From Sediminibacterium sp. Gen4 (GTDB taxonomy: Bacteria > Bacteroidota > Bacteroidia > Chitinophagales > Chitinophagaceae): a stretch of 64,000 nucleotides of DNA. A program made the translations under genes and the position numbers. The notes below the pieces were generated by a model. It was not told the DNA's origin. It made no database searches and was given only the letters and a program-made list of their open reading frames with translations. Below, piece after piece: positions 1 to 64,000 of this stretch; the first letter of the stretch is position 1; each line of letters opens with the position of its first letter. The stretch is taken from the NCBI GenBank assembly GCA_013391385.1, contig JACBFI010000002.1:62001-126000 (forward strand), in the 5' to 3' direction.

Positions 1-401
1 GTGATGTGCCGATGACCATCAACGAAACGATTACGATTGCAGCATTGTTTCAAGCAATCTGTGCCAAAATCTATAAACTGAGAACACAGAATCTCAGCTT
101 TATGATGTACCAACGCTCTGTGATCAATGAAAATAAATGGAGGGCCAGCAGGTATGGTATTGATGGTACCCTGATTGATTTTGGGAAAGAAACCGAAGTA
201 GAAACCAAAGCCCTGATCCTCGAATTATTGGATTTTGTAGACGATGTGGTAGACGAACTCGGTAGCAGACATATTCTCAACTATGTTCATACGATCTTCC
301 AACAAGGAACCGGTGCAGACAGACAGTTAGCTGTCTTCAATAAAAACCAGAACCTGATAGAAGTAGTGGATTATATTCAGGATCAGTTTTTGAGAGTGTG
401 A
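1..401 (+). CDS. Carboxylate-amine ligase, GCS2/YbdK family (C-terminal part)
   Basis: Only the last ~133 residues are present; the gene runs off the left edge, reading in frame from base 3. The segment DVPMTINETITIAALFQA and the later IDFGKETEV, DVVDELGSR and GADRQL blocks match the C-terminal end of the glutamate-cysteine-ligase-like GCS2 (YbdK) family, which ligates an amino acid amine to a carboxylate using ATP. The GTG at base 6 is internal, not a start. The stop is at 399-401 and a long hairpin repeat (413-480) follows immediately. Substrate cannot be told from this fragment. Confidence 0.75.
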   Translation, partial: DVPMTINETITIAALFQAICAKIYKLRTQNLSFMMYQRSVINENKWRASRYGIDGTLIDFGKETEVETKALILELLDFVDDVVDELGSRHILNYVHTIFQQGTGADRQLAVFNKNQNLIEVVDYIQDQFLRV

Positions 402-412
402 GTGAGATGATA

Positions 413-480
413 GTTGACAGTTGTTAGTTGACAGTTGACAGAAAAGCCAGTTTTCTCCCTGTCAACTAACAACTGTCAAC
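413..480. repeat. Intergenic palindrome of 7-nt units (family a)
   Basis: The arms at 413-434 and 459-480 are perfect 22-nt reverse complements, and a second small stem (GAAAA / TTTTC) lies in the loop. Each arm is an imperfect tandem array of heptamers of the type TTGACAG and TTGTTAG. It begins 11 bases after a stop codon, so it may act as a transcript-end hairpin. It is one of nine such elements in the window. Confidence 0.8.
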
Positions 481-570
481 CCGAACTACCTTTCAACGGT
501 TCTGTTAATTTTCCCCTTCCCACCCCTATTCTCGGGGCTTTTGTCTATTTTACCATAGAAACCGCAAGAC

Positions 571-600
571 AGGCAACAATTGAACATAAAATGGTATCTA
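571..600 (+). promoter_or_regulatory. Candidate ECF sigma promoter upstream of the sigma gene
   Basis: The block AGGCAACAA is followed after 6 nt by ATAAAAT, one base, and GTATCTA. The same blocks with identical spacing recur at 2726-2755 in front of the lipoprotein gene of the same cluster (23 of 30 positions equal). The end of the block lies 35 nt before the sigma gene start. This layout fits an autoregulated ECF promoter with -35 (GGCAAC) and -10 (GTATC) elements. It was inferred from two copies only. Confidence 0.5.
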
Positions 601-634
601 TGTAGTGACGTCAACCCACTAAACTACCCCGCAG

Positions 635-1171
635 GTGACAGAACATGATCTGATTAGAGGCTGTATCAGGCAGGATAACAGTTGCCAGCGCATGCTTTTT
701 GATAAGTATGCCGGTAAGATGATGAGCGTATGTCTAAGATACGCCAATGACGCCATGGAGGCAGAAGACATGATCCAGGATGCTTTCATCAAAGTTTTTC
801 AATATATCGGTCAATTCAAGTTTGAAGGTTCATTTGAAGGCTGGATCAGACGTATCGTGGTGAATACGGCTATCCGACATCTGGAAAGAAAGAAGATGAA
901 GTTCAAGGATATCGATGATCATAGCCAACATGCTCCTCAGGTAGACCCGGGTGCTTATGCTCATTTGGGAGAAGAGGACTTGATGAAGTTGATCAATCAA
1001 TTACCGGATGGTTATCGAGTGGTATTCAACCTGAATGTGATTGAGGGATATAGCCATGAAGAAATCGCAGAAATGCTGAATATACAAGCAGGGACCAGCC
1101 GTAGCCAATTGGTGAAAGCGAGGAAAATGCTGCAACAACAAATCTTACAATTGCAAAAAATTGCTGTATAA
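635..1171 (+). CDS. RNA polymerase ECF-type sigma factor
   Basis: 178 residues, usual ECF length. Sigma region 2 covers about residues 20-90, with LFDKYAGKMM, AEDMIQDAFIKVF and GWIRRIVVNTAIRHLERKK (core binding and -10 recognition). Region 4 covers about 113-170, with LPDGYRVVFNLNVIEGYSHEEIAEML (helix-turn-helix for the -35 element). The start is GTG at 635; no better ATG lies in frame nearby. It ends one base before the ATG of the membrane-anchored beta-barrel gene, so the two are probably co-translated and functionally paired. A candidate autoregulatory promoter lies at 571-600. Signal and regulon are unknown. Confidence 0.92.
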   Translation: MTEHDLIRGCIRQDNSCQRMLFDKYAGKMMSVCLRYANDAMEAEDMIQDAFIKVFQYIGQFKFEGSFEGWIRRIVVNTAIRHLERKKMKFKDIDDHSQHAPQVDPGAYAHLGEEDLMKLINQLPDGYRVVFNLNVIEGYSHEEIAEMLNIQAGTSRSQLVKARKMLQQQILQLQKIAV

Positions 1172-1172
1172 C

Positions 1173-2723
1173 ATGACAGATAACCAATTTGATAATTTCA
1201 TCAGGGCTAAACTCCATGATCATAGTGCCCCTGTGCCGGCCGGATTATGGGATAAAGTGAACCCCGCTAAAGATGATGACCGTAAAGGAGGTTTCCTTCT
1301 TCCCAAAAAATACCGTTGGGGATTGGCACTTTTGTTATTGATCGGTTCCACTACCGGATACCTGATTTTCAGCAATACGTTTTCATCGCAGGAATCAACC
1401 GTTTCTTCGGCACAGACGGTTAATTCTGCTATTCCGGAAACAGAAGCCAATCATCCATCACCTAAAACTTCTGAATCATCTCAACAAAACTTTACTCAGG
1501 AGCAGCAAGGACAAGAAAACAGTCTAAACAACAACAATAACAATGATGAAAGTAAATCTGATGAAGTCAATCAAACCCTTACACTTGGTTCATCAGATAA
1601 AACAATGACTGAAAAAAGATCAACCGGCAGTTCTGTAAACGCTTCCTCTAAACAAGAAGAAGCAAGTTTCATTGCCAATGAACTTACAGTAAAAAATATA
1701 ACTAGAAAAATAGAACCAACTTATATCGAGGCTTCTCCATCTTTCATAAAAAACAGTACCCGTCAGTCGATACCATCTTCTAACACAATTGCAACATCTA
1801 TTTCATCTGATCAAGATCTTTCGCTTGAACAACTATCATTATCTTATCCATTAACATTCAACAGTAAACTGGAAGAAGGCAATATCGTATCATTAAGCAG
1901 ATTACATTATAGTCTAAGTGGTCTACAAAAAGATCAGATCAATAGTGCATACGCTAAAAAATTCAAGAACGTAATTGTATGTCCGCCCTTCAAAAGCGGT
2001 AATACCGATTGGTTTGTAGAAGTATATACAGCGCCTGAATTAGCATTCAAATCCATTGAAAATATTTCTGCCACGCCACAGTATTTACAAAGAAAAGACA
2101 GTAGCGAATCTATGCGATTGGGTTATTCAGCCGGAGTAAGACTCATCAAACCCATCACAGATAACTTTTTGGTGAAAGCAGGTGTACAGTATACACAGAT
2201 CAATGAAAAATTTACTTACAGAACTGAAAATGAAGTAAGAACTACTACCGTTATTTCTGTGAGAACGATTATTCGTGGTCCGGGTGATACACTCAGAATA
2301 ACTGATACCAGTACGGTTCAGCAAACCGGTTTTAAAAATAACACCATCCGAAACCGTTATCGCAGTTTTGATATACCGGTTACACTAGGTTATCAGTTTG
2401 GAAATGACAACTTACAATTTGGTGTAAATGCAGGTGTTGTATTCAATATTTCTTCTTGGTACCAAGGAGTAATTCTTGACAGTAGTATGTCTGCAGTACC
2501 CATCACCAAAGGCAGTACCAGCATTTATAAAAACAATATCGGACTGGGATTGTATGGAGGCTTTAGCGTATTGAAAAAACTGGGAGAAGACACCCAATTG
2601 TTTTTTGAACCTTATTTCAGGTATAACTTATCGGGTATCACCAGTGAACAATCATCTTTCAAGCAAAGATTTAGTTTGGGTGGATTATCGATAGGGTTGC
2701 GATATAATTTAAATAGAAAATGA
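1173..2723 (+). CDS. Inner-membrane-anchored protein with C-terminal outer-membrane beta-barrel domain
   Basis: 516 residues from ATG 1173 (a TTG at 1161 would overlap the sigma gene and is less likely). Residues 1-48 are soluble (NFIRAKLHDHSAPVPAGLWDKV), like the short cytoplasmic tails of anti-sigma-like proteins encoded after Bacteroidota ECF sigmas. A single membrane helix lies at about 49-66. Then comes a long Ser/Gln/Asn-rich linker with a run of Asn (about 70-260). The last ~240 residues alternate as in a small porin-like beta-barrel (GYSAGVRLIKPITDNFLVKAGVQY and later strands) and end in GLRYNLNRK. The order suggests a protein reaching from the inner toward the outer membrane and possibly sensing for the sigma factor; that role is inference. 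Confidence 0.75.
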   Translation: MTDNQFDNFIRAKLHDHSAPVPAGLWDKVNPAKDDDRKGGFLLPKKYRWGLALLLLIGSTTGYLIFSNTFSSQESTVSSAQTVNSAIPETEANHPSPKTSESSQQNFTQEQQGQENSLNNNNNNDESKSDEVNQTLTLGSSDKTMTEKRSTGSSVNASSKQEEASFIANELTVKNITRKIEPTYIEASPSFIKNSTRQSIPSSNTIATSISSDQDLSLEQLSLSYPLTFNSKLEEGNIVSLSRLHYSLSGLQKDQINSAYAKKFKNVIVCPPFKSGNTDWFVEVYTAPELAFKSIENISATPQYLQRKDSSESMRLGYSAGVRLIKPITDNFLVKAGVQYTQINEKFTYRTENEVRTTTVISVRTIIRGPGDTLRITDTSTVQQTGFKNNTIRNRYRSFDIPVTLGYQFGNDNLQFGVNAGVVFNISSWYQGVILDSSMSAVPITKGSTSIYKNNIGLGLYGGFSVLKKLGEDTQLFFEPYFRYNLSGITSEQSSFKQRFSLGGLSIGLRYNLNRK

Positions 2724-2725
2724 TC

Positions 2726-2755
2726 AGGCAACAAAACGGAATAAAATAGTATCTA
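2726..2755 (+). promoter_or_regulatory. Candidate ECF sigma promoter, second copy
   Basis: AGGCAACAA, then ATAAAAT and GTATCTA, in the same spacing as the block at 571-600. It starts 3 bases after the stop of the beta-barrel gene and ends 23 bases before the lipoprotein ATG, a sensible promoter position. Its match to the sigma gene's own upstream block is the evidence that this lipoprotein belongs to the regulon. Confidence 0.5.
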
Positions 2756-2778
2756 ATCATTGTATCACATTTAGTAGT

Positions 2779-3783
2779 ATGAAAAAAAATATCATCTTCC
2801 TTGGAACCATCTTATTCTTCTTTTTGACTTCCTGTCAGAAAGAGTTATCGGATAATTTCACGATATATGCCGGTGATCCGAGAAATGATACTGTATGGAC
2901 GGCTACTACACCAAGCACCGCTCCTATTCATGAACTTGCCAGACAATTTTTTCCTGATTTAATCATTGATTCTTTTGATTGTAGCACCGGAGATACCCTC
3001 TCATTAAAAGATGAAATAGAACTGATGATCCCTGCCGGTGCATGTACCGATAACAGTGGTGCGCTTGCTACCGGGAAAGTAAAAATTGAGTTTTTCCGAC
3101 TGAAAAAAAAGGGTGATTATATCAAATTTTTTAAGCCTACTACGGCCGGTAAATATTTATTGGAAACTGCGGGTGGCTTTTTTATCAGGATCTCCAGAAA
3201 CGGACAAGAACTGAAGCTTGCACCCAATGCATCCATCACTATACGATTCCGCGATTCAGAAGATCCAAAAAATAACATGCAGGTATTCCATGCACGCGAA
3301 ACCATCCCATTTATTTCGAATGGAATTGATACTGGGCATACCTGGGTAAGGCATACAGATACCAGCTATATCAGAACCTGGCAGAAAACTGATACTTTAG
3401 GTAATGTCTTAAAAGGTTATGAACTCAGAACCACTCAACTTAGATGGACAGGTGCGCATCGATATATTGACAGTACCCTTTCGCATACCAATATCTTTGC
3501 TTACTTACCACAAAACTTTACCAATAAGAATACTGTATTGTATGCAGTATTTGCTGATCAAAAAATAGTAGTGAGTTTATCTCCTGATGCGAGATCAAAA
3601 GCTTTTACCGCTTCACAAATTCCCAGAGGTGCTAAAATTAAACTACTGTCCTTCTCAAGATTGGGTAACGATCTCTATCTGGGCATTAGAGAGATCAATG
3701 ATGTAGGCACCATGAATACTTATAAAATTGAGCCGCAAAAGAAAAGTCTGTCTGACATTCTGAATGTGATCAATAACTTATAG
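2779..3783 (+). CDS. Hypothetical lipoprotein in the ECF sigma cluster
   Basis: 334 residues. Signal peptide with lipobox LTSC (Cys19), so probably lipid-anchored. I do not recognise the family. The mature part is soluble and mostly beta-like, with a segment (about 85-160) whose IPAGACTDNSGALATGKVKIEF and GGFFIRISRNGQELKLAPNASITIRF resemble the carbohydrate-binding or Ig-like modules found in Bacteroidota surface lipoproteins; this is only a resemblance. It has its own candidate promoter matching that of the sigma gene and ends before a bidirectional terminator. Confidence 0.8.
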   Translation: MKKNIIFLGTILFFFLTSCQKELSDNFTIYAGDPRNDTVWTATTPSTAPIHELARQFFPDLIIDSFDCSTGDTLSLKDEIELMIPAGACTDNSGALATGKVKIEFFRLKKKGDYIKFFKPTTAGKYLLETAGGFFIRISRNGQELKLAPNASITIRFRDSEDPKNNMQVFHARETIPFISNGIDTGHTWVRHTDTSYIRTWQKTDTLGNVLKGYELRTTQLRWTGAHRYIDSTLSHTNIFAYLPQNFTNKNTVLYAVFADQKIVVSLSPDARSKAFTASQIPRGAKIKLLSFSRLGNDLYLGIREINDVGTMNTYKIEPQKKSLSDILNVINNL

Positions 3784-3808
3784 CGGCTTTACAAATATGA
3801 TGATTCAT

Positions 3809-3837
3809 AAGGACTGCTTTGTGCAGTCCTTATTTTT
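3809..3837. terminator. Bidirectional intrinsic terminator
   Basis: Stem AAGGACTGC (3809-3817), five-base loop, GCAGTCCTT (3823-3831), then ATTTTTT. It lies between convergent genes; the minus-strand gene's stop codon (3830-3832) is inside the hairpin. Confidence 0.8.
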
Positions 3838-4762
3838 TAAAATCAAATAGCGTAGCAGTAAATACAGCTCTTTCTCTTTTCTTAAAAGCAACATCCCAGT
3901 TGCCTTTGTAACGAAGTATTGTAGGAACGGTCAATCCTTCAAACTTACCCATTTCCACTTCCATCTGTACATCAAAATCATACACTAAAGCTTTATAGCT
4001 CAATGAATAATTTCTGCCCAATACTTCCAAAGTCTTCTGATCAAACCATGTAGTCATTTGATCTACGACTACTCTGTCATTTTTTAGAAAGCCCAGGTTC
4101 TCTTTGGGTGTAATAGAAAATACATAACACAATTGACCTTTATACTCTTCCAGATCTAATCGATAATCATACAATTTATGTGCATCATCATCATAGAGAT
4201 CGAGTTTATTTCCGATCAAAGGAATACCCGGTATTTTCTTACCCGGATTAAAGAACAACATTTTCAATTGTTCTTTATGTTTTTCCATTCCCTTCTTGTT
4301 GCTCACATTTCTTGTTCTTCCTTTTACGATATTATCTTCCCCGCAAATCGTTCCTTTGGTAAAAAACAATCCTGCATATAATTCAGGTGTTTCATAATTG
4401 AACTCTCCCTTACGATCATAAAAATCACCGGTTATCTTCTCTTCCAAAACATCCATGGTTCTACAACCGTTGGATCTATTTTGTCTGGTCTTACTGTACA
4501 AAGATGCTGCTACCCCCCCCTTCCGGTTCAGCATTTTGATATCATTGAAAGAAGTAAAACCCAAGATTCGCAGGTTACGAAATGCTTTGTAAAAAGTAGT
4601 GTCTTCTTTGATCTGATTCAATAGTCTTCTGTAATCAAAATTATTCCGAACTACTACTTCCGCTAATGTAAAAGACTGATTGTCTATACGAACAGTAGTA
4701 TCCTGCGCAAAGGTTGGTTGGGTAAAAAAGAAAAACAGTATTGAATATAGGAATCGCCTCAT
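3830..4762 (-). CDS. Secreted hypothetical protein
   Basis: 310 residues with an N-terminal signal peptide (hydrophobic FLYSILFFFFTQPTFAQ, cut after AQ). I cannot name the family. The start LAEVVVRNNFDYRRLLNQIKEDTTFYKAFRNLR resembles the region that follows carboxypeptidase-regulatory domains in Bacteroidota envelope proteins such as DUF5686, but no barrel strands are evident. Its ATG overlaps the last 4 bases of the def gene, so it is translationally coupled to peptide deformylase. That coupling probably reflects shared transcription, not shared function. Confidence 0.75.
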   Translation of the reverse strand: MRRFLYSILFFFFTQPTFAQDTTVRIDNQSFTLAEVVVRNNFDYRRLLNQIKEDTTFYKAFRNLRILGFTSFNDIKMLNRKGGVAASLYSKTRQNRSNGCRTMDVLEEKITGDFYDRKGEFNYETPELYAGLFFTKGTICGEDNIVKGRTRNVSNKKGMEKHKEQLKMLFFNPGKKIPGIPLIGNKLDLYDDDAHKLYDYRLDLEEYKGQLCYVFSITPKENLGFLKNDRVVVDQMTTWFDQKTLEVLGRNYSLSYKALVYDFDVQMEVEMGKFEGLTVPTILRYKGNWDVAFKKRERAVFTATLFDFKK

Positions 4763-5337
4763 TTTAATACGATCATTTTATAATCAACGCGAGACTTTCC
4801 CTTACTGATATCGTTTAGTTTGCCTTGTAACATTTTGCGTCGAAGGGGTTTCAGGTAATCGATAAAGAGTTTACCTTCTATATGATCATACTCATGCAAA
4901 ATTACACGAGCAGTAATACCCTTGAATGTTTCTACCTGCAGCTTAAACTGTTCATCCATGTATTCCAGTTCCACCTCTTCCTTGCGCATCACATCTTCTC
5001 GAATATTGGGAATACTCAAACATCCTTCATTATAAGGCCATTCTTCTCCGCCCAAGGAACGGATCTGTGCATTGATAAATACTTTTTTAATACCGGGTTC
5101 ATCAGGATACTTCCCTTTATCCTCTGCTTCCATATGTTCAAATATTTGGGTACTATCTACCACAAACAAACGGATATCCTTATTGATCTGGGGAGCGGCT
5201 AATCCCACCCCATTACTCGCATACATGGTTTCCCACATATCGGCAATTAGTTTTTCTAATCCGGGGTAATCCGCATTGATTTCCACTCCTTTTTTCCTTA
5301 AAACCTGTGCCCCATAGGCTACAATTGGAAGTATCAT
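4759..5337 (-). CDS. def: Peptide deformylase
   Basis: 192 residues. It removes the formyl group from the N-terminal methionine of new proteins, in the cytoplasm with a bound metal. All three family motifs are present: GVGLAAPQ (43-50), EGCLSIP (104-110, metal-binding Cys) and HEYDHIEG (148-155, two metal-binding His and the catalytic Glu). An acidic insert (about 66-82) precedes the second motif. The gene overlaps the downstream secreted-protein gene by 4 bases. Confidence 0.97.
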   Translation of the reverse strand: MILPIVAYGAQVLRKKGVEINADYPGLEKLIADMWETMYASNGVGLAAPQINKDIRLFVVDSTQIFEHMEAEDKGKYPDEPGIKKVFINAQIRSLGGEEWPYNEGCLSIPNIREDVMRKEEVELEYMDEQFKLQVETFKGITARVILHEYDHIEGKLFIDYLKPLRRKMLQGKLNDISKGKSRVDYKMIVLK

Positions 5338-5419
5338 TGATTATTCAGTATTATTAATCGGCGAAAATACCCCGAATTTGGGCAACCAGCAAATGAGGGG
5401 ACATAACAAAAAGTGAAAG

Positions 5420-5483
5420 AAGTGAATGGTGAATAGTGAATGGTCAATAATTCACCATTGACAATTGACCTTGACAATTCACC
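5420..5483. repeat. Intergenic palindrome of 7-nt units (family b)
   Basis: Heptamer array of the type TGAATGG and TGAATAG running into its own complement (TTCACCA, TTGACAA). The clearest stem is AATGGTGAAT (5425-5434) with ATTCACCATT (5450-5459); GGTCAAT (5442-5448) can pair with ATTGACC (5464-5470). It overlaps the ruvX stop codon (5479-5481) and lies downstream of that gene, so it could form its 3' end hairpin. Confidence 0.65.
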
Positions 5484-5892
5484 CTCTTCTCTCCAAATAC
5501 TCCTGCAACATCATCGTAGCAGCAATTCGGTCTACATTGCCCTTGATTTGTCTATCCTTTTTCTTCATACCCATATCAATCATAGCGCGGGAGGCCATTT
5601 TGGAAGTGTAGCGTTCATCTACTGTTTCAATGGGTATTTGTGGAAACTCTTTTTTTAATCTTTGGATAGCGGCTTTTACTAAAGGGGTTGCATGCGTAGG
5701 TTGATCATCCAGTCCAAGGGGTTCACCAATCAGTATCAATTCAACCGGTTCAGACTGTATATATTTTTTTAAAAAAGAAAACAGTTCTTTGGTATCAATC
5801 GTCGTGAGCGCACTGGCAATGATCTGTAAAGGATCTGTCACTGCCAGCCCGGTTCTTTTCCCGCCATAATCAATACAAAGAATTCTTGCCAT
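5479..5892 (-). CDS. ruvX: Putative pre-16S rRNA nuclease / Holliday junction resolvase-like RuvX (YqgF)
   Basis: 137 residues, usual family length. RNase H-like fold: CIDYGGKRTGLAVTDP (6-21) carries the first catalytic Asp, VELILIGEPLGLDDQPT the central motif, and VETVDERYTSKMASRAM the late DERxTS motif. Family members act in 16S rRNA 5' end maturation; the Holliday junction activity is less certain. It stands alone on the minus strand between two intergenic palindromes. Confidence 0.93.
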   Translation of the reverse strand: MARILCIDYGGKRTGLAVTDPLQIIASALTTIDTKELFSFLKKYIQSEPVELILIGEPLGLDDQPTHATPLVKAAIQRLKKEFPQIPIETVDERYTSKMASRAMIDMGMKKKDRQIKGNVDRIAATMMLQEYLERRG

Positions 5893-5948
5893 GAAGCTGG
5901 TAGTTCCGGATTATGTTAGCCGGAGAATAGATGCGAAATTAAGGAATT

Positions 5949-6027
5949 AGCAGATGGCTTATGGTTCATAGCAGATAGCAAGAAAAATACTATTTGCCAT
6001 TACCCATAGGCAATAAGCTATGGACTA
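5949..6027. repeat. Intergenic palindrome of 7-nt units (family c), degenerate
   Basis: Heptamers such as TGGCTTA, TGGTTCA and TAGCAGA on the left face complementary ones (GGCAATA, AGCTATG) on the right. The arms pair imperfectly. The right end overlaps the stop of the prenyltransferase gene. Same word family as 7040-7112, 7713-7794 and 15435-15557. Confidence 0.5.
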
Positions 6028-6924
6028 TAAAAACATCGCCGCAATCACCAATATCCCAAACACTACACTGGCAATTCCATTGGCGGTCATGAAAGCGATG
6101 TTGACGCGACTGAGGTCGTTGGGTTTTACGATGGAGTGTTGATAGATTAGCATTCCACAAAACACCGCCGTACCTATCCAATAGATCCAATGAAACGCTC
6201 CATAGATACCTGCTACAATAATACTGGCTGCGCTGATGAAATGTAATAGAATGGATAACTGCAACGCTCTTTCCTTACCCAAGGATGCCGGTATAGAGTG
6301 CAATTGTTGCGATTGATCAAAATCTACGTCTTGCATGGCATAAATAATATCAAATCCACTAACCCAGAAAATGACAGACAGAGAAAATAAAATAGGCAAC
6401 AGATCAAAAATCCCTGTTACAGCCAAATATGCACCAATGGGGGCCAGTGCCAATCCCAATCCCAGCACTAGGTGACATAACATCGTGAATCGTTTGGTAT
6501 AACTGTAAAACAATATCACAAACAAAGCCACCGGTGATAAATAAAAACAAAGTGGATTGATGAACCAGGTGGCTGCGACAAACAAAATACTATTCAGTAT
6601 CACAAAGCGTAAAGCACTTTCGGGAGATATGATTCCTTTGGGTATTTCACGAATAGCAGTACGTGGATTTTTAGCATCAAAAGAGCGATCGAGAAAGCGG
6701 TTAAAAGCCATTGCAGCACTTCTGGCTGTGACCATGCAAATCATTACCAAAAGAGCGGTTACCACAAAAGGATGCAAATAACCAACCAACTGATTTTGCA
6801 AATAGCTATCATAAACCGGATCACCATAAGTGCCCCCCAAAAACAACCCAATCATCGCAAATGGCATCGCGAAAATGGTATGGGAAAATTTGACAAGACT
6901 CAAGTAGTTTTTTATGCGAACCAT
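6025..6924 (-). CDS. UbiA-family aromatic prenyltransferase
   Basis: 299 residues, multi-pass membrane protein (about 8-9 helices). The first Asp-rich motif is NRFLDRSFDAKNPRT (75-89) and the second DVDFDQ (199-204); both bind Mg-diphosphate of the prenyl donor. The sequence fits the 4-hydroxybenzoate polyprenyltransferase-like subgroup. In Bacteroidota, which make menaquinone, such proteins are usually the MqnP-type enzyme of the futalosine route, not true UbiA. I cannot decide this without the rest of the pathway, so no symbol is given. Confidence 0.9.
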   Translation of the reverse strand: MVRIKNYLSLVKFSHTIFAMPFAMIGLFLGGTYGDPVYDSYLQNQLVGYLHPFVVTALLVMICMVTARSAAMAFNRFLDRSFDAKNPRTAIREIPKGIISPESALRFVILNSILFVAATWFINPLCFYLSPVALFVILFYSYTKRFTMLCHLVLGLGLALAPIGAYLAVTGIFDLLPILFSLSVIFWVSGFDIIYAMQDVDFDQSQQLHSIPASLGKERALQLSILLHFISAASIIVAGIYGAFHWIYWIGTAVFCGMLIYQHSIVKPNDLSRVNIAFMTANGIASVVFGILVIAAMFL

Positions 6925-6954
6925 ATAAAAAAATTAAGGTATCAAGATCGAAGG

Positions 6955-6973
6955 TCCGAAGGACTCCTTCGGA
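6955..6973. repeat. 19-nt dispersed palindrome, copy 1
   Basis: TCCGAAGGACTCCTTCGGA: 8-bp stem with a three-base loop, 30 bases upstream of the prenyltransferase start. Nearly the same 19-mer occurs at 16603-16621 and 33878-33896. Confidence 0.7.
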
Positions 6974-7039
6974 GAACAAGGGACAAGGAAGGCTCAAGAT
7001 GTAAGAAACAAGACACAAGAAACAAATTACATGACTTTG

Positions 7040-7112
7040 GCTCATAGCTTATAGTTCATTGCTTATAGAAAAACCGATTACCTCTATGAGCAATAAGCTA
7101 TACGCCATAGGC
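7040..7112. repeat. Intergenic palindrome of 7-nt units (family c)
   Basis: Left arm of heptamers (TAGCTTA, TAGTTCA, TTGCTTA), right arm with the complement (CAATAAGCTATA, GCCATAGG). Lies just downstream of the minus-strand RNA methylase gene, whose stop is at 7117. Confidence 0.6.
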
Positions 7113-7116
7113 TTTC

Positions 7117-7644
7117 TTACATCGTTCCCCTTACTGTTTCCCACAATACAATCCCCGTTGCAACCGATACATTGAGTGAATGTTTCATTCCAAACTGTGG
7201 AATTTCGATACATCCATCACAATGTTGTAGTACGGTTGCGTCTACCCCTTCTACTTCATTGCCTAAAACAATAGCAGCAGGTAAATGTTCTTTTGCAATG
7301 AATTGTTCTAATGAAGTACTGCCTTCTGCTTGTTCGAGTGCAAATATTTTATACCCTTTCGACTTTAACTGCTGTACTGCTTCTAATGTAGTGGAAAAGT
7401 ACATCCAATCCACTGTTTCAGTTGCTCCTAATGCAGTTTTATGGATGTCGCGATGTGGGGGTTGTGGGGTATAGCCACACAAACATATTCCCTCTACCAG
7501 AAAAGCATCGGCAGATCTAAACACACTTCCCACATTATGCATACTCCGGATATTATCCAATACCAATATCAATCGGTGTTTATCTGCTTCCTTAAAATCA
7601 GATACCGATTTTCTACCCAACTCATCCATGCTCAATTTTCGCAT
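7117..7644 (-). CDS. SpoU/TrmH-family RNA 2'-O-methyltransferase
   Basis: 175 residues, cytoplasmic, with a knotted SPOUT fold expected. The three SpoU motifs are present: NIRSMHNVGSVFRSAD (31-46), LGNEVEGV (127-134) and IPQFGMKHSLNVSVATGI (148-165), which bind S-adenosylmethionine and the ribose. It lacks the N-terminal RNA-binding domain of RlmB, so it resembles the short TrmH/TrmL-like proteins. Whether the target is tRNA or rRNA cannot be told. Confidence 0.9.
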   Translation of the reverse strand: MRKLSMDELGRKSVSDFKEADKHRLILVLDNIRSMHNVGSVFRSADAFLVEGICLCGYTPQPPHRDIHKTALGATETVDWMYFSTTLEAVQQLKSKGYKIFALEQAEGSTSLEQFIAKEHLPAAIVLGNEVEGVDATVLQHCDGCIEIPQFGMKHSLNVSVATGIVLWETVRGTM

Positions 7645-7712
7645 GCCGCAAAGGTAAACTCAACCATTCAAATAATGTGGGGGGAAGATTCTTGGGGATT
7701 CAGTAATTTGGG

Positions 7713-7794
7713 GGTTAGCTTATGGCGAATAGTTCATAGCATATGGAAGAAATTACATAACTATTTGCTATGAACTATTCGCCATAAGCTAACC
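7713..7794. repeat. Perfect 29-bp intergenic inverted repeat of 7-nt units (family c)
   Basis: Arms 7713-7741 and 7766-7794 are perfect reverse complements over 29 nt, with a 24-nt loop. Each arm reads as consecutive heptamers (AGCTTAT, GGCGAAT, AGTTCAT, AGCATAT). It lies between divergent genes, ending 14 bases before the M28 peptidase ATG, so here it cannot be a terminator for either neighbour. It may affect the peptidase mRNA 5' end. Confidence 0.85.
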
Positions 7795-7808
7795 TAAAAC
7801 CAACCATT

Positions 7809-9395
7809 ATGAGAAAAACAAACCGTTATGCCTGGCTTTTGGCATTGAGTTTACCTGTGGCAGCGTTTGCACAGGAGAAAGTTGATTTGTCGATGATGCA
7901 AAAAATCCGCGAAGAGGGATTGAAGCGTTCACAGGTTATGGATATAGCATTCAACCTCACCGACAAAAGTGGTAACCGTCTCACCAACTCAGCAGGCTAT
8001 ATGCGCGCCGCCAACTATGCAAAAGAAGCATTGACCAGTTGGGGAGTTTCCAATGCACAACTCGATCCTTGGGGTGAATTTGGAAAAGGATGGGAACTGG
8101 AAAAATCTTATGTAGCCATGACCACCCCTTATTATAAACCCATCATGGCATGGCCCAAAACCTGGACAGCCGGAACACGTGGTTTAAAAAATGGCGAGAT
8201 ATTGGTGATCCAATTGAAAGATTCAGCATCTCTGGAAGCCTATCGCGGACAACTAAAAAATAAGATCATCATTCCAGATCAGTTGATTGATTACAAACAT
8301 AGTTTCAAGGCAGATGCGATTCGTTTCACCGATGAAGAGTTGGCTAAAATGGCTGCGGCTGCTCCAACCGCTGCAGGTGGACGTGGCGGCGCACCCCAAG
8401 GTGGCGATACAGCTCAAATGCGCATCTTCCGGGAACAAATGGCTGCCCGTCAAAACAGTCAGCGTGCCTTGAATTTACTAAAAGCAATGGCCAAAAGCGA
8501 AGGCGCTATTGCCATGATCACAAGTGGTACTCGCAACCATGATGGTACCATCTTCGCACAAGGTGGTGGGGCGTATAAAGGAACAGACCCTGAAAACTTT
8601 TTAGATATGGCATTGGGTATTGAAGATTACAATACCATTCTACGTTTGGCTAAATCAGGCACACCTGTGAAAATGGATGTAGATGTGAAAACAAAATTCC
8701 AAACCAAAGATCTGCAAGGTTATAATGTGATTGCTGAAATTCCGGGTACCGATCCTCAATTAAAAGATGAGATCGTTATGATTGGTGCTCACCTAGATTC
8801 ATGGCAGGCGGGTACAGGTGCTACTGATAATGCATCTGGCTCTGCAGTGATGATGGAAGCGATGCGCATTCTAAAAGCATTGGGTGTTCAGCCTCGCAGA
8901 ACGATCCGTATTGGTCTCTGGAGTGGTGAAGAACAAGGTTTACTGGGTTCAAGAGGGTATGTAAAAAAGACTTTTGCAGACCCTGCCAATATGCAGCCAC
9001 TTGCTCAACATGAAAAATTCTCAGCCTACTATAATATCGACAATGGCACCGGCAAGATCCGTGGTATTTATTTGCAAGGCAATGCCGATTGTAAAGATAT
9101 TTTCAGTGCATGGCTGGAGCCATTCAAAGATTTGGGTGCTACTACCGTTACGATCAGCAACACCAGTGGCACAGACCACCAGGCTTTTGATGCAGTAGGA
9201 TTACCCGGTTTCCAGTTCATTCAGGATCCTATTGAATACGATACACGTACCCACCATAGCAATATGGATGTGTATGATCACTTGATTGCAGATGACCTCA
9301 AACAGATTGCCACCATCGTAGCAGCATTCGCATACAATACCGCACAGCGTGATGCGAAGTTGCCACGCAAACCTATGCCCAGACCAAGGAATTAA
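7809..9395 (+). CDS. Secreted M28-family zinc metallopeptidase
   Basis: 528 residues. Signal peptide 1-21 (cut after FAQ). The M28 catalytic domain covers about 305-515, with GAHLDSW (His328), GATDNASG (bridging Asp340), SGEEQGLLGS (catalytic Glu374 and ligand Glu375), NIDNG (Asp411) and the last zinc His in RTHHSNMD (about 482). This is the complete two-zinc site, so it should be an active exported aminopeptidase or carboxypeptidase. A Gly/Ala-rich insert (about 182-200) interrupts the N-terminal part, which likely forms a PA-like domain. A terminator follows at 9419-9453. Confidence 0.93.
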   Translation: MRKTNRYAWLLALSLPVAAFAQEKVDLSMMQKIREEGLKRSQVMDIAFNLTDKSGNRLTNSAGYMRAANYAKEALTSWGVSNAQLDPWGEFGKGWELEKSYVAMTTPYYKPIMAWPKTWTAGTRGLKNGEILVIQLKDSASLEAYRGQLKNKIIIPDQLIDYKHSFKADAIRFTDEELAKMAAAAPTAAGGRGGAPQGGDTAQMRIFREQMAARQNSQRALNLLKAMAKSEGAIAMITSGTRNHDGTIFAQGGGAYKGTDPENFLDMALGIEDYNTILRLAKSGTPVKMDVDVKTKFQTKDLQGYNVIAEIPGTDPQLKDEIVMIGAHLDSWQAGTGATDNASGSAVMMEAMRILKALGVQPRRTIRIGLWSGEEQGLLGSRGYVKKTFADPANMQPLAQHEKFSAYYNIDNGTGKIRGIYLQGNADCKDIFSAWLEPFKDLGATTVTISNTSGTDHQAFDAVGLPGFQFIQDPIEYDTRTHHSNMDVYDHLIADDLKQIATIVAAFAYNTAQRDAKLPRKPMPRPRN

Positions 9396-9418
9396 TCCTA
9401 AGAAAAAACATCTCAATA

Positions 9419-9453
9419 TTAAAGGCCTTTTTGCTCTGCAAGAAGGCCTTTAA
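9419..9453 (+). terminator. Intrinsic terminator after the M28 peptidase gene
   Basis: TTAAAGGCCTT (9419-9429) pairs perfectly with AAGGCCTTTAA (9443-9453), followed by TATTTTCC. It lies between the peptidase stop and the mutS promoter region. Confidence 0.75.
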
Positions 9454-9501
9454 TATTTTCCACATAGGGTTTTGCAGATCAATTAACTCATTTTCAAATT
9501 C

Positions 9502-9509
9502 TATATTTG
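9502..9509 (+). promoter_or_regulatory. Candidate -7 promoter element of mutS
   Basis: TATATTTG fits the Bacteroidota -7 consensus TAnnTTTG and ends only 5 bases before the mutS ATG. If used, the transcript would be leaderless or nearly so. No good TTTG is seen at the usual -33 distance (the nearest is 27 nt upstream), so support is partial. Confidence 0.4.
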
Positions 9510-9514
9510 CCCTT

Positions 9515-12142
9515 ATGGCTAAATCATCGGCAGATACTCCTTTAATGCAGCAGCATCGGGCAATTAAGCAAAAATATCCGGATGCTGTTTTGCTGTTCCG
9601 CGTCGGTGATTTTTATGAAACTTTTGGAGAAGATGCTATTATCGCTTCCCGCGTACTAGGTATTACTTTGACCAAAAGAAATAATGGAGCTGCAGCCTCC
9701 AGTGAACTCGCCGGTTTCCCACATCATGCATTGGATACGTATTTACACAAATTGGTAAAAGCGGGTCATCGTGTAGCCGTGTGCGATCAACTGGAAGACC
9801 CAAAGACTGTAAAAGGTATCGTGAAAAGGGGCGTTACTGAAATGGTGACACCCGGTGTTGCTACCAATGATAAATTATTAGAACAAGGCAGCAATAATTT
9901 TCTTGCCGCCGTTCATTTTACTGAAACAGAAAGTGGTATTGCCTTTTTAGATATTTCCACGGGTGAATTTTTGATAGCAGAAGGCAATACTGAATACATC
10001 GATAACCTGTTACAAGGTTTAAAACCTGCGGAAGTCATCTTCCAAAGACAATACCAGAAAATATTCAAAGAAAGTCATGGTAACCGCTTCTACACCTATA
10101 CCATGGAAAGCTGGATCTTTGATGAAGCTTTTGCAACAGAAAGTTTACTCAAACATTTTCAGACACATACCCTCAAAGGATTTGGTGTTGAACATCTATC
10201 AAAAGGATTGGTAGCAGCGGGCGCTATCCTTTACTACCTGAAAGAAACTGAACATCCCAATATTCAACACATCAACTCAATTCAAAGAATTGAAAAAGAT
10301 GATTTTTTATGGATGGATCGTTTCACCATTCGTAATCTTGAACTCATTGGAACAGGTACTGAACAAGGCAACCACTTATTAAAAGTGATGGATAACACGG
10401 TGAGTCCGATGGGTGCCCGATTGTTACGTCGCTGGTTGATCTTCCCACTAAAAGATCAGCAAAAGATCCATGAACGATTGAATACAGTTGAGTATCTGTT
10501 GCTACATACCGAAGCTAGAAAACAACTCATACAAGCCATCAAATCATGCGGTGATCTGGAAAGATTGGTGAGTAAGGTACCCGCTAAAAAAATCAATCCG
10601 AGAGAAGTATTGCAACTTGCTCGCGGATTGGAACAAGTCAATGCCATTAAAGAACTTTGTTTTACCTCTACCGACCCATTGTTGAAAGATGCAGGTATGG
10701 CAATGAATCCTTGTACAGAACTGGTAGAAAGAATTACGACCTCACTAACCGATCAGCCACCCGTAGCTGCCAATAAAGGAGAAGTATTTCGTGCAGGTAT
10801 CCACGCTGAGCTCGATACTTTACGCAATATTGCCAGTGGCGGAAAAGAGTTCCTGATCAATATTCAACAAAGAGAAGCGGAGAAAACAGGCATCAGTTCC
10901 TTAAAGATCAGTTTCAACAATGTATTTGGTTACTATCTGGAAGTAACCAATTCCCATAAAAACAAAGTACCTGCTGATTGGATACGCAAACAAACTCTGG
11001 CGAACGCTGAGCGATACATCACACCGGAATTAAAAGAATACGAAGAAAAAATTACCGGCGCAGAAGATAAAATATTGGCGATTGAATTAGAACTCTATGA
11101 TCAATTGCTACAATCGCTTCAACCTTTTATTGCAGCTATTCAAATCAATGCACAATTACTGGCGCAAATTGATTGTTTGACTTGCTTTGCTGAGAATGCT
11201 TTGCAATACCAATACAAAAAACCGGAAGTATATGATGGACATGCACTGGAACTGAAAGACAGTCGTCATCCTGTGATCGAAAGAAATCTGCCTCCCGGTG
11301 AAAATTATATTGCCAATGATGTGCTGTTGGATCCACAATCACAACAGATCATTATTCTTACGGGACCGAACATGAGTGGTAAGAGTGCCATACTCCGCCA
11401 AACAGCGCTCATTACCTTAATGGCACATATGGGTAGTTTTGTTCCTGCATCTTCAGCTAAAATTCCTTTGACAGATAAAATATTCACTCGTGTAGGTGCC
11501 AGTGATAATTTAAGTGGTGGAGAATCTACGTTCATGGTAGAGATGAATGAGACGGCTAGTATCATCAATAATATTTCAACACGAAGTCTGGTACTGTTAG
11601 ATGAAATTGGCAGAGGAACTTCCACCTATGATGGTATTTCAATTGCGTGGAGTATTGTTGAGTATTTGCATGCATCGAAATATACACCTAAGACATTATT
11701 CGCAACACACTACCACGAATTGAATGAACTGGAAGAGAAGTTACCGCGTGTCAAGAATTTTCATGTCACCAATAAAGAAGTGGGGAATAAAATCATCTTC
11801 TTGCGTAAATTGGCTGCAGGTGGCAGTACACATAGCTTTGGTATTCATGTGGCCAAGATGGCCGGGATGCCACCGGAACTCATCCAAAGAGCCAATGAAA
11901 TTCTCGCACAGCTGGAAGAGAAACATGTAGATGAAGGTTCTCATCAATCAGGCTCTAAAAAAGAGCGTCTGGAAAAAAACATCAAAGAGTTGAGTGCGCC
12001 TAAAATGCAACTTTCCATCTTCGATGCGCACTCTCAAACTTTTGATGATATCCGTAAGATGCTCAATGAGATTGATATCAACCGCCTCACTCCTGTGGAA
12101 GCTTTGATGAAGCTAAATGAGATCAAAGGTCTACTCAAATAA
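9515..12142 (+). CDS. mutS: DNA mismatch repair protein MutS
   Basis: 875 residues from ATG 9515; the reading frame extends 28 codons upstream, but that part covers the terminator and promoter. It recognises mismatches and recruits MutL. The mismatch-contact motif GDFYETF (31-37, Phe and Glu) is present, as are the lever and clamp domains, Walker A LTGPNMSGKSA (about 614-624), the Walker B region LLDEIGRGTSTYDG (about 693-706) and FATHYHEL. The C-terminal helix-turn-helix region NRLTPVEALMKLNEIKGLL is intact. Length is normal for the MutS1 family. Confidence 0.98.
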   Translation: MAKSSADTPLMQQHRAIKQKYPDAVLLFRVGDFYETFGEDAIIASRVLGITLTKRNNGAAASSELAGFPHHALDTYLHKLVKAGHRVAVCDQLEDPKTVKGIVKRGVTEMVTPGVATNDKLLEQGSNNFLAAVHFTETESGIAFLDISTGEFLIAEGNTEYIDNLLQGLKPAEVIFQRQYQKIFKESHGNRFYTYTMESWIFDEAFATESLLKHFQTHTLKGFGVEHLSKGLVAAGAILYYLKETEHPNIQHINSIQRIEKDDFLWMDRFTIRNLELIGTGTEQGNHLLKVMDNTVSPMGARLLRRWLIFPLKDQQKIHERLNTVEYLLLHTEARKQLIQAIKSCGDLERLVSKVPAKKINPREVLQLARGLEQVNAIKELCFTSTDPLLKDAGMAMNPCTELVERITTSLTDQPPVAANKGEVFRAGIHAELDTLRNIASGGKEFLINIQQREAEKTGISSLKISFNNVFGYYLEVTNSHKNKVPADWIRKQTLANAERYITPELKEYEEKITGAEDKILAIELELYDQLLQSLQPFIAAIQINAQLLAQIDCLTCFAENALQYQYKKPEVYDGHALELKDSRHPVIERNLPPGENYIANDVLLDPQSQQIIILTGPNMSGKSAILRQTALITLMAHMGSFVPASSAKIPLTDKIFTRVGASDNLSGGESTFMVEMNETASIINNISTRSLVLLDEIGRGTSTYDGISIAWSIVEYLHASKYTPKTLFATHYHELNELEEKLPRVKNFHVTNKEVGNKIIFLRKLAAGGSTHSFGIHVAKMAGMPPELIQRANEILAQLEEKHVDEGSHQSGSKKERLEKNIKELSAPKMQLSIFDAHSQTFDDIRKMLNEIDINRLTPVEALMKLNEIKGLLK

Positions 12143-12239
12143 ACCTCCGTGCAACTCTGCGCCGTACTCTGTGAAACTCCGTGTTTTTTTACCACAGAGT
12201 TTCACAGAGGTTTACACCAAGTTACACAGAGTTATAGGT
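12143..12239. repeat. Intergenic palindrome of about 10-nt units (CACAGAG family)
   Basis: The left arm repeats CTCTGTGAAA-like decamers, the right arm CACAGAGTTT-like ones. The best stem pairs 12167-12183 with 12193-12209 over 17 nt with one mismatch, separated by a T-run. It lies between convergent genes (mutS and the membrane protein ending at 12232) and is well placed as a shared terminator. A related element is at 50823-50885. Confidence 0.7.
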
Positions 12240-13413
12240 AGGATAGCCACCACTGGCTATGGGTACTTTTATAACGATTGTACCATTTACAGACAGGATA
12301 CAACATCAGTATCACACTGATCCATACGATATACACCACCGGCAAAGAAAACCCAAAATCATTCGGACGGAAAGCTAAGTTACCGCTGGCAGCATCACTC
12401 AATGGTCTGCCGGTAGCAAAGAAAGCCACCACACAGAGCATATGAATCAGGAAGAAATGCAGTATGTAATAAAACATCGGTACGCGACCATATACCATCA
12501 CTATTTCTGCCCATTTACCTTTTACTTTTTCTAACCAAATCAATAACAACAACGCAGGTCCAAGCGTCATACAGCAATACAGCAATGAAGGTGGATACTT
12601 GGTTACATTGAAAAAGGAAATAATGGTAGTAGTGGTATCCTTTTGTGTAGTCCAAGGAACGAGATCACCATACACATTCATCCATCGTAATAGGAAAAAC
12701 GCGATTACTCCTATACTACCCCACCCCAGTAATAATCGCTTTCTTTTGGCTGCATCAAATTCCTTCACGTACCAGGAACCCATACAATAACCCAATAACA
12801 TGATACCCGGCCACGGGATCAAAGGATACAATACAGCAAAAAATCTTCCTTCCCCATAGGTCGTAAATAGTTGCTGATGCAAGAATGCATACCACAGTGG
12901 AATATCTTCCATATTCCGATAGTTAAACCCATCGAGCATATTATGTCCAACTACCAAGACCATTCCAATCATAAACAACACACGTAATGGCAGATAGATC
13001 AGAAATGAAAGTAGCACCATTGATACTCCGATCACCCAAATCACTTGTAGACCAATGAATCGATACAAAGGATCAAACACCACTAAAAAATTAATCACCA
13101 CAATTTCCAATACGATCAAAAACAGACCCCGTTTTAAAAGGAAGGAGGATAGTTCTTTTTTGCTCTTTTTTTGTCCGGATAAAAATGCAGATGTACCCGA
13201 TAAAAAAACAAAGACCGGTGCACAGTAATGTGTGATCCATCGGGTAAAGAATAAAATGGGTGTGGTAGTGGCGGGATTGGTTGGGTCTTCTGTCATGGCA
13301 GAGATGTGAAAGAAGTCTCTTACATGATCCAGTGCCATAATGATCATGACCAGTCCGCGAAGGATATCAATAGAAGATATTCTCCATTTGGTTGCAGTTA
13401 GGGTGGAGTGCAT
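12232..13413 (-). CDS. Heparan-glucosaminide N-acetyltransferase-like membrane protein (DUF1624 type)
   Basis: 393 residues, about 10 membrane helices. The start ISSIDILRGLVMIIMALDHVRDFF (about 12-35) is the signature of the DUF1624/HGSNAT catalytic family, with the conserved Asp-His in LDHVRD. Later blocks (CAPVFVFLSGTSAFL, PLIPWPGIMLLGYCMG, PMFYYILHFFLIHML) also fit. Such proteins move acetyl groups across the membrane in HGSNAT, but the bacterial members are mostly uncharacterised. It lies downstream of the last tRNA-Asp fragment on the same strand, with no visible link in function. Confidence 0.85.
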   Translation of the reverse strand: MHSTLTATKWRISSIDILRGLVMIIMALDHVRDFFHISAMTEDPTNPATTTPILFFTRWITHYCAPVFVFLSGTSAFLSGQKKSKKELSSFLLKRGLFLIVLEIVVINFLVVFDPLYRFIGLQVIWVIGVSMVLLSFLIYLPLRVLFMIGMVLVVGHNMLDGFNYRNMEDIPLWYAFLHQQLFTTYGEGRFFAVLYPLIPWPGIMLLGYCMGSWYVKEFDAAKRKRLLLGWGSIGVIAFFLLRWMNVYGDLVPWTTQKDTTTTIISFFNVTKYPPSLLYCCMTLGPALLLLIWLEKVKGKWAEIVMVYGRVPMFYYILHFFLIHMLCVVAFFATGRPLSDAASGNLAFRPNDFGFSLPVVYIVWISVILMLYPVCKWYNRYKSTHSQWWLSYL

Positions 13414-13478
13414 AGCAGGGATTTGGGAATAAGTTACGAATTATATGCACGGAATTTCCTTGTAGGGGTGATAGAAAC

Positions 13479-13506
13479 AAAAAAGTCCCAGCTTTATAGC
13501 TGAGAC
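13479..13506 (-). terminator. Third copy of the tRNA-Asp terminator
   Basis: The hairpin at 13485-13506 (stem of 9 pairs with one wobble) is followed on the minus strand by TTTTTTG. It is nearly identical to the hairpins at 13863-13884 and 14231-14253. It belongs to the distal tRNA fragment at 13513-13548; no GIY-YIG gene follows it. Confidence 0.75.
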
Positions 13507-13512
13507 TTTCTG

Positions 13513-13548
13513 CGGACCGCCCCCACAGTATTGTGGGGGGAACCCGCG
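13513..13548 (-). pseudogene. tRNA-Asp 3' fragment, distal copy, with inserted hairpin
   Basis: On the minus strand it reads CGCGGGTTC (tRNA T arm), then an inserted 20-nt hairpin (13520-13539, CCCCCACA / TGTGGGGG), then CGGTCCG of the acceptor 3' strand and the same CAGAAAGTC flank as the intact tRNA. The hairpin replaces about ten bases of the T arm. It cannot make a tRNA. Confidence 0.7.
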
Positions 13549-13582
13549 TCCAAAATGCTGTGAAGATGATAATTCAATTTTT

Positions 13583-13852
13583 TTATTGAAACCGATTGAT
13601 CATATTTTTTGGATGTACAATTAGGGCTTGTATCCTTGTAATCGTAGCTTTTTTCAAATTTTTCTCTCTAATCAATGCTTCTCTCTTAGACCCAATTTCT
13701 TCAACATATACCAATTTCCAAGGTGTTTTTGTAGACGTATACTGGGACTCTTTATTATTATGTTGTGCAAGTCTTCTCAAAGAAGCTTCGGTAAACCCCT
13801 TATAAAAACTCCCATCAGCCTGACTTTGTATGATATAAACATAGTATGCCAT
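13583..13852 (-). CDS. Small GIY-YIG endonuclease, copy A
   Basis: 89 residues from ATG 13852. Single-domain GIY-YIG nuclease: YYVYIIQS (3-10) and FYKGFTE (16-22) are the GIY and YIG elements, then RRLAQHN (the family Arg) and LVYVEEIGSKREALIREKNLKK (metal-binding Glu region). It is about 77% identical by eye to copy B at 13951-14220. An in-frame extension upstream (MGTGSSPVRS...) is only translation of the tRNA fragment and terminator and is left out. Its ATG lies 4 bases after a terminator T-run, with no ribosome binding site seen, so how it is expressed is unclear. Confidence 0.88.
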   Translation of the reverse strand: MAYYVYIIQSQADGSFYKGFTEASLRRLAQHNNKESQYTSTKTPWKLVYVEEIGSKREALIREKNLKKATITRIQALIVHPKNMINRFQ

Positions 13853-13855
13853 AAA

Positions 13856-13884
13856 CAAAAAAGTCCCAGCTTTATAGCTGAGAC
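13856..13884 (-). terminator. Second copy of the tRNA-Asp terminator
   Basis: Hairpin 13863-13884 followed on the minus strand by TTTTTTG, directly before GIY-YIG gene A. Same sequence as the distal copy at 13485-13506, and one stem base different from that of the intact tRNA. Confidence 0.75.
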
Positions 13885-13890
13885 TTTCTG

Positions 13891-13946
13891 CGGACCGGAC
13901 GGGACTCGAACCCGTCCCCACAATACTGTGGGGATGACAGGGCGGC
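13891..13946 (-). pseudogene. tRNA-Asp 3' half, middle copy, with inserted hairpin
   Basis: The minus strand reads GCCGCCCTGTCA (anticodon arm, GTC), then a 20-nt hairpin insert (13915-13934, TCCCCACA / TGTGGGGA), then an intact T arm and acceptor 3' strand. The insert replaces the rest of the anticodon stem and the variable region. The 5' half (acceptor 5' strand and D arm) is missing. GIY-YIG gene B ends 4 bases upstream of it. Confidence 0.8.
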
Positions 13947-13950
13947 TATT

Positions 13951-14220
13951 TTATTTAAATTGGTCTACAATATTTTTGGGGTGCAGAATTAAAGCTTGAA
14001 TTCTTTCTTTGGAAGCCTTCTTCAAATTTTTTTCACGAATCAAAGCCTCTTTCTTGGAAGACATTTCTTCTAGATACACTAAACTCCAAGGTGTTTTCGC
14101 AGATGTGTATTGCGATTCCTTATTATTATGCTGTGCCAATCTTTGCTTGGGTGTTTCAGTATAACCTTTATAAAAGCTCCCATCAACCTGGCTCTGTATG
14201 ATATAAACATAATATGCCAT
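13951..14220 (-). CDS. Small GIY-YIG endonuclease, copy B
   Basis: 89 residues from ATG 14220. Same architecture as copy A: YYVYIIQS (GIY), FYKGYTE (YIG), QRLAQHN (Arg) and LVYLEEMSSKKEALIREKNLKK (Glu region), with no extra DNA-binding domain. It is sandwiched between the intact tRNA-Asp terminator (its ATG follows the T-run by 4 bases) and the displaced tRNA 3' half at 13891-13946. Family members cleave DNA; this subgroup is widespread in Bacteroidota without a settled function. The setting suggests a selfish or homing role at the tRNA locus, which is inference. Confidence 0.88.
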   Translation of the reverse strand: MAYYVYIIQSQVDGSFYKGYTETPKQRLAQHNNKESQYTSAKTPWSLVYLEEMSSKKEALIREKNLKKASKERIQALILHPKNIVDQFK

Positions 14221-14224
14221 AAAC

Positions 14225-14253
14225 AAAAAAGTCTCAGCTTTTGTAGCTGAGAC
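14225..14253 (-). terminator. Intrinsic terminator of tRNA-Asp
   Basis: Stem of 9 pairs (14231-14239 with 14245-14253), five-base loop, then TTTTTTG on the minus strand, 7 bases after the tRNA 3' end. Confidence 0.85.
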
Positions 14254-14259
14254 TTTCTG

Positions 14260-14333
14260 CGGACCGGACGGGACTCGAACCCGCGACCTCCGCCGTGACA
14301 GGGCGGCATTCTAACCAACTGAACTACCGATCC
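14260..14333 (-). tRNA. tRNA-Asp (GTC)
   Basis: 74 nt. Acceptor stem GGATCGG with CCGGTCC (one G-T pair) and discriminator G. D arm contains TAGTTCAGTTGGTTAGA. Anticodon loop CTGTCAC gives GTC. T arm is GCGGGTTCGAGTCCCGT. CCA is not encoded. A terminator follows at once. Two broken copies of the 3' part lie downstream, each after a GIY-YIG gene. Confidence 0.97.
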
Positions 14334-14459
14334 AAACCCTCGAAAACATCCCTTTTGTTCCGTTTTCGGGACGGCAAAGATAAGGGTAAAGCATTTTCAT
14401 AAACAAATCTTTTCCTGAAAAAATCTGAACCCCTAATTTTACCGCATCAAAACAATGCT

Positions 14460-15437
14460 ATGCCCCAATACCCTAACAGACAATTCCTTGATTTTGAAAA
14501 GCCTATCAAAGAATTGTACGAACAAATTGAGGACACCAAGAAACTGGCTGAGAAGAATCCTAAAATAGATTATACCGCTACCATTCGTCAACTGGAGGAA
14601 TCCATTCTCGAGAAGAGAAAGGAGATCACCCAGCACCTGACCCCCTGGCAGCGTGTTCAATTAAGTCGCCATCCAGACCGTCCTTATACCCTCAAGTACA
14701 TCGATAAAATGTGCACAGACTTTGTTGAGTTGCATGGTGATCGCAATTTCAAAGATGATAAAGCGATGGTGGGTGGTTTTGCTCAGCTCGAAGGCGAAAC
14801 CGTGATGTTCATCGGTCAGCAAAAAGGAACCAATACCAAATTGCGTCAATTGAGGAATTTTGGTATGGCCAACCCAGAAGGCTACCGCAAAGCATTACGC
14901 TTGATGCGTCTGGCAGAAAAATTCGGTAAACCAATCGTTTGTCTGGTCGATACACCCGGTGCCTATCCCGGACTAGAAGCCGAGGAACGTGGACAAGGAG
15001 AAGCCATCGCCAGAAATATCTACGAGATGATCCGTTTGAAAGTACCCGTGATTGTTGTGATCATTGGTGAAGGCGCTTCCGGCGGTGCTTTAGGTATTGG
15101 TGTGGGTGATAAAGTATTGATGATGGAGAATACCTGGTATACGGTAATTTCTCCTGAAAGTTGTAGTTCGATTCTTTGGAGAAGCTGGGAGAAAAAAGAA
15201 GTGGCGGCAGAACAGTTACGTCTAACCGCAACCGACATGAAAGGTTTTGGCTTAGTGGATGAGATCGTTCATGAACCATTAGGTGGCGCTCACTGGGATT
15301 ATACAGAAGCAGCTGATATCCTGAAATCATATATCCTTAAAGCACTCAAAGAAGTAAAAGATAAAAACCCCGAACAACGTATCAATGATCGTATTGAGAA
15401 ATATGGTAAGATGGGATTCTGGGAAGAAGCAGTTTAG
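14460..15437 (+). CDS. accA: Acetyl-CoA carboxylase carboxyltransferase subunit alpha
   Basis: 325 residues, usual length. It transfers carboxyl from biotin to acetyl-CoA in the first step of fatty acid synthesis, working with AccD (not in this window). Family blocks: [16 protein letters not shown] near the start, [54 protein letters not shown] and the oxyanion-forming [18 protein letters not shown], then the [14 protein letters not shown] motif typical of AccA. It is monocistronic between tRNA-Asp (opposite strand) and the dapA region. Confidence 0.98.
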
Positions 15438-15557
15438 CTTATGGCAAATTGTTGATGGCCTATTGCTAAGAATTTTTCATTAATAGTATGATGAACCAGT
15501 AATAGACCTAAATTAAATGCCTGCTATAAGCCATGAACTATCAGCTATAAGCAATAA
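15435..15557. repeat. Intergenic palindrome of 7-nt units (family c), long and degenerate
   Basis: The left part has heptamers TAGCTTA, TGGCAAA, TTGTTGA, TGGCCTA and TTGCTAA; the right part has TAAGCCA, TGAACTA, TCAGCTA and TAAGCAA. The parts are partly complementary, around a 50-nt AT-rich centre. It spans the accA-dapA gap, starts inside the accA stop codon and ends 11 bases before the dapA ATG. It also creates a false in-frame extension of dapA (from 15517). Confidence 0.6.
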
Positions 15558-15567
15558 AACAAAAAAA

Positions 15568-16449
15568 ATGTCTCTAAAAACGCAACTAAGAGGAACGGGC
15601 GTGGCGTTGGTGACTCCTTTTAAAAAGGATCTCAGTGTTGATTTTGATGCACTGGGTAAAGTGATCGATGCAATGATTGCCGGTGGGGTTGAATACCTCA
15701 TCACGTTAGGTACAACCGGTGAAACACCTACGCTTGAGAAACAGGAGAAGAAAGACATTGTCAACTATACTTTTGAAAAAGTAGCAGGTCGTGTACCTGT
15801 AGTAGTAGGTGTAGGAGGAAACAATACGGCTGAGTTAATCAAAGACCTTAGCTATTTTCCATTGGAAAAAGCTACTGCGGTATTGAGTGCAGCACCCTAT
15901 TACAACAAACCTTCGCAGGAAGGTATTTTTCAGCATTATAAAACCGTTGCAGAAGCTTCACCTAAACCTGTTATTCTCTACAATGTTCCGGGAAGAACAG
16001 GGCGTAATATGAGTGCCGCTACTACTATTCGTTTAGCGCATGAAGTAGCCAATATTGCCGGTATGAAAGAAGCCAGTGGTGATATGGTACAATGCATGGA
16101 AATACTACGTGATGTACCACAAGATTTTTTGGTAGTAAGTGGCGATGATGCGCTGGCCATGGCACAGATTGCTTGTGGCATGGATGGTGTAATTAGTGTT
16201 GCTGCCAATGCCTTTCCTAAACAGTTCTCCGATATGGTACGTGCTGCATTGAATAGCGATATGGCAACTGCTAAAAAACTCAATGATCCTTTGCTAAAAG
16301 CTTATGACTTGATGTTTGCGGAAAACAATCCATCAGGCGTTAAAGCATTTATGTATGAACAGGGATTGATACAAAATGAAGTGCGACTCCCGGTTGTTCC
16401 TTTGAGTAGTAGATTACATGATGCTGTGAAAAAGTATTTGGGTAAATAG
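15568..16449 (+). CDS. dapA: 4-hydroxy-tetrahydrodipicolinate synthase
   Basis: 293 residues from ATG 15568. It condenses pyruvate with aspartate semialdehyde in lysine and diaminopimelate synthesis. The TIM-barrel family residues are present: LGTTGETPTL (47-56), the catalytic Tyr in ILYNVPGRTGRN (Tyr139), Schiff-base Lys167 in GMKEASGD, and GDDALA. Upstream in-frame codons fall inside the heptamer repeat and are not part of the protein. A terminator (16476-16512) follows. Confidence 0.97.
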   Translation: MSLKTQLRGTGVALVTPFKKDLSVDFDALGKVIDAMIAGGVEYLITLGTTGETPTLEKQEKKDIVNYTFEKVAGRVPVVVGVGGNNTAELIKDLSYFPLEKATAVLSAAPYYNKPSQEGIFQHYKTVAEASPKPVILYNVPGRTGRNMSAATTIRLAHEVANIAGMKEASGDMVQCMEILRDVPQDFLVVSGDDALAMAQIACGMDGVISVAANAFPKQFSDMVRAALNSDMATAKKLNDPLLKAYDLMFAENNPSGVKAFMYEQGLIQNEVRLPVVPLSSRLHDAVKKYLGK

Positions 16450-16475
16450 GTTATCGATCTTTAAAATAGTAAAAG

Positions 16476-16512
16476 AAGCCGCCGCAATAAGTTAATGTAG
16501 GCGGCTTTTTTA
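16476..16512 (+). terminator. Intrinsic terminator of dapA
   Basis: AAGCCGCC (16476-16483) pairs with GGCGGCTT (16500-16507), followed by TTTTTATT. Confidence 0.8.
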
Positions 16513-16541
16513 TTGATCAGTCTTTTAACACAATTGATTAC

Positions 16542-16636
16542 GGGCCGCTGATTTTTTATGATTGTTATGATATGCGCAGATATAAGATCATGACCCATCA
16601 TATCCAAAGGATTCCTATGGAAAAAATCTGCGGCCC
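16542..16636. repeat. Long imperfect inverted repeat containing the 19-nt palindrome, copy 2
   Basis: Outer arms GGGCCGC-TGATTTTTTATG (16542-16560) and the near-complement at 16617-16636 (ATGGAAAAAATCTGCGGCCC). Inside the right half, 16603-16621 is TCCAAAGGATTCCTATGGA, matching the 19-mers at 6955 and 33878. It lies between the convergent genes dapA and the phosphoesterase. Confidence 0.6.
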
Positions 16637-16657
16637 ATCACTATATTACTGATTGAT

Positions 16658-17503
16658 CTACCCTTTTTGCAACTCAAACAAAGTAATCTCAGGTCTTACA
16701 TTCAATCGCACCTGCCATAAATGACCCAATGCTCTGTTGATATATAAAGTTCTATCATTACTCAACGAAAATTGTCCGGCTGAATACTTTCTGTTTTTCA
16801 CCGGAAGTATAAATGGAGGAAGAAAGGGTGGCTTTACTTGTCCGCCATGAGTGTGTCCTGATAATATCCAGCTATTATATTGTCCCCATACATCTTCGTC
16901 ACATACATCAGGATTATGGCATAATACAATCGTCGCTTTTGTTGGGTCGAAATGCTGCATCGCTTTTTGTGGATTGAAATTCAATCCCCAATAATCATCA
17001 AAACCAATAAAATGTAAGCCACTGATTGCTGTAGCTTCATTTCGTAAGACATCTACACCGTTATCACTGAGCTTGGAGGCGATTTGATCTGCTACATCTG
17101 CCTCTGCCCAATTGATCCCATAATCATGATTGCCTAAAATACCAAGAGTAGCGATTTTGCCTTTTACCATATGTCCGAATACTTCATCCAATACATCGTA
17201 CAGCACTTTGCCTTTGTGGGTACTTACATAATCGCCGGTATATACAACAAAATCAGGGTTAAACTCTTTGGCTTTATTGAATGATTTAATAATATACCGA
17301 TGATCAAATCTTTTACCTACATGCATATCACTGATCTGCATGAGGGTTTTACCAACCAGATCATCCGGTAAATTTTTTATGGGCATTTTAACCTTGACAA
17401 ATTCTAACCAGAAAGGCTCTATTTGCCAAGTATATAAACCTGTTACCAATCCAATTCCGGTTAATCCAAAAAAAGTTCGCTTGATAAATTTACGTCTGTT
17501 CAA
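16658..17503 (-). CDS. Calcineurin-like metallophosphoesterase with Tat-type signal
   Basis: 281 residues, TTG start (no ATG in frame upstream). The N-terminus NRRKFIKRTFFGLTGIGLVTGLY looks like a twin-arginine signal or membrane anchor, so the enzyme acts outside the cytoplasm. The two-metal phosphoesterase set is complete: SDMH (58-61), GD (90-91), GNHD (124-127), CHNPD (His196) and GHTHGG (216-221). It resembles YkuE/LpxH-like phosphoesterases acting on lipids or phosphodiesters; the substrate is unknown. Confidence 0.9.
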   Translation of the reverse strand: MNRRKFIKRTFFGLTGIGLVTGLYTWQIEPFWLEFVKVKMPIKNLPDDLVGKTLMQISDMHVGKRFDHRYIIKSFNKAKEFNPDFVVYTGDYVSTHKGKVLYDVLDEVFGHMVKGKIATLGILGNHDYGINWAEADVADQIASKLSDNGVDVLRNEATAISGLHFIGFDDYWGLNFNPQKAMQHFDPTKATIVLCHNPDVCDEDVWGQYNSWILSGHTHGGQVKPPFLPPFILPVKNRKYSAGQFSLSNDRTLYINRALGHLWQVRLNVRPEITLFELQKG

Positions 17504-17596
17504 ATGCTGATAATTTGATGCTGATCAACTCTGTGTTAGCAATTTACTTATATATCGTTTAGCATGAACAGATGAAAGAAGATGTCAGATCGTAAG

Positions 17597-17800
17597 TTAT
17601 TTTTTTAACGCTTTCTTTAGCGTTTTCTGAAGATGTGAATAGGCTTTTGCCATCAGTTTACTATAAGATGCATCTTCAAAACTTGTAATCATGGCTGTTT
17701 CTCTGTGGATGAGATTTAATACCATAATGTCCTCTTCTTTCATGGAAAGATCAATGTGATAGTATTTGAGAATCGCTTTTAACTTGGTAGTATTACGCAT
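17597..17800 (-). CDS. Small hypothetical protein
   Basis: 67 residues, ATG start, charged, predicted helical, with a lysine-rich end (LQKTLKKALKK). I do not recognise it. It sits 34 bases downstream of the anti-sigma-like gene on the same strand and could be the last gene of that operon. Codon use looks like its neighbours. A real gene is likely but not proven. Confidence 0.5.
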   Translation of the reverse strand: MRNTTKLKAILKYYHIDLSMKEEDIMVLNLIHRETAMITSFEDASYSKLMAKAYSHLQKTLKKALKK

Positions 17801-17834
17801 TTGATTGTCAATTAACCAACTGCAAGTTAATGGC

Positions 17835-18458
17835 TTATGGTTGATTGCCTTTTTTTACCGGCACGATCTTATAATCACTCAAATTGAGCCCCTTTACCCC
17901 CTTCCCTTTTTTAGAACTAGTATCTGTTACAGTTGGTGCAAGTGGCTTCTTTATTTCTTGGATGGCCGTTGAGACAGGTGACGGTATTGAGGGCTCAGGT
18001 TCTTTGGTTACGATGTCTTCAGAAACTGGCTGTTCAATAGGAGTCATTATCGAATCATTAGGTGTTCCCGGATCGTTAACCGGCATATCCGCTTTATCCG
18101 TGAATATCACTTCACTATCCCTGTTTTTGGGGGGATTTTTTAACCCATCAGTTGAATCAATGATTTCAAATGGTTGCTGAAAATTGGTTACTGGTGGTTC
18201 ATTTTGAATCGCATCAGTACGTGTCAGGAAATAAATACCTGCGACAGCTGCGAGAAAAACATACAAAAACTTATTACCTGGGAAGAAAAATCCGGGATGA
18301 GATGAAGCCCCGGTATCTGTTGAACCGGATTCATCGGTAGGCATTTCCACATCCAGCTGCTGCTCTATTCGAGCCCAGATCGCATCGATCTTTGCGGGCG
18401 CGGACAGTTCCTGCAGTTTGGCTGCTATCAGCTGTTCGTATGTGGTAGGTTGATTCAT
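17835..18458 (-). CDS. Single-pass membrane protein paired with ECF sigma factor (anti-sigma-like)
   Basis: 207 residues from ATG 18458, which begins one base after the sigma gene's stop codon; the frame is open for another 16 codons but these overlap the sigma gene. The N-terminus MNQPTTYEQLIAAKLQELSAPAKIDAIWARIEQQL resembles the cytoplasmic head of the beta-barrel protein in the first cluster (short helix then W). One membrane helix follows (about 74-90), then a Pro/Ser/Thr-rich periplasmic tail. Probable regulator of the adjacent sigma factor; this is inferred from position and topology. Confidence 0.7.
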   Translation of the reverse strand: MNQPTTYEQLIAAKLQELSAPAKIDAIWARIEQQLDVEMPTDESGSTDTGASSHPGFFFPGNKFLYVFLAAVAGIYFLTRTDAIQNEPPVTNFQQPFEIIDSTDGLKNPPKNRDSEVIFTDKADMPVNDPGTPNDSIMTPIEQPVSEDIVTKEPEPSIPSPVSTAIQEIKKPLAPTVTDTSSKKGKGVKGLNLSDYKIVPVKKGNQP

Positions 18459-18459
18459 T

Positions 18460-19002
18460 TTATTTGATAAGTGTGATCGCTTGTTGTAATTTTTTTCTGG
18501 CTTCACTCAAGTGCCATTTGGATGTTCCCTCACTGATCTGTAATTGCGCTGCAATTTCACGGTGATTGTATCCTTCCACTGCATACAATACAAAGACGGC
18601 ATGTGTGGCAGGTGGCAATTTTTGTATAAGCTCCATTAATTCCTCCACACCCATTTTTTCAAGTGCTCGATTATCGATGGCAGGTTCTTCTACAGTTTCT
18701 AATTCTACATTTTCACTGAATCGCTCTCTCGACTTAATATGATCGAGCCCTTCATGCACAACTATTTTTTTGATCCATCCATGCAAAGAACCTTTAGCAG
18801 CATCGAATGTGTGGAGATACTTAAAAATTTTCACGAAAGCATGACTCATGATGTCTTCTGCATCTGCCTCATCTCGTGAGTAGCGTAATGCGATATTCAT
18901 GGCGAATGAATAAAACTCACGATATAAGGCTTCCTGTGCTTTTCTTTGATTGGCAACACAGTCTTTGATCAATAAGCCGATATCGTCTATTGCTGTTACC
19001 AT
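18460..19002 (-). CDS. RNA polymerase ECF-type sigma factor, second copy
   Basis: 180 residues. Region 2 covers about 20-95 (LYREFYSFAMNIALRYSRDEADAEDIMSHAFVKIFKYLHTF, GWIKKIVVHEGLDHIKSRER). Region 4 covers about 120-175 (LPPATHAVFVLYAVEGYNHREIAAQLQISEGTSKWHLSEARKKLQ). It is closely related in layout to the sigma at 635-1171. Its ATG overlaps the stop of the upstream lipoprotein gene by one base and its stop abuts the anti-sigma-like gene, so all three are one transcription unit. Confidence 0.92.
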   Translation of the reverse strand: MVTAIDDIGLLIKDCVANQRKAQEALYREFYSFAMNIALRYSRDEADAEDIMSHAFVKIFKYLHTFDAAKGSLHGWIKKIVVHEGLDHIKSRERFSENVELETVEEPAIDNRALEKMGVEELMELIQKLPPATHAVFVLYAVEGYNHREIAAQLQISEGTSKWHLSEARKKLQQAITLIK

Positions 19003-19859
19003 TACTGCGTTGTACCTGAATCGCGTTCCAGGAAAACATCCTGTTTTCTTTTTAATAAAATGGCTGAAGCCAGTGAAGAAATAATCATTTTATCGGAAGC
19101 CTCTAGATCATTTACAATCCAGATTTGATTATCCATGATATCTATAATACCCACTACCCCATCATCCCATTTCAATTCATAGCCGGTATGAATAGGTCCA
19201 CCTAAAATTTTCCCTTCTTTACCTGATGAAGTTTCTCTTTTACTTAGGTACAAGGGTTTAATTTCTATACGATCTTTACCATTGGTAGCATAGCCTAGGT
19301 CACGTGTTTGTGGACGTTCGAATAATTTTTGTTTATCTTTTTTTGCATCAAATTGATTCACCATCACCAATGACCAAGCTTCACCTTTATTGAAATTGAG
19401 TGGAACAATAGTAGCAGAAAAAGCATAATCATAACTATTGGTTCGCGAAATATTATTCAACCAATCGATATTGGATTTGTAAATAATTTGTTTCTCAGAA
19501 AATTTTTCTTGAGCAAATACTTCTGTAATCAGTTTTGCATCTTGAATGGTATATTGAAAACGATTCTTTTCATTAAAGCGTGCCTTATCTGAATGAATAT
19601 CAAATGCACTGAGAATAATGTCTTCCGGCTTGATACTAAATCTGGTGAAACGATTACCAGATGAAAAATCCCATCCTCTTTGTACCGTAGAAGTTACATA
19701 GGTACCAAAGCTGAGTTGTTCATTGAACTTCCAGCCATTCAATCCATATACTTTCATTTTTGTTGCTTGAGAGCTGAATTGTTCTGGTACTGCCACTTTT
19801 ACAGCTGTACAGGAAACCAGCGAAAAAGCACTGACGAGTATGATAATTAGTTTATTCAT
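19002..19859 (-). CDS. Hypothetical lipoprotein in the second sigma operon
   Basis: 285 residues from ATG 19859 (an upstream in-frame ATG at 19919 would translate a palindrome and is rejected). Lipobox LVSC with Cys17. The mature part is of unknown family, mixed alpha/beta, with a central segment (SIKPEDIILSAFDIHSDKARFNEKNRFQYTIQD) and a late VGIIDIMDNQIWI strand pair. Its stop overlaps the sigma factor start, tying the lipoprotein to sigma expression. A sensory role in the envelope is possible but unsupported. Confidence 0.75.
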   Translation of the reverse strand: MNKLIIILVSAFSLVSCTAVKVAVPEQFSSQATKMKVYGLNGWKFNEQLSFGTYVTSTVQRGWDFSSGNRFTRFSIKPEDIILSAFDIHSDKARFNEKNRFQYTIQDAKLITEVFAQEKFSEKQIIYKSNIDWLNNISRTNSYDYAFSATIVPLNFNKGEAWSLVMVNQFDAKKDKQKLFERPQTRDLGYATNGKDRIEIKPLYLSKRETSSGKEGKILGGPIHTGYELKWDDGVVGIIDIMDNQIWIVNDLEASDKMIISSLASAILLKRKQDVFLERDSGTTQ

Positions 19860-19891
19860 TTTTTTGAGTTTGCAAAGGTATCTGTGAGAAA

Positions 19892-19919
19892 ATGAACAGG
19901 GAACAAGTTCCCTGTTCAT
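19892..19919. promoter_or_regulatory. Perfect 13-bp palindrome between two lipoprotein genes
   Basis: ATGAACAGGGAAC (19892-19904), two bases, then GTTCCCTGTTCAT (19907-19919). It fills most of the gap between the gene ending at 19926 and the next start at 19859. No T-run follows on the minus strand, so it is either a processing or attenuation hairpin or an operator. Confidence 0.6.
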
Positions 19920-19925
19920 GGGTAA

Positions 19926-21068
19926 TTAATAGTGATAAGTGGTTTTAGTAGTGTATAGAATATTGGTAGAGTTATATGCTTTATGATCTTTTAACAATTC
20001 AACCGGATACCCGTCTCCATCGTATATATAGCGATAATTCACAGGATCAGATATCGGATAGCTACCAAAATATTCTTTTGATGACCAGTTGACATTGTTT
20101 TTAGACTGTCTGGAAAGAAATATATCCGGCCAATTCATATGTGCATAGGGATTAATATTGGTATCGTAGTTATATCTGCCGATTTCACTGTTATGATGAT
20201 TGGTAGTAGCTACTCCCTGTAACAAGTTTCCTCTATTGAATAACATCGCATACTCCATAGTGATGCTGTTATGAGAGTACTTATAACTAATCATTGTTTC
20301 TAATCCGTTTGCAGTAGCCATTCTAGTAACAGTAGCTCTGGTAACCACTCCAGAAATATCTTCTTTTTTCATAGCAATGATTTTTCCCTGTTGATCATAG
20401 GTAAAGTCAATTTTTTCAACTACCTGACTGGCAGAATCTAATTTCACAATAGAAGTTACCTGGTGATGGGTATAACTTAACCACTCAGACATAGCAGTAT
20501 AAATCACACCCTGCTTGTTCTTTTTGTAATACATAACCTTTGCTAATTTACCTTGCTGATCGTAGATATACTCAGTACTACCTTTGGCTACATACTGACC
20601 ATTGATCAATATATATTCCATTTCTCTTTTCAACTTTCTTGCTGCTTTGCCACCACCAATAAGATACAGCGTATTCTCTTGCACACTGGCTTTATCCAAT
20701 ACCATCTTATTACTCATATTCCACTTTACTAGCTCTAATTCATGGTGAGAAGATTGTCTATGAACTTTAACCTCATTTGCACCCGGTTTCAATGAAATCT
20801 GTTGAACACGTGCTTTACCATTATCCCATGAGATGATATTGAGTCTCGCCGGTACACTATCATAGGTAATATCACCAATGCGAATCACCGCTTTTACCTG
20901 AATAGTGATCAAACTGTCCTCTACAGCATCATCTCCACCATTACCGGGTTGTTGTGTGGGCTGTTCGGGTACTGGTCTAGTTGGCGTAAACACATCTCTT
21001 TTGTTACATGCCACCATGCCCAATACAAGTATGACTACTTTTAAAATTGTAATGATTGTCTTTGTCAT
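19926..21068 (-). CDS. Hypothetical lipoprotein with YD-like repeats
   Basis: 380 residues. Signal peptide and lipobox GMVAC (Cys21), then a Pro/Gln/Gly linker. The second half repeats strands of the YD/RHS kind (TEYIYDQQGKLAKVMYY, IDFTYDQQGKIIAMKKE, YRYIYDGDGYPVELLKD), a pattern common in Bacteroidota surface lipoproteins. The function is unknown. It may be the first gene of the sigma operon, separated from the next lipoprotein gene by the palindrome at 19892-19919. Confidence 0.8.
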   Translation of the reverse strand: MTKTIITILKVVILVLGMVACNKRDVFTPTRPVPEQPTQQPGNGGDDAVEDSLITIQVKAVIRIGDITYDSVPARLNIISWDNGKARVQQISLKPGANEVKVHRQSSHHELELVKWNMSNKMVLDKASVQENTLYLIGGGKAARKLKREMEYILINGQYVAKGSTEYIYDQQGKLAKVMYYKKNKQGVIYTAMSEWLSYTHHQVTSIVKLDSASQVVEKIDFTYDQQGKIIAMKKEDISGVVTRATVTRMATANGLETMISYKYSHNSITMEYAMLFNRGNLLQGVATTNHHNSEIGRYNYDTNINPYAHMNWPDIFLSRQSKNNVNWSSKEYFGSYPISDPVNYRYIYDGDGYPVELLKDHKAYNSTNILYTTKTTYHY

Positions 21069-21183
21069 TGTTGCTCTTTTTACGATTAAATAATTGCTTT
21101 TATAATCATAGTACCTGAGCTGAATGAAAAAGGGTTGGGTAGTTCTTCCTCGTTAACAAAATTTTAACAAAAGGACTGCTATT

Positions 21184-21212
21184 ACAAAAAAGACCCGCTT
21201 TTCAGCGGGTCT
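21184..21212 (-). terminator. Intrinsic terminator of the beta-helix protein gene
   Basis: AGACCCGCT (21191-21199) and AGCGGGTCT (21204-21212), loop of four, followed on the minus strand by TTTTTTGT. It lies 32 bases after the stop at 21245. Confidence 0.85.
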
Positions 21213-21244
21213 CAGATTAAGCAATTGGTATGGTTTAAGAGCGA

Positions 21245-24229
21245 TTAACGAATCTTCATTAACTGCACTACTTTTCTGTCTGCACCTTGTATCAACTCAA
21301 CAAAATAAGTACCCGGTGCATATTGATGACCAATTTGAACCGTACTATTGGGTTGGTTATTTGCCCTGCTATCTACCATTCTTCCGGTTGCATCAGTAAC
21401 ACGCAACTGTATAGTTTGTGAGCGCATACTTTGCAATTTCAATGTGAAGAATGTAGTAGATGGGTTACCGATTACCTGAACTGTAAATGGATCATTCTCT
21501 TTCATTGCTTCCCCAGTAGCCAATTGAGTAGAAGTCCACGCATTAGAAACATAAACAGGCTGTGCACCACAGTTATAACTATTCCAAATTACATTAGGAA
21601 TAGTGCTTTCAATGGTTTGCGCAATGAAGAAACCGGTCATGCTAACATTAGAGTTATTATTACTAACCTTACCCTTTTGTTCACCGGATAAAATAATGGT
21701 GCCGTTAGGTGCGTAAACATTCCCTGTGAATTGAATATTTGATCCTTTCACTTCAAATCTTTCAATATCCGTATTCAAATCACCCAAATAAAAACTTACT
21801 TTATGTTGATCAGGATTGATATGGGTATTTCCTGCAATCTGAATATAATTGCCGATACGTACACTCGTTCCACTAGCAAAACGAAGAGTCGTAGGAACAG
21901 TCTGCGTTCCCTGCTGTACGTTGAGATCAGCAATATCCAATACGGTTTGTGTAAATCTTACCCTTGCTCCTTCTTCTATATTAATTTGACCAAAAGTATT
22001 GCCATTCAACACTACATCTGCACCTTTTCGAACGGTTAGATTATTATAATTGGCAGATAAGCTTACAACCGTATTTCTATTGACTGTATAGTTAGAAAGA
22101 CTACGAGTGGATACTGTATTATTTTGCATAGCTGGTAATGTCACCAATGCTGGTCCATTAATAACCGAAGCCAGTTGAATACCCGAACCATTGCGAACAA
22201 TGGTAGGAGCTTTTACAAATGATCCGGAAGAAGCTACACTACTATTCGCTTCAAAACTAGCGATTCCTTTCGCACCCGATACCCCTACACTACCACTGGC
22301 AACTCTATTCCCAATGCCGAGTGAAATTTTATTGGAAGCCAGTAAAGTATAATTTCCTGCAACGGTTTGTTTTTGATATGAATATGTAATGGGAGTAGAT
22401 ACACAACCATTCTCATCCGTAATTTGAAGTTGATAAACACCATCCGGATTCGTAAGCCCTAAGTTGAGCACTGCTTGTGTACCAACAGTATTGCCAGCCA
22501 AACTCCAATGATAAGAAGACCCTGAAGATCCATTTGCGGTTAATGAAAGTTGATTACAGAATGCATCCGGACTGCTTACCGTATAAGTAGCAGTAGCAGC
22601 GGGTTGGATAGTAACATCGTAAGCATAAGATCTGCTGTTACCATGAATATCCGTAGCCGTGTAAGTAATGGTAGAAACGCCAATATTAAATGCTCCACTG
22701 GCATCCATTCCAGTACCGGTTCTATTGGTAGCACCGGAAACAATATAATTTACACTACTGATTCCACAATTATCGGATATACTCAATGTAGGTAAAGCAT
22801 ATGAACCTGTTGCATTGGCACAACTTACAACCGGTGTAACCGGATGAATCGTTGGATTTTGATTATCAATCACTGTTACAAATTGCCAAGCGGTATCGGT
22901 GTTGCCATGAATATCAGTAACTGTCCATACCACTTTTGTGGTGCCTACTTCAAAGAGATTACTGCTGTGTACATCATTGGTGATAGATGCAATGGCAGTA
23001 TTACAAAAAGCCAATGGTGAAGGAACTTGAAGCTCTACCACTGCACCACAGGTATTGATATCTGATACTACACTATAACCAAAGAGTTTTGGTAAATTGG
23101 CAAGCGCTGTAGGACCGGTAACAATATTGAAGGATGTTCCTAAAAGTTGATTAGCAATTGCAGCTTGAGCTTCATCACGGTAAATAAAATAAGTACCTGA
23201 ATTACCTGGTATATAATCAGAAGTAAATGCAGCCCCTCCATCTGGAAAAGAATTCGCTTGTAATACATCAGTGATAGAAGAAGGGTTGGCACCAGTCAAT
23301 GGATCTTGGTCAAAGAAAAAAATATGTGTTGCTCCCTGACCCAGGTTACGATTATAAAACGTGTTACAACTGATGCTGGTAGCATTACCGCGTGTGCGAA
23401 GATTAGACCCTCCGGTAGTAACACCGTCAAAAATATTGCCGGAGATAGTAGCACCTATTACATCAATGGTAACTTGTGTATTGCCTTGTATACACCCGGA
23501 AGCACTATTATAACCACCTGTTGTTCCAATGATTGTATTATTCGTGAATACTACATTTTTGGTTGCTGTGGTAGTTTGTCCACCTCCTAACACTACAAGT
23601 TGACGTGGAACATTATTGTTAGGTGCAAATTGAGTTGCCAGCGTGAAATCACATCCTCCCGGTTCCGCTCCTACGAATGTTTTGCCGGAGAAGATATTAT
23701 CATTGATAATAAGGTTGTCAATTGGAGCATTGTACTTTGAACCCAGTCCGTGCTCTCCGTTTGCAACAATTGTATTGCCTTCGATATAAATATTATTATG
23801 TGACCCGTCTAGGAAAATCGCACCCGTTTCAACAGCACCATTTCCATCAAATCCGGTAATGGTGAAGCCTCTTCCGGATTCACCAATGGTCACATTATGA
23901 ATACCACTGGCGATAGCAACTGTACCCACACCGGCGGCCGAGGAAGGATTGATGAATGTAACGGTAGCTCCTTCTGTAGATATTAGTCTAATACCTTGTT
24001 TATTGATATTGACTTTCTCAGTATAAGTGCCGGGTGTAACATGAATCACATCGCCTGCGGCAGCGGCTGTTAATGCACCATTGATGGTAGCTTTGGCAGA
24101 GGCTAGTGATAGTCCATCATTCGTATTGTTACCATTGATGGCAACATAGTAATGATTTTGAGCTGAAACAAAGGAAGTCAATAGCAATAATGCTAAAAGA
24201 CTGGGTAGTCTGCGTAAAAAAATTCTCAT
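21245..24229 (-). CDS. Large secreted beta-helix protein with T9SS sorting domain
   Basis: 994 residues. Signal peptide 1-23. Residues about 25-390 hold parallel beta-helix repeats (NNIYIEGNTIVANG, NLIINDNIFSGK, NVVFTNNTIIG), starting with a DUF1565-like GNNTNDGLSLASAKATINGALTAA. Then come HYR/Ig-like repeats (about 400-545, VVWTVTDIHGNTDTAWQFVTV and TYTATDIHGNSRSYAYDVTI), a middle beta region, and a C-terminal type A sorting domain (about 910-994, IGNPSTTFFTLKLQS ... GTYFVELIQGADRKVVQLMKIR). It should therefore be exported by Sec and the type IX system to the surface. Beta-helix repeats suggest polysaccharide binding or lysis; no catalytic motif was recognised. Confidence 0.85.
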   Translation of the reverse strand: MRIFLRRLPSLLALLLLTSFVSAQNHYYVAINGNNTNDGLSLASAKATINGALTAAAAGDVIHVTPGTYTEKVNINKQGIRLISTEGATVTFINPSSAAGVGTVAIASGIHNVTIGESGRGFTITGFDGNGAVETGAIFLDGSHNNIYIEGNTIVANGEHGLGSKYNAPIDNLIINDNIFSGKTFVGAEPGGCDFTLATQFAPNNNVPRQLVVLGGGQTTTATKNVVFTNNTIIGTTGGYNSASGCIQGNTQVTIDVIGATISGNIFDGVTTGGSNLRTRGNATSISCNTFYNRNLGQGATHIFFFDQDPLTGANPSSITDVLQANSFPDGGAAFTSDYIPGNSGTYFIYRDEAQAAIANQLLGTSFNIVTGPTALANLPKLFGYSVVSDINTCGAVVELQVPSPLAFCNTAIASITNDVHSSNLFEVGTTKVVWTVTDIHGNTDTAWQFVTVIDNQNPTIHPVTPVVSCANATGSYALPTLSISDNCGISSVNYIVSGATNRTGTGMDASGAFNIGVSTITYTATDIHGNSRSYAYDVTIQPAATATYTVSSPDAFCNQLSLTANGSSGSSYHWSLAGNTVGTQAVLNLGLTNPDGVYQLQITDENGCVSTPITYSYQKQTVAGNYTLLASNKISLGIGNRVASGSVGVSGAKGIASFEANSSVASSGSFVKAPTIVRNGSGIQLASVINGPALVTLPAMQNNTVSTRSLSNYTVNRNTVVSLSANYNNLTVRKGADVVLNGNTFGQINIEEGARVRFTQTVLDIADLNVQQGTQTVPTTLRFASGTSVRIGNYIQIAGNTHINPDQHKVSFYLGDLNTDIERFEVKGSNIQFTGNVYAPNGTIILSGEQKGKVSNNNSNVSMTGFFIAQTIESTIPNVIWNSYNCGAQPVYVSNAWTSTQLATGEAMKENDPFTVQVIGNPSTTFFTLKLQSMRSQTIQLRVTDATGRMVDSRANNQPNSTVQIGHQYAPGTYFVELIQGADRKVVQLMKIR

Positions 24230-24876
24230 AAGTTGTCAATTTGGGGTTAGTGAGTGCAATGCACTATCAATCAATTGCATATTATTCTTTTATTCAATGG
24301 GGAAAAAACGGTTTTTTATGTGGAAAACCTCGGGGTTTTAACGGAGAAACAAATCATTAAACGATTGAGTATCGTATGATTAAAGCAGTAAAGAAGGATA
24401 ACAGATTCTATGACCAGGGGGTGAAATATCTACAAATTTAGTAGGACTTATTTTTCAATTAATAAAAAAACAATCTTTAAATCACTGATTACATTATTAT
24501 ATATAAATTATATAAAATAATATACATTCGTTTTTTTGACGGCATTAAAGTTTTATTAACATTTACACCTACATATGCAGCATTTGAGACTGGAAATGGT
24601 CTATATGTAAATGCTGTTCTCTTCGATTTTTTGCCAAAATGATTAGAAAATTGATTGATGATCTAGGTATGAACGATAACCATACAAAGTGTATAATGCC
24701 GAAATGATTTTGATTCGATTGATCACTGACTGGCTACGAAACAATTACAAATCAGAAGAGACCATCTATGAAAGCAATAACTGAACCTAAAATATCCAAG
24801 ATTTTTTTTCATCTAAACCAAAATGTAACCGCTACATTCTTCATGAACACGCCCTAAAATTTTAAAACTAGAACAA
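24230..24876. other. 647-bp gene-free divergent regulatory region
   Basis: Very AT-rich in the middle (24470-24540). No open frame of note. Two overlapping potential stems lie at 24560-24616: CAGCATTT (24578-24585) with AAATGCTG (24609-24616), and CATTTAC plus ACATAT with ATATGTAAATG (24603-24613). They share bases and so exclude each other. A minus-strand TAAATTTG (24433-24440) fits the -7 promoter consensus for the beta-helix gene, but with poor -33 spacing. I could not locate a convincing promoter for the SusC gene. Confidence 0.5.
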
Positions 24877-27843
24877 ATGAGAAAATTCCTATCACTCTTG
24901 GGAGTTCTGATGCTATTTATAGCAACAGCTTCCGCTCAAAACAAAACTGTTACCGGTAAGGTAACTGAAGCCAATGGTACCCCTTTATCAGGAGCCACCA
25001 TCAAGGCAAATGGAAGAGCTGTTGGTGCTACTAATGCATCAGGCGACTTTACCATCAGCGTACCAAACGCTACTACATCTATTGTCGTTTCATCGATTGG
25101 ATTTAATGACCGCACTGTTACCTTAACGGGTAGTGCATTAACCATTGCATTAACTGCTGCAGATGCCAATAGTGTATCTGAAGTAGTAGTAACCGGTTAT
25201 ACCAGTATTCAACGTAAGAAATTCTCTGGTGCAATTGCTACTGCTCCTCCTGAGGAAATCAGAAAGCAGCCTTTCGGCTCTTTCGATCAGGCTTTACAAG
25301 GACAGGCTGCTGGGGTATCAGTTGTTGCTAACTCTGGTCAGCCAGGTGCATTTGCACAAGTTCGTATCCGTGGTAATGGTTCTATCAGTGGTGGTAACGT
25401 TCCTTTGTATATCATGGACGGTATCGAAATCTCTGCTGCTGACTTTTCCAGCATCAACCAGGGTGATTTCGAACGCGTAGAGTTATTGAAAGATGCGGTT
25501 GCTACAGCCATGTATGGTTCTCGTGGTGCGAATGGTGTAATCGTAATTACTACTCGTCGCGGTCGCGCAGGTACCCTGCAACTGAACTATGATGCTCAGG
25601 TTGGTTGGAGTACTTTACCGGAAGACAGACTGGTGATGATGAACAGTGATCAGAAAATCACTTATGAATTACAGCGTGGTAACCCTTATGGTTGGACTCC
25701 TGCTGAAGCTGATAGCTTACGTAAAGTAAACTTTAGCTGGAAAGATGCATTGTTCCAAACAGGTATGACTCATCAGCATCAAATCAGTGCTAGTGGTGGT
25801 AATGCAAATAGCAAATTCTTTGCATCACTTTCTTATATGGATCAAGAAGGTATCGTTAGAACCACTGGTTTGAAGCGTTACACTGCTCGTATCAACGTAG
25901 ACAACACCGTTAAGAACTGGCGTTTTGGTGTAAACCTACAAGCTGGTTTCTCTAAACTGAAGCAAACAGGAGAAGGGAATACTTTCTTGAACTCTCCGTT
26001 GAATGCTGTTCGTTGGTCTAACCCTTACGAGCGTGATAGAGATCCTAGAACGGGTGAATTCCAGCAGTTTGGTGGTCCTGGCTACCTGATCTCTGGTCAA
26101 CCAAACGGTGCTATGGAATTATTCTTGGATTATAATAATGCAATTCAGTTAAAAACTGTTGCTACTTCTTATTTAGAATTCCATTTCCCATTCCTGAAAG
26201 GCTTATCAGCCAGAACCAACTGGGGTATTGATTATACCAACAATGAAACTACTTCCTTCAATGATCCACGCACCGCAGGTGCTCAGGCCCGTCAAGGTGC
26301 TTTGAGCAGAAACACTTCTTGGAATTTCCGTTATACCGGAACTACTTCATTGAACTATAAGCAAAACTTTGGTAAGCATGAAGTAGAAGGTGGCTTGTTC
26401 ACAGAGGTTGTTAAAAACGATTCTAGAAACTTTGGCTTTACCGGTTATGGATTTACCAATGGTTTCAATAACGAAGCAGGTTTAACACAAGGTAGTACTG
26501 CAAATGCCAACTTCATTCCGGCCATTGGTGGTGGTGGTACCAGAAACGGTATCCTCTCTTACTTTGGTATTTTCAACTATGGTTATGATAGTAAATATTA
26601 TGTAACCTTCGTAGGCCGTCGTGATGGTTCCTCTCGTTTTGGTGTGAACAATCGCTTCGCCAACTTTGGATCAGTAGGTGTTACATGGGTAGCTTCTTCT
26701 GAGAAATTCATGGAGAATAGCAAATTCTTTGATGACCTCCGTATTCGTGCAAGTATCGGTACTACGGGTAATAACCTAACTCAAGCAGGTGACTTCCCGA
26801 TTCCTATCCTAGGTCGTTCAACTTATGCAGGTATTAGTGGCTGGTCTCCAGGATCTCCGGGTAACTTAGATTACCGTTGGGAAACTAACCGTACTATCAA
26901 CTTTGGTATCGACTTCGCTATTCTGAAAAGAAGATTAAGCGGTACAATTGAATTATATGATAGAAAAACTATGGATCTATTCTATGCATTGCCTATTGAT
27001 CCTTCTATCAGTGGTTTTGGTAGCATTCCAAGTAACTTTGGTAGCCTCCGTAACCGCGGTATAGAGTTTTCACTAAGAGGTGATGTAATCAAAACAAAAG
27101 ATTTCAACTGGAGCATCTCTGCAAACATTACATATAACCAAAACAGAATTCTGGACCTGCCACAAGACTCTGTAATCAGTGGTCTTACTATCCTGAAAGA
27201 AGGAAAACCATTGAATACTTTGTTCCTGGTTCCTTTTGCCGGTGTAAACCCTGCTAATGGTAATGCACAATATCAGAAAAGAGATAAATCTATTACCATG
27301 GTTTATACTCCTGCAGATAAAGTATATCAGGGAACATCTGATGCTCCATGGTTCGGTGGTATCACTTCTTCTTGGTCTTACAAAGGTTTCGACCTGAGTG
27401 CTCAGTTGAACTTCTTCTTGAACCGCGTTCAATACAATAATGATAAAAACAACGTAACCAACCCTACTTATTTCTTTGATAATATGTGGGTTGAGTTGTT
27501 AAAAGAGTGGAGAAATCCTGGTGATATTACCAATATCCCAAGACCATCTTCAGGAACCTTGGGTGGTACTGCTCCAGCAAATCCATACCAGTCTCAAACT
27601 ACTTTCTTCTTAGAAGATGCAAGTTTTTGGAGATTGCGTAACGTGACTTTGGGATATACTTTCCCTGCAAGCATGCTGGCTAAAACCGGTATCCGCTCTG
27701 CGAGAGTATTTATACAAGGTCAGAACTGGTGGACTGGTACGAAGTACCAAAGCTTCGATCCTGAAGCAACAGGTAGTTCTCTGGTGGGTGCACAATACCC
27801 AGCACTGGTACAAACAACCATTGGTCTAAACGTTGGATTCTAA
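24877..27843 (+). CDS. SusC/RagA-family TonB-dependent outer-membrane transporter
   Basis: 988 residues. Signal peptide 1-20. A CarboxypepD_reg-like domain (about 24-95, VTGKVTEANGTPLSGATIKANG) precedes the TonB-box-like VSEVVVTGYTS. The plug domain is about 110-230 with the SusC hallmark VRIRGNGSISGGNVPLYIMDG and SRGANGVIVITTRRG. The barrel runs to a C-terminal strand ending in GLNVGF. It imports nutrients, usually glycans, across the outer membrane with the adjacent SusD, 11 bases downstream. No glycoside hydrolase is next to the pair, so the substrate is open. No anti-sigma/sigma pair is adjacent. Confidence 0.95.
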   Translation: MRKFLSLLGVLMLFIATASAQNKTVTGKVTEANGTPLSGATIKANGRAVGATNASGDFTISVPNATTSIVVSSIGFNDRTVTLTGSALTIALTAADANSVSEVVVTGYTSIQRKKFSGAIATAPPEEIRKQPFGSFDQALQGQAAGVSVVANSGQPGAFAQVRIRGNGSISGGNVPLYIMDGIEISAADFSSINQGDFERVELLKDAVATAMYGSRGANGVIVITTRRGRAGTLQLNYDAQVGWSTLPEDRLVMMNSDQKITYELQRGNPYGWTPAEADSLRKVNFSWKDALFQTGMTHQHQISASGGNANSKFFASLSYMDQEGIVRTTGLKRYTARINVDNTVKNWRFGVNLQAGFSKLKQTGEGNTFLNSPLNAVRWSNPYERDRDPRTGEFQQFGGPGYLISGQPNGAMELFLDYNNAIQLKTVATSYLEFHFPFLKGLSARTNWGIDYTNNETTSFNDPRTAGAQARQGALSRNTSWNFRYTGTTSLNYKQNFGKHEVEGGLFTEVVKNDSRNFGFTGYGFTNGFNNEAGLTQGSTANANFIPAIGGGGTRNGILSYFGIFNYGYDSKYYVTFVGRRDGSSRFGVNNRFANFGSVGVTWVASSEKFMENSKFFDDLRIRASIGTTGNNLTQAGDFPIPILGRSTYAGISGWSPGSPGNLDYRWETNRTINFGIDFAILKRRLSGTIELYDRKTMDLFYALPIDPSISGFGSIPSNFGSLRNRGIEFSLRGDVIKTKDFNWSISANITYNQNRILDLPQDSVISGLTILKEGKPLNTLFLVPFAGVNPANGNAQYQKRDKSITMVYTPADKVYQGTSDAPWFGGITSSWSYKGFDLSAQLNFFLNRVQYNNDKNNVTNPTYFFDNMWVELLKEWRNPGDITNIPRPSSGTLGGTAPANPYQSQTTFFLEDASFWRLRNVTLGYTFPASMLAKTGIRSARVFIQGQNWWTGTKYQSFDPEATGSSLVGAQYPALVQTTIGLNVGF

Positions 27844-27854
27844 TCACCCTTAAA

Positions 27855-29372
27855 ATGCAAATCATGTATAGTAAAATCATAAAAAATACAATCGTCGCCT
27901 TTGCAGCATTTACATTGGTGCAAGGGTGTTCAAAAAAGGAAGTCATTGAACTGACTCCCGAATTCTCTCTAGATGCCTTAAATAATCCTTCCAGCATGAG
28001 ACAAGTAGAGGAAGTATTATTAGGTGCTTATGGAAGCTTAAGAGCTGCTGATTATTATGGATCTGGTAGTGGTACAGGTGCCGGCTGGGCATTGATGCCT
28101 GATGTATTGAGTGATAACTTGTACGAAGTAACAACTGAAACCTTGGCTAACTCAAGAGCAATGGCAGACTGGATTTACAATTCTAATACCGGTCAAATTG
28201 CAGGTTTATATTCTGCACCTTATAGTACTATTGCGCATGCGAATATCATCCTGAGAGATATTGATAAATTTACCAATGCTACTAATCAGGGACAAGCTAA
28301 CAGAATCAAAGGACAGGCTTTTGCACTTCGTGCATTGGCTCATTTTGATCTGTTCCGCTATTTCGCTACCAACTATGACAGAAACAGCACTACCCTTTTG
28401 GCCATGCCATATACTAAGGAGTTCACTGTTTCTACTTCATTGAAACCATCTCGTAGCAATAACAAAGATTACTACGATAATATTTTCGCTGATCTTACAC
28501 AAGCTATTACTTTGTTGGGTAATGTTGACCAACAGCCCAATCCTGCTACTGGTTTAGTAAGACCCTATATTGATCGTAACGCCGCATACGCATTACAGGC
28601 ACGTGTGAACTTGTATGCGGGTAACTGGGCTGATGCTGCTACTGCTGCTACCAATGCACTGAATGGTCGCCCATTGGCTACTACACAGTCTGCATTTACT
28701 GGTATGTATAAGCAGACCGACAGAGGTGAATTGATTTGGAATGTTCAGTTTGAAGCTGGTCAATCAAGTCCTTCATTCTTAGTATTCTTTGCTACATCCA
28801 ACCGTAGTTATTTTAGACCAGCACCAGAAATCGCTACAGCTGCAGGCACTAGTGGCTTGATTCAAAGTAATGACTTACGTTACCAGGCTTATTTCACAAA
28901 TGTTCCTGCCGCAGGTACTACCACTCCTAATTTGGCTGTAACCAAGTACAGAGGAAAAAACACTTTGGTGGATGGTAATGCAAACTTCCCTGTATTCCGT
29001 AGCGGGGAAATGGTTCTTATTCGCGCTGAAGCCAATGCCCGTTTAGGCGGTGCTAATGAAGTTACAGCATTGGCTGATCTGAATAACCTCCGTGCTGCAC
29101 GTATCAGTGGGTATACGCCTGAAGTATTAACAGGCACGGCATTGATCAACGCAATTGCTGATGAAAGAAGAAGAGAAATGTTTGGCGAAGGTCATCGTTT
29201 CTTTGACTTGAAGCGTACTACCCGTCAGATCACACGTGGTTCTGTTTGCGGTACTTCTATTTCAGCTGCTGGTCAGTGTACACTGGCTCCAACAGCAAGA
29301 GAGTGGGCAATGCCTATTCCTGAAACAGTTCGTAACGCAAATCCGAACATTGCTCAGAATCCTGGTTATTAA
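27855..29372 (+). CDS. SusD/RagB-family nutrient-binding lipoprotein
   Basis: 505 residues from ATG 27855 (ATG 27864 is an equally good start). Signal peptide with lipobox VQGC (Cys25). TPR-like helices (RIKGQAFALRALAHFDLFRYFA; YALQARVNLYAGNWADAATAATNAL) and the C-terminal SusD block ADERRREMFGEGHRFFDLKRT ... PIPETVRNANPNIAQNPGY are diagnostic. It caps the SusC transporter and binds the substrate at the surface. Terminator at 29395-29428. Confidence 0.95.
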   Translation: MQIMYSKIIKNTIVAFAAFTLVQGCSKKEVIELTPEFSLDALNNPSSMRQVEEVLLGAYGSLRAADYYGSGSGTGAGWALMPDVLSDNLYEVTTETLANSRAMADWIYNSNTGQIAGLYSAPYSTIAHANIILRDIDKFTNATNQGQANRIKGQAFALRALAHFDLFRYFATNYDRNSTTLLAMPYTKEFTVSTSLKPSRSNNKDYYDNIFADLTQAITLLGNVDQQPNPATGLVRPYIDRNAAYALQARVNLYAGNWADAATAATNALNGRPLATTQSAFTGMYKQTDRGELIWNVQFEAGQSSPSFLVFFATSNRSYFRPAPEIATAAGTSGLIQSNDLRYQAYFTNVPAAGTTTPNLAVTKYRGKNTLVDGNANFPVFRSGEMVLIRAEANARLGGANEVTALADLNNLRAARISGYTPEVLTGTALINAIADERRREMFGEGHRFFDLKRTTRQITRGSVCGTSISAAGQCTLAPTAREWAMPIPETVRNANPNIAQNPGY

Positions 29373-29394
29373 TTTTAATACCCTGATCATAAAA

Positions 29395-29428
29395 GAAACC
29401 CCTTTCAAAATGAAAGGGGTTTCTTTTT
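29395..29428 (+). terminator. Intrinsic terminator of the SusC/SusD operon
   Basis: 13-bp perfect stem (29395-29407 with 29411-29423, GAAACCCC / GGGGTTTC), three-base loop, then TTTTTAT. Confidence 0.9.
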
Positions 29429-29448
29429 ATAATACATCCTTAAAATAA

Positions 29449-30612
29449 TCATCTTATTTTTTCCCAAAGCCTAAATGATTTACCCGACAAATATTGCCAA
29501 GTACCTACTATCATCGCCAGATTCGCCCACACAAAATAAAATGGTAAATAAAAGAAACGTGGAATGAATTTTAATTTGATCAATATCCCTCCCAGCAAAG
29601 CCCATACATAAAATACTAAACACAAAAACAGCGATTTCAATAACGGAATCTCCATACCATCCGTATCTATTAATGCAAGAATAAATGGCATGAACACCAC
29701 TAAATAGGGAACTACGATCCAACGTAATAACTTTCGATTCATGAATTGTAATATAGGAATCGGTCTTTTGACAAAAAGTATCCACCAATGAATCATCTTT
29801 AGTATTTGTATACTACCGGCAGCAATGCGAATCTTTCTCTTCCATTCCTTAGATATAGAAAAGGAATAAGCCTCCACCCCATAGGCTTTTTCTTCATAAG
29901 CAATACGATATCCTTGATCGATTACTTGCAAACTCATGTAGAGATCATCGCAAATAATACCTTCCGGCATTGGCTTTACCAATTCCGTTCTAAGCGCAAA
30001 CAATTCACCTACTGCTCCGGTAACAGAGTGAATGGATGCATCTGATTTTCGAATGATGGATTCATATTTCCAATACAATCCTTCCACTGCTACTGCACCC
30101 TTCTCTTTACCATCTGATACTTTTTTCTCACCCGCCACAGCTCCCACCAAAGGATCCTTAAAATGAATGACGAGAGGATGCAACGCATCTCTATTCAACA
30201 ATATATTAGCATCCGTAAATATTACAATACCCGGTAGTACAGCAGGAAGCACGCGATTGATGGCAGCGGCTTTTCCATGACGGTCGGGTTGATGCAATAA
30301 TTGTACTTCCGGGTAATGAGCTACCAACTTTTCGGAACCATCTGTTGATCCATCAGCAACCACCCATATACATTTCTTTTCTTTTGGATATTCCAGTGAT
30401 AAGGTGTTTTTGATCTTTGCTTCCAGATAATTCAACTCATTATAAGCCGCAATAATGATGGTTACCGTCGGTAAATCCTGTGAATCATCGATTTTTTTTA
30501 CCGCCCGTTTATGAAATGGTTTTACCACTTGTGCAAACAGAAAAATCAATAAGGGATAGCCTATATAAGTATAAGCGATAATCCCAAATGATATGTAAAA
30601 AACAGTTGCCAT
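29449..30612 (-). CDS. Membrane-bound family 2 glycosyltransferase
   Basis: 387 residues. An N-terminal helix (5-27) comes first, then the GT2 domain with TIIIAAYNELNYLEAKI, VVADGSTDGSE and FTDANILLNR (donor-binding Asp residues), CDDLYMSLQ (catalytic Asp region) and KRKIRIAAGS (QxxRW-like site). About 4 helices follow (290-375). This is the layout of processive polysaccharide synthases of the hyaluronan/cellulose type, or of single-sugar transferases. It is 2 bases downstream of the FkbM methyltransferase and next to a sugar-transferase operon, which suggests extracellular polysaccharide synthesis. Confidence 0.9.
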   Translation of the reverse strand: MATVFYISFGIIAYTYIGYPLLIFLFAQVVKPFHKRAVKKIDDSQDLPTVTIIIAAYNELNYLEAKIKNTLSLEYPKEKKCIWVVADGSTDGSEKLVAHYPEVQLLHQPDRHGKAAAINRVLPAVLPGIVIFTDANILLNRDALHPLVIHFKDPLVGAVAGEKKVSDGKEKGAVAVEGLYWKYESIIRKSDASIHSVTGAVGELFALRTELVKPMPEGIICDDLYMSLQVIDQGYRIAYEEKAYGVEAYSFSISKEWKRKIRIAAGSIQILKMIHWWILFVKRPIPILQFMNRKLLRWIVVPYLVVFMPFILALIDTDGMEIPLLKSLFLCLVFYVWALLGGILIKLKFIPRFFYLPFYFVWANLAMIVGTWQYLSGKSFRLWEKIR

Positions 30613-30614
30613 CG

Positions 30615-31427
30615 TTATGCTAATGGTGGTAGAAATATATAATCTATAACATCTTCACCTTGATAAGAAACCAGTTGCCCTTGTATATTGACATACATCA
30701 CACGATACCCCAATAATGTTAGTAAATGCAAACATTGTTGCTTTTTAAGGTCATTCCACAATTCAGCCATAATAATCGGTTGATACTTTTGAATGGTTTG
30801 TAATCCGCCTTGAAGCACTTCCCATTCATGATTTTCAACATCAATTTTTATACCTATTACAACTTCTTTGGGATATTGTTCCATCAACTGATCTAGTGTT
30901 ATTGCATGTACTTGATGCAACTCCCCTGCACTATCTTTTTGCATTTCCAATGAGGCCAGTCCATGTTGCAGCATCCCCTCTTCCATTGGAACTTTCATTT
31001 CCACCCATCCATCTTTATCACTGATTGCCTTTTCAACAATTTCAATATTGATGAGTTGTTTATACTTCAAAAACCGATTGATGACAGTTACATGTAATGG
31101 TATAGGCTCTATAGCTACAATTTTCCAAGAACTGTTTTTTTGAGCCAAATAAGCAGACATGACTCCCAAATTTGCTCCAATATCCAAAACAAGTCCACGA
31201 TCCGGTAGCAGATGAGAGAATGCTCGAAAAGTACTTTCATAATGCTTACCCCGCATCCTTGTTAAATTGATATGAGCCATGAATAAAAGCCAGTTTTCCC
31301 TTCCCAATATTAGCTGGCCGGCCCTGAACAATACCCTCTTTATATGCCTATTTGTAAGCATCAACAATATTAAGTAAGATTTTAGGAGTTTAACCCGCCA
31401 ATACCGGTCTATTTGAAGAATATCCAC
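30615..31427 (-). CDS. FkbM-family methyltransferase
   Basis: 270 residues. SAM-binding Rossmann motifs: LVLDIGANLGVMSAYLA (motif I), IVAIEPIPLH (motif II) and the FkbM-specific IGIKIDVENHEWEVLQGGLQTI. Members O-methylate sugars in surface polysaccharides or natural products. It probably forms an operon with the downstream glycosyltransferase (2-base gap). The first ~60 residues are basic and hydrophobic, so a later start is possible. Confidence 0.88.
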   Translation of the reverse strand: MDILQIDRYWRVKLLKSYLILLMLTNRHIKRVLFRAGQLILGRENWLLFMAHINLTRMRGKHYESTFRAFSHLLPDRGLVLDIGANLGVMSAYLAQKNSSWKIVAIEPIPLHVTVINRFLKYKQLINIEIVEKAISDKDGWVEMKVPMEEGMLQHGLASLEMQKDSAGELHQVHAITLDQLMEQYPKEVVIGIKIDVENHEWEVLQGGLQTIQKYQPIIMAELWNDLKKQQCLHLLTLLGYRVMYVNIQGQLVSYQGEDVIDYIFLPPLA

Positions 31428-31495
31428 ATAAAGCAGCGACTACTACTTCGGGGGCAGTCTTTATTTATCTTTACTCACTAAACTTAACTTTTGCT

Positions 31496-32470
31496 ATGCT
31501 TAAAGTAGGCGTATTTGGTGTTGGTCATCTGGGCAAATTTCACCTGAATAACTGGAAAGAAATCAAAGATGTAAAACTCGTTGGTTTCTTTGATCCGAAC
31601 AATGACAATGCAAAAATTGCTGTAGAAGAATATGGACTGAAAAGATTTTCCGATGAAGAAAAACTCATTGATGCCTGTGATGCCATAGATGTAGTAACGC
31701 CTACCGACCACCATTTTGCAATTTGTATGATGGCCATCAGAAAAGGCAAACATGTCTTTGTTGAGAAACCTTTGGCACATACTATTCAAGAAGGTCGGGA
31801 TCTTGTGAATATGGTTCATGAAGCCAATGTGAAATTACAAGTTGGACATGTAGAAAGATTTAATCCTGCTTATCTCGCTATTCAACAGCATCCATTGAAT
31901 CCGATGTTCATAGAAGTACATCGTTTGGCTCAATTTAATCCGCGAGGTACGGAAGTGAGTGTGATATTGGATTTAATGATCCACGATATTGATATCATCC
32001 TCAGTCTAGTAAAAAGTGATGTCAAACAAATTTCGGCCAGTGGCGTTGCTGTAATGACTGAAACTCCTGATATCGCGAATGTGCGTATAGAGTTTCATAA
32101 TGGTTGTGTGGCGAATCTTACCAGTAGCCGAATCAGTATGAAGAAAATGCGTAAAATGCGTTTATTTCAGAAAGATGCGTACATAGGTATCGACTTCCTC
32201 GAAAAGAAAACAGAAATCATAAAACTGAAGCAGCCTGATGATCAACATGTATTTTCTTTTGATATCGATACACAACAGGGTAAGAAAACCATTGCTATAG
32301 CTAGTCCAAACGTACCGCAAGCCAATGCCATCAAACTGGAATTGGAGTCCTTTACAGATGCGATATTGAACAATAAACCTACTGTTGTTAGCGAAATTGA
32401 TGGCTTCCTTGCTATGGAAGTAGCCCATCAAATACTGGATAAAATTAATAATACCAGTATTCTGGTTTAG
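31496..32470 (+). CDS. Gfo/Idh/MocA-family NAD(P)-dependent sugar dehydrogenase
   Basis: 324 residues. Rossmann start VGVFGVGHLGKFHLNNW (4-20), the family signature EKPLAHTIQEG (catalytic Lys region, about 91-101), then VGHVERFNPA and the C-terminal Gfo/Idh/MocA fold. These enzymes oxidise or epimerise nucleotide sugars; VGHVERFNP is typical of WlbA-like members acting on UDP-sugar acids. It is 3 bases upstream of the sugar transferase gene, so a role in surface polysaccharide precursor synthesis is likely. Confidence 0.9.
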   Translation: MLKVGVFGVGHLGKFHLNNWKEIKDVKLVGFFDPNNDNAKIAVEEYGLKRFSDEEKLIDACDAIDVVTPTDHHFAICMMAIRKGKHVFVEKPLAHTIQEGRDLVNMVHEANVKLQVGHVERFNPAYLAIQQHPLNPMFIEVHRLAQFNPRGTEVSVILDLMIHDIDIILSLVKSDVKQISASGVAVMTETPDIANVRIEFHNGCVANLTSSRISMKKMRKMRLFQKDAYIGIDFLEKKTEIIKLKQPDDQHVFSFDIDTQQGKKTIAIASPNVPQANAIKLELESFTDAILNNKPTVVSEIDGFLAMEVAHQILDKINNTSILV

Positions 32471-32473
32471 AAC

Positions 32474-33865
32474 ATGTATAGCCGCAATAACAAAATAGCC
32501 TGGTGGTATATTCTCTCCGACTACTTGTTTGCAGCTTTGAGTACCTATATTTTTAGTATTGCTGTTTCAAATGATATCTTAATCGCTTCTTTTGAAATAG
32601 AAAACCACTGGTCGTATACAACAATTATCATCCCATTTTTCTGGCTATTGTTTTTTGCATTTGTAGGGAGCTATCAGCAATCATTGTACGAAAAATCTAG
32701 ACTGAATGAAATGACGGCAACATTCATTCATGTACTATTGGGGGCTCTTATAATATGTATCATCACTTCTGTAGATACATCGGATTTCTTTACCTATTTC
32801 CTATCCTACTTTGCTATTAGCTTTTTATTATTTTTCACCGGTAGACTTTTCATTCTTCATATTGTTAAAAGCGCAATTCTAAAAGGCAAAATCATTTTCA
32901 ACACGCTCATCATTGGTAACAACCAATACGCAGTTCAAGCCTATCGAGAGATTCAAAGAAATTATAGGTACTTAGGTATTCACGTTAGTGGTTATATTAC
33001 CACGGGTACTGATAAAGGGAATGGACTTAGTAAATGGTTACCGAATCTAGGTACGACTGCAAATCTTCAAGCCTTAATTAGAGAAAAACAGATCGACAAA
33101 GTGATTCTTGCGCTGGATAAAAATGAACAGACTGCTATTGACGATATCCTCTATCGATTATCAGATAGTGAAACTGATGTCAAACTAGTAGCAGATACTT
33201 TAGATATTCTTTCCGGATCCGTTAAAACCAATAATGTTTTTACCGCTTCATTGATTGATATTCGAACAAACCCATTAAGCCCCTGGCAGCAAAATGTAAA
33301 ACGATTAACAGACATTCTGATTTCGCTAACAGTCTTGATCTTTTTATCACCTCTGTATATATTCATTGCTATACGAACAGCATTATCTTCTGAAGGCACT
33401 GTCTTTTATGCACAGCCGAGAATTGGATATAAAGGAAAACCATTTCTGATTTATAAATTCCGAAGCATGGTAGCGGATGCTGAAAAACAAGGTCCGATGT
33501 TATCCAGTGATGATGATCCTCGTATTACAAAATGGGGAAAGTTTATGCGGAAATGGAGACTCGATGAATTACCACAGTTCTGGAATATTCTGAAAGGTGA
33601 TATGAGTTTGATTGGACCCAGACCTGAGCGTAAAGTCTACATTGATCAGATCAATATAAAAACTCCTTACTATCGCTATTTGTTACAAATGAAGCCCGGA
33701 CTCACTTCCTGGGGAATGGTACAGTTTGGTTATGCTTCGTCTGTTGAAGAAATGATTGAAAGAATGAAGTATGATCTGATTTATATTGAGAATGCTTCCC
33801 TCTTGCTTGATTTTAAAATCATGATACATACTTTGAGGATTATTCTTTCTGGGAAAGGAAAATAG
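32474..33865 (+). CDS. Undecaprenyl-phosphate sugar phosphotransferase (exopolysaccharide initiation)
   Basis: 463 residues. About 4 N-terminal helices (10-140), a central nucleotide-binding-like domain (about 145-265, FNTLIIGNNQYAVQAYREI), a re-entrant helix, and a C-terminal bacterial sugar transferase domain (from about 275: QPRIGYKGKPFLIYKFRSMVADAE, DELPQFWNILKGDMSLIGPRPER). It transfers the first sugar phosphate to lipid carrier, as WcaJ/WbaP do. It is last in the two-gene operon, which ends at the palindrome 33868-33906. Confidence 0.94.
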   Translation: MYSRNNKIAWWYILSDYLFAALSTYIFSIAVSNDILIASFEIENHWSYTTIIIPFFWLLFFAFVGSYQQSLYEKSRLNEMTATFIHVLLGALIICIITSVDTSDFFTYFLSYFAISFLLFFTGRLFILHIVKSAILKGKIIFNTLIIGNNQYAVQAYREIQRNYRYLGIHVSGYITTGTDKGNGLSKWLPNLGTTANLQALIREKQIDKVILALDKNEQTAIDDILYRLSDSETDVKLVADTLDILSGSVKTNNVFTASLIDIRTNPLSPWQQNVKRLTDILISLTVLIFLSPLYIFIAIRTALSSEGTVFYAQPRIGYKGKPFLIYKFRSMVADAEKQGPMLSSDDDPRITKWGKFMRKWRLDELPQFWNILKGDMSLIGPRPERKVYIDQINIKTPYYRYLLQMKPGLTSWGMVQFGYASSVEEMIERMKYDLIYIENASLLLDFKIMIHTLRIILSGKGK

Positions 33866-33867
33866 AT

Positions 33868-33906
33868 TGCCACTGTCCGAAGGACTCCTATGGACAGTGG
33901 CAATAA
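33868..33906. terminator. Shared terminator palindrome with the 19-nt motif, copy 3
   Basis: Perfect 13-bp stem (33868-33880 with 33894-33906) between the convergent sugar transferase and hisB genes. The centre, 33878-33896, is TCCGAAGGACTCCTATGGA, the motif also found at 6955 and 16603. There is only a weak T-run, so the terminator role is inferred from position. Confidence 0.65.
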
Positions 33907-33911
33907 TATTA

Positions 33912-35042
33912 TTATAAAACCCCCTTCGTAGAAGGTAAATGATTTGAAAACGGATCCCGCTTCACAGCCATACGAATGGCTTTAGCGAATGCTTTGAAAA
34001 TAGCTTCGATCTTATGATGCTCATTATCACCTGAGCAAGAAATGTTCAGATTACATTTAGCTGCATCACTAAAAGATTTGAAGAAGTGAAAAAACATTTC
34101 AGTTGGCATTTCTCCTACTTTTTCTCTTTTGAACTCAGCATCCCAAACAATCCAGTTTCTTCCTCCAAAATCAATCAACACTTTAGCTTCTGCCTCATCC
34201 ATGGGCATCGCAAATCCATAACGCTCCATACCCCGTTTATCGATCAGCGCTTTTGCAAAAGCTTCGCCTAAAGCAATACCGGTATCTTCAATGGTATGAT
34301 GTTCATCAATATGCAGGTCTCCACTAGTATGAATAGTCAGATCAATCTTTCCATGTCTGGCAATCTGATCCAACATGTGATCAAAAAAACCAAGACCGGT
34401 ATGGATTTCAGCACGTCCTGATCCATCCAGATTCAATGCTACACTAATTTTTGTTTCATTCGTATTGCGTTCATGATGCACAACACGCATTCCCAATTTC
34501 AGAAAAGTATAAATCTCCTGCCAGCTATCCGTTTCCAATGCAATCACAGGTCTTAATGCTTGCTCTTGCTCGGGTGTTAATTCATGCAAGGGTGATTTCA
34601 GATAAATGGCTTTACAGCCTAGATTTTTAGCCAGCTGAATATCGCTCCAACGATCTCCAATCACAAAAGATCTGGTTAAGTCAAATTGATCTGTATTGAA
34701 AAAATGTTGTAGTAAAGCAGTACCCGGTTTACGTGTGGGTTGATTGTCAGCGGCGAAAGTTCTATCAATGATCATCTCATCAAAAACAAACCCTTCTCCT
34801 TCCAATGTCCGTAACATGAGGTTATGATATGGGAAAAAAGTTGCTTCAGGATAACTATCCGTACCCAATCCGTCCTGATTGGTCACCATCACTTTGTAAT
34901 AGTCAAATGATGCAGCAATCTGCGACAACGCACTGATACTTCCCTTTACAAAAGAAGTTTTATCAATACTGTCGATTTGAAAATCAATCGGTGGTTCTTG
35001 CAGTACCACACCATCTCGATCTATAAATAATACCGGTCTCAT
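33912..35042 (-). CDS. hisB: Bifunctional histidinol-phosphatase / imidazoleglycerol-phosphate dehydratase
   Basis: 376 residues, fused form. The N-terminal HAD phosphatase (1-~165) has FIDRDG (6-11), VTNQDG (53-58) and GDRWSDIQLA (129-138). The C-terminal dehydratase (from ~192) has FDHMLDQIARH (220-230) and DEHHTIEDTGIALGE (246-260), whose His and Glu residues bind the metals. It performs the sixth and eighth steps of histidine synthesis. It is the last gene of the his cluster here, 3 bases after the cytochrome c gene. hisH, hisA, hisF and hisI are not in the window. Confidence 0.97.
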   Translation of the reverse strand: MRPVLFIDRDGVVLQEPPIDFQIDSIDKTSFVKGSISALSQIAASFDYYKVMVTNQDGLGTDSYPEATFFPYHNLMLRTLEGEGFVFDEMIIDRTFAADNQPTRKPGTALLQHFFNTDQFDLTRSFVIGDRWSDIQLAKNLGCKAIYLKSPLHELTPEQEQALRPVIALETDSWQEIYTFLKLGMRVVHHERNTNETKISVALNLDGSGRAEIHTGLGFFDHMLDQIARHGKIDLTIHTSGDLHIDEHHTIEDTGIALGEAFAKALIDKRGMERYGFAMPMDEAEAKVLIDFGGRNWIVWDAEFKREKVGEMPTEMFFHFFKSFSDAAKCNLNISCSGDNEHHKIEAIFKAFAKAIRMAVKRDPFSNHLPSTKGVL

Positions 35043-35045
35043 TGT

Positions 35046-35474
35046 TTATTTAATTTTTGTTCTGGCCGCTTTTACTTCTGCTGCCGTTACAAGAGAAGCT
35101 TTATTACTCCAACTATTCCTGATATAATTTAATACATCAGCAATTTGTGTATCAGTCAAATCAGGATTGGCAGACATATTATTATCATAATATTCTCCAT
35201 CAATTTCAACTCTCTCAGTCATCCCTTTAATGATGATACGAACCAATTTTAATTTATCATTTCCTTTTACGGTGGATGCTCCATCCAATGGCGGATTGAG
35301 TCGCGGAACCCCACTTCCATCCACTTGATGACAAGCCATACAGCGTTGTAGATAAATGGTTTTACCCCGATCTATAGAGGCTTTGATCGCAGGCTGAACT
35401 GTATTTGTAGCCGACCTACTCACAAATGCTGAACTCAATACGAGAACCAAACTCAAGAAATACACATATTTCAT
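35046..35474 (-). CDS. Periplasmic c-type cytochrome
   Basis: 142 residues. Signal peptide 1-21. One haem site CMACH (45-49), followed by GSGVPRLNPPLDG, and a likely axial Met100 in NNMSANPD. Class I monohaem cytochrome. It lies 8 bases downstream of the sugar dehydrogenase gene and is the natural electron acceptor for it. The pair sits inside the histidine gene cluster. Confidence 0.92.
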   Translation of the reverse strand: MKYVYFLSLVLVLSSAFVSRSATNTVQPAIKASIDRGKTIYLQRCMACHQVDGSGVPRLNPPLDGASTVKGNDKLKLVRIIIKGMTERVEIDGEYYDNNMSANPDLTDTQIADVLNYIRNSWSNKASLVTAAEVKAARTKIK

Positions 35475-35482
35475 ACCATTGA

Positions 35483-36769
35483 TTATTTGGCGTTATATAC
35501 AATTCTGTAAACGGTTCCTTTAACATCATCCGATACATACAGCGATCCATCCGAATCTTCTGTTAATCCACAAGGCCTATGTTTGGCATCACGTGGATTT
35601 TTAACCACTTCCGTACCCGAAAATCCATTAGCAAATACTTCCCATTGTCCGGAAGGTTTGCCATTCTCAAAAGGAATGAACACTACATAATATCCTTCCT
35701 GTGGTAAAGGTGAACGGTTCCATGATCCATGAAATGCAATAAAAGCACCATTTTTGTATTTAGCAGGAAATTGATTTCCGGTATAGAACAATAGCGCATT
35801 CGGAGCCATATGAGCAGGAAATGCTGCGATTGGGTCAATGGCTTTTTCTCCTCCCGCTTTCTTTCCATCACCACCATACTCAGGCGACAGCACTTTCTTT
35901 TTCTGGAAATGATCATAATAAACATAGGGCCATCCTGCATCATCGCCTTTATTAATCTCATACATGGTTTCAGAAGGAAGTTCTGCACTTACAGTGGTAT
36001 CAAACATGTCGGGGTACAAAGTGTACAACATATCTCTTCCGTGCATGGTCACATACAGCTTGTTTTGTTGTTGATTCCAATCAAGTCCTACAACATTTCT
36101 CAATCCCGTTGCATACCGAACACCATTGTGGTATCCTTGATCTGTTTGATCAACTTTAAACTGCCAAATACCTCCAGCTGAATCCAGAATGGGACAAGGA
36201 TACATTCCTTTTGAACCTTTGGTGCGATCTACTTCTTGGCAAGAATTAGAAGGCGCTCCGATATTCACATAAATATTACCGGCATTATCCAAAGCAATCG
36301 ACTTTGATGCATGCTGGCGTTTATCCCATAACCCTTTTACAATTCTTTGAGGGTTATCAGGATTAGTAACTTTCCCATTTTCATCCAATTGATAACGAAA
36401 AACATCTTCATTCGAAGAAGCATATAAATAATTATCTTTTATGGCGATACCTGTTCCGATATAATTACCAAAACTTGTTTCCACTTCCATCTTACCATCC
36501 TTATTTGCATCCGTGAGATAAACAATTCCTTTACCGCCTACCAAGCGCTCTAACTTTACATAAAGCCCACCTTGTTTAGTCGCAACAATATGTCTGGCTC
36601 TACCCAAATTATCTGCAGCGATCAAAGCTCCAAATCCTGAAGGCAATGTAAGTCCTGCATTATCTGCATCGGCTACTACCTGATTGTTAAGACTAAATTT
36701 TGTAGAATCATTCGCATTTATTACGAATGATATAGAAGCCAGTAAAAAAACGAGAACTATTTTTTTCAT
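35483..36769 (-). CDS. PQQ-dependent sugar dehydrogenase (glucose/sorbosone dehydrogenase family)
   Basis: 428 residues from ATG 36769 (the frame stays open upstream into hisC, but MKKIVLVFLLASISFVINA is a clear signal peptide). Beta-propeller of the GSDH family: LPSGFGALIAADNLGRARHIVAT, GLRNVVGLDWN, NKGDDAGWPYVYY, IAFHGSWNRSP and DAKHRPCGLTEDSDGSLYVSDD. Periplasmic oxidation of an aldose or sorbosone with PQQ as cofactor is expected, passing electrons to the adjacent cytochrome c. No PQQ synthesis gene is visible. Confidence 0.88.
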   Translation of the reverse strand: MKKIVLVFLLASISFVINANDSTKFSLNNQVVADADNAGLTLPSGFGALIAADNLGRARHIVATKQGGLYVKLERLVGGKGIVYLTDANKDGKMEVETSFGNYIGTGIAIKDNYLYASSNEDVFRYQLDENGKVTNPDNPQRIVKGLWDKRQHASKSIALDNAGNIYVNIGAPSNSCQEVDRTKGSKGMYPCPILDSAGGIWQFKVDQTDQGYHNGVRYATGLRNVVGLDWNQQQNKLYVTMHGRDMLYTLYPDMFDTTVSAELPSETMYEINKGDDAGWPYVYYDHFQKKKVLSPEYGGDGKKAGGEKAIDPIAAFPAHMAPNALLFYTGNQFPAKYKNGAFIAFHGSWNRSPLPQEGYYVVFIPFENGKPSGQWEVFANGFSGTEVVKNPRDAKHRPCGLTEDSDGSLYVSDDVKGTVYRIVYNAK

Positions 36770-36816
36770 GTAATGCTGAATTTGAGATGAAAGTACAAAT
36801 GAAAACATAGAATTAA

Positions 36817-37878
36817 TTAGTTTGTTTGTAAAACATACCATTCCTGCATGGCATCTACCAATTGGGTATTTTCCTGTTCTGTACCTACGGTGATCCGTAA
36901 ACAATTGTCGCATAATTGCACATTGCTTCTATCACGCAATACAATACCCTTGGTCAATAGAAACTCGTACACTTTTCTTGCCTCTGCAATTTTTACCAAT
37001 ATAAAATTCGCATCAGAAGGATATACGGTTTCAACGGTCGGCATAGAGATAAAAACTTCTGCCAATGCCTCACGCATATCTACCAATAACTTAATCATAT
37101 CATTCACCTGCCCTACTTCCTCTAATGCTTTTAATACAAGTTCCTGTGTGGCTTGGTTAATATTGTATGGAGGCTTTACCTTGTTCATGACTTCAATAAT
37201 GGCTTGCGAGGCAAAAGCCATTCCCAGTCTCAAACCCGCTAATCCCCATGCCTTACTAAGCGTTTGTAAAACAACCAGATTCTGGTATTCCTTTAATTCC
37301 TGTACAAACGATTTTTGTCGAGCGAAGTTGATATATGCTTCATCAATTACCACAATACCATTGAAGTTATTCAACACCATTTCAATATCGGTACGATTCA
37401 AAGAATTACCGGTTGGATTATTGGGTGAACAGAGCCAAATGATTTTAGTATTTGCATCGATCAAATTTTCCAGATGAACCAGATCCAATTGGAAATCCGG
37501 CAGCAATGGTGCCTTACGAATGTCAATATCATTGATATGGGCACTTACTTCATACATACCGTATGTAGGCGGACAAATAATCACATTATCTTTTCCGGGC
37601 TCACAAAAGCATCGAAATAAAATATCGATACATTCATCGCTACCATTCCCTAGAAAAATATGTTCAGGCAGTATTCCTTTGACCGCACTCAGCTTTTGTT
37701 TGATGAGTTGCTGATGCGGATCCGGATATCGGTTATACCATTTCAGCAATGGCGATCCCAAACTATTTTCATTGGCGTCTAAAAATACTTTTGCTTCACC
37801 ACTAAATTCATCACGTGCTGATGAATAAGGCGTTAACTTTTTAATATTTGCTCTGGTGAGTTGATCCAGGTTAAACAT
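36817..37878 (-). CDS. hisC: Histidinol-phosphate aminotransferase
   Basis: 353 residues, class I/II PLP fold. FLDANENSLGSPL (32-44), GNGSDECID (78-86), SPNNPTGN (151-158), IDEAYINF (178-185) and PLP Lys209 in QTLSKAWGLAGLRLG are all HisC hallmarks. It transfers the amino group from glutamate to imidazole acetol phosphate. The gap to hisD is 27 bases. Downstream, the dehydrogenase-cytochrome pair separates it from hisB. Confidence 0.96.
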   Translation of the reverse strand: MFNLDQLTRANIKKLTPYSSARDEFSGEAKVFLDANENSLGSPLLKWYNRYPDPHQQLIKQKLSAVKGILPEHIFLGNGSDECIDILFRCFCEPGKDNVIICPPTYGMYEVSAHINDIDIRKAPLLPDFQLDLVHLENLIDANTKIIWLCSPNNPTGNSLNRTDIEMVLNNFNGIVVIDEAYINFARQKSFVQELKEYQNLVVLQTLSKAWGLAGLRLGMAFASQAIIEVMNKVKPPYNINQATQELVLKALEEVGQVNDMIKLLVDMREALAEVFISMPTVETVYPSDANFILVKIAEARKVYEFLLTKGIVLRDRSNVQLCDNCLRITVGTEQENTQLVDAMQEWYVLQTN

Positions 37879-37905
37879 ATTAATGAATTGTAAATAATCT
37901 GAAAT

Positions 37906-39177
37906 TTATAAACGTATTGTCACTGCTTTTTTGTGTGCATCCAATCCTTCCGCAGCAGCCATAGCTGTTACAGTAGGTGCAATGGCTGTTAATCCCTCTT
38001 TGGTGAGTCGCTGGTACGTGATCTTTTTCACAAAAGAGTCTAAACTCACACCACTATATGCTCTGGCGAATCCATTGGTGGGTAAGGTATGATTGGTACC
38101 GCTGGCATAATCTCCAACACTTTCAGGGGAATAATTACCTAAGAACACAGAACCTGCATTGGTAATTTTTTCAGCGATCCATTCATCTTGCTCGCAAGCT
38201 ATAATCAAGTGCTCAGCAGCATATTCATTGACCAAATCAATTGCGTCATCCATATTCTTGACAAAAATAGCTTTACTATTTTCCAGCGCTTTGACTGCCA
38301 TCTCTTTTCGAGGTAATTGTTCTAACTGTACTGATAGCTCTTTGATGACTGCATCAATCAACTGGTTATCGATTGACACCAATAGTACCTGACTATCTGC
38401 ACCATGTTCAGCCTGACTCAACAAATCTGCCGCAACAAATGAGGGATTCGCACTGGCATCTGCCAGTACACAAACTTCACTAGGTCCGGCAGGCATATCA
38501 ATGGCCGTTCCTTCATGTTGCACCAGTTGTTTGGCACAGGTTACATATTGATTCCCCGGACCAAATATTTTATACACGCGCGGAACGGTTTCCGTACCAT
38601 AAGCCATAGCGGCTATAGCCTGAACACCACCCATTTTAAAAATTTTATGAACCCCTGTTAAACTAGCTGCGTACAAAATAGCTGGGTTTAGTTTGCCTTC
38701 CTTATCGGGTGGCGAACAAAGAATCACTTCTTTACATCCCGCAATTTGGGCAGGAATAGCGAGCATCAATATGGTAGAAAACAATGGTGCTGTGCCACCC
38801 GGAATATATAATCCTACTTTATCTATTCCCACCGACTTTCTCCAGCAGCGAACACCTTTCATGGTTTCCACTACCTCAATAGCCGTTTTTTGTTTTTCAT
38901 GAAAAACACGAATATTATTGGCTGCTTGTTTAATTGCTCGTTTCAGATCATCGGGTACTTGTTGTATGGCTGATTCAATTTCTTCATCCGTTACTACAAG
39001 TGATGATAATTGAACCCCATCAAATTGACGGGTGAATTGTAGTACTGCTTTATCACCATCCTGTTTTACGACATCCAATACTCCTTTGACTTGCTGCTCC
39101 AATGTTACAGTGTCAATAACAGGTCGTTGAAGGATATGACTCCAGGTATTTCTTTCAGGCAATTCAATTTTTTTCAT
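37906..39177 (-). CDS. hisD: Histidinol dehydrogenase
   Basis: 423 residues. It oxidises histidinol to histidine in two NAD-dependent steps with zinc. Typical blocks: YIPGGTAPLFSTILMLAIPAQIAGC, GVQAIAAMAYGTETVPRV, KIFGPGNQYVTCAKQLV, DMPAGPSEVCVLAD, LLSQAEHGADSQ (zinc ligands) and NHTLPTNGFARAYSG. It starts 13 bases after the hisG stop. Confidence 0.98.
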   Translation of the reverse strand: MKKIELPERNTWSHILQRPVIDTVTLEQQVKGVLDVVKQDGDKAVLQFTRQFDGVQLSSLVVTDEEIESAIQQVPDDLKRAIKQAANNIRVFHEKQKTAIEVVETMKGVRCWRKSVGIDKVGLYIPGGTAPLFSTILMLAIPAQIAGCKEVILCSPPDKEGKLNPAILYAASLTGVHKIFKMGGVQAIAAMAYGTETVPRVYKIFGPGNQYVTCAKQLVQHEGTAIDMPAGPSEVCVLADASANPSFVAADLLSQAEHGADSQVLLVSIDNQLIDAVIKELSVQLEQLPRKEMAVKALENSKAIFVKNMDDAIDLVNEYAAEHLIIACEQDEWIAEKITNAGSVFLGNYSPESVGDYASGTNHTLPTNGFARAYSGVSLDSFVKKITYQRLTKEGLTAIAPTVTAMAAAEGLDAHKKAVTIRL

Positions 39178-39190
39178 ACTTCTCTTTTAT

Positions 39191-40045
39191 CTATACAATC
39201 ATTTTTTCAATCGGCACTACTAATATTCCCTGTGCACCTGCTGCTTTTAATTGTTCAATGATATCCCAGAACTCATTTTCATTGAGTACACTATGAACAC
39301 TACTCCATCCCGGATCAGCCAATGGTAATACGGTTGGACTTTTCATACCGGGTAGTAAAGCGATGATTTCAGCAAGTTTATCATTCGGCGCATTCAGCAA
39401 AATGTATTTATTGTTTTTTGCTTTTTTTACGGACTGAATACGGAATAACAAACGATTCAACAATTGTGTTTTCGCATCCTCTAGTTGATTATTTCGGATC
39501 AATACTGCTTGCGATTGTAAAATGGTTTCAGCCTCTTTCAGTCCGTTCATAAAAAGTGTAGATCCGCTGCTGACCAGATCACAAATAGCATCTGCTAATC
39601 CGATACCAGGTGCAATCTCAACACTACCACTGATTTCGTGTATTTCAGCAGTAATATTTTTCTCCTTCAGAAAGTTCTCTACAATCACCGGATAACTGGT
39701 TGCAATCTTTTTACCATTCAGAAAAGAAGCATCCATATATTCTTCTCCTCTTCGCACAGCCATGCTCAAACGGCATTTACCAAAGCCCAGTTTCTCAACA
39801 ACGGTTACTTTTTTTCTTTTTTCATATACCACATTCTCACCAACAAATCCAATATCAGCCACAGCATCTTCTACATATTGCGGGATATCGTCATCTCTTA
39901 AAAAATATACTTCAATAGGGAAGTTGGTAGCTTCCGCTTTGAGTTTGTTTACCCCATTGCTGATATCGATACCACATTCCTTTAACAAACGAATGGAATC
40001 ATCGTGTAACCGGCCACTTTTTTGAATTGCGAGCTTTAGTTTCAT
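39191..40045 (-). CDS. hisG: ATP phosphoribosyltransferase, long (regulated) form
   Basis: 284 residues, so the HisG(L) form with a C-terminal regulatory domain (about 210-284, KYILLNAPNDKLAEIIALLPGMKSPTVLPL) that binds histidine for feedback control; HisZ is not needed. The catalytic part has KLAIQKSGRLHDDSIRLLKECG, DIGFVGENVVYE and the PRPP-site-like DAICDLVSSGSTLFMNGL. It is the first enzyme of histidine synthesis and first gene of the cluster. The ATG lies 16 bases after the U-run of the attenuator at 40062-40090. Confidence 0.97.
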   Translation of the reverse strand: MKLKLAIQKSGRLHDDSIRLLKECGIDISNGVNKLKAEATNFPIEVYFLRDDDIPQYVEDAVADIGFVGENVVYEKRKKVTVVEKLGFGKCRLSMAVRRGEEYMDASFLNGKKIATSYPVIVENFLKEKNITAEIHEISGSVEIAPGIGLADAICDLVSSGSTLFMNGLKEAETILQSQAVLIRNNQLEDAKTQLLNRLLFRIQSVKKAKNNKYILLNAPNDKLAEIIALLPGMKSPTVLPLADPGWSSVHSVLNENEFWDIIEQLKAAGAQGILVVPIEKMIV

Positions 40046-40061
40046 AGTATTCAGTTAAAAT

Positions 40062-40130
40062 AAAAAAGGCCTACCACCTGGTAAGCCTTTCAATGTTTTA
40101 TGTTTGGCACAAAACACCAACAGCCTACCC
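40062..40130 (-). promoter_or_regulatory. Histidine operon attenuator (terminator and antiterminator)
   Basis: On the minus strand, AAAGGCTTACC (90-80 of 40080-40090) pairs with GGTAGGCCTTT (40065-40075), loop AGGT, then a T-run: an intrinsic terminator upstream of hisG. A second copy of GGTAGGCT (40122-40129) lies over the leader stop codon and can pair with AGGCTTACC (40080-40088), which would block the terminator. The duplicated GGTAGGC arm is the typical mark of amino acid attenuators. Confidence 0.85.
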
Positions 40131-40175
40131 AATGGGCAAGTAATGATGGTGGTGGATATGTGCGAATTGTTTCAT
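40125..40175 (-). CDS. Histidine leader peptide (MKQFAHIHHHHYLPIG)
   Basis: 16 codons plus TAG, ATG at 40175. Five of 16 residues are histidine, four of them consecutive. Stalling of the ribosome at these codons when charged tRNA-His is scarce would leave the GGTAGGCT segment free to form the antiterminator. Normal translation to the stop would cover it and let the terminator form. Too short for ordinary gene callers. A fitting promoter lies just upstream, with the ATG almost at the predicted transcript start. Confidence 0.85.
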   Translation of the reverse strand: MKQFAHIHHHHYLPIG

Positions 40176-40181
40176 GAGATG

Positions 40182-40213
40182 CAAAAGTACAGGCATCTTC
40201 ATTCCCCTGCAAA
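40182..40213 (-). promoter_or_regulatory. Promoter of the histidine operon
   Basis: Minus strand: TTTG (40210-40213), 20-nt spacer, TACTTTTG (40182-40189), a full match to the Bacteroidota -33/-7 pattern TTTG / TAnnTTTG. The box ends 6 bases before the leader peptide ATG, so the transcript would start at or within a few bases of that ATG. Confidence 0.7.
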
Positions 40214-40290
40214 TTTTTTTCACCCGATCATCCATTAGACCGGCATTCCTGCCTCATAATACCTAACTTACGTGTCCCAAATTGCAGCCT

Positions 40291-41064
40291 ATGTTAAAAA
40301 CAATGGTATTTGCCGTTCTCTCATTGATTTGTCTGACAGCTATTTCCCAGAAAAGGAAATTGATTTGGAGCGATGAATTCAATAAAAATGGACTGCCCGA
40401 TTCTACCAAATGGAGCTATGATGTTGGTGGACATGGATGGGGAAATAATGAATTGCAATACTATACATCCCAACAATTGAAGAATGCAAGGGTTGAAAAA
40501 GGCATGTTGGTAATAGAAGCCCACAAAGAAAAAATGGGTGAGAACGATTATACTTCTGCCCGATTGGTTACCAAGGGAAAAGCTGATTGGAAATATGTGC
40601 GTATTGAAGTGCGTGCCAAATTACCCAAAGGAGTAGGCACTTGGCCTGCAATATGGATGCTAGGTACCACACCAAAAATTACCTGGCCTGATGACGGAGA
40701 GATCGATATCATGGAACATGTAGGTTATAACCAAGGAACGATTCATGCTTCTGTACACACCAAAAAATACTTTCACAGTATCGGCACACAAAAGACTGCT
40801 ACTGTTAGTGTTCCCGATTGCAGTGAGAAATTTCATGTATACGCTTTGGAGTGGAATGAAGAAACCATTACCGTTCTGGTAGATAACAAGCCTTACTTTA
40901 CTTTCAAAAATGAACATACCGGGAATGATGCGTGGCCATTTGACAAACCCTTTCATTTACTCTTGAATATTGCTGTAGGTGGATCATGGGGCGGACAAAA
41001 AGGGGTAGATGAAAAAGTATTTCCACAGAAAATGTGGATCGACTATGTACGTGTTTACCAATAA
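40291..41064 (+). CDS. Secreted GH16 beta-glucanase (laminarinase-like)
   Basis: 257 residues from ATG 40291. Signal peptide ending at ISQ. GH16 beta-jelly roll: KLIWSDEFNKNGLPDSTKWSY at the start, WPAIWMLG, and the catalytic DGEIDIMEHVG (nucleophile and acid/base Glu of the ExDxxE motif), then a late AVGGSWGG and WIDYVRVYQ ending. The extra residue after EIDIM (the DIME form) is typical of endo-beta-1,3-glucanases. It hydrolyses laminarin-like glucans outside the cell. 41 bases upstream of the S9 peptidase gene on the same strand. Confidence 0.94.
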   Translation: MLKTMVFAVLSLICLTAISQKRKLIWSDEFNKNGLPDSTKWSYDVGGHGWGNNELQYYTSQQLKNARVEKGMLVIEAHKEKMGENDYTSARLVTKGKADWKYVRIEVRAKLPKGVGTWPAIWMLGTTPKITWPDDGEIDIMEHVGYNQGTIHASVHTKKYFHSIGTQKTATVSVPDCSEKFHVYALEWNEETITVLVDNKPYFTFKNEHTGNDAWPFDKPFHLLLNIAVGGSWGGQKGVDEKVFPQKMWIDYVRVYQ

Positions 41065-41105
41065 TCATACATTTTCAAAAATCAACACCGATAAAACCAA
41101 TTATT

Positions 41106-43520
41106 ATGAAAAAATGGTTCTTTAGTTTTCTTATCGCTGGTGCATCCTTTACAGCATTGTATGCACAGGATGATAACAGCTATCGCACACCTGCCAAAGA
41201 AGTAATGGAATTGTTACTGGCAAAACCAACGCCTTCTGTTAGCATCGATGGTAAAGCAGAATGGATGTTATTAAGTGAGCGCAACAGTTATCCAACCGTA
41301 GAAGAACTCGGACAGCCGGAGATACGTGTTGCGGGTTTAAGAATCAATCCCAATAATTTTGCTCCCAGCAGACAGAATTTTATCAATAATTTTTCTCTGC
41401 AGAATATCAAAACAGGTGTAAGTACACAGGTTACCGGTTTACCTGCAAATTTATTAGCGGGCAATGTGAGTTGGAGTCCTTCTGAAACCAAAATTGCGTT
41501 TACCCATACTACCGGTTCAAGGGTTGACCTGTATGTGATTGATGTAGCTAGTAAAAAAGCTACTAAAATCAATAAACAAGCATTGAATACGATCTTAGGT
41601 ACTTCTTATACCTGGGTAGATGATAATACCATTATTTATAAAGCCGCTACGCAACCTGCAGCCAATGCCCCTAAGCGTCCCATTACTCCTAAAGGCCCTA
41701 CTATTCAACAGAATTTAGGTAAAGCGGCGCCAAGTCCTACTTATCAGGATTTGATCAAATCGCCTTTTGATGAACAACTGTTTGAGTTTTATGCGAATGG
41801 ACAACTGGTACAAAACAAAAACGGGGTAGAAACCAATCTGGGTAAATCCGGCATCGTTTCTACGTTTAGTTTATCGCCGGATAAAAAATATATGATGGTG
41901 AGAACCATTCGTAAACCATTTTCTTATCTGGTGACAGCCAATGGATTCCCTTCTACCATTACCATTCAGGATCTCACAGGAAAAGTGGTAAAAGTATTGG
42001 CTGAATTACCTTCTTCTGAAGGAACACCTTCAGGATATGATAATACACAAAATGTTCCGCGTGGATTTGATTGGAGAGATGATGAAGCAGCTACCATTAC
42101 CTGGGCTATGCCGCTGGATAGTGGATTGATCAAAAAACAAGTAGAGTATCATGATGCTGTTTATGCATTAAGCGCTCCTTTCACTGGTGAAGCCAAAGAA
42201 TTGTTTAAAACCAAAACACGTTATGCCGGCACAACATGGGGTGATGCTACATTGGCACTGGTACAGGAAGTATTAAGATCAAAACAAACTGTTCGTGTGA
42301 GTCGATACAATAGCACAACAGGGTCTTTGGAATTATTGATTGAAAGAAATCAGACCGATGCTTATAATAATCCGGGGTCACCTGTATTGACCAGAAATAA
42401 ATTCGGTAGACCGGTGATTCAAACCACTGATAATGGTACAAAGATTCTGATGAACAATACCACAGGATCTTCTCCAAAAGGTGACCTTCCTTTCTTGGCT
42501 AAATTTGATTTGTCTACTAAGAAAAACGAGATCATCTGGCGCTGTGCTGAAGGTGTTTATGAAACTGTGAATGACGTGATAGATGCCGATAAACTGGTTT
42601 TATTAACGCGTCGTGAATCACAAAAAGAAGTACCTAACTACTATATTAAAAATTTAGTTTTACGTATCGCTGACAGAGCAATTACCAATTTTACCAATCC
42701 CTATCCACAACTGGAAGGTGTAAGCAAGGAAAAAGTAAAATACAAAAGAGCAGATGGTGTAGACCTTACAGGTGAACTATATTTACCAAAGGGATATAAC
42801 AAAGACAAGGACGGACCATTACCATTGATTATTTGGGCTTACCCACGCGAATTCAACAGCGCTGCTGATGCTGCTCAAATCAGAGGAAGCCAATACCGTT
42901 TTACAACTTTAAGCTGGGGCTCTCCTATTTATTATGTAACACAAGGTTATGCAGTATTAGATAACGCTGAAATGCCGATCGTAGCCACTTCTGCTGATAA
43001 AAAACCGAATGACAATTTTGTTGCTCAGCTGAAGATGAATGCAGAAGCAGCGATTAATCATTTATCGGGATTGGGTGTAGCCGATAAAAATCGTGTGGGT
43101 GTAGGTGGACATAGCTATGGTGCTTTTATGACCGCCAATTTATTGGCACATACCAACTTGTTCAAAGCTGGTGTTGCCAGAAGTGGTGCGTATAACAGAA
43201 CCTTAACTCCTTTTGGGTTCCAGAATGAAGACCGTACTTACTGGCAGGCTCCTCAGTTGTATTATGAAATGAGTCCATTTAGCTATGCTGACAAAATCAA
43301 AACACCGATCTTATTGATTCATGGTGACAGTGATGATAACACAGGAACTTACCCTATTAATAGTGAACGTTTATATGCAGCTATTAAAGGACATGGTGGC
43401 ACGGTGCGTTTTGTTTTCTTACCTTATGAAGCACATGGTTATCGTGGAAAAGAGAATGTGTTGCATACTTTATGGGAGCAACAACAATGGTTAGATAAAT
43501 ATGTGAAAGGAGCGAAATAA
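41106..43520 (+). CDS. Secreted S9-family prolyl oligopeptidase-like serine peptidase
   Basis: 804 residues from ATG 41106 (the earlier in-frame start is inside GH16). Signal peptide 1-20 (cut after LYAQ). Beta-propeller first, then an alpha/beta-hydrolase domain with nucleophile Ser in GVGGHSYGAFM, Asp in IHGDSDDNTGT and His in YEAHGYRG. It matches the long S9 aminopeptidases (S9C/S9D glutamyl-type) common in Bacteroidota. Followed by a bidirectional terminator. Confidence 0.92.
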   Translation: MKKWFFSFLIAGASFTALYAQDDNSYRTPAKEVMELLLAKPTPSVSIDGKAEWMLLSERNSYPTVEELGQPEIRVAGLRINPNNFAPSRQNFINNFSLQNIKTGVSTQVTGLPANLLAGNVSWSPSETKIAFTHTTGSRVDLYVIDVASKKATKINKQALNTILGTSYTWVDDNTIIYKAATQPAANAPKRPITPKGPTIQQNLGKAAPSPTYQDLIKSPFDEQLFEFYANGQLVQNKNGVETNLGKSGIVSTFSLSPDKKYMMVRTIRKPFSYLVTANGFPSTITIQDLTGKVVKVLAELPSSEGTPSGYDNTQNVPRGFDWRDDEAATITWAMPLDSGLIKKQVEYHDAVYALSAPFTGEAKELFKTKTRYAGTTWGDATLALVQEVLRSKQTVRVSRYNSTTGSLELLIERNQTDAYNNPGSPVLTRNKFGRPVIQTTDNGTKILMNNTTGSSPKGDLPFLAKFDLSTKKNEIIWRCAEGVYETVNDVIDADKLVLLTRRESQKEVPNYYIKNLVLRIADRAITNFTNPYPQLEGVSKEKVKYKRADGVDLTGELYLPKGYNKDKDGPLPLIIWAYPREFNSAADAAQIRGSQYRFTTLSWGSPIYYVTQGYAVLDNAEMPIVATSADKKPNDNFVAQLKMNAEAAINHLSGLGVADKNRVGVGGHSYGAFMTANLLAHTNLFKAGVARSGAYNRTLTPFGFQNEDRTYWQAPQLYYEMSPFSYADKIKTPILLIHGDSDDNTGTYPINSERLYAAIKGHGGTVRFVFLPYEAHGYRGKENVLHTLWEQQQWLDKYVKGAK

Positions 43521-43524
43521 AAAT

Positions 43525-43558
43525 AAAAAAGCACGGGGATATAACCCGTGCTTTTTTT
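43525..43558. terminator. Bidirectional intrinsic terminator
   Basis: AAAAAA, then GCACGGG (43531-43537) pairing with CCCGTGC (43545-43551), then TTTTTTT. It serves the S9 peptidase and the convergent TlpA-like gene. Confidence 0.9.
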
Positions 43559-44780
43559 ATTTTAGTAAGTTGTTCACCGTTGCTTCAAATTCCTTCTTCA
43601 ATAACTCATATCTAGACCCAGTTCCCGGACCTTCAAATCCGGCATGTATCTTAGCAACCTTACCTTGCTTATCAATAAAAATAGTGGAAGGAAAAGATTT
43701 GATCTTGGTAAGCTGTGGCAATGTTTTTTCTGTTCTCAAAGTATCCGACACAGTGACACCTGTGAGTAACATTGGGTATTGTACATTGAAGCGCTTCTGG
43801 AATTTTCGCACACTATTACCTGCTAAAACAGGATCTTCATAATATTCATATGCCAATGCCACCACTTCTACACCACGTTCTTTATTCTTTTGATAATATT
43901 CACTCAGAAAAGCAGTCTCGTCCATGCAATTCGGACACCAAGATCCCATGATCTGAACAATCACTACTTTATTCTTAAATCGGTTATCATTAATTGAAAC
44001 GGTTTTCCCATTCAGATCAGGAAAACTAAAATTTAGTCGCTCTTCTCCCTCTTTTAAAAACATAGCCGCAACATCAGGCAATGTTGCTTTGTCATTTTTT
44101 ACAGCTATCCATGGCTCTATACTGGTAGCTCCTGAATAATAATGACCATTTGTAATAGATGTATCGCTATTAATAGTTGCGTTGAAATAATAGGCATGAC
44201 TGCCATCAAATGTAGAGAGCTTTACACGGTCACCATCCACGATACCATATAAGTATCTATAATCACCCGAGGGTGTAATAAAGGTTCCGGAAAGGGTTTT
44301 ACCTTGTTGTATAAATTCTGCAATGGCAGGTCTGGGGGAACCGTCTGCCCGGAAAAAAGTCACTTCCCATTTTCCCGAGATATCGGCAGTTGGTTGATTA
44401 TTGGTTTCGAATCTTGTACTTGTTCCTGCTACCGCTTCAAATGGCATATCAATAAAACCTGCAGTGGCTGCTTTGGTCCAAATACCCGAGAGTTGTTTAT
44501 TATCTTTTTTCACCAGCTTAAAATAAGATTCAAATACCGGCATCGTTACTAATATAGAGTCCCCTTTTATAGTAATATCATCTACTCGAATTTGTTCTTC
44601 TCCATTTTTAATGATCCATTGAAGACTATCACCAGAATTGATTACTTCAAAATTGAAAATAATGTGATTCCCATCTTCACGAAGTAGTTTGGCCTGCCAC
44701 TCCCCCGCTTGTAAATTTTCATTTTGTTTTATGCCACAACTCATCATAAAAAGCATTAGACCTAAGTATATATATTTCAT
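43557..44780 (-). CDS. TlpA-family thioredoxin-like lipoprotein
   Basis: 407 residues. Lipobox MMSC (Cys15). The N-terminal ~250 residues are two related beta-rich segments (GEWQAKLLREDGN... and GKWEVTFFRADGS...), each like a lipocalin or DUF-type sensor fold. The C-terminal part (from ~250) is a thioredoxin fold with the redox motif WCPNC. The TlpA/ResA-like domain reduces disulfides in periplasmic proteins, for example for cytochrome c maturation. It is single, with its own promoter. Confidence 0.9.
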   Translation of the reverse strand: MKYIYLGLMLFMMSCGIKQNENLQAGEWQAKLLREDGNHIIFNFEVINSGDSLQWIIKNGEEQIRVDDITIKGDSILVTMPVFESYFKLVKKDNKQLSGIWTKAATAGFIDMPFEAVAGTSTRFETNNQPTADISGKWEVTFFRADGSPRPAIAEFIQQGKTLSGTFITPSGDYRYLYGIVDGDRVKLSTFDGSHAYYFNATINSDTSITNGHYYSGATSIEPWIAVKNDKATLPDVAAMFLKEGEERLNFSFPDLNGKTVSINDNRFKNKVVIVQIMGSWCPNCMDETAFLSEYYQKNKERGVEVVALAYEYYEDPVLAGNSVRKFQKRFNVQYPMLLTGVTVSDTLRTEKTLPQLTKIKSFPSTIFIDKQGKVAKIHAGFEGPGTGSRYELLKKEFEATVNNLLK

Positions 44781-44797
44781 ATTGCTAATTTGCCTCG

Positions 44798-44805
44798 CAA
44801 AAATA
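44798..44805 (-). promoter_or_regulatory. Candidate -7 element for the TlpA-like gene
   Basis: Minus strand TATTTTTG fits TAnnTTTG and ends 17 bases before the ATG. A TTG lies 16 bases upstream, near the expected -33 distance. Confidence 0.45.
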
Positions 44806-44941
44806 CAATTAGTCTACTAAACAACTATGTTAATCATCAGAGACTCCCAAAATCGTAAAAAGCCATTTCATATAGATATTATGACTGTATGGTTACAAAG
44901 AATGCGTTGCAATGTTTATCTTACGGAAAATCCAAACCATC

Positions 44942-46066
44942 ATGAGAGCTTCTCTACTGTTCTTCATGTGTTTTTATTGTTTATCACTGTTCGCACAAGA
45001 TCATTACTTGCTGGTGGGTACTTATACTACCGGTAAGAGTAAAGGGGTGTATGTATTCAGGTTCAACTCCCAAAACGGGGAAATTCAATGGGTTAGCAGT
45101 ACCGATAGTGCTACCAACCCTTCATTTCTGGCAGTATCACCTGATAAACAAAAAATTTATACAGTCAATGAGACAGGAGGCGAACAATCCGGTTATGTAA
45201 GTGCATATGAGTTTGATGCAGCAACCGGACAATTATATTACATCAACAGTCAGCCAACAGGTGGCGATCACCCTTGTTATGTAACAGTAGACAAAACAGG
45301 AAAATGGGTAATCACCGGAAATTATACCGGAGGCAATATCAGTGTATTTCCTGTTGCCAATGATGGTAGTCTCAAACATTATGTACAAAAGATTCAACAT
45401 ACCGGTAGCAGTATCAATAAAAGCAGACAAGAAAAAGCACATGTGCATGGAACGTTCTTTTCTCCGGATGAGAAATATCTTTTAGTCCCGGATTTGGGAA
45501 CTGATAAATTGATGATGTATCTATTCAATCCCACTGCCAAACAACCATTGAAGCCCGCTTCTATGCCTTTTGCGGCTTCTGCTCCCGGAAGTGGTCCTCG
45601 TCATCTTGATTTTCATCCCAACCAAAAATTTGTGTATCTGTTGGAAGAGTTAACAGGTACTATCAAAGCTTATCGTTATACCAACGGTTATTTAACAGGG
45701 ATTCAACAAATAGCAACACATCCAAAAGATTTCGCCGGACAAGCGGGTAGTGCTGATATTCATGTATCACCCGATGGTAAATTTTTGTACGCGTCTAACC
45801 GAGGCGAAGAAAATAACCTTGCCATCTTTTCCATCGATCAAAATACGGGTAAGCTTACTGCTATCGGTTATCAACCCATTCCCGGAGCAGGTCCTAGAAA
45901 CTTTATCATAGAACCGGGTGGCAACTTTTTATTAGTAGCCAATCAGCAAACCAATAATATTGTTACGTATCGTATCAACAAAGAAACAGGGCTACTACAA
46001 CAATTGATCCGACAAACAGAAGTACCGAGTCCTGTTTGCCTGAAGTTGATTCCTATTCAAGAATAA
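44942..46066 (+). CDS. Secreted lactonase-family beta-propeller (6-phosphogluconolactonase-like)
   Basis: 374 residues from ATG 44942 (MRASLLFFMCFYCLSLFAQ is a signal peptide; the frame stays open 10 codons upstream). Seven-bladed propeller of the YbhE/lactonase type: HYLLVGTYTTGKSKGVYVFRF, NPSFLAVSPDKQKIYTVNE, HPCYVTVDKTGKWVITGNYTGG, GPRHLDFHPNQKFVYLLEE and GPRNFIIEPGGNFLLVANQ. As the protein is exported, it probably hydrolyses a sugar lactone outside the cytoplasm, not the pentose-pathway intermediate. It is 15 bases upstream of the MFS gene: an operon with transporter and trehalase. Confidence 0.9.
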   Translation: MRASLLFFMCFYCLSLFAQDHYLLVGTYTTGKSKGVYVFRFNSQNGEIQWVSSTDSATNPSFLAVSPDKQKIYTVNETGGEQSGYVSAYEFDAATGQLYYINSQPTGGDHPCYVTVDKTGKWVITGNYTGGNISVFPVANDGSLKHYVQKIQHTGSSINKSRQEKAHVHGTFFSPDEKYLLVPDLGTDKLMMYLFNPTAKQPLKPASMPFAASAPGSGPRHLDFHPNQKFVYLLEELTGTIKAYRYTNGYLTGIQQIATHPKDFAGQAGSADIHVSPDGKFLYASNRGEENNLAIFSIDQNTGKLTAIGYQPIPGAGPRNFIIEPGGNFLLVANQQTNNIVTYRINKETGLLQQLIRQTEVPSPVCLKLIPIQE

Positions 46067-46081
46067 TTTCAATTCATCTAT

Positions 46082-47323
46082 ATGCAAAACTGGAAAATAA
46101 AAACATCTTTGTTTCTCAACTATTTTGTATTTGCCATATTGCTTAACAGCGTAGGCACTGTCATTCTGCAAGTACAGCAAAACTTTGGTGTTTCAGAAAG
46201 TGCCGCTTCCACACTCGAAGCTTTTAAGGATTTGAGTATTGCGGCAGTATCTTTTCTGATCTCCTCTTACATTGTCAGAATCGGATATAAAAATGCCATG
46301 CTGATTGCATTAGGATTTATTAGTGTTATTTGTTTCATCATGCCTTTTACAGCCAGTTTCCTAACCACCAAATTATTGTTTGCGGCTGTGGGGTCCTCAT
46401 TTGCGCTGATTAAGATGTCTGTGTACAGCACCATCGGGTTAGTAACAAAAAATGAAAAAGAGCATATCAGCCTGATGAACTTTATTGAGTCTTTTTTCAT
46501 GATCGGTATTCTGACAGGTTATTTTATCTTCAGTTATTTTGTAGATGATACCAATCCACAATCTACCCAATGGCTGAATGTATATTATCTGCTAGGCGGC
46601 ATTTCATTAGCTGCTTTTTTACTACTGCTCTCTGCTTCATTAGATGAATCATCCATACAGGCAAAGGAGCAAAAATCGATGTTGGAAGAGTTTAAAGAAA
46701 TGTTCAAGTTGATGGTGAAGCCGATTGTTTTAGTATTTGTACTCTGTGCATTTTTTTATGTATTGATCGAACAAAGTATCATGAGTTGGTTACCGACTTT
46801 TAACAACAAAGTATTATTGTTACCTGCAGCTTTGAGTATTCAAATGGCAAGTATACTCGCGGGTTCTACTGCATTGGGGCGCTTCTTCGCCGGGTTAGTA
46901 TTGAAAAAACTGAACTGGCTGATCGTATTGATCTCCTGTTTGGTATTAGCTGCAGCATTGGTATTAGTGGCCATTCCTTTGGCTGAAAAAACTACCGGAC
47001 AGCCCATTACCGGTTGGGCTTCAGCTCCTATTGCTGCATTTGTATTTCCCATGATCGGATTATTATTAGCTCCTATTTATCCTGCTGTAAATTCTGTGAT
47101 ACTCAGTACACTACCTACAAAACAACATGGATTGATGTCTGGATTGATCATTATTTTTTCAGCACTGGGTGGCACAACCGGATCTATCATTACAGGAAAT
47201 ATATTTGAACATTACGACGGAAAACAAGCATTTTATTTTTCCTTAATTCCCATGGCCATATTAATTGTATGTCTATTCTTGTTTAACAGACTTCAACAAA
47301 AAGAAAAAGTAATACACAATTAA
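46082..47323 (+). CDS. MFS transporter, probably for a sugar
   Basis: 413 residues, about 12 membrane helices, no signal peptide. Halves are joined by a loop near residue 190-210 (SSIQAKEQKSMLEEFKEMF). The helix GLMSGLIIIFSALGGTTGSIITG and the SALGR motif fit MFS sugar symporters of the FucP-like type. It lies between the lactonase and trehalase genes (15 and 4 bases), so uptake of trehalose or another glucose-containing sugar is a fair guess. Confidence 0.88.
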   Translation: MQNWKIKTSLFLNYFVFAILLNSVGTVILQVQQNFGVSESAASTLEAFKDLSIAAVSFLISSYIVRIGYKNAMLIALGFISVICFIMPFTASFLTTKLLFAAVGSSFALIKMSVYSTIGLVTKNEKEHISLMNFIESFFMIGILTGYFIFSYFVDDTNPQSTQWLNVYYLLGGISLAAFLLLLSASLDESSIQAKEQKSMLEEFKEMFKLMVKPIVLVFVLCAFFYVLIEQSIMSWLPTFNNKVLLLPAALSIQMASILAGSTALGRFFAGLVLKKLNWLIVLISCLVLAAALVLVAIPLAEKTTGQPITGWASAPIAAFVFPMIGLLLAPIYPAVNSVILSTLPTKQHGLMSGLIIIFSALGGTTGSIITGNIFEHYDGKQAFYFSLIPMAILIVCLFLFNRLQQKEKVIHN

Positions 47324-47327
47324 ATTG

Positions 47328-48836
47328 ATGATGTCTAATAGCTACTTACATATTGAATCACTATCGCCATTATATGAAGATGTGCAGCAGTCGGGTATTT
47401 TTACTGATTCAAAATATTTTGTAGATGCTTTACCAAAGTCAAGCATCACCAGTATTCTAGAGCAATATGCTACTGAATGCAAACAATCTTCATTTAGCTT
47501 ATTAAAATTCATACAAGAAAATTTTGTACTTCCGCAAGCACAAGAAGAAGAATACTCATCTGCCAATAAATCAATAGACACTCATTTACATGAACTGTGG
47601 AATGTATTAAAAAGAAACCCCGATGAAACAGGCGGTACATTGATACCGCTACCCTATCCATATATTGTTCCTGGAGGAAGATTCCGCGAGATCTATTATT
47701 GGGATAGTTATTTTACTATGTTGGGTTTAGAAAAGAGTGGCAGACTGGATTTAATAGAAAACATGGTGAGAAACTTTACCTTTCTGATTCAAACTATTGG
47801 ACATATCCCCAATGGTAACAGAACTTACTATATCAGCAGATCACAGCCACCATTTTTTAGTATGATGGTGGGAATATTGCGTACCGCAAAAGGAGACACG
47901 ATATTGGAAGAGTATTTACCTGCACTTGAAAAAGAATACGCTTTCTGGATGAATGGCACTGATAAGCTTTCACCTGCAACACCCACTTTTAGAAGAGTAG
48001 TCTTGATGCCAAATGGCGCCATCTTAAACAGGTATTGGGATGATGATCCTTCTCCCAGACCCGAGGCATACATAGAAGATATTCATGTAGCAAAAACATC
48101 TAACAAAAATCTACAAGAAGTATACAGGCATATTCGAGCAGCGGCTGAATCGGGTTGGGATTTCAGCAGCAGATGGTTTGCTGAAGAGCAACACATGCAT
48201 ACGATACAGACAACTGATATTATTCCTGTTGATCTGAATTGTCTGTTGTTACAGTTGGAGAAAACTTTATTAGCCTGTTATCAGCAAATCAAAAATGAAG
48301 ATGCTATAGAAGTTTTCACAAAAAAAATAAAGAACCGTCAAACAGCCATTCAACAATACTGTTGGAATGAGATAAAAGGATTTTATTTTGACTATCATAT
48401 TCAACAGCAAAAAAATACCAATCGCATTACCATGGCCGGATGCTTTCCATTGTTCCTTGCTGTTGCTGATGATCGACAAGCAGCAGCTGCAGCTGTGGTG
48501 ATCAAAAAACAACTGCTTTCAGCTGGAGGTGTATTAACAACCATCCTTCAAACTGGTCAGCAATGGGACGCCCCCAATGGCTGGGCTCCACTACAATGGG
48601 TTGCTTATAAAGGACTGAGCAATTACGGGCATCATGAACTCGCAGATGAAATAAAAAAGAGGTGGATGCTCTTAAATGAAAATACTTACCAAGAGACCGG
48701 CAAAATGATGGAGAAGTATAACGTACAAGACATACATGCAAAAGCCGGTGGTGGTGAATATCCCAATCAAGATGGTTTTGGCTGGACCAATGGAGTGTAC
48801 TTAGCGATGAGGAATGAAAACGAGAAAAATAAATAA
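47328..48836 (+). CDS. Trehalase (glycoside hydrolase family 37)
   Basis: 502 residues from ATG 47328 (ATG 47331 also possible); no signal peptide, so cytoplasmic. Both GH37 signatures are seen: PGGRFREIYYWDSYF (about 113-127) and QWDAPNGWAPLQW (about 412-424), with the catalytic Asp in DDDPSPRPEAY... and Glu late in GGGEYPNQDGFGWTNGV. It splits trehalose into two glucoses. Last gene of the lactonase-MFS-trehalase operon, so imported trehalose is the likely substrate. Confidence 0.96.
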   Translation: MMSNSYLHIESLSPLYEDVQQSGIFTDSKYFVDALPKSSITSILEQYATECKQSSFSLLKFIQENFVLPQAQEEEYSSANKSIDTHLHELWNVLKRNPDETGGTLIPLPYPYIVPGGRFREIYYWDSYFTMLGLEKSGRLDLIENMVRNFTFLIQTIGHIPNGNRTYYISRSQPPFFSMMVGILRTAKGDTILEEYLPALEKEYAFWMNGTDKLSPATPTFRRVVLMPNGAILNRYWDDDPSPRPEAYIEDIHVAKTSNKNLQEVYRHIRAAAESGWDFSSRWFAEEQHMHTIQTTDIIPVDLNCLLLQLEKTLLACYQQIKNEDAIEVFTKKIKNRQTAIQQYCWNEIKGFYFDYHIQQQKNTNRITMAGCFPLFLAVADDRQAAAAAVVIKKQLLSAGGVLTTILQTGQQWDAPNGWAPLQWVAYKGLSNYGHHELADEIKKRWMLLNENTYQETGKMMEKYNVQDIHAKAGGGEYPNQDGFGWTNGVYLAMRNENEKNK

Positions 48837-48837
48837 G

Positions 48838-48918
48838 CTACGAGCTGCTAGCTACAAGCTACAAGTAAAATCTTTGCATCTTGTGACTTGCAGCTTGTAA
48901 CTTGTAGCTTGTAGCTTT
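48838..48918. repeat. Intergenic palindrome of 7-nt units (family e)
   Basis: GCTACAAGCTACAAG (48851-48865) pairs perfectly with 48901-48915, each two copies of the heptamer GCTACAA or its complement. More degenerate units extend inward on the right (CTTGTAA, CTTGTGA). It starts at the trehalase stop and lies between convergent genes. Confidence 0.8.
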
Positions 48919-48934
48919 CTTCTACCCTGCTTCT

Positions 48935-49342
48935 TTATTCTTGTGCCTTTTTCTTATCTATTTGACTTAACAATCCACCTACAATAGCAATCGCCATACC
49001 CAACATCAGAAAAACATATTGTAGAATATACTCCTCTCCTATGATAATCATTTGAGCAATCACCAACACACAAATAATAGCTCCTTGCACCACTACCACC
49101 GTATGAAAGTGCCTGATTCTTTTTACAACAGTGAAGATGGTGATGATCCCTAATACGCCGATAGATAATAAAATGATCCATCCGGGAGTGGAGAAATCTT
49201 TAAACATAGTTCCATTGAGAAAATAAACAGGTATGCTGAGTGTGCTACCCGTGGGATCAGTAATCAGATGAAATCCCACAAATATAGCTGCACTTGCAGC
49301 CAGCACGAGCATGGCAATGGTTAATTGGCGCGCCGCTTTCAT
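48935..49342 (-). CDS. Small four-helix membrane protein
   Basis: 135 residues with four hydrophobic helices (about 8-25, 55-72, 80-100 and 106-125), basic loops (VKRIRHFH) and a charged tail (DKKKAQE). I do not recognise the family. It is a single gene between the trehalase operon (convergent) and a 135-bp gap, without any pointer to its role. Confidence 0.75.
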   Translation of the reverse strand: MKAARQLTIAMLVLAASAAIFVGFHLITDPTGSTLSIPVYFLNGTMFKDFSTPGWIILLSIGVLGIITIFTVVKRIRHFHTVVVVQGAIICVLVIAQMIIIGEEYILQYVFLMLGMAIAIVGGLLSQIDKKKAQE

Positions 49343-49477
49343 AAACAGAGTTTAGCGTTACAAAAAGTAGATGAGCATTAAGTTAAACAGAAATAAAGCC
49401 TCTTGCAAGTACTAGTTCAAAAACCTGCATAAAATGTCAATTACACGTAGCATTTTCACTTCCGGCGTTCTATAAAG

Positions 49478-50767
49478 CTATTTTATGAAATTACTGCTGC
49501 CTTTTTGTAGTAACACTTCAATATCAAAAACCAATACCTTATTTGGCGGAATATCTTTGCTCCTTGTTCTAATACCATAAGCTTGGGCTGAAGGAATGAT
49601 AACCCTTACTTTACCACCCACCCTACACTTAGGTAGCGCCAATTGCCAACCTCGAATCAATCTCCTTAATGGAAAAGTGGCAGGATTATCTTTCGTTTGA
49701 TCAAAAATAGAACCATCTGTTAATAAAGAACCCTTGTAATGAACAGTAACAGTATCCGTCACTGATACAAAATCGCCCGTGCCTTGTTGTAAAATATGAT
49801 AATAAACCGACTCAATACTTCCTGTTGTATCAATCTTACCGGTCTTAACAGCCATAGCAATTTCTTCCATATCCCTTTTTGCCTGTGCTAAACTATCTGC
49901 GTCCTTGGTATAATCGATGATAGGTGCTTTTGATGTGTTGTTTCTTTTCAAATGATCACCGGATTTTCCTTCTTGCTTTGTAACACCTCCATACCACAAA
50001 TAAAACTGTTCATTGGTTACGCCAGCACCTATATCAGAACGATCTCCTGTCTCATCAGTTGCAAATACAGCATCGGTAAGTGCTACCCATCTGCCATTCT
50101 GTTGTTGTATCCATTGATTACCATATAAAGCCCTGCGTTGTAAATGATCATTACTACCCACAAAGTTTTCATTGAAGGAATGTAAATTGTTCAACCGCTT
50201 GCCATCTTTTGGTGCACAAAAAGCAGCAATCATCTTCCATCTTTGTAATTCTGGGACAAAAAAATAACCTGTGTAGATCGTAGTTTGTGTAGCACTATCA
50301 GGTAAAGCTGTTAACAGGAATTGATAAGTTTGCCCTGCTTTCCAATCATACACCCAGTGACTACGTCCACCTGTACCTTTATTGCTAAAATCATTGGTTA
50401 CTACTCCATCACCTTTTGCCAGCAATTTCACTTTATCCTCTTCGGCTACTTTGTTTCTATCAATCGTTTCATCACCTGCATCCGAAACAGAAAAAATCAC
50501 CCTTCTTTCTTTTTCACTATTGACTTGAATACCAAAATAACCTCTGGAAAATCCATTGACCATATAAAAACTGTGCAGATGATCATGTCCATTTGGCACC
50601 GTTAGTTCATTATAAAATCCAATTGCCCGAATACTATCTGCTAATGGATACCTTAGATGAACAGAAGCAGCATGTAATCTTGACTTTTGATTAGACCGTA
50701 ATTCTTGTGCAGAAGTTGTAATAAAGCTAAAAACTAAAAAGCTGAATAAAGCAAAAAAGCAGCGCAT
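49478..50767 (-). CDS. Secreted DUF3472 protein fused to an FKBP-type prolyl isomerase
   Basis: 429 residues from ATG 50767 (the longer frame from 50848 adds no signal peptide). MRCFFALFSFLVFSFITTSAQ is the signal peptide. Residues about 25-285 fit DUF5077/DUF3472 (YPLADSIRAIGFYNELTVP ... SFYMVNGFSRGYFGIQVNS, then YFFVPELQRWKMIAAFCAP). After a Lys/Asp-rich linker, the last ~90 residues are an FKBP domain (VTVHYKGSLLTDGSIFDQT, LIRGWQLALPKCRVGGKVRVIIPSAQAYG, PPNKVLVFDIEVL). DUF3472 is often linked to carbohydrate proteins; a link with a foldase is unusual. Periplasmic or outer-membrane location. Confidence 0.88.
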   Translation of the reverse strand: MRCFFALFSFLVFSFITTSAQELRSNQKSRLHAASVHLRYPLADSIRAIGFYNELTVPNGHDHLHSFYMVNGFSRGYFGIQVNSEKERRVIFSVSDAGDETIDRNKVAEEDKVKLLAKGDGVVTNDFSNKGTGGRSHWVYDWKAGQTYQFLLTALPDSATQTTIYTGYFFVPELQRWKMIAAFCAPKDGKRLNNLHSFNENFVGSNDHLQRRALYGNQWIQQQNGRWVALTDAVFATDETGDRSDIGAGVTNEQFYLWYGGVTKQEGKSGDHLKRNNTSKAPIIDYTKDADSLAQAKRDMEEIAMAVKTGKIDTTGSIESVYYHILQQGTGDFVSVTDTVTVHYKGSLLTDGSIFDQTKDNPATFPLRRLIRGWQLALPKCRVGGKVRVIIPSAQAYGIRTRSKDIPPNKVLVFDIEVLLQKGSSNFIK

Positions 50768-50822
50768 GTGTTTGGTATTAATAGAACCAAACTTAGTGAA
50801 ACATGATGACAGTAGCAGTTTA

Positions 50823-50885
50823 TTGCCACTGAGGACACTGAAAAGCACAGAAAAATTCAGTGTACCTCTGTGCCCTCAGTGGCAA
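50823..50885. repeat. Intergenic palindrome of about 10-nt units (CACAGAG family), second copy
   Basis: TTGCCACTGAGG (50823-50834) pairs perfectly with 50874-50885. Internal units CACTGAGG, CACTGAAAAG and CACAGAAAAA follow each other at 9-10 nt. It lies between two genes on the same strand, downstream of GH1 (stop 50897). Confidence 0.7.
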
Positions 50886-50896
50886 CATAACTCTAC

Positions 50897-52258
50897 TCAA
50901 ATCCTATTATGCAGAAAATCTCTAAACCAATATCCCGACTGTTTAATCGTCCGAAGTTGTGTTTCAAAATCTACATGCACCAATCCAAAACGTGCCTGAT
51001 AACCTTCTGCCCATTCAAAATTATCAGTGAGTGTCCAGGCAAAATAACCACCGATATTAACCCCCTCTTTTTTCGCCCGCAACGCAGCATTTAAATATTG
51101 TTGAAAATATTGAACACGATCAGTATCATTGATAACACCTTGTGTAATATGATCTTTGAATGCAGCACCGCTTTCTGAAATAATGATCTGTTTAACCCCT
51201 CCATACAGCCAAAAACGCTTGATCATTCTATAAAAACTATCCGGGTTAATCTCCCAACCCATGGCAGTATGAGGAACTTTTCGTGTCACCGCTCTTACTT
51301 CGGATGCTTGTACAAATGGAATCAGTGGATTGTATTTTACAGTCGTACTGAAATAATTCTGTATGCCAATGAAATCAAAATTAAACTGCATCCTTTCTGT
51401 ATACTTCCATGCTTTGTTGTGGAGATGCAACTTATCTAATAAGGTAAATCCGGGTTCCTGCGGATAGCCTCTTCCCAATAATGGTTCAATGAATAATCGA
51501 TTCAATAAGATATCTGCTCTTCTTGCAGCTTTTACATCTTCTTCTTTTTGGGTAAAAGGCATGACTTCACTGCAAGAAAAACTAGTACCAATATTGGCGC
51601 GTGGAATATTGGCTCTGATGATTCTACCTCCTTCAGCCTGACAAAGCACGGCATTGTGTATTGCCGGTAAGAAATGGCTGAGACCTGTCTTTCCCGGAGC
51701 ATGTTTACCCAGCATATAACCCAATGAGGTAAAACCCATGGGTTCATTCAATACGATCCAATTTTTTACCCGATCACCAAATGCATCTGTACAAACTTGA
51801 ACAAATCTTGTGAACCATTTCAACATCTGATGACTCGCCCAGCCTCCGTCTTTTTGCAGTGCTGCAGGAAGATCCCAATGGTACAATGTTACAAATGGCA
51901 CTAATCCCAGTTGTAAACATTCATCGATCACACGATCATAAAAAGCAATGCCCTCTTTATTGATCTTACCTATTCCTTCGGGAAGAATACGGCTCCAGGA
52001 AATAGAAAACCTGAAACTATTGAAACCCATTGCTTTCACAAGCATGAGATCATCTTTGTAACGGTAATAAAAATCACAAGCAACAGAAGGCTTTCCATGA
52101 CCTTTGATCTTACCCTGCCGCTTTGCAAACTGATCCCAAATAGATGCACCCCGGCCATCTATATTCCAGGCACCCTCATTTTGTGCTGCAGAAATGGCTA
52201 CACCCCATAAAAAATCTTTACCGAAAGACTGTTTGAGTAATGCGTGTTGTTGATGCAA
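50897..52258 (-). CDS. GH1 beta-glucosidase
   Basis: 453 residues, TTG start (TGA lies upstream in frame, with no ATG between); no signal peptide, so cytoplasmic. TIM barrel of family 1: FLWGVAISAAQNEGAWN near the start, NSFRFSISWSRILP, acid/base Glu172 in VLNEP and nucleophile Glu362 in IIISESG (usual form ITENG). FAWTLTDNFEWAEGY is the aglycone-side block. It hydrolyses beta-glucosides such as cellobiose or laminaribiose and could finish GH16 products, though uptake has not been shown here. Confidence 0.94.
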   Translation of the reverse strand: MHQQHALLKQSFGKDFLWGVAISAAQNEGAWNIDGRGASIWDQFAKRQGKIKGHGKPSVACDFYYRYKDDLMLVKAMGFNSFRFSISWSRILPEGIGKINKEGIAFYDRVIDECLQLGLVPFVTLYHWDLPAALQKDGGWASHQMLKWFTRFVQVCTDAFGDRVKNWIVLNEPMGFTSLGYMLGKHAPGKTGLSHFLPAIHNAVLCQAEGGRIIRANIPRANIGTSFSCSEVMPFTQKEEDVKAARRADILLNRLFIEPLLGRGYPQEPGFTLLDKLHLHNKAWKYTERMQFNFDFIGIQNYFSTTVKYNPLIPFVQASEVRAVTRKVPHTAMGWEINPDSFYRMIKRFWLYGGVKQIIISESGAAFKDHITQGVINDTDRVQYFQQYLNAALRAKKEGVNIGGYFAWTLTDNFEWAEGYQARFGLVHVDFETQLRTIKQSGYWFRDFLHNRI

Positions 52259-52394
52259 AAGCTGAATTTTATACGAAATTCATCCATTGGCTCAACGCTT
52301 CCATATTAAGGATTTGTTACGCACTAAAAAACAGTGAATGAATGATTTGGGGGCATTTCCGCTTAATTTCTAGGGTATTTGTACATTTAAGCCT

Positions 52395-53276
52395 ATGATC
52401 AGCTACAACCCTAAAGACTGGCTCCGATTTTTGTTTACTTTACATCGAACAGATACAGTCAGACAACTCTTTCCACTAATCCTGTTTATTGGCTTTTACT
52501 CTTGGTGCATTGTGTACCTTGAATCGAACTATTTAAAATTAACACAGAATAGTTATGCAAAGAATATTACCACTATGCATAGCTTATTGGGATTTGCGAT
52601 CTCTATGCTGTTGGTATTCCGAACCAATACAGCTTATGACAGATGGTGGGAAGGAAGAAAGCTTTGGGGATCATTGGTGAATAATAGCCGAAATCTTGCA
52701 GTTAAATTAAACAGCATCCTTTCAAGAGAAGATGAAAAAAACAGAAGTTTTTTCAAAAAAATTATTCCGCTTTTTGCCAGTGAGCTTTGTATTCACCTTC
52801 AAAATGAAAAAACAAGATTGGCATTGGATACTGATCCTCATCCTGAGATAGCAGGATTTGACAGCAGTAAGCATATCCCCAATCAAATCGTTGGACTGAT
52901 GATGAATAAAGTGCATTTACTACACCGCGATAAATCAATTTCTGATTATCAATTATTGTTCTTAAACAATGAATTACAGTCCTTTCTAGATATTTGTGGA
53001 GCATGTGAGCGAATAAAAAATACACCTATTCCTTATTCATACAGTGCATTCATCAAAAAATTCATTTTCTTTTATGTGATTACCCTCCCACTTGGTTTTG
53101 CATTGAGTTTAGGCTATCTCACCATTCCTGTTGTGATATTTATCTTTTATGTTTTAGCCAGTCTGGAGATTATTGCCGAGGAAATCGAAGACCCATTTGG
53201 AAAAGATGACAACGATCTACCCATGCAAAAAATAGCCACTAGTATTGGCAAAAATGTTGTGGATATTTTGCATTAA
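52395..53276 (+). CDS. Bestrophin-family (UPF0187) anion channel
   Basis: 293 residues, four membrane segments (about 22-40, 55-75, 210-228 and 232-250). LLVFRTNTAYDRWWEGRKLWGSLVNNSRNLA is the family signature. The end SLEIIAEEIEDPFGKDDNDLP is the bestrophin-type Glu/Asp cluster. Bacterial members form pentameric ion channels in the inner membrane. Monocistronic. Confidence 0.93.
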   Translation: MISYNPKDWLRFLFTLHRTDTVRQLFPLILFIGFYSWCIVYLESNYLKLTQNSYAKNITTMHSLLGFAISMLLVFRTNTAYDRWWEGRKLWGSLVNNSRNLAVKLNSILSREDEKNRSFFKKIIPLFASELCIHLQNEKTRLALDTDPHPEIAGFDSSKHIPNQIVGLMMNKVHLLHRDKSISDYQLLFLNNELQSFLDICGACERIKNTPIPYSYSAFIKKFIFFYVITLPLGFALSLGYLTIPVVIFIFYVLASLEIIAEEIEDPFGKDDNDLPMQKIATSIGKNVVDILH

Positions 53277-53282
53277 TATTTC

Positions 53283-53741
53283 TTATTCACTCGTAAAGTC
53301 AAAATTCTGTTTGCCATATTTTCCGTTGCGCTTCCCTTCAATACTGGCATACATATTTTGTTTGATTCTTCTATAAGCAATGCGCTGGGGAAAATCGTGT
53401 AAAGGATTTTCACTAATGAATTCTGTTCCACGAATAAATATTACTTTAAAAGGTATTGCATTACCGCCATTCTGGCTCATGACTGTGGGTGAATAATACC
53501 AATCTCCATTTCGGTAAGCAAATTCTATTTTTTCCTGGGTAATACTATCACCGGCTGTTTTTACAAATACACTGCGTCCTTGTAGCGTGCTATCATCTTT
53601 TGCTTGCCATATTTCTACAATTGTACCCTGCGGCGTATTGATTTTCCAGGTTCCTACCATCCATTGAACAGCAGCTATACGTTGACTAAAACCTACCACG
53701 CTGAAGAGTAGAAAAAATAAAAAAAGGAGGGATTTTTTCAT
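53283..53741 (-). CDS. Secreted DUF6265-type protein
   Basis: 152 residues from ATG 53741; the frame runs 43 codons further, but MKKSLLFLFFLLFSVVGFSQ is the signal peptide. The mature part is a small lipocalin-like barrel: WMVGTWKINTPQGTIVEIWQAKDDSTLQGRSVFV, then ENPLHDFPQRIAYRRI, which fits DUF6265. Function unknown. Convergent with the bestrophin gene (6-base gap). Confidence 0.8.
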   Translation of the reverse strand: MKKSLLFLFFLLFSVVGFSQRIAAVQWMVGTWKINTPQGTIVEIWQAKDDSTLQGRSVFVKTAGDSITQEKIEFAYRNGDWYYSPTVMSQNGGNAIPFKVIFIRGTEFISENPLHDFPQRIAYRRIKQNMYASIEGKRNGKYGKQNFDFTSE

Positions 53742-54143
53742 ACAGCAAAGAGTTGAATTAAATAATGAAAAAGCATGATCAATAACATGGGATGCAACTA
53801 CTAAAATAGCTTTTTCATATTCAGTTATGGTAAATAAATTGTAGGATACAAAATTGCATGGAGGTAACATGTGTATTGAATTTTATCATGGCTTCAAGAA
53901 TGCATAAGTACCTTTTAATCAATTTAATAAGCATTTACCCAGCGAAAAGTATTTAAATATTTTATTATTTATATTTGTGTTTAGCTGGTTCAAACGATTG
54001 ATATCATAACTCAACCCTTTGTATGATGCCACTTTTGTTAATCGGAACCTGCGGCATTGGACACCTATTACTGGTGAGATAGAAGGCTATTGTCTATAAA
54101 ACATCCTATGCATGAAAATTTTTCCAAAGTAAACCCTTGCAAA
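53742..54143. other. Gene-free divergent region upstream of the response regulator
   Basis: AT-rich in the first part (53930-53980). It holds TATATTTG (53970-53977), a match to the -7 consensus for the plus strand, but no TTTG at the -33 distance. No repeats of the heptamer type and no hairpins of note seen. Confidence 0.4.
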
Positions 54144-54806
54144 ATGATCAGCATTAAAATCATTATCGCGGATGACCATGATATATTTAGACATGGATTA
54201 AGAGATATTCTTGTAACCAACCCCACTTATCAAGTCATCGCTAGCTGTCGAAACGGAGAGGAATTGATAGAAGCCGCAAAAAATTATCACCCTGATCTTA
54301 TTATCACCGATCTCAAAATGCCGGGAATTAATGGAATAGAAGCTGTTAGAACCATACATCTTATCCAACCTGACATTCGCTTTTTGGCACTTTCACATTT
54401 TGACGATGAATTCATGATTGCATCGGCTTTGGATGCAGGAGTAACCGGATACTTAACAAAAGATGTTAATAAAGAAGAGTTATTTCAGGCCATTGATACA
54501 GTTCACAAAAAACAGAGTTTTTATTGTAACAGTACTGCTCATAAACTTGCATTAATGGTAAAAAGAGGAGTTTATCATCCATTTTCTCAACATCCAAAAC
54601 AGCTTTTTTCGGAAACAGAGAAAAAAATGATTGCATTGATATGTGATGATAAAAGCAGTAGAGAAATTGCACAAGAACTCTCACTGAGTGTTAGAACAAT
54701 AGAAACTTATCGATCACTTATTTTCAAGAAAATGAATGTAAACAGTTTGGCGGGCATGACCATTTTTGCCATCAAAAATGGTCTGTACCAATATGAACAA
54801 GTATAA
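54144..54806 (+). CDS. LuxR/NarL-type response regulator, orphan
   Basis: 220 residues from ATG 54144 (MISIKIIIADDHD is the classic start; in-frame starts exist at 54108 and TTG 54090). Receiver domain: acidic pair Asp10-Asp11, phospho-acceptor Asp56 in DLIITDLKMPG, late Lys in YLTKD. The output domain is a LuxR helix-turn-helix (REIAQELSLSVRTIETYRSLIFKKM). No histidine kinase is next to it, so the partner must be elsewhere. Confidence 0.93.
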   Translation: MISIKIIIADDHDIFRHGLRDILVTNPTYQVIASCRNGEELIEAAKNYHPDLIITDLKMPGINGIEAVRTIHLIQPDIRFLALSHFDDEFMIASALDAGVTGYLTKDVNKEELFQAIDTVHKKQSFYCNSTAHKLALMVKRGVYHPFSQHPKQLFSETEKKMIALICDDKSSREIAQELSLSVRTIETYRSLIFKKMNVNSLAGMTIFAIKNGLYQYEQV

Positions 54807-54808
54807 TC

Positions 54809-55192
54809 TTAAGTAGCTTCAAACCATATCGGTTTTGTGTCATCGGGATCTGCGTTGTAATTAATAAAAAGCTCGTCCCCTGCTTTCACCGGCTTAACAG
54901 TTCTGATCTGTATCAGTTCGTGTTCAAAATCCATTTCATAGATACAGTTGGCTGCATAAGAATGATTATAAACGGATACATAGCCCAAAGCTACACAAGC
55001 ACCTTTCATCTCATCCCCCCATTCAAAAATATAGTCGAACAACAGTGTTTGTTCCACGCTAGCTCTTTCTTCCGGACTCAATACCAGTACCGGCGATATT
55101 TCAATGATGGTATCGCCGGCTATATCTTCAGTTGTAAAAACGCCCCTGCCTCTGTTTTCGGATGGACCAATGGTAAGAAAAGGGAGAATCAT
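54809..55192 (-). CDS. SET-domain protein (putative lysine methyltransferase)
   Basis: 127 residues, minimal SET domain only: RGRGVFTTEDIAGDTIIEISPVLVL (SAM-binding side), YVSVYNHSYAANC (the NHS/NH motif of the pseudoknot) and VKAGDELFINYNADP (active-site Tyr). SET proteins methylate lysine of proteins; bacterial targets are mostly unknown. Convergent with the response regulator (2-base gap), divergent from mgtE. No extra domain. Confidence 0.88.
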   Translation of the reverse strand: MILPFLTIGPSENRGRGVFTTEDIAGDTIIEISPVLVLSPEERASVEQTLLFDYIFEWGDEMKGACVALGYVSVYNHSYAANCIYEMDFEHELIQIRTVKPVKAGDELFINYNADPDDTKPIWFEAT

Positions 55193-55299
55193 AAAGTGGT
55201 ATATTTCTTTGGTTTGTAAAGATACCGTTACATCTGAAAACGCCTACCCCCAATAACCTATTCAATGGAGCTTTCAGTATTACTTATTAAATTGCATAT

Positions 55300-56691
55300 A
55301 TGTCGTTGGAATTGGAACAACCGGATTTAAATGAACAGTTTGAACAACTGATCGAAAAAGAGGATAAACTGGAAATCAGAGAATTTCTGGATCATCAGAA
55401 TATCAGTGATGTAGCCGGATTGATCAATGATTTCCCGGAATATGAAGCGCAAATCATTGCCAATATGGCAATACATCGTGCTGCCAGTGTTTTCAAAATC
55501 TTAGATATTGCCCAACAAAAAGATATTGTAAAGGAACTTCCTTCTTCAAAAACTGCCGAATTGCTCAATGAATTACCGGCAGATGACCGTACCGACTTTT
55601 TAGAAGAGTTACCCAAAGCTGCTATCAGAGATCTGATTAAATTATTAGATCCGGAAGAAAGAAAGATTACACTGTCCATGCTTGGATATCCCGAAGATAG
55701 TGTTGGACGATTGATGACACCGGATTATGTGTATGTATATGCTCACAATACCGTTGCTGAAGTTTTTACAACCATCAGAAAATTCGGCAAAAACAGTGAA
55801 ACCATTGATGTGATCTATGTCATAGACGAACAAGGTGCACTCATAGATGATATCAGAATCAGAGATGTGATTCTTGCGGCACCCGATAAACGAATAGATG
55901 AAATAATAGATGGAAGGGTTGTTTCATTGAATGTGCATGATGATCAGGAGCACGCGAACCAGGTATTCAAAATGAATAACCGCGTGGCACTTCCGGTAGT
56001 AGATGATCATAATATTTTGCTCGGAATTGTTACCATTGATGACATGTTATGGGTGGCGAATGAAGAGTTTAGTGAGGATATGCAAAAGATCGGTGGTACG
56101 GAAGCGTTGAACGAACCTTATTTGGATATTCCTTTATTTAAACTATTCCGAAAAAGAGTGGGCTGGCTCATCGTTCTTTTCCTGGGAGAAATGCTAACAG
56201 CTACTGCAATGGGATATTTTGAAGATGAAATTGCCAAAGCTGTTGTCTTGGCATTATTTGTTCCCTTGATTATTTCCAGCGGAGGTAACAGTGGCTCTCA
56301 AGCATCCACCCTCATTATTCAAGCCATGGCAGTGGGTGAAATTGGTATTGCAGATTGGTGGCGCGTACTACGCAGAGAAATTTTAAGCGGCTTATTACTA
56401 GGTGCTGTATTAGGTTTAATTGGTTTTATTCGCGTAGCAGTATGGCATTCTTTTTTCCCTGCGATTTATGGTGACCATTGGATGATGATTGCTTTCACAG
56501 TTGGATTCTCATTGGTGGGTGTTGTTCTTTGGGGAACACTTTCGGGATCCATGCTACCCATCTTCCTAAAAAAATTAGGTGCCGATCCTGCTGTATCGTC
56601 TGCACCGTTTGTAGCTACATTGGTGGATGTTACAGGATTGATTATTTATTTCAGTTTTGCTTATTTCTTTTTACAAGGACTTTTACTCTAA
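55300..56691 (+). CDS. mgtE: Magnesium transporter MgtE
   Basis: 463 residues. The N domain (1-~135, with ELPSSKTAELLNELPADDRTDFLEELP) and two CBS domains (~140-265, VGRLMTPDYVYVYAHNTVAEVFTTI and VVDDHNILLGIVTIDDML) sense Mg. Five helices form the pore (~290-460: PLIISSGGNSGSQASTLIIQAMAVGEI, PFVATLVDVTGLIIYFS). The conserved Asp in LVDVTG is the pore Mg site. Imports Mg across the inner membrane. The last 4 bases overlap the opposite-strand gene. Confidence 0.97.
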   Translation: MSLELEQPDLNEQFEQLIEKEDKLEIREFLDHQNISDVAGLINDFPEYEAQIIANMAIHRAASVFKILDIAQQKDIVKELPSSKTAELLNELPADDRTDFLEELPKAAIRDLIKLLDPEERKITLSMLGYPEDSVGRLMTPDYVYVYAHNTVAEVFTTIRKFGKNSETIDVIYVIDEQGALIDDIRIRDVILAAPDKRIDEIIDGRVVSLNVHDDQEHANQVFKMNNRVALPVVDDHNILLGIVTIDDMLWVANEEFSEDMQKIGGTEALNEPYLDIPLFKLFRKRVGWLIVLFLGEMLTATAMGYFEDEIAKAVVLALFVPLIISSGGNSGSQASTLIIQAMAVGEIGIADWWRVLRREILSGLLLGAVLGLIGFIRVAVWHSFFPAIYGDHWMMIAFTVGFSLVGVVLWGTLSGSMLPIFLKKLGADPAVSSAPFVATLVDVTGLIIYFSFAYFFLQGLLL

Positions 56692-57119
56692 GATGATTGC
56701 AGCCGCGCAGACATGACAAAAGAGTAATGAGAGTTTTGCAGCTCAAGATCATTGGCTAATTTATGTAGAGACTTCTTTGCATAAAAGGTAACAGCCAACC
56801 TAGTTAGAAAAATGGATACAAGCGCAAAGGGAACATATAAAACAATAGTGGGTATCAATCCCAATTCATGGTATGAAATAATACCTGCAAACACCAGTAG
56901 TAAATAGACTCCTAGTATATAGCCAGGCAAAATATTCCAGAAATTGTGTTGATTAAGGGAATAATAGCGAACGACCGTTTTCTCCAACTCTAGGTTTTGA
57001 CTATCTGTAAAATGATAAAATTTGGCTTTGAAAATTTTCTTTCTACTTGAAAAAACACTGATATCCTTCGCAATCATTCTGATATCATTTGTATCTGACA
57101 AAACTGTCCGCTGTGACAT
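56688..57119 (-). CDS. Two-helix membrane protein of unknown function
   Basis: 143 residues. Basic N-terminal third, two adjacent hydrophobic helices (about 63-80 and 88-108), then a soluble tail. The stretch LEKTVVRYYSLNQHNFWNILPGYILGVYLLL has no family I can name. Its stop overlaps mgtE's by 4 bases on the opposite strand. Confidence 0.7.
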   Translation of the reverse strand: MSQRTVLSDTNDIRMIAKDISVFSSRKKIFKAKFYHFTDSQNLELEKTVVRYYSLNQHNFWNILPGYILGVYLLLVFAGIISYHELGLIPTIVLYVPFALVSIFLTRLAVTFYAKKSLHKLANDLELQNSHYSFVMSARLQSS

Positions 57120-57264
57120 AATAAAAAAGATTTAATAATCAGCGGGGGGCAACTGAAAAACAAAAATACAAACAAACTTTTCAAAAAAAACTGCGAAAAG
57201 ACGTAATACGCATAAATAGGTATTCGCGTAAGGAGGTATTTACAGGATGTAACAGTAATATAAT

Positions 57265-58401
57265 TTAAACGTCGGCTATTTTCTTTCTTTTACCTAGCCA
57301 AATTAATAACCCGGTGATAGGTAAACTTGCCGCTATTAAAGCAGCCAAGAAAGCTGCAATTCTTCCGGGGTAACCCAATACCGCTCCGATATGAATATCA
57401 TAATTCATTCTTCGGATACGATCAGATAAGGTCTTTGCATCACTGTATTTACCCCAACCGTATGCACCCTCAAATTCCTTTCCGGAATATTGATCAAAAT
57501 AACGGTAATCAGTTTTATAAAATATTTTTTCAGAAGGATTGGCTCTTACCAGAATAGCTGCACTATCAGTTTGAGGCAAAATCAGTTCAACACCTTGATA
57601 AGTATCTTTCATTTCATCCTCCAACTGATACCATACTTTATCGATGGTCTTATCAGTAATCAAAAGACTTTTCTGACTTGTATCAGATACCGGCAGCTTT
57701 TGTTGAATCATAGAATATTTTTCACCGGTCATCTTATAAACAGTTGCGGCAAATCCGTCAAATGCCCAGATAAGTCCTGTAAAAACAGTAAACAAGAGTA
57801 TCCAACTACTGTAAAATCCTAAAACATTGTGTAAGTCATAGTTCAGTCTTTTGGGAGAAGTACCCCATTTGATTGTAAACCTGGCTTTCTTAGCAGCCTT
57901 ATTTCTTGGCCACCATAAAATGATGCCACTTACAATCATCAGAAAAAAAATCAGGGTACTCCAACCAACAATCTCTTGTCCATAAGGAATTAATAAAGTA
58001 AAATGGAGATATAACATGATTGTATAAAAATCCTTTCGCATATTCTTTGTCTTCAATACCGTTCCATCATAAGGATTTATGAAGACTGTATAATAGTATC
58101 CATCTTTATCAAAAAACAAAGCGTATGCAGATTTATTGGGTTGTCCGTAATATAATCTGTTTACTTTTTTATCCGGTATCTGCTTTTCTGCAATAGCAAT
58201 AAGCTCTGAAGCAGGTAAAAAGCGTTCATTTTTTATAGCAACAGACCTGTACGGTTGTGTGAGTTGTTGTAATTCCGGAGCAAAACAATACAGCGCTCCT
58301 GTAATGGAAACGATAAACACCACTAGCCCGGTACCCAAACCGAGCCAGAGGTGAATCTTTAATATAATCTTACGAACAGGGTTCGGTAGTTTTAAAAACA
58401 C
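57265..58401 (-). CDS. PepSY-associated membrane protein (iron uptake type)
   Basis: 378 residues, GTG start. Four helices (about 15-37, 130-160, 190-212 and 345-368). HLWLGLGTGLVVFIVSITGALYCF is the PepSY-TM signature; two PepSY-like periplasmic segments follow (KQIPDKKVNRLYYGQPN...). The WW before the soluble loop (ILWWPRNK) is typical. It lies 24 bases after the TonB siderophore receptor, a common pair in which such proteins probably reduce or release ferric iron. Confidence 0.9.
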   Translation of the reverse strand: MFLKLPNPVRKIILKIHLWLGLGTGLVVFIVSITGALYCFAPELQQLTQPYRSVAIKNERFLPASELIAIAEKQIPDKKVNRLYYGQPNKSAYALFFDKDGYYYTVFINPYDGTVLKTKNMRKDFYTIMLYLHFTLLIPYGQEIVGWSTLIFFLMIVSGIILWWPRNKAAKKARFTIKWGTSPKRLNYDLHNVLGFYSSWILLFTVFTGLIWAFDGFAATVYKMTGEKYSMIQQKLPVSDTSQKSLLITDKTIDKVWYQLEDEMKDTYQGVELILPQTDSAAILVRANPSEKIFYKTDYRYFDQYSGKEFEGAYGWGKYSDAKTLSDRIRRMNYDIHIGAVLGYPGRIAAFLAALIAASLPITGLLIWLGKRKKIADV

Positions 58402-58425
58402 TAAGTAGTTGTATTAGATTTTACA

Positions 58426-60849
58426 TTAAAAACGAAAACTGATATTTGCAGATAGTCTACGAGGTAACTGAGGCTCTACCGTTGTCCATCCTTTGAAGTA
58501 TCGCTCATTCAGAAGATTGTCTACTTTTAATGCAATACGAAATGTAGAAGTATTATAAAACAATGTAGAATTGAGCACTTTATAAGCAGGAAGCGTGAAT
58601 ACTCCATTGACACTATTGTTCGTAATCAAATTTTCACTTGCATAGTTTCCACCAATACCCATTCCCCATCCTTTCATTCGTCCATGAACAAACTGATAGC
58701 TGGTCCAGAAATTAACCAATTGCTCAGGGCCCGCTGTTACCGGTCTTCTTCCATTGCTGGCAGGATCTGTTTGATCATTCAAACTTTTATTGAAACTATA
58801 ACCGGCAATCAAATTCAATCCGGGTAATGGATTAGCTGAGACATCTGCTTCAAATCCTTTGCTGGACATATTACCATCCTGAATGGTGAAACCAGCGCGT
58901 GAAGGATCAGGACGTGTAATATTGGTTACATAAATTTGATAGTAGGATAATGACGCCGTAATCTTACGATTCAACAACTCAGCCTTCGCTCCTCCTTCCC
59001 ATTGATTGGCTTGTTGTGGTTTGAAATTACTTACAGTTCCATCAGGTTGAGTAATAGCGTTTACATTTCTAAAGCCATTCATATAATTACCAAACAAAGA
59101 AAGTTTATCTTTTACAATCTGATATACCAATCCCAATTTAGGTGATACCGCTGTTTGTGCAAATGCTCCGGCTATTGTATTGGTTCTATGTGTCAAAGTA
59201 CCTTTATTATCGAAACGATCAATACGTACACTCATCATGGCCATTAATTGATCCGTAACATTCAATACATTAGAAACATAAGCACTATAGGTATAACTAT
59301 TGGTGGTATTTCTCGTTGGATTATTCTTCTGAGCAAACCTGGCATCTAATGCCGCCTTTGTCAACTGAGTGTATCTATTATCAGTTCTAATTGCATTTAC
59401 CGTATCAAATAAAATATAAGCAGAACTATTATTCTGCGCTGACAGATGCAACACATCGATACCCGCTACCATTCTGTTTCTCATTTTTCCGATACTAAAA
59501 TCGCCTATGAAATTTTGTTGAAAACTGGTTGAATATCCAGTAGCATTCTGATTACTGACATAACGATTCAACAATGAATCACCTGGAAGTATATACATCA
59601 CATAAGAATAATACCCATCCGATTTACGCGTACTTCTTGAAATATTAGTTTGTGAGATCCATTTGTCGGATAGTTTATAAGTCATTTGTCCAAATAAATT
59701 CACAGTGGGTGTCTTGATGGTAATATCATTACTTGTGAATGATCGATTGAAATCTACTTTCAGCTCATTAACATTGGTGGCGTTGAGTTTTCTGGTTCTG
59801 TTCAAGAACAACATCAAAGGATTGGTAGCTTCTGACTGATAAAACTCGGTATTCAGTAAAAAGGATAATCTTTCATTGGCTTTAAAAGAAAAAGAAGGTG
59901 CAACAAATAAAGATTTTTTGAATCCGGCATCCTGAAAACTTCCTTCCGAATGATACGCTGTATTGAGCCTGAATAAGGCTTTTTTAGAGGCATTCAGTGG
60001 TGTATTGATATCTGCAGTTAATCTATTCAAACCAAATCCACCGCCAGTATAACTAATCTCACCACCAGTTGTATCATACGGACGTTTGGTTTGCAAGTTG
60101 ATAAGTCCACCAAAAGAAACCAGACTACTTCCGAATAAAGTTCCTGATGGACCCTTGATCACTTCAATTCTTTCGATATTAGCAGGATCTAATCCGCCAT
60201 TGGTTAATCCTGCCACACCATTGATCATGGAAGGTTGTACACTAAATCCACGTAAGGAAAAATAAGCCGCTCCATCACCTCCTCTTCCGGTAGATGTCCA
60301 TAGTTTATCAATACCGGGTGCATTTTTCAAAGCATCATCAAATTGAGTAATAACTTGCTCTTGCAATAAACTCGATGTAATGGTATTATAGACTTGCGGG
60401 TTTTCCAGATTTTTCAAAGGCATACGTGCCACCGTTTCACTGGATATACGATAAAACTTTCTCCTGCCACTATTTACTGTTACTTCAGCCAGTTCCGTAA
60501 TTCCTGTTTCAATGGTAATAACAATAGTACTGGTTGTTTGGTCTTGCACCTCTACTATTTTGGTGGCATTTCCAAATCCGGTAGAACTTACTATCAATGA
60601 ATACTGTCCGGCATTGATGTTTCTGAAAGTAAAAAAACCTTCTTCATCTGTCAGTATCGTGCGATTATTTTCTTTAATGGTAATGGTAGCATAAATAACA
60701 GGAGTACCATTATTAGTTACAACTTTCCCTTTAATAATTGCTAATCCCACTTCATTTTCAGATGCAAAAACGGATCCTTGTGAAAGAGAGATCAATAGAA
60801 TGATAACAAATAATACAAAACGAGCTGTTGTATTTCCAATTCTTTTCAT
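58426..60849 (-). CDS. TonB-dependent siderophore receptor
   Basis: 807 residues from ATG 60849 (8 more codons upstream in frame, MPLKIKVF, are less likely). Signal peptide to about residue 30 (SVFA). A CarboxypepD_reg-like domain (about 38-115) precedes the plug (about 135-240: ALKNAPGIDKLWTSTGRGGDGAAYFSLRGFSVQPSMINGV, IERIEVIKGPSGTLFGS). The barrel ends in SANISFRF. The plug and barrel fit the FhuA/FoxA-type siderophore subclass. Together with the PepSY protein it forms an iron uptake operon. I see no clear Fur box upstream. Confidence 0.92.
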   Translation of the reverse strand: MKRIGNTTARFVLFVIILLISLSQGSVFASENEVGLAIIKGKVVTNNGTPVIYATITIKENNRTILTDEEGFFTFRNINAGQYSLIVSSTGFGNATKIVEVQDQTTSTIVITIETGITELAEVTVNSGRRKFYRISSETVARMPLKNLENPQVYNTITSSLLQEQVITQFDDALKNAPGIDKLWTSTGRGGDGAAYFSLRGFSVQPSMINGVAGLTNGGLDPANIERIEVIKGPSGTLFGSSLVSFGGLINLQTKRPYDTTGGEISYTGGGFGLNRLTADINTPLNASKKALFRLNTAYHSEGSFQDAGFKKSLFVAPSFSFKANERLSFLLNTEFYQSEATNPLMLFLNRTRKLNATNVNELKVDFNRSFTSNDITIKTPTVNLFGQMTYKLSDKWISQTNISRSTRKSDGYYSYVMYILPGDSLLNRYVSNQNATGYSTSFQQNFIGDFSIGKMRNRMVAGIDVLHLSAQNNSSAYILFDTVNAIRTDNRYTQLTKAALDARFAQKNNPTRNTTNSYTYSAYVSNVLNVTDQLMAMMSVRIDRFDNKGTLTHRTNTIAGAFAQTAVSPKLGLVYQIVKDKLSLFGNYMNGFRNVNAITQPDGTVSNFKPQQANQWEGGAKAELLNRKITASLSYYQIYVTNITRPDPSRAGFTIQDGNMSSKGFEADVSANPLPGLNLIAGYSFNKSLNDQTDPASNGRRPVTAGPEQLVNFWTSYQFVHGRMKGWGMGIGGNYASENLITNNSVNGVFTLPAYKVLNSTLFYNTSTFRIALKVDNLLNERYFKGWTTVEPQLPRRLSANISFRF

Positions 60850-60955
60850 GAACACTTTTATTTTGAGTGGCAAAACTCAGCATCATGAAAAAGATAACCA
60901 GTAGCTATACGGAATTCATTTTACGCAATTAGGAAACTGACAGTCGAATGACAAA

Positions 60956-61567
60956 TCAAACATGCAATGATAATTTCTGCAATAAATTTTGTTTAACAGT
61001 ATTGAACCACTCGTCTTTTAATATACTCAGGATGATAGAATCTCTTCTTCCTCCTTCCACTTTATTTGCATGACTTCTTAATACACCCTCTTCCACACAT
61101 CCAATACTTTTCATAGCAGCAATGCTACGTTTATTATTAATATCGGCTCTGAATTCTACACGTTCCATTCCTATTGCTTCAAAAGCAAATTGCAAGAGAA
61201 GAAATTTACAATGCTTGTTCAATCCGGTTCCTTGAAATTCTTTTCCATACCAAGTGAACCCTAACTGCAAAGTTTGATGCTGCAATTGAATATCATAAAA
61301 TCGAGTACTTCCGGCGTATGCCTGCTGCTTTTTATCAAAAACAATAAAAGGATACTCAGTTCCCCTCTCACGAGCTTTCACAGCAAATTCTAAATACATT
61401 TTAAGGTTATCCTCTCCTGCTGCTTTTTGCAAGGAATACGTCCAGATTTCAGGTTGATTTTGGGAAAAATACCGCAAATGTTCGCAATCACTTGCTTGCA
61501 AAGGACGCAACAAAACGCAATCGTTTTCTAACACATAGTCTTTGGAAAGATCAAATATGTAATGCAT
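60956..61567 (-). CDS. GNAT-family N-acetyltransferase
   Basis: 203 residues. RimJ/RimL-like layout: VLLRPLQASDCEHLRYF at the start, LGFTWYGKEFQGTGLNKHCKFLLLQFAFEAIGMERVEFRADINNKRSIAAMKSIGCVEEG with the acetyl-CoA loop in the GxG-like GTGLNK. Acetylates a small molecule or protein N-terminus; the target is unknown. Divergent from glmS. Confidence 0.9.
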   Translation of the reverse strand: MHYIFDLSKDYVLENDCVLLRPLQASDCEHLRYFSQNQPEIWTYSLQKAAGEDNLKMYLEFAVKARERGTEYPFIVFDKKQQAYAGSTRFYDIQLQHQTLQLGFTWYGKEFQGTGLNKHCKFLLLQFAFEAIGMERVEFRADINNKRSIAAMKSIGCVEEGVLRSHANKVEGGRRDSIILSILKDEWFNTVKQNLLQKLSLHV

Positions 61568-61662
61568 TGAATTTATTTAAGTTTATATTGAATATTTGTA
61601 ACTTTTAACCGAAATACGGTAGAAAGTTACCGTTGATTATTGACCTATTAAAGTAAAAAATT

Positions 61663-63501
61663 ATGTGCGGTATCGTTGGATATGTAGGCCATAGAGAAGC
61701 CTACCCAATCGTATTAAAGGGACTCAAAAGACTGGAATATCGTGGTTATGACAGTTCTGGTGTTGCCTTACTGAACAATGGCAAACTGAATGTTTACAAG
61801 AAAAAGGGTAAAGTAGCCGAAATGGAAGAAGATACTTTGGGAAAAGATGTTCATTCCCACATCGGTATTGGTCACACCCGTTGGGCAACACACGGTGAGC
61901 CCAGTGATCGCAACGCACACCCCCATTTATCACAAAGTGGCGAATTGGCCATGATCCATAATGGTATCATTGAAAACTATGCCCACATCAAACAAGAGCT
62001 CCTTGCAAAAGGATACACATTTAAAAGTGATACAGATACAGAAGTCTTATTAAACTTTATCGAAGACATCAAAATCAATAATAATTGCTCTCTTGAAGAA
62101 GCATTACGAATTGCATTGAAACGGATCGTAGGTGCATACTGTATTTTGCTGATTTCAAAAGATGATCCTGAAACCATTCTGGCAGCAAGAAAAGGTAGTC
62201 CACTCGTAATCGGCATTGGTAAAGGCGAACATTTTCTTGCCAGTGATGCTTCTCCCATTATTGAATACACCAAAGAAGTGGTGTATGTAAATGATTATGA
62301 GATCGCCATTGTTCGTCCGGATGAATTGATCTTAAAAAACCTGGGTAACGAGAAACAAACACCATTCATTACTAAGCTAGACATGGAACTAGCCGCTATT
62401 GAAAAGGGCGGTTATGATCATTTCATGCTCAAGGAAATCCATGAGCAACCGGATACTATTTTCGACTGTTTGCGCGGAAGACTACTTCCTCAAACCGGAC
62501 AGATCATTATGAGTGGTGTAGACAATCATATTGAAGCATTAAAAAATGCACAACGTATTTTGATTGTTGCCTGTGGAACCAGTTGGCATGCTGGTTTAAT
62601 CGCTGAATACCAAATTGAAGAATTATGCCGTATTCCGGTTGAAGTGGAATATGCTTCTGAATTCAGGTACAGAAATCCCGTTGTCAACAAAGGTGATGTT
62701 ATCATTGCCATATCACAAAGTGGTGAAACAGCAGATACTTTAGTGGCTTTGGAAAGTGCCAAAGAAAAAGGGGCATTCATTTTTGGGGTTGTTAATGCTG
62801 TGGGTAGTAGTATCGCCAGACTGAGTCATGCAGGTGCCTATACACATGCCGGGCCTGAAATTGGTGTGGCAAGTACCAAGGCGTTTACCGGACAATTAGC
62901 TGTGCTTACCATGATGGCATTAAAGATTGGTTATGCAAAAGGCACCATTGATGAGAAACGCTACCTCGGACTTATGAAAGAATTGGAAGCAATTCCTGAG
63001 AAAGTAAAAGAAATTCTTGCTGATACTTCGAATATCCAGCGCATAGCTGCTAAATATAAAAATGCCAGTGATTTTCTTTTCTTAGGACGGGGATACAATT
63101 TCCCTGTTGCATTAGAAGGTGCATTGAAACTGAAAGAGATTTCATATATCCATGCAGAAGGATATCCTGCAGCAGAAATGAAGCATGGTCCTATCGCCCT
63201 CGTAGATGAAAAATTACCTGTCGTATTTGTGGCAACAAAAGATTCGTACTACGAGAAAATTGTTTCCAACGTTCAGGAAATTAAAGCAAGAAAAGGAATG
63301 GTAATAGCTGTTGCAACACAAAACGACGACATCATACCCGGCATGGCAGATGATGTCATGTTTGTTCCTGATACTGATGAAGTGATTGCTCCATTATTAA
63401 GTTGCATACCACTGCAATTGCTGAGCTATTATGTGGGTGTTGAAAAAGGTCTGGATGTAGATAAGCCAAGAAACCTTGCCAAGAGTGTTACGGTTGAATA
63501 A
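61663..63501 (+). CDS. glmS: Glutamine-fructose-6-phosphate aminotransferase (isomerizing)
   Basis: 612 residues. It makes glucosamine-6-phosphate for cell wall and lipopolysaccharide. N-terminal glutaminase (1-~240) with catalytic Cys2 (MCGIVGYVG), RLEYRGYDSSGVAL and HTRWATHGEPSDRNAHPH. Two SIS domains follow (~290-420 with CGTSWHAGLIAEY and SQSGETADT; ~460-600 with GRGYNFPVALEGALKLKEISYIHAEGYPAAEMKHGP). The end is DKPRNLAKSVTVE. No glmS ribozyme-like fold is seen upstream. Confidence 0.98.
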   Translation: MCGIVGYVGHREAYPIVLKGLKRLEYRGYDSSGVALLNNGKLNVYKKKGKVAEMEEDTLGKDVHSHIGIGHTRWATHGEPSDRNAHPHLSQSGELAMIHNGIIENYAHIKQELLAKGYTFKSDTDTEVLLNFIEDIKINNNCSLEEALRIALKRIVGAYCILLISKDDPETILAARKGSPLVIGIGKGEHFLASDASPIIEYTKEVVYVNDYEIAIVRPDELILKNLGNEKQTPFITKLDMELAAIEKGGYDHFMLKEIHEQPDTIFDCLRGRLLPQTGQIIMSGVDNHIEALKNAQRILIVACGTSWHAGLIAEYQIEELCRIPVEVEYASEFRYRNPVVNKGDVIIAISQSGETADTLVALESAKEKGAFIFGVVNAVGSSIARLSHAGAYTHAGPEIGVASTKAFTGQLAVLTMMALKIGYAKGTIDEKRYLGLMKELEAIPEKVKEILADTSNIQRIAAKYKNASDFLFLGRGYNFPVALEGALKLKEISYIHAEGYPAAEMKHGPIALVDEKLPVVFVATKDSYYEKIVSNVQEIKARKGMVIAVATQNDDIIPGMADDVMFVPDTDEVIAPLLSCIPLQLLSYYVGVEKGLDVDKPRNLAKSVTVE

Positions 63502-63561
63502 AAGAGTACAATGCTGTTTCATTCTAAAATGATACGGCAGTAATGACAAATCATCTGCAAC

Positions 63562-64000
63562 ATGCCACAGAATAAAATATTAAAAACCCCATTATCGTCA
63601 CTGGGTTATCAGTTCGTCGCTGCACCTTTCTTACCAAAGGGAAAAGATGAGTATTACCTACGCAATATGCAAAACCGCAATGGTATTGTATATCGCACAC
63701 TGAATGCTTATGAAATTGAGGTTTTGGTAAGAAATCGAAATACAAGCGATGACTGGAATAAAATATTGGTGTCCGATGCTTTCAATCCTGAATTGGTAAA
63801 AAATTGCAAATTCTTTGGACTGGTTCGCATTGGTAAGCTCGAACCATTTTGTTTGGGTTTTAGTGATTTAAAAGTGCCGGTCGGACTATACAACTCCACC
63901 ATCATCAGTTGTGATTTTGGGGATAATGTATGTATTGACAATGTCAATTATTTATCGCACTATATCATAGGAAGTGAAGTTATCATTACCAATGTCAATG
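63562..64000 (+). CDS. DUF4954-family protein (N-terminal part)
   Basis: 146 residues before the right edge, no stop. ATG 63562, 60 bases after glmS. Blocks RTLNAYEIEVLVRNRNTSDDWNKILVSDAFNPELVKNCKFFGLVRIGKLE and LPVGLYNSTIISC-like segments followed by NYLSHYIIGSEV match DUF4954, a large family with left-handed beta-helix repeats as in sugar acyltransferases. Its position after glmS suggests amino-sugar metabolism; this is inference. Confidence 0.8.
   Translation, partial: MPQNKILKTPLSSLGYQFVAAPFLPKGKDEYYLRNMQNRNGIVYRTLNAYEIEVLVRNRNTSDDWNKILVSDAFNPELVKNCKFFGLVRIGKLEPFCLGFSDLKVPVGLYNSTIISCDFGDNVCIDNVNYLSHYIIGSEVIITNVN

Follow-up and report, generated by a model that had tools for sequence, protein, structure and literature searches.

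What kind of genetic unit is formed by a tRNA gene and two small nuclease genes standing in tandem behind it, each followed by a piece of the same tRNA? The question is raised by the tRNA-Asp locus of Sediminibacterium sp. Gen4 in the window, by which we mean the whole 64,000-nucleotide stretch of DNA that was analyzed. A first-pass annotation of this DNA had proposed a minimal tRNA-targeting mobile or homing module that depends on a GIY-YIG nuclease and was inserted twice. In the present study, that reading was followed up at the locus itself, in the rest of the genome, in the genus, and in wider sets of loci from the family and phylum.

Results

The tRNA-Asp locus and its nuclease genes

On the minus strand, from 14333 to 13475, the order is tRNA-Asp, terminator, gene B, remnant, terminator, gene A, remnant, and terminator (Table 1), which is the order given by the first-pass annotation. 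ARAGORN calls a single tRNA in the whole window, tRNA-Asp(GTC), and neither remnant is called; the two open reading frames are both 89 aa long. A 45-nt repeat composed of the tRNA 3' end and the terminator starts at 13475, 13853, and 14222, and its spacing of 378 and 369 nt is that reported previously. Remnant 1 holds the palindrome TCCCCACAGTATTGTGGGGA, with an 8-bp stem, in place of the bases between the anticodon loop and the T arm, the left tRNA part stopping at anticodon+3 and the right part beginning at +16. In remnant 2, as judged by eye, a similar palindrome has taken over the T loop together with part of the T stem. Over their 18-nt cores, the two palindromes are exact reverse complements of each other. 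Rfam matches of the remnants were all below gathering scores, giving no known RNA family for them, and those at the locus included no intron family that would indicate a group I intron; the tRNA-Asp gene is uninterrupted. Its letters are identical to those of tRNA-Asp in most relatives whose site is empty. The terminator that follows it was probably brought along by the element. At the Ser-TGA locus of the same genome, the terminator after the intact tRNA likewise probably came with the element because it differs from the one after the remnant.

Table 1. Features of the tRNA-Asp locus in the window
Feature	Position	Strand	Basis or remark
Intact tRNA-Asp(GTC), putative target gene, presumably regenerated	14259..14333	minus	Sequence and ARAGORN
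Terminator hairpin between tRNA-Asp and gene B	14221..14258	minus	Sequence, repeat comparison
GIY-YIG nuclease gene B, 89 aa	13951..14220 (including stop)	minus	ORF, PF01541, purifying selection
tRNA-Asp remnant 1	13890..13946	minus	Anticodon-side bases; palindrome at 13934-13915; 13914-13890 comprise the T arm and the acceptor 3' strand
Terminator copy preceding gene A	13853..13889	minus	Sequence, repeat
GIY-YIG nuclease gene A, 89 aa	13583..13852 (including stop)	minus	ORF, PF01541, selection, tree
tRNA-Asp remnant 2	13512..13547	minus	T-arm start, then palindrome (~13540-13520), then acceptor 3' end; by eye
Last terminator copy	13475..13511	minus	100% identical to 13853-13889
Neighbor gene, which we take to be that of the acetyl-CoA carboxylase alpha subunit (accA)	14460..15437	plus	Synteny anchor for empty sites

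Both proteins match PF01541 (E 9.2e-18 for B and 2.1e-15 for A), which places them in the GIY-YIG superfamily. They are identical at 68 of 89 residues (76%, close to the earlier estimate of about 77%) and their genes at 198 of 267 nt. Conservation is high at Y6, Y17, G19, R27, H31, and E63, each present in 153 to 159 of 159 proteins (Y6 in 153, Y17, R27, and E63 in 157 each, G19 in 158), and the window pair gives a pS of 0.77, at which synonymous sites are saturated, and a pN of 0.13; the nuclease gene is under strong purifying selection. Its closest relatives of known structure, as far as sequence can indicate, are the UPF0213 proteins (PDB 1zg2 and 1ywl) and SLX1, the latter being reported to be a DNA enzyme. 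Searches of PHROGs and NCBIfam with the nuclease gave no match. A phage origin was rejected, given that the 14 matching phage records, at 35-40% identity, include no close kin; a role as a defense system was also rejected, the best PADLOC match being DndH at E 0.0094 for one window protein and none being found for the other.

Small GIY-YIG genes in the same genome and the genus

The 3.52-Mb assembly of the same genome contains 11 PF01541 matches, of which nine are small stand-alone genes, and all nine adjoin a tRNA or belong to an array that starts with one. Their apparent targets are tRNA-Asp (two), CAT-anticodon tRNAs (two), Arg, Ser-TGA, Val (two, in one array), and Ser-GCT. The other two matches are 608- and 402-aa frames with no tRNA near, and the 402-aa protein (L011) represents a longer GIY-YIG protein that recurs in many genomes of the genus, mostly at 430-463 aa.

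Two layouts were recognized among the 22 genus loci read. Layout A consists of the intact tRNA, a terminator, the gene, and a remnant that usually lacks the 5' acceptor strand and at some loci, such as L106, is nearly full length. Layout B is its mirror image, in which a remnant without the 3' acceptor strand is followed by the gene and then the intact tRNA, as at L004 and L009 of the same genome; at 11 of the 29 downstream tRNAs, the stop codon of the gene falls within the tRNA and ends 10 or 23 nt into it. An integrase-like frame was noticed by eye past the tRNA at L004, outside the unit. In the units read by eye no second gene recurs, and the earlier statement that no integrase is visible holds for them.

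By our reading, small genes are present in 14 of 61 genus genomes, with up to nine per genome, and the remaining genomes carry long PF01541 proteins, fragments of those, or none. Neither tRNA nor remnant was seen at L020 and L042, and at L048 the tRNA lies ~300 bp off; these look like other, unlinked small GIY-YIG genes, and L042 and L048 are on long branches of the nuclease tree. ORF-less remnant arrays were found at L018 and L041. In the same genome as the window there are also palindrome-bearing tRNA remnants at which no adjoining nuclease gene was seen (e.g., L115, L120, L123, L325, and L331), which are probable relics of lost elements. An Arg remnant there (L003, ~1750-2720) bears, as judged by eye, three palindromes, one of them split by an insertion-sequence-like stretch.

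Linkage to tRNA genes in the family and phylum

A profile (A1) was made from 22 proteins, taken from mostly tRNA-linked loci of the genus. Matches to it occur in 103 of the 147 genomes examined in the family and in 128 of the 198 in the phylum; part of the matches were checked for a tRNA, and the element is possibly common. The best-listed places were taken, and L006, L007, L146, and L084 were dropped as overlaps; 174 gene copies were found in 137 loci of one family. A same-strand tRNA lies within ~260 bp of 124 of these copies and a remnant accompanies 140, such that tRNA fragments do stand beside homologs elsewhere; 157 of the 174 have one or the other on the same strand within ~260 bp, a linkage that applies to the A1-profile family and not to all small GIY-YIG genes. 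The tRNA is on the opposite strand at one copy, and 17 copies have neither tRNA nor remnant. Both an intact tRNA and a remnant are present beside 107 of the 174 copies, making the layout seen in the window more than a matter of chance. At 19 control PF01541 loci, the fetched DNA contained no tRNA.

In the phylum, an intact same-strand tRNA was found at 25 of 27 loci of a first set, the other two being at rnpB, and at 16 of 20 loci of a second set, where remnants (three) and rnpB (one) were recognized by eye. A protein-only search of named genomes with a profile of the Asp lineage gave 68 loci, which partly repeat genomes used before (at least L234, L235, L237, L245, L253, L256, and L265); 38 had tRNA-Asp, seven had another tRNA only, and 23 were without an intact tRNA, 17 of these showing Asp-like marks. 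By record title, the hosts include Sediminibacterium, Ferruginibacter, Pedobacter, Niastella, and Solitalea. A contig titled Chloroflexi (L291) shows, at a tRNA-Val(GAC) with encoded CCA, the arrangement of layout A together with a swapped anticodon arm, which represents either possible spread beyond Bacteroidota or a binning error.

Two kinds of unusual neighbor were observed. In three genomes of one genus (L230, L231, and L302), an A1-profile GIY-YIG gene lies directly 5' of rnpB, identified by RF00010 at the first two and by eye at the third, between the sides of an inverted repeat of ~18-19 nt, both sides of which co-vary between L230 and L302. Other folded-RNA genes may also be targets, to judge from these loci. 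At L098, L141, L177, L004, and L143, the tRNAs labeled Met(CAT) by ARAGORN have the anticodon arm CTGACTCATAATCAG and resemble the Ile CAT tRNA, which we presume them to be; they would be a distinct target.

Empty sites and inferred movement between hosts

The accA-tRNA-Asp neighborhood was sought in the 61 genus genomes and matched in 47, and the best 30 loci of the 47 were examined. The tRNA was visible at 27, of which three are occupied (G000, G059, and G006), one has a decayed gene start (G043), 20 are empty with the 3' flank visible, and three have contigs that end at the tRNA. The arrangement is therefore not fixed among relatives, and occupied and empty alleles exist at one site, as in homing elements. 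At the empty sites, the marks of the remnant occur solely within the intact tRNA, and filled and empty sites do not differ in the letters of the intact tRNA, the alterations being confined to the remnant. When G006 is compared with an empty relative, homology halts at tRNA base 38 and, past a stretch of 292 nt, restarts 4 nt ahead of the tRNA; in a like comparison of G036, homology restarts at tRNA base 13 and runs 155 nt beyond the tRNA at 78% identity. These joins contain a long target duplication, and comparison indicates that part of the tRNA is duplicated on insertion, with one copy intact and the other present as the remnant.

A single clade for the Asp elements of the genus was rejected (p-AU 2e-6 with four rows and 0.004 with three rows), which suggests that these elements have moved between hosts.

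Nuclease lineages and tRNA identity

A tree was made of 132 nucleases, with 132 of the 137 loci each represented by a single protein of 70 aa or longer, and 121 of them were labeled by the adjacent tRNA, after L047, L088, L094, and L183 had been relabeled by hand as Lys and L009 as Ser(GCT). On this tree, the amino acid of the adjacent tRNA requires 19 changes against a minimum of 76 and a mean of 84 in 200 shuffles, where the short alignment (86 columns) and the 61 of 129 inner branches left open weaken single branches more than this label test. The isoacceptor requires 29 changes (shuffle minimum 83), and the amino acid with the Ile-like CAT tRNAs split off requires 19 (minimum 78). Comparison thus indicates that nuclease lineages are tied to particular tRNAs. 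The host genome requires 122 changes, much like its shuffles (minimum 116, mean 120), and so copies within one genome are not kin. The host genus, with 94 changes, lies below all 200 shuffles (minimum 97, mean 101), a faint signal that counts against pure host independence.

Isoacceptor clustering would also be expected if these were old resident genes, linked to tRNAs at orthologous loci and passed on by vertical descent with frequent loss and local tandem duplication, in which case no homing would be involved. The faint genus signal and the sister relationship of genes A and B would fit such a history, which nevertheless appears very improbable to us because the Asp elements of the genus do not form one clade, small genes occur in so few of its genomes, and most of the readable tRNA-Asp sites are clearly empty.

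Hairpins in the remnants and palindromes elsewhere

A usable intact tRNA was available at 120 of the 137 loci, and BLAST found a remnant at 101 of them. Hairpins with tRNA sequence on both sides occur at 66 of the 120 loci, 115 hairpins in total; by the test used, the other 54 loci have none. Counted from the anticodon, 48 of the 115 coincide exactly with the anticodon arm (26/44), 31 run from 37 to ~49, namely the 3' half of the anticodon arm up to the T arm, 12 span 26 to 35, 11 are in the D arm, seven in the T arm, and six elsewhere. Comparison with the intact tRNAs thus shows that one acceptor strand is usually missing from a remnant and that a hairpin has often taken the place of a part of the tRNA, mostly the anticodon arm or its 3' half. 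Most hairpins (84 of 115) start with TCC and end with GGA, and some swapped arms, as seen by eye at Arg-TCT, Val, and Lys, retain the anticodon-loop letters of the tRNA. The whole-arm hairpin loci labeled Met (L098, L141, and L177) all have the Ile-like CAT tRNA.

On 63 tree rows, hairpin position class requires 13 changes on the nuclease tree (minimum 27 in 500 free shuffles) and hairpin arm sequence 18 (minimum 32). When labels were shuffled within isoacceptors with the CAT tRNAs split, the minima were 14 for position and 20 for arm sequence, and none of 1000 shuffles reached the observed values; layout requires 11 changes against a minimum of 12, reached by none of 500 such shuffles. For isoacceptors taken singly the test is weak, and the observed value was reached by 58 of 1000 shuffles for Arg-TCT, 137 of 1000 for Ala position, 12 of 1000 for Asp arm sequence, and all 1000 for Val position and for Asp position. 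Among the Arg-TCT loci, three with whole-arm TCCCGA hairpins are in one part of the tree and four with D-arm CCTGCC hairpins in another. Within isoacceptors, hairpin and nuclease lineage therefore tend, to a modest degree, to be associated.

Palindromes of the same kinds occur at other places in the genome that contains the window as well, with 27 and 43 copies as against three and one for the reversed patterns, and nine of 30 inspected copies were in tRNA-like sequence by BLAST. The number of TCCCGA palindromes in the 61 genomes does not follow that of the nuclease genes, whose counts were entered by hand (Spearman 0.18, p 0.16), and genome-wide mobilization of palindromes by the nuclease was rejected for the genus on that account.

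This last result would suit a scheme in which the nuclease gene is a passenger, and host recombination or an unlinked transposase moves the palindromes and duplicates the tRNA segments. Like palindromes at a distance from tRNAs and in genomes that lack small GIY-YIG genes, as well as ORF-less remnants (L018, L041, L115, L120, and L123), agree with it. A passenger, however, would hardly account for hairpin position and arm sequence that go with nuclease lineage within isoacceptors, or for strong purifying selection with retention of the motif residues, and no second gene that could act in its stead recurs in the units read by eye; we regard the scheme as unlikely.

No more plausible, in our estimation, is an action on RNA, by which the nuclease would be a tRNA-specific ribonuclease, either a toxin or a regulator, and the hairpin-swapped pseudo-tRNA an uncleavable decoy or control RNA beside its target. 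The specificity by tRNA, the preference for the anticodon arm, and the location of gene and remnant on the strand of the tRNA are what such a role would predict. The nearest solved relatives are nevertheless the UPF0213 proteins and SLX1, of which SLX1 is reported to act on DNA, some lineages have the hairpin in the D or T arm, and the arrays, long target duplications, and movement between hosts are typical of a mobile element.

Arrays and the number of insertions in the window

Gene copies form head-to-tail arrays of three to seven units, with five at L303 and seven at L304. Among neighboring pairs of equal length, 15 of 17 are 93-100% identical in nucleotide sequence, at a spacing of 326-529 bp, and the window pair (74%) and that of L181 (67%) are the older ones. 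The Asp tree joins genes A and B as a sister pair (99/92), which leaves the earlier proposal of two independent insertions without support; we judged it less likely than one insertion with old array growth because the two genes are sisters, though their synonymous sites are saturated. At L002, L008, L062, L066, and L068, contigs stop inside arrays or right at the tRNA 3' end, and these assembly breaks may hide further units.

Discussion

The unit at the tRNA-Asp locus is probably a minimal selfish mobile element, mostly of 330-400 bp, whose nuclease would break one particular tRNA gene and which would be copied into the break by repair. Its sole gene is that of an 80-90 aa Slx1/UPF0213-like GIY-YIG nuclease, which we infer to be the working agent, and comparison of genomes indicates that its sites occur empty, single, or arrayed. 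The empty sites in relatives and the remnants beside homologs elsewhere support the part of the first-pass annotation that saw a tRNA-targeting module; two independent insertions were not supported, and the annotation missed the palindromes, the tie between nuclease lineage and tRNA, the mirror layout, and the spread in the phylum.

In this mechanism, the nuclease would break an unoccupied tRNA gene close to the position that the hairpin marks, and repair would copy the element from a donor, with the 5' and 3' halves of the tRNA serving as portable homology arms, which could work across species because tRNAs are so conserved. Layouts A and B would be the two outcomes open to such repair. The regenerated intact tRNA would spare the host, and the hairpin might disarm the remnant as a tRNA and perhaps also as a target. 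If the regenerated tRNA were cut again, further units would be added, giving head-to-tail arrays with one intact tRNA. A break followed by gene conversion through the tRNA halves would explain both layouts, the native outer flanks, the regenerated tRNA, and the arrays. Its main weak points are that it explains neither the first entry of the hairpin nor the escape of the carrier's intact tRNA, and that the palindromes are present at other places in the same genome too. Because occupied and empty sites share the same tRNA letters, any target site within the tRNA would be open to cutting in the carrier as well. The three rnpB loci of one genus, the 17 of 174 unlinked copies, and the 54 of 120 hairpin-less loci also count against it.

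A bolder and rather doubtful variant is an exchange of hairpins, in which the Slx1-like nuclease recognizes tRNA arms extruded from the gene as hairpins and removes one at its base, and a cognate palindrome replaces it. The element would then end in the palindrome, and both the sequence of the palindrome and the tRNA part that it replaces would depend on the nuclease lineage. If this is true, both the class of mobile element and the DNA rearrangement would be new, and seating at other folded-RNA genes such as rnpB would be possible.

Returning to break and repair as the favored mechanism, the element resembles several known systems in part. Free-standing GIY-YIG homing endonuclease genes are likewise small, tied to a site, and patchy, with empty sites in relatives, but the present element regenerates its target, leaves a partial hairpin-bearing copy, encodes little beyond the catalytic domain, and has tRNA-keyed lineages and arrays. 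Integrative elements that target tRNA genes through an integrase also leave an intact tRNA on one side and a displaced piece on the other, whereas the unit described here is ~350 bp long, lacks an integrase, often has a hairpin swapped into the displaced piece, and occurs in two mirror layouts. REP palindromes, which are associated with the RAYT transposase, a Y1 HUH enzyme, share with it the match between palindrome kinds and lineages of a nuclease-type protein and the presence of ORF-less copies. The single gene of the unit is, in contrast, GIY-YIG, no Y1 HUH transposase being found in it, the unit is seated in tRNA genes, and palindrome number does not track gene number. The UPF0213 proteins and SLX1 are alike in the sequence of the catalytic domain, but the nuclease of the element, at 80-90 aa, stands in another genomic setting and is too short for the C-terminal region that SLX1 carries. 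Penelope-like elements and group I introns also use GIY-YIG for mobility; unlike them, the element has no reverse transcriptase, and the tRNA is uninterrupted, with no intron family at the window locus.

No description of tRNA-linked GIY-YIG units was found in the literature searched, including passages of PMC1564403; preprints and most subscription papers were outside this search, which makes it weak evidence of absence. The unit appears to be a minimal mobile element of an undescribed kind. If this reading is true, a catalytic domain of ~85 residues is sufficient for a mobile element that is directed at a single tRNA gene, leaves that tRNA functional, and brings along near-universal homology arms of its own. 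Some of the unnamed small GIY-YIG genes in Bacteroidota would be accounted for, as would some false tRNA calls, and the element would provide a natural series of target-sorted nucleases for studying the evolution of GIY-YIG specificity.

As a minor observation on annotation, ARAGORN calls the hairpin-bearing remnants at L088, L094, and L046 tRNA-Stop, tRNA-Leu(TAA), or tRNA-???, and such remnants are likely a source of false tRNA annotation.
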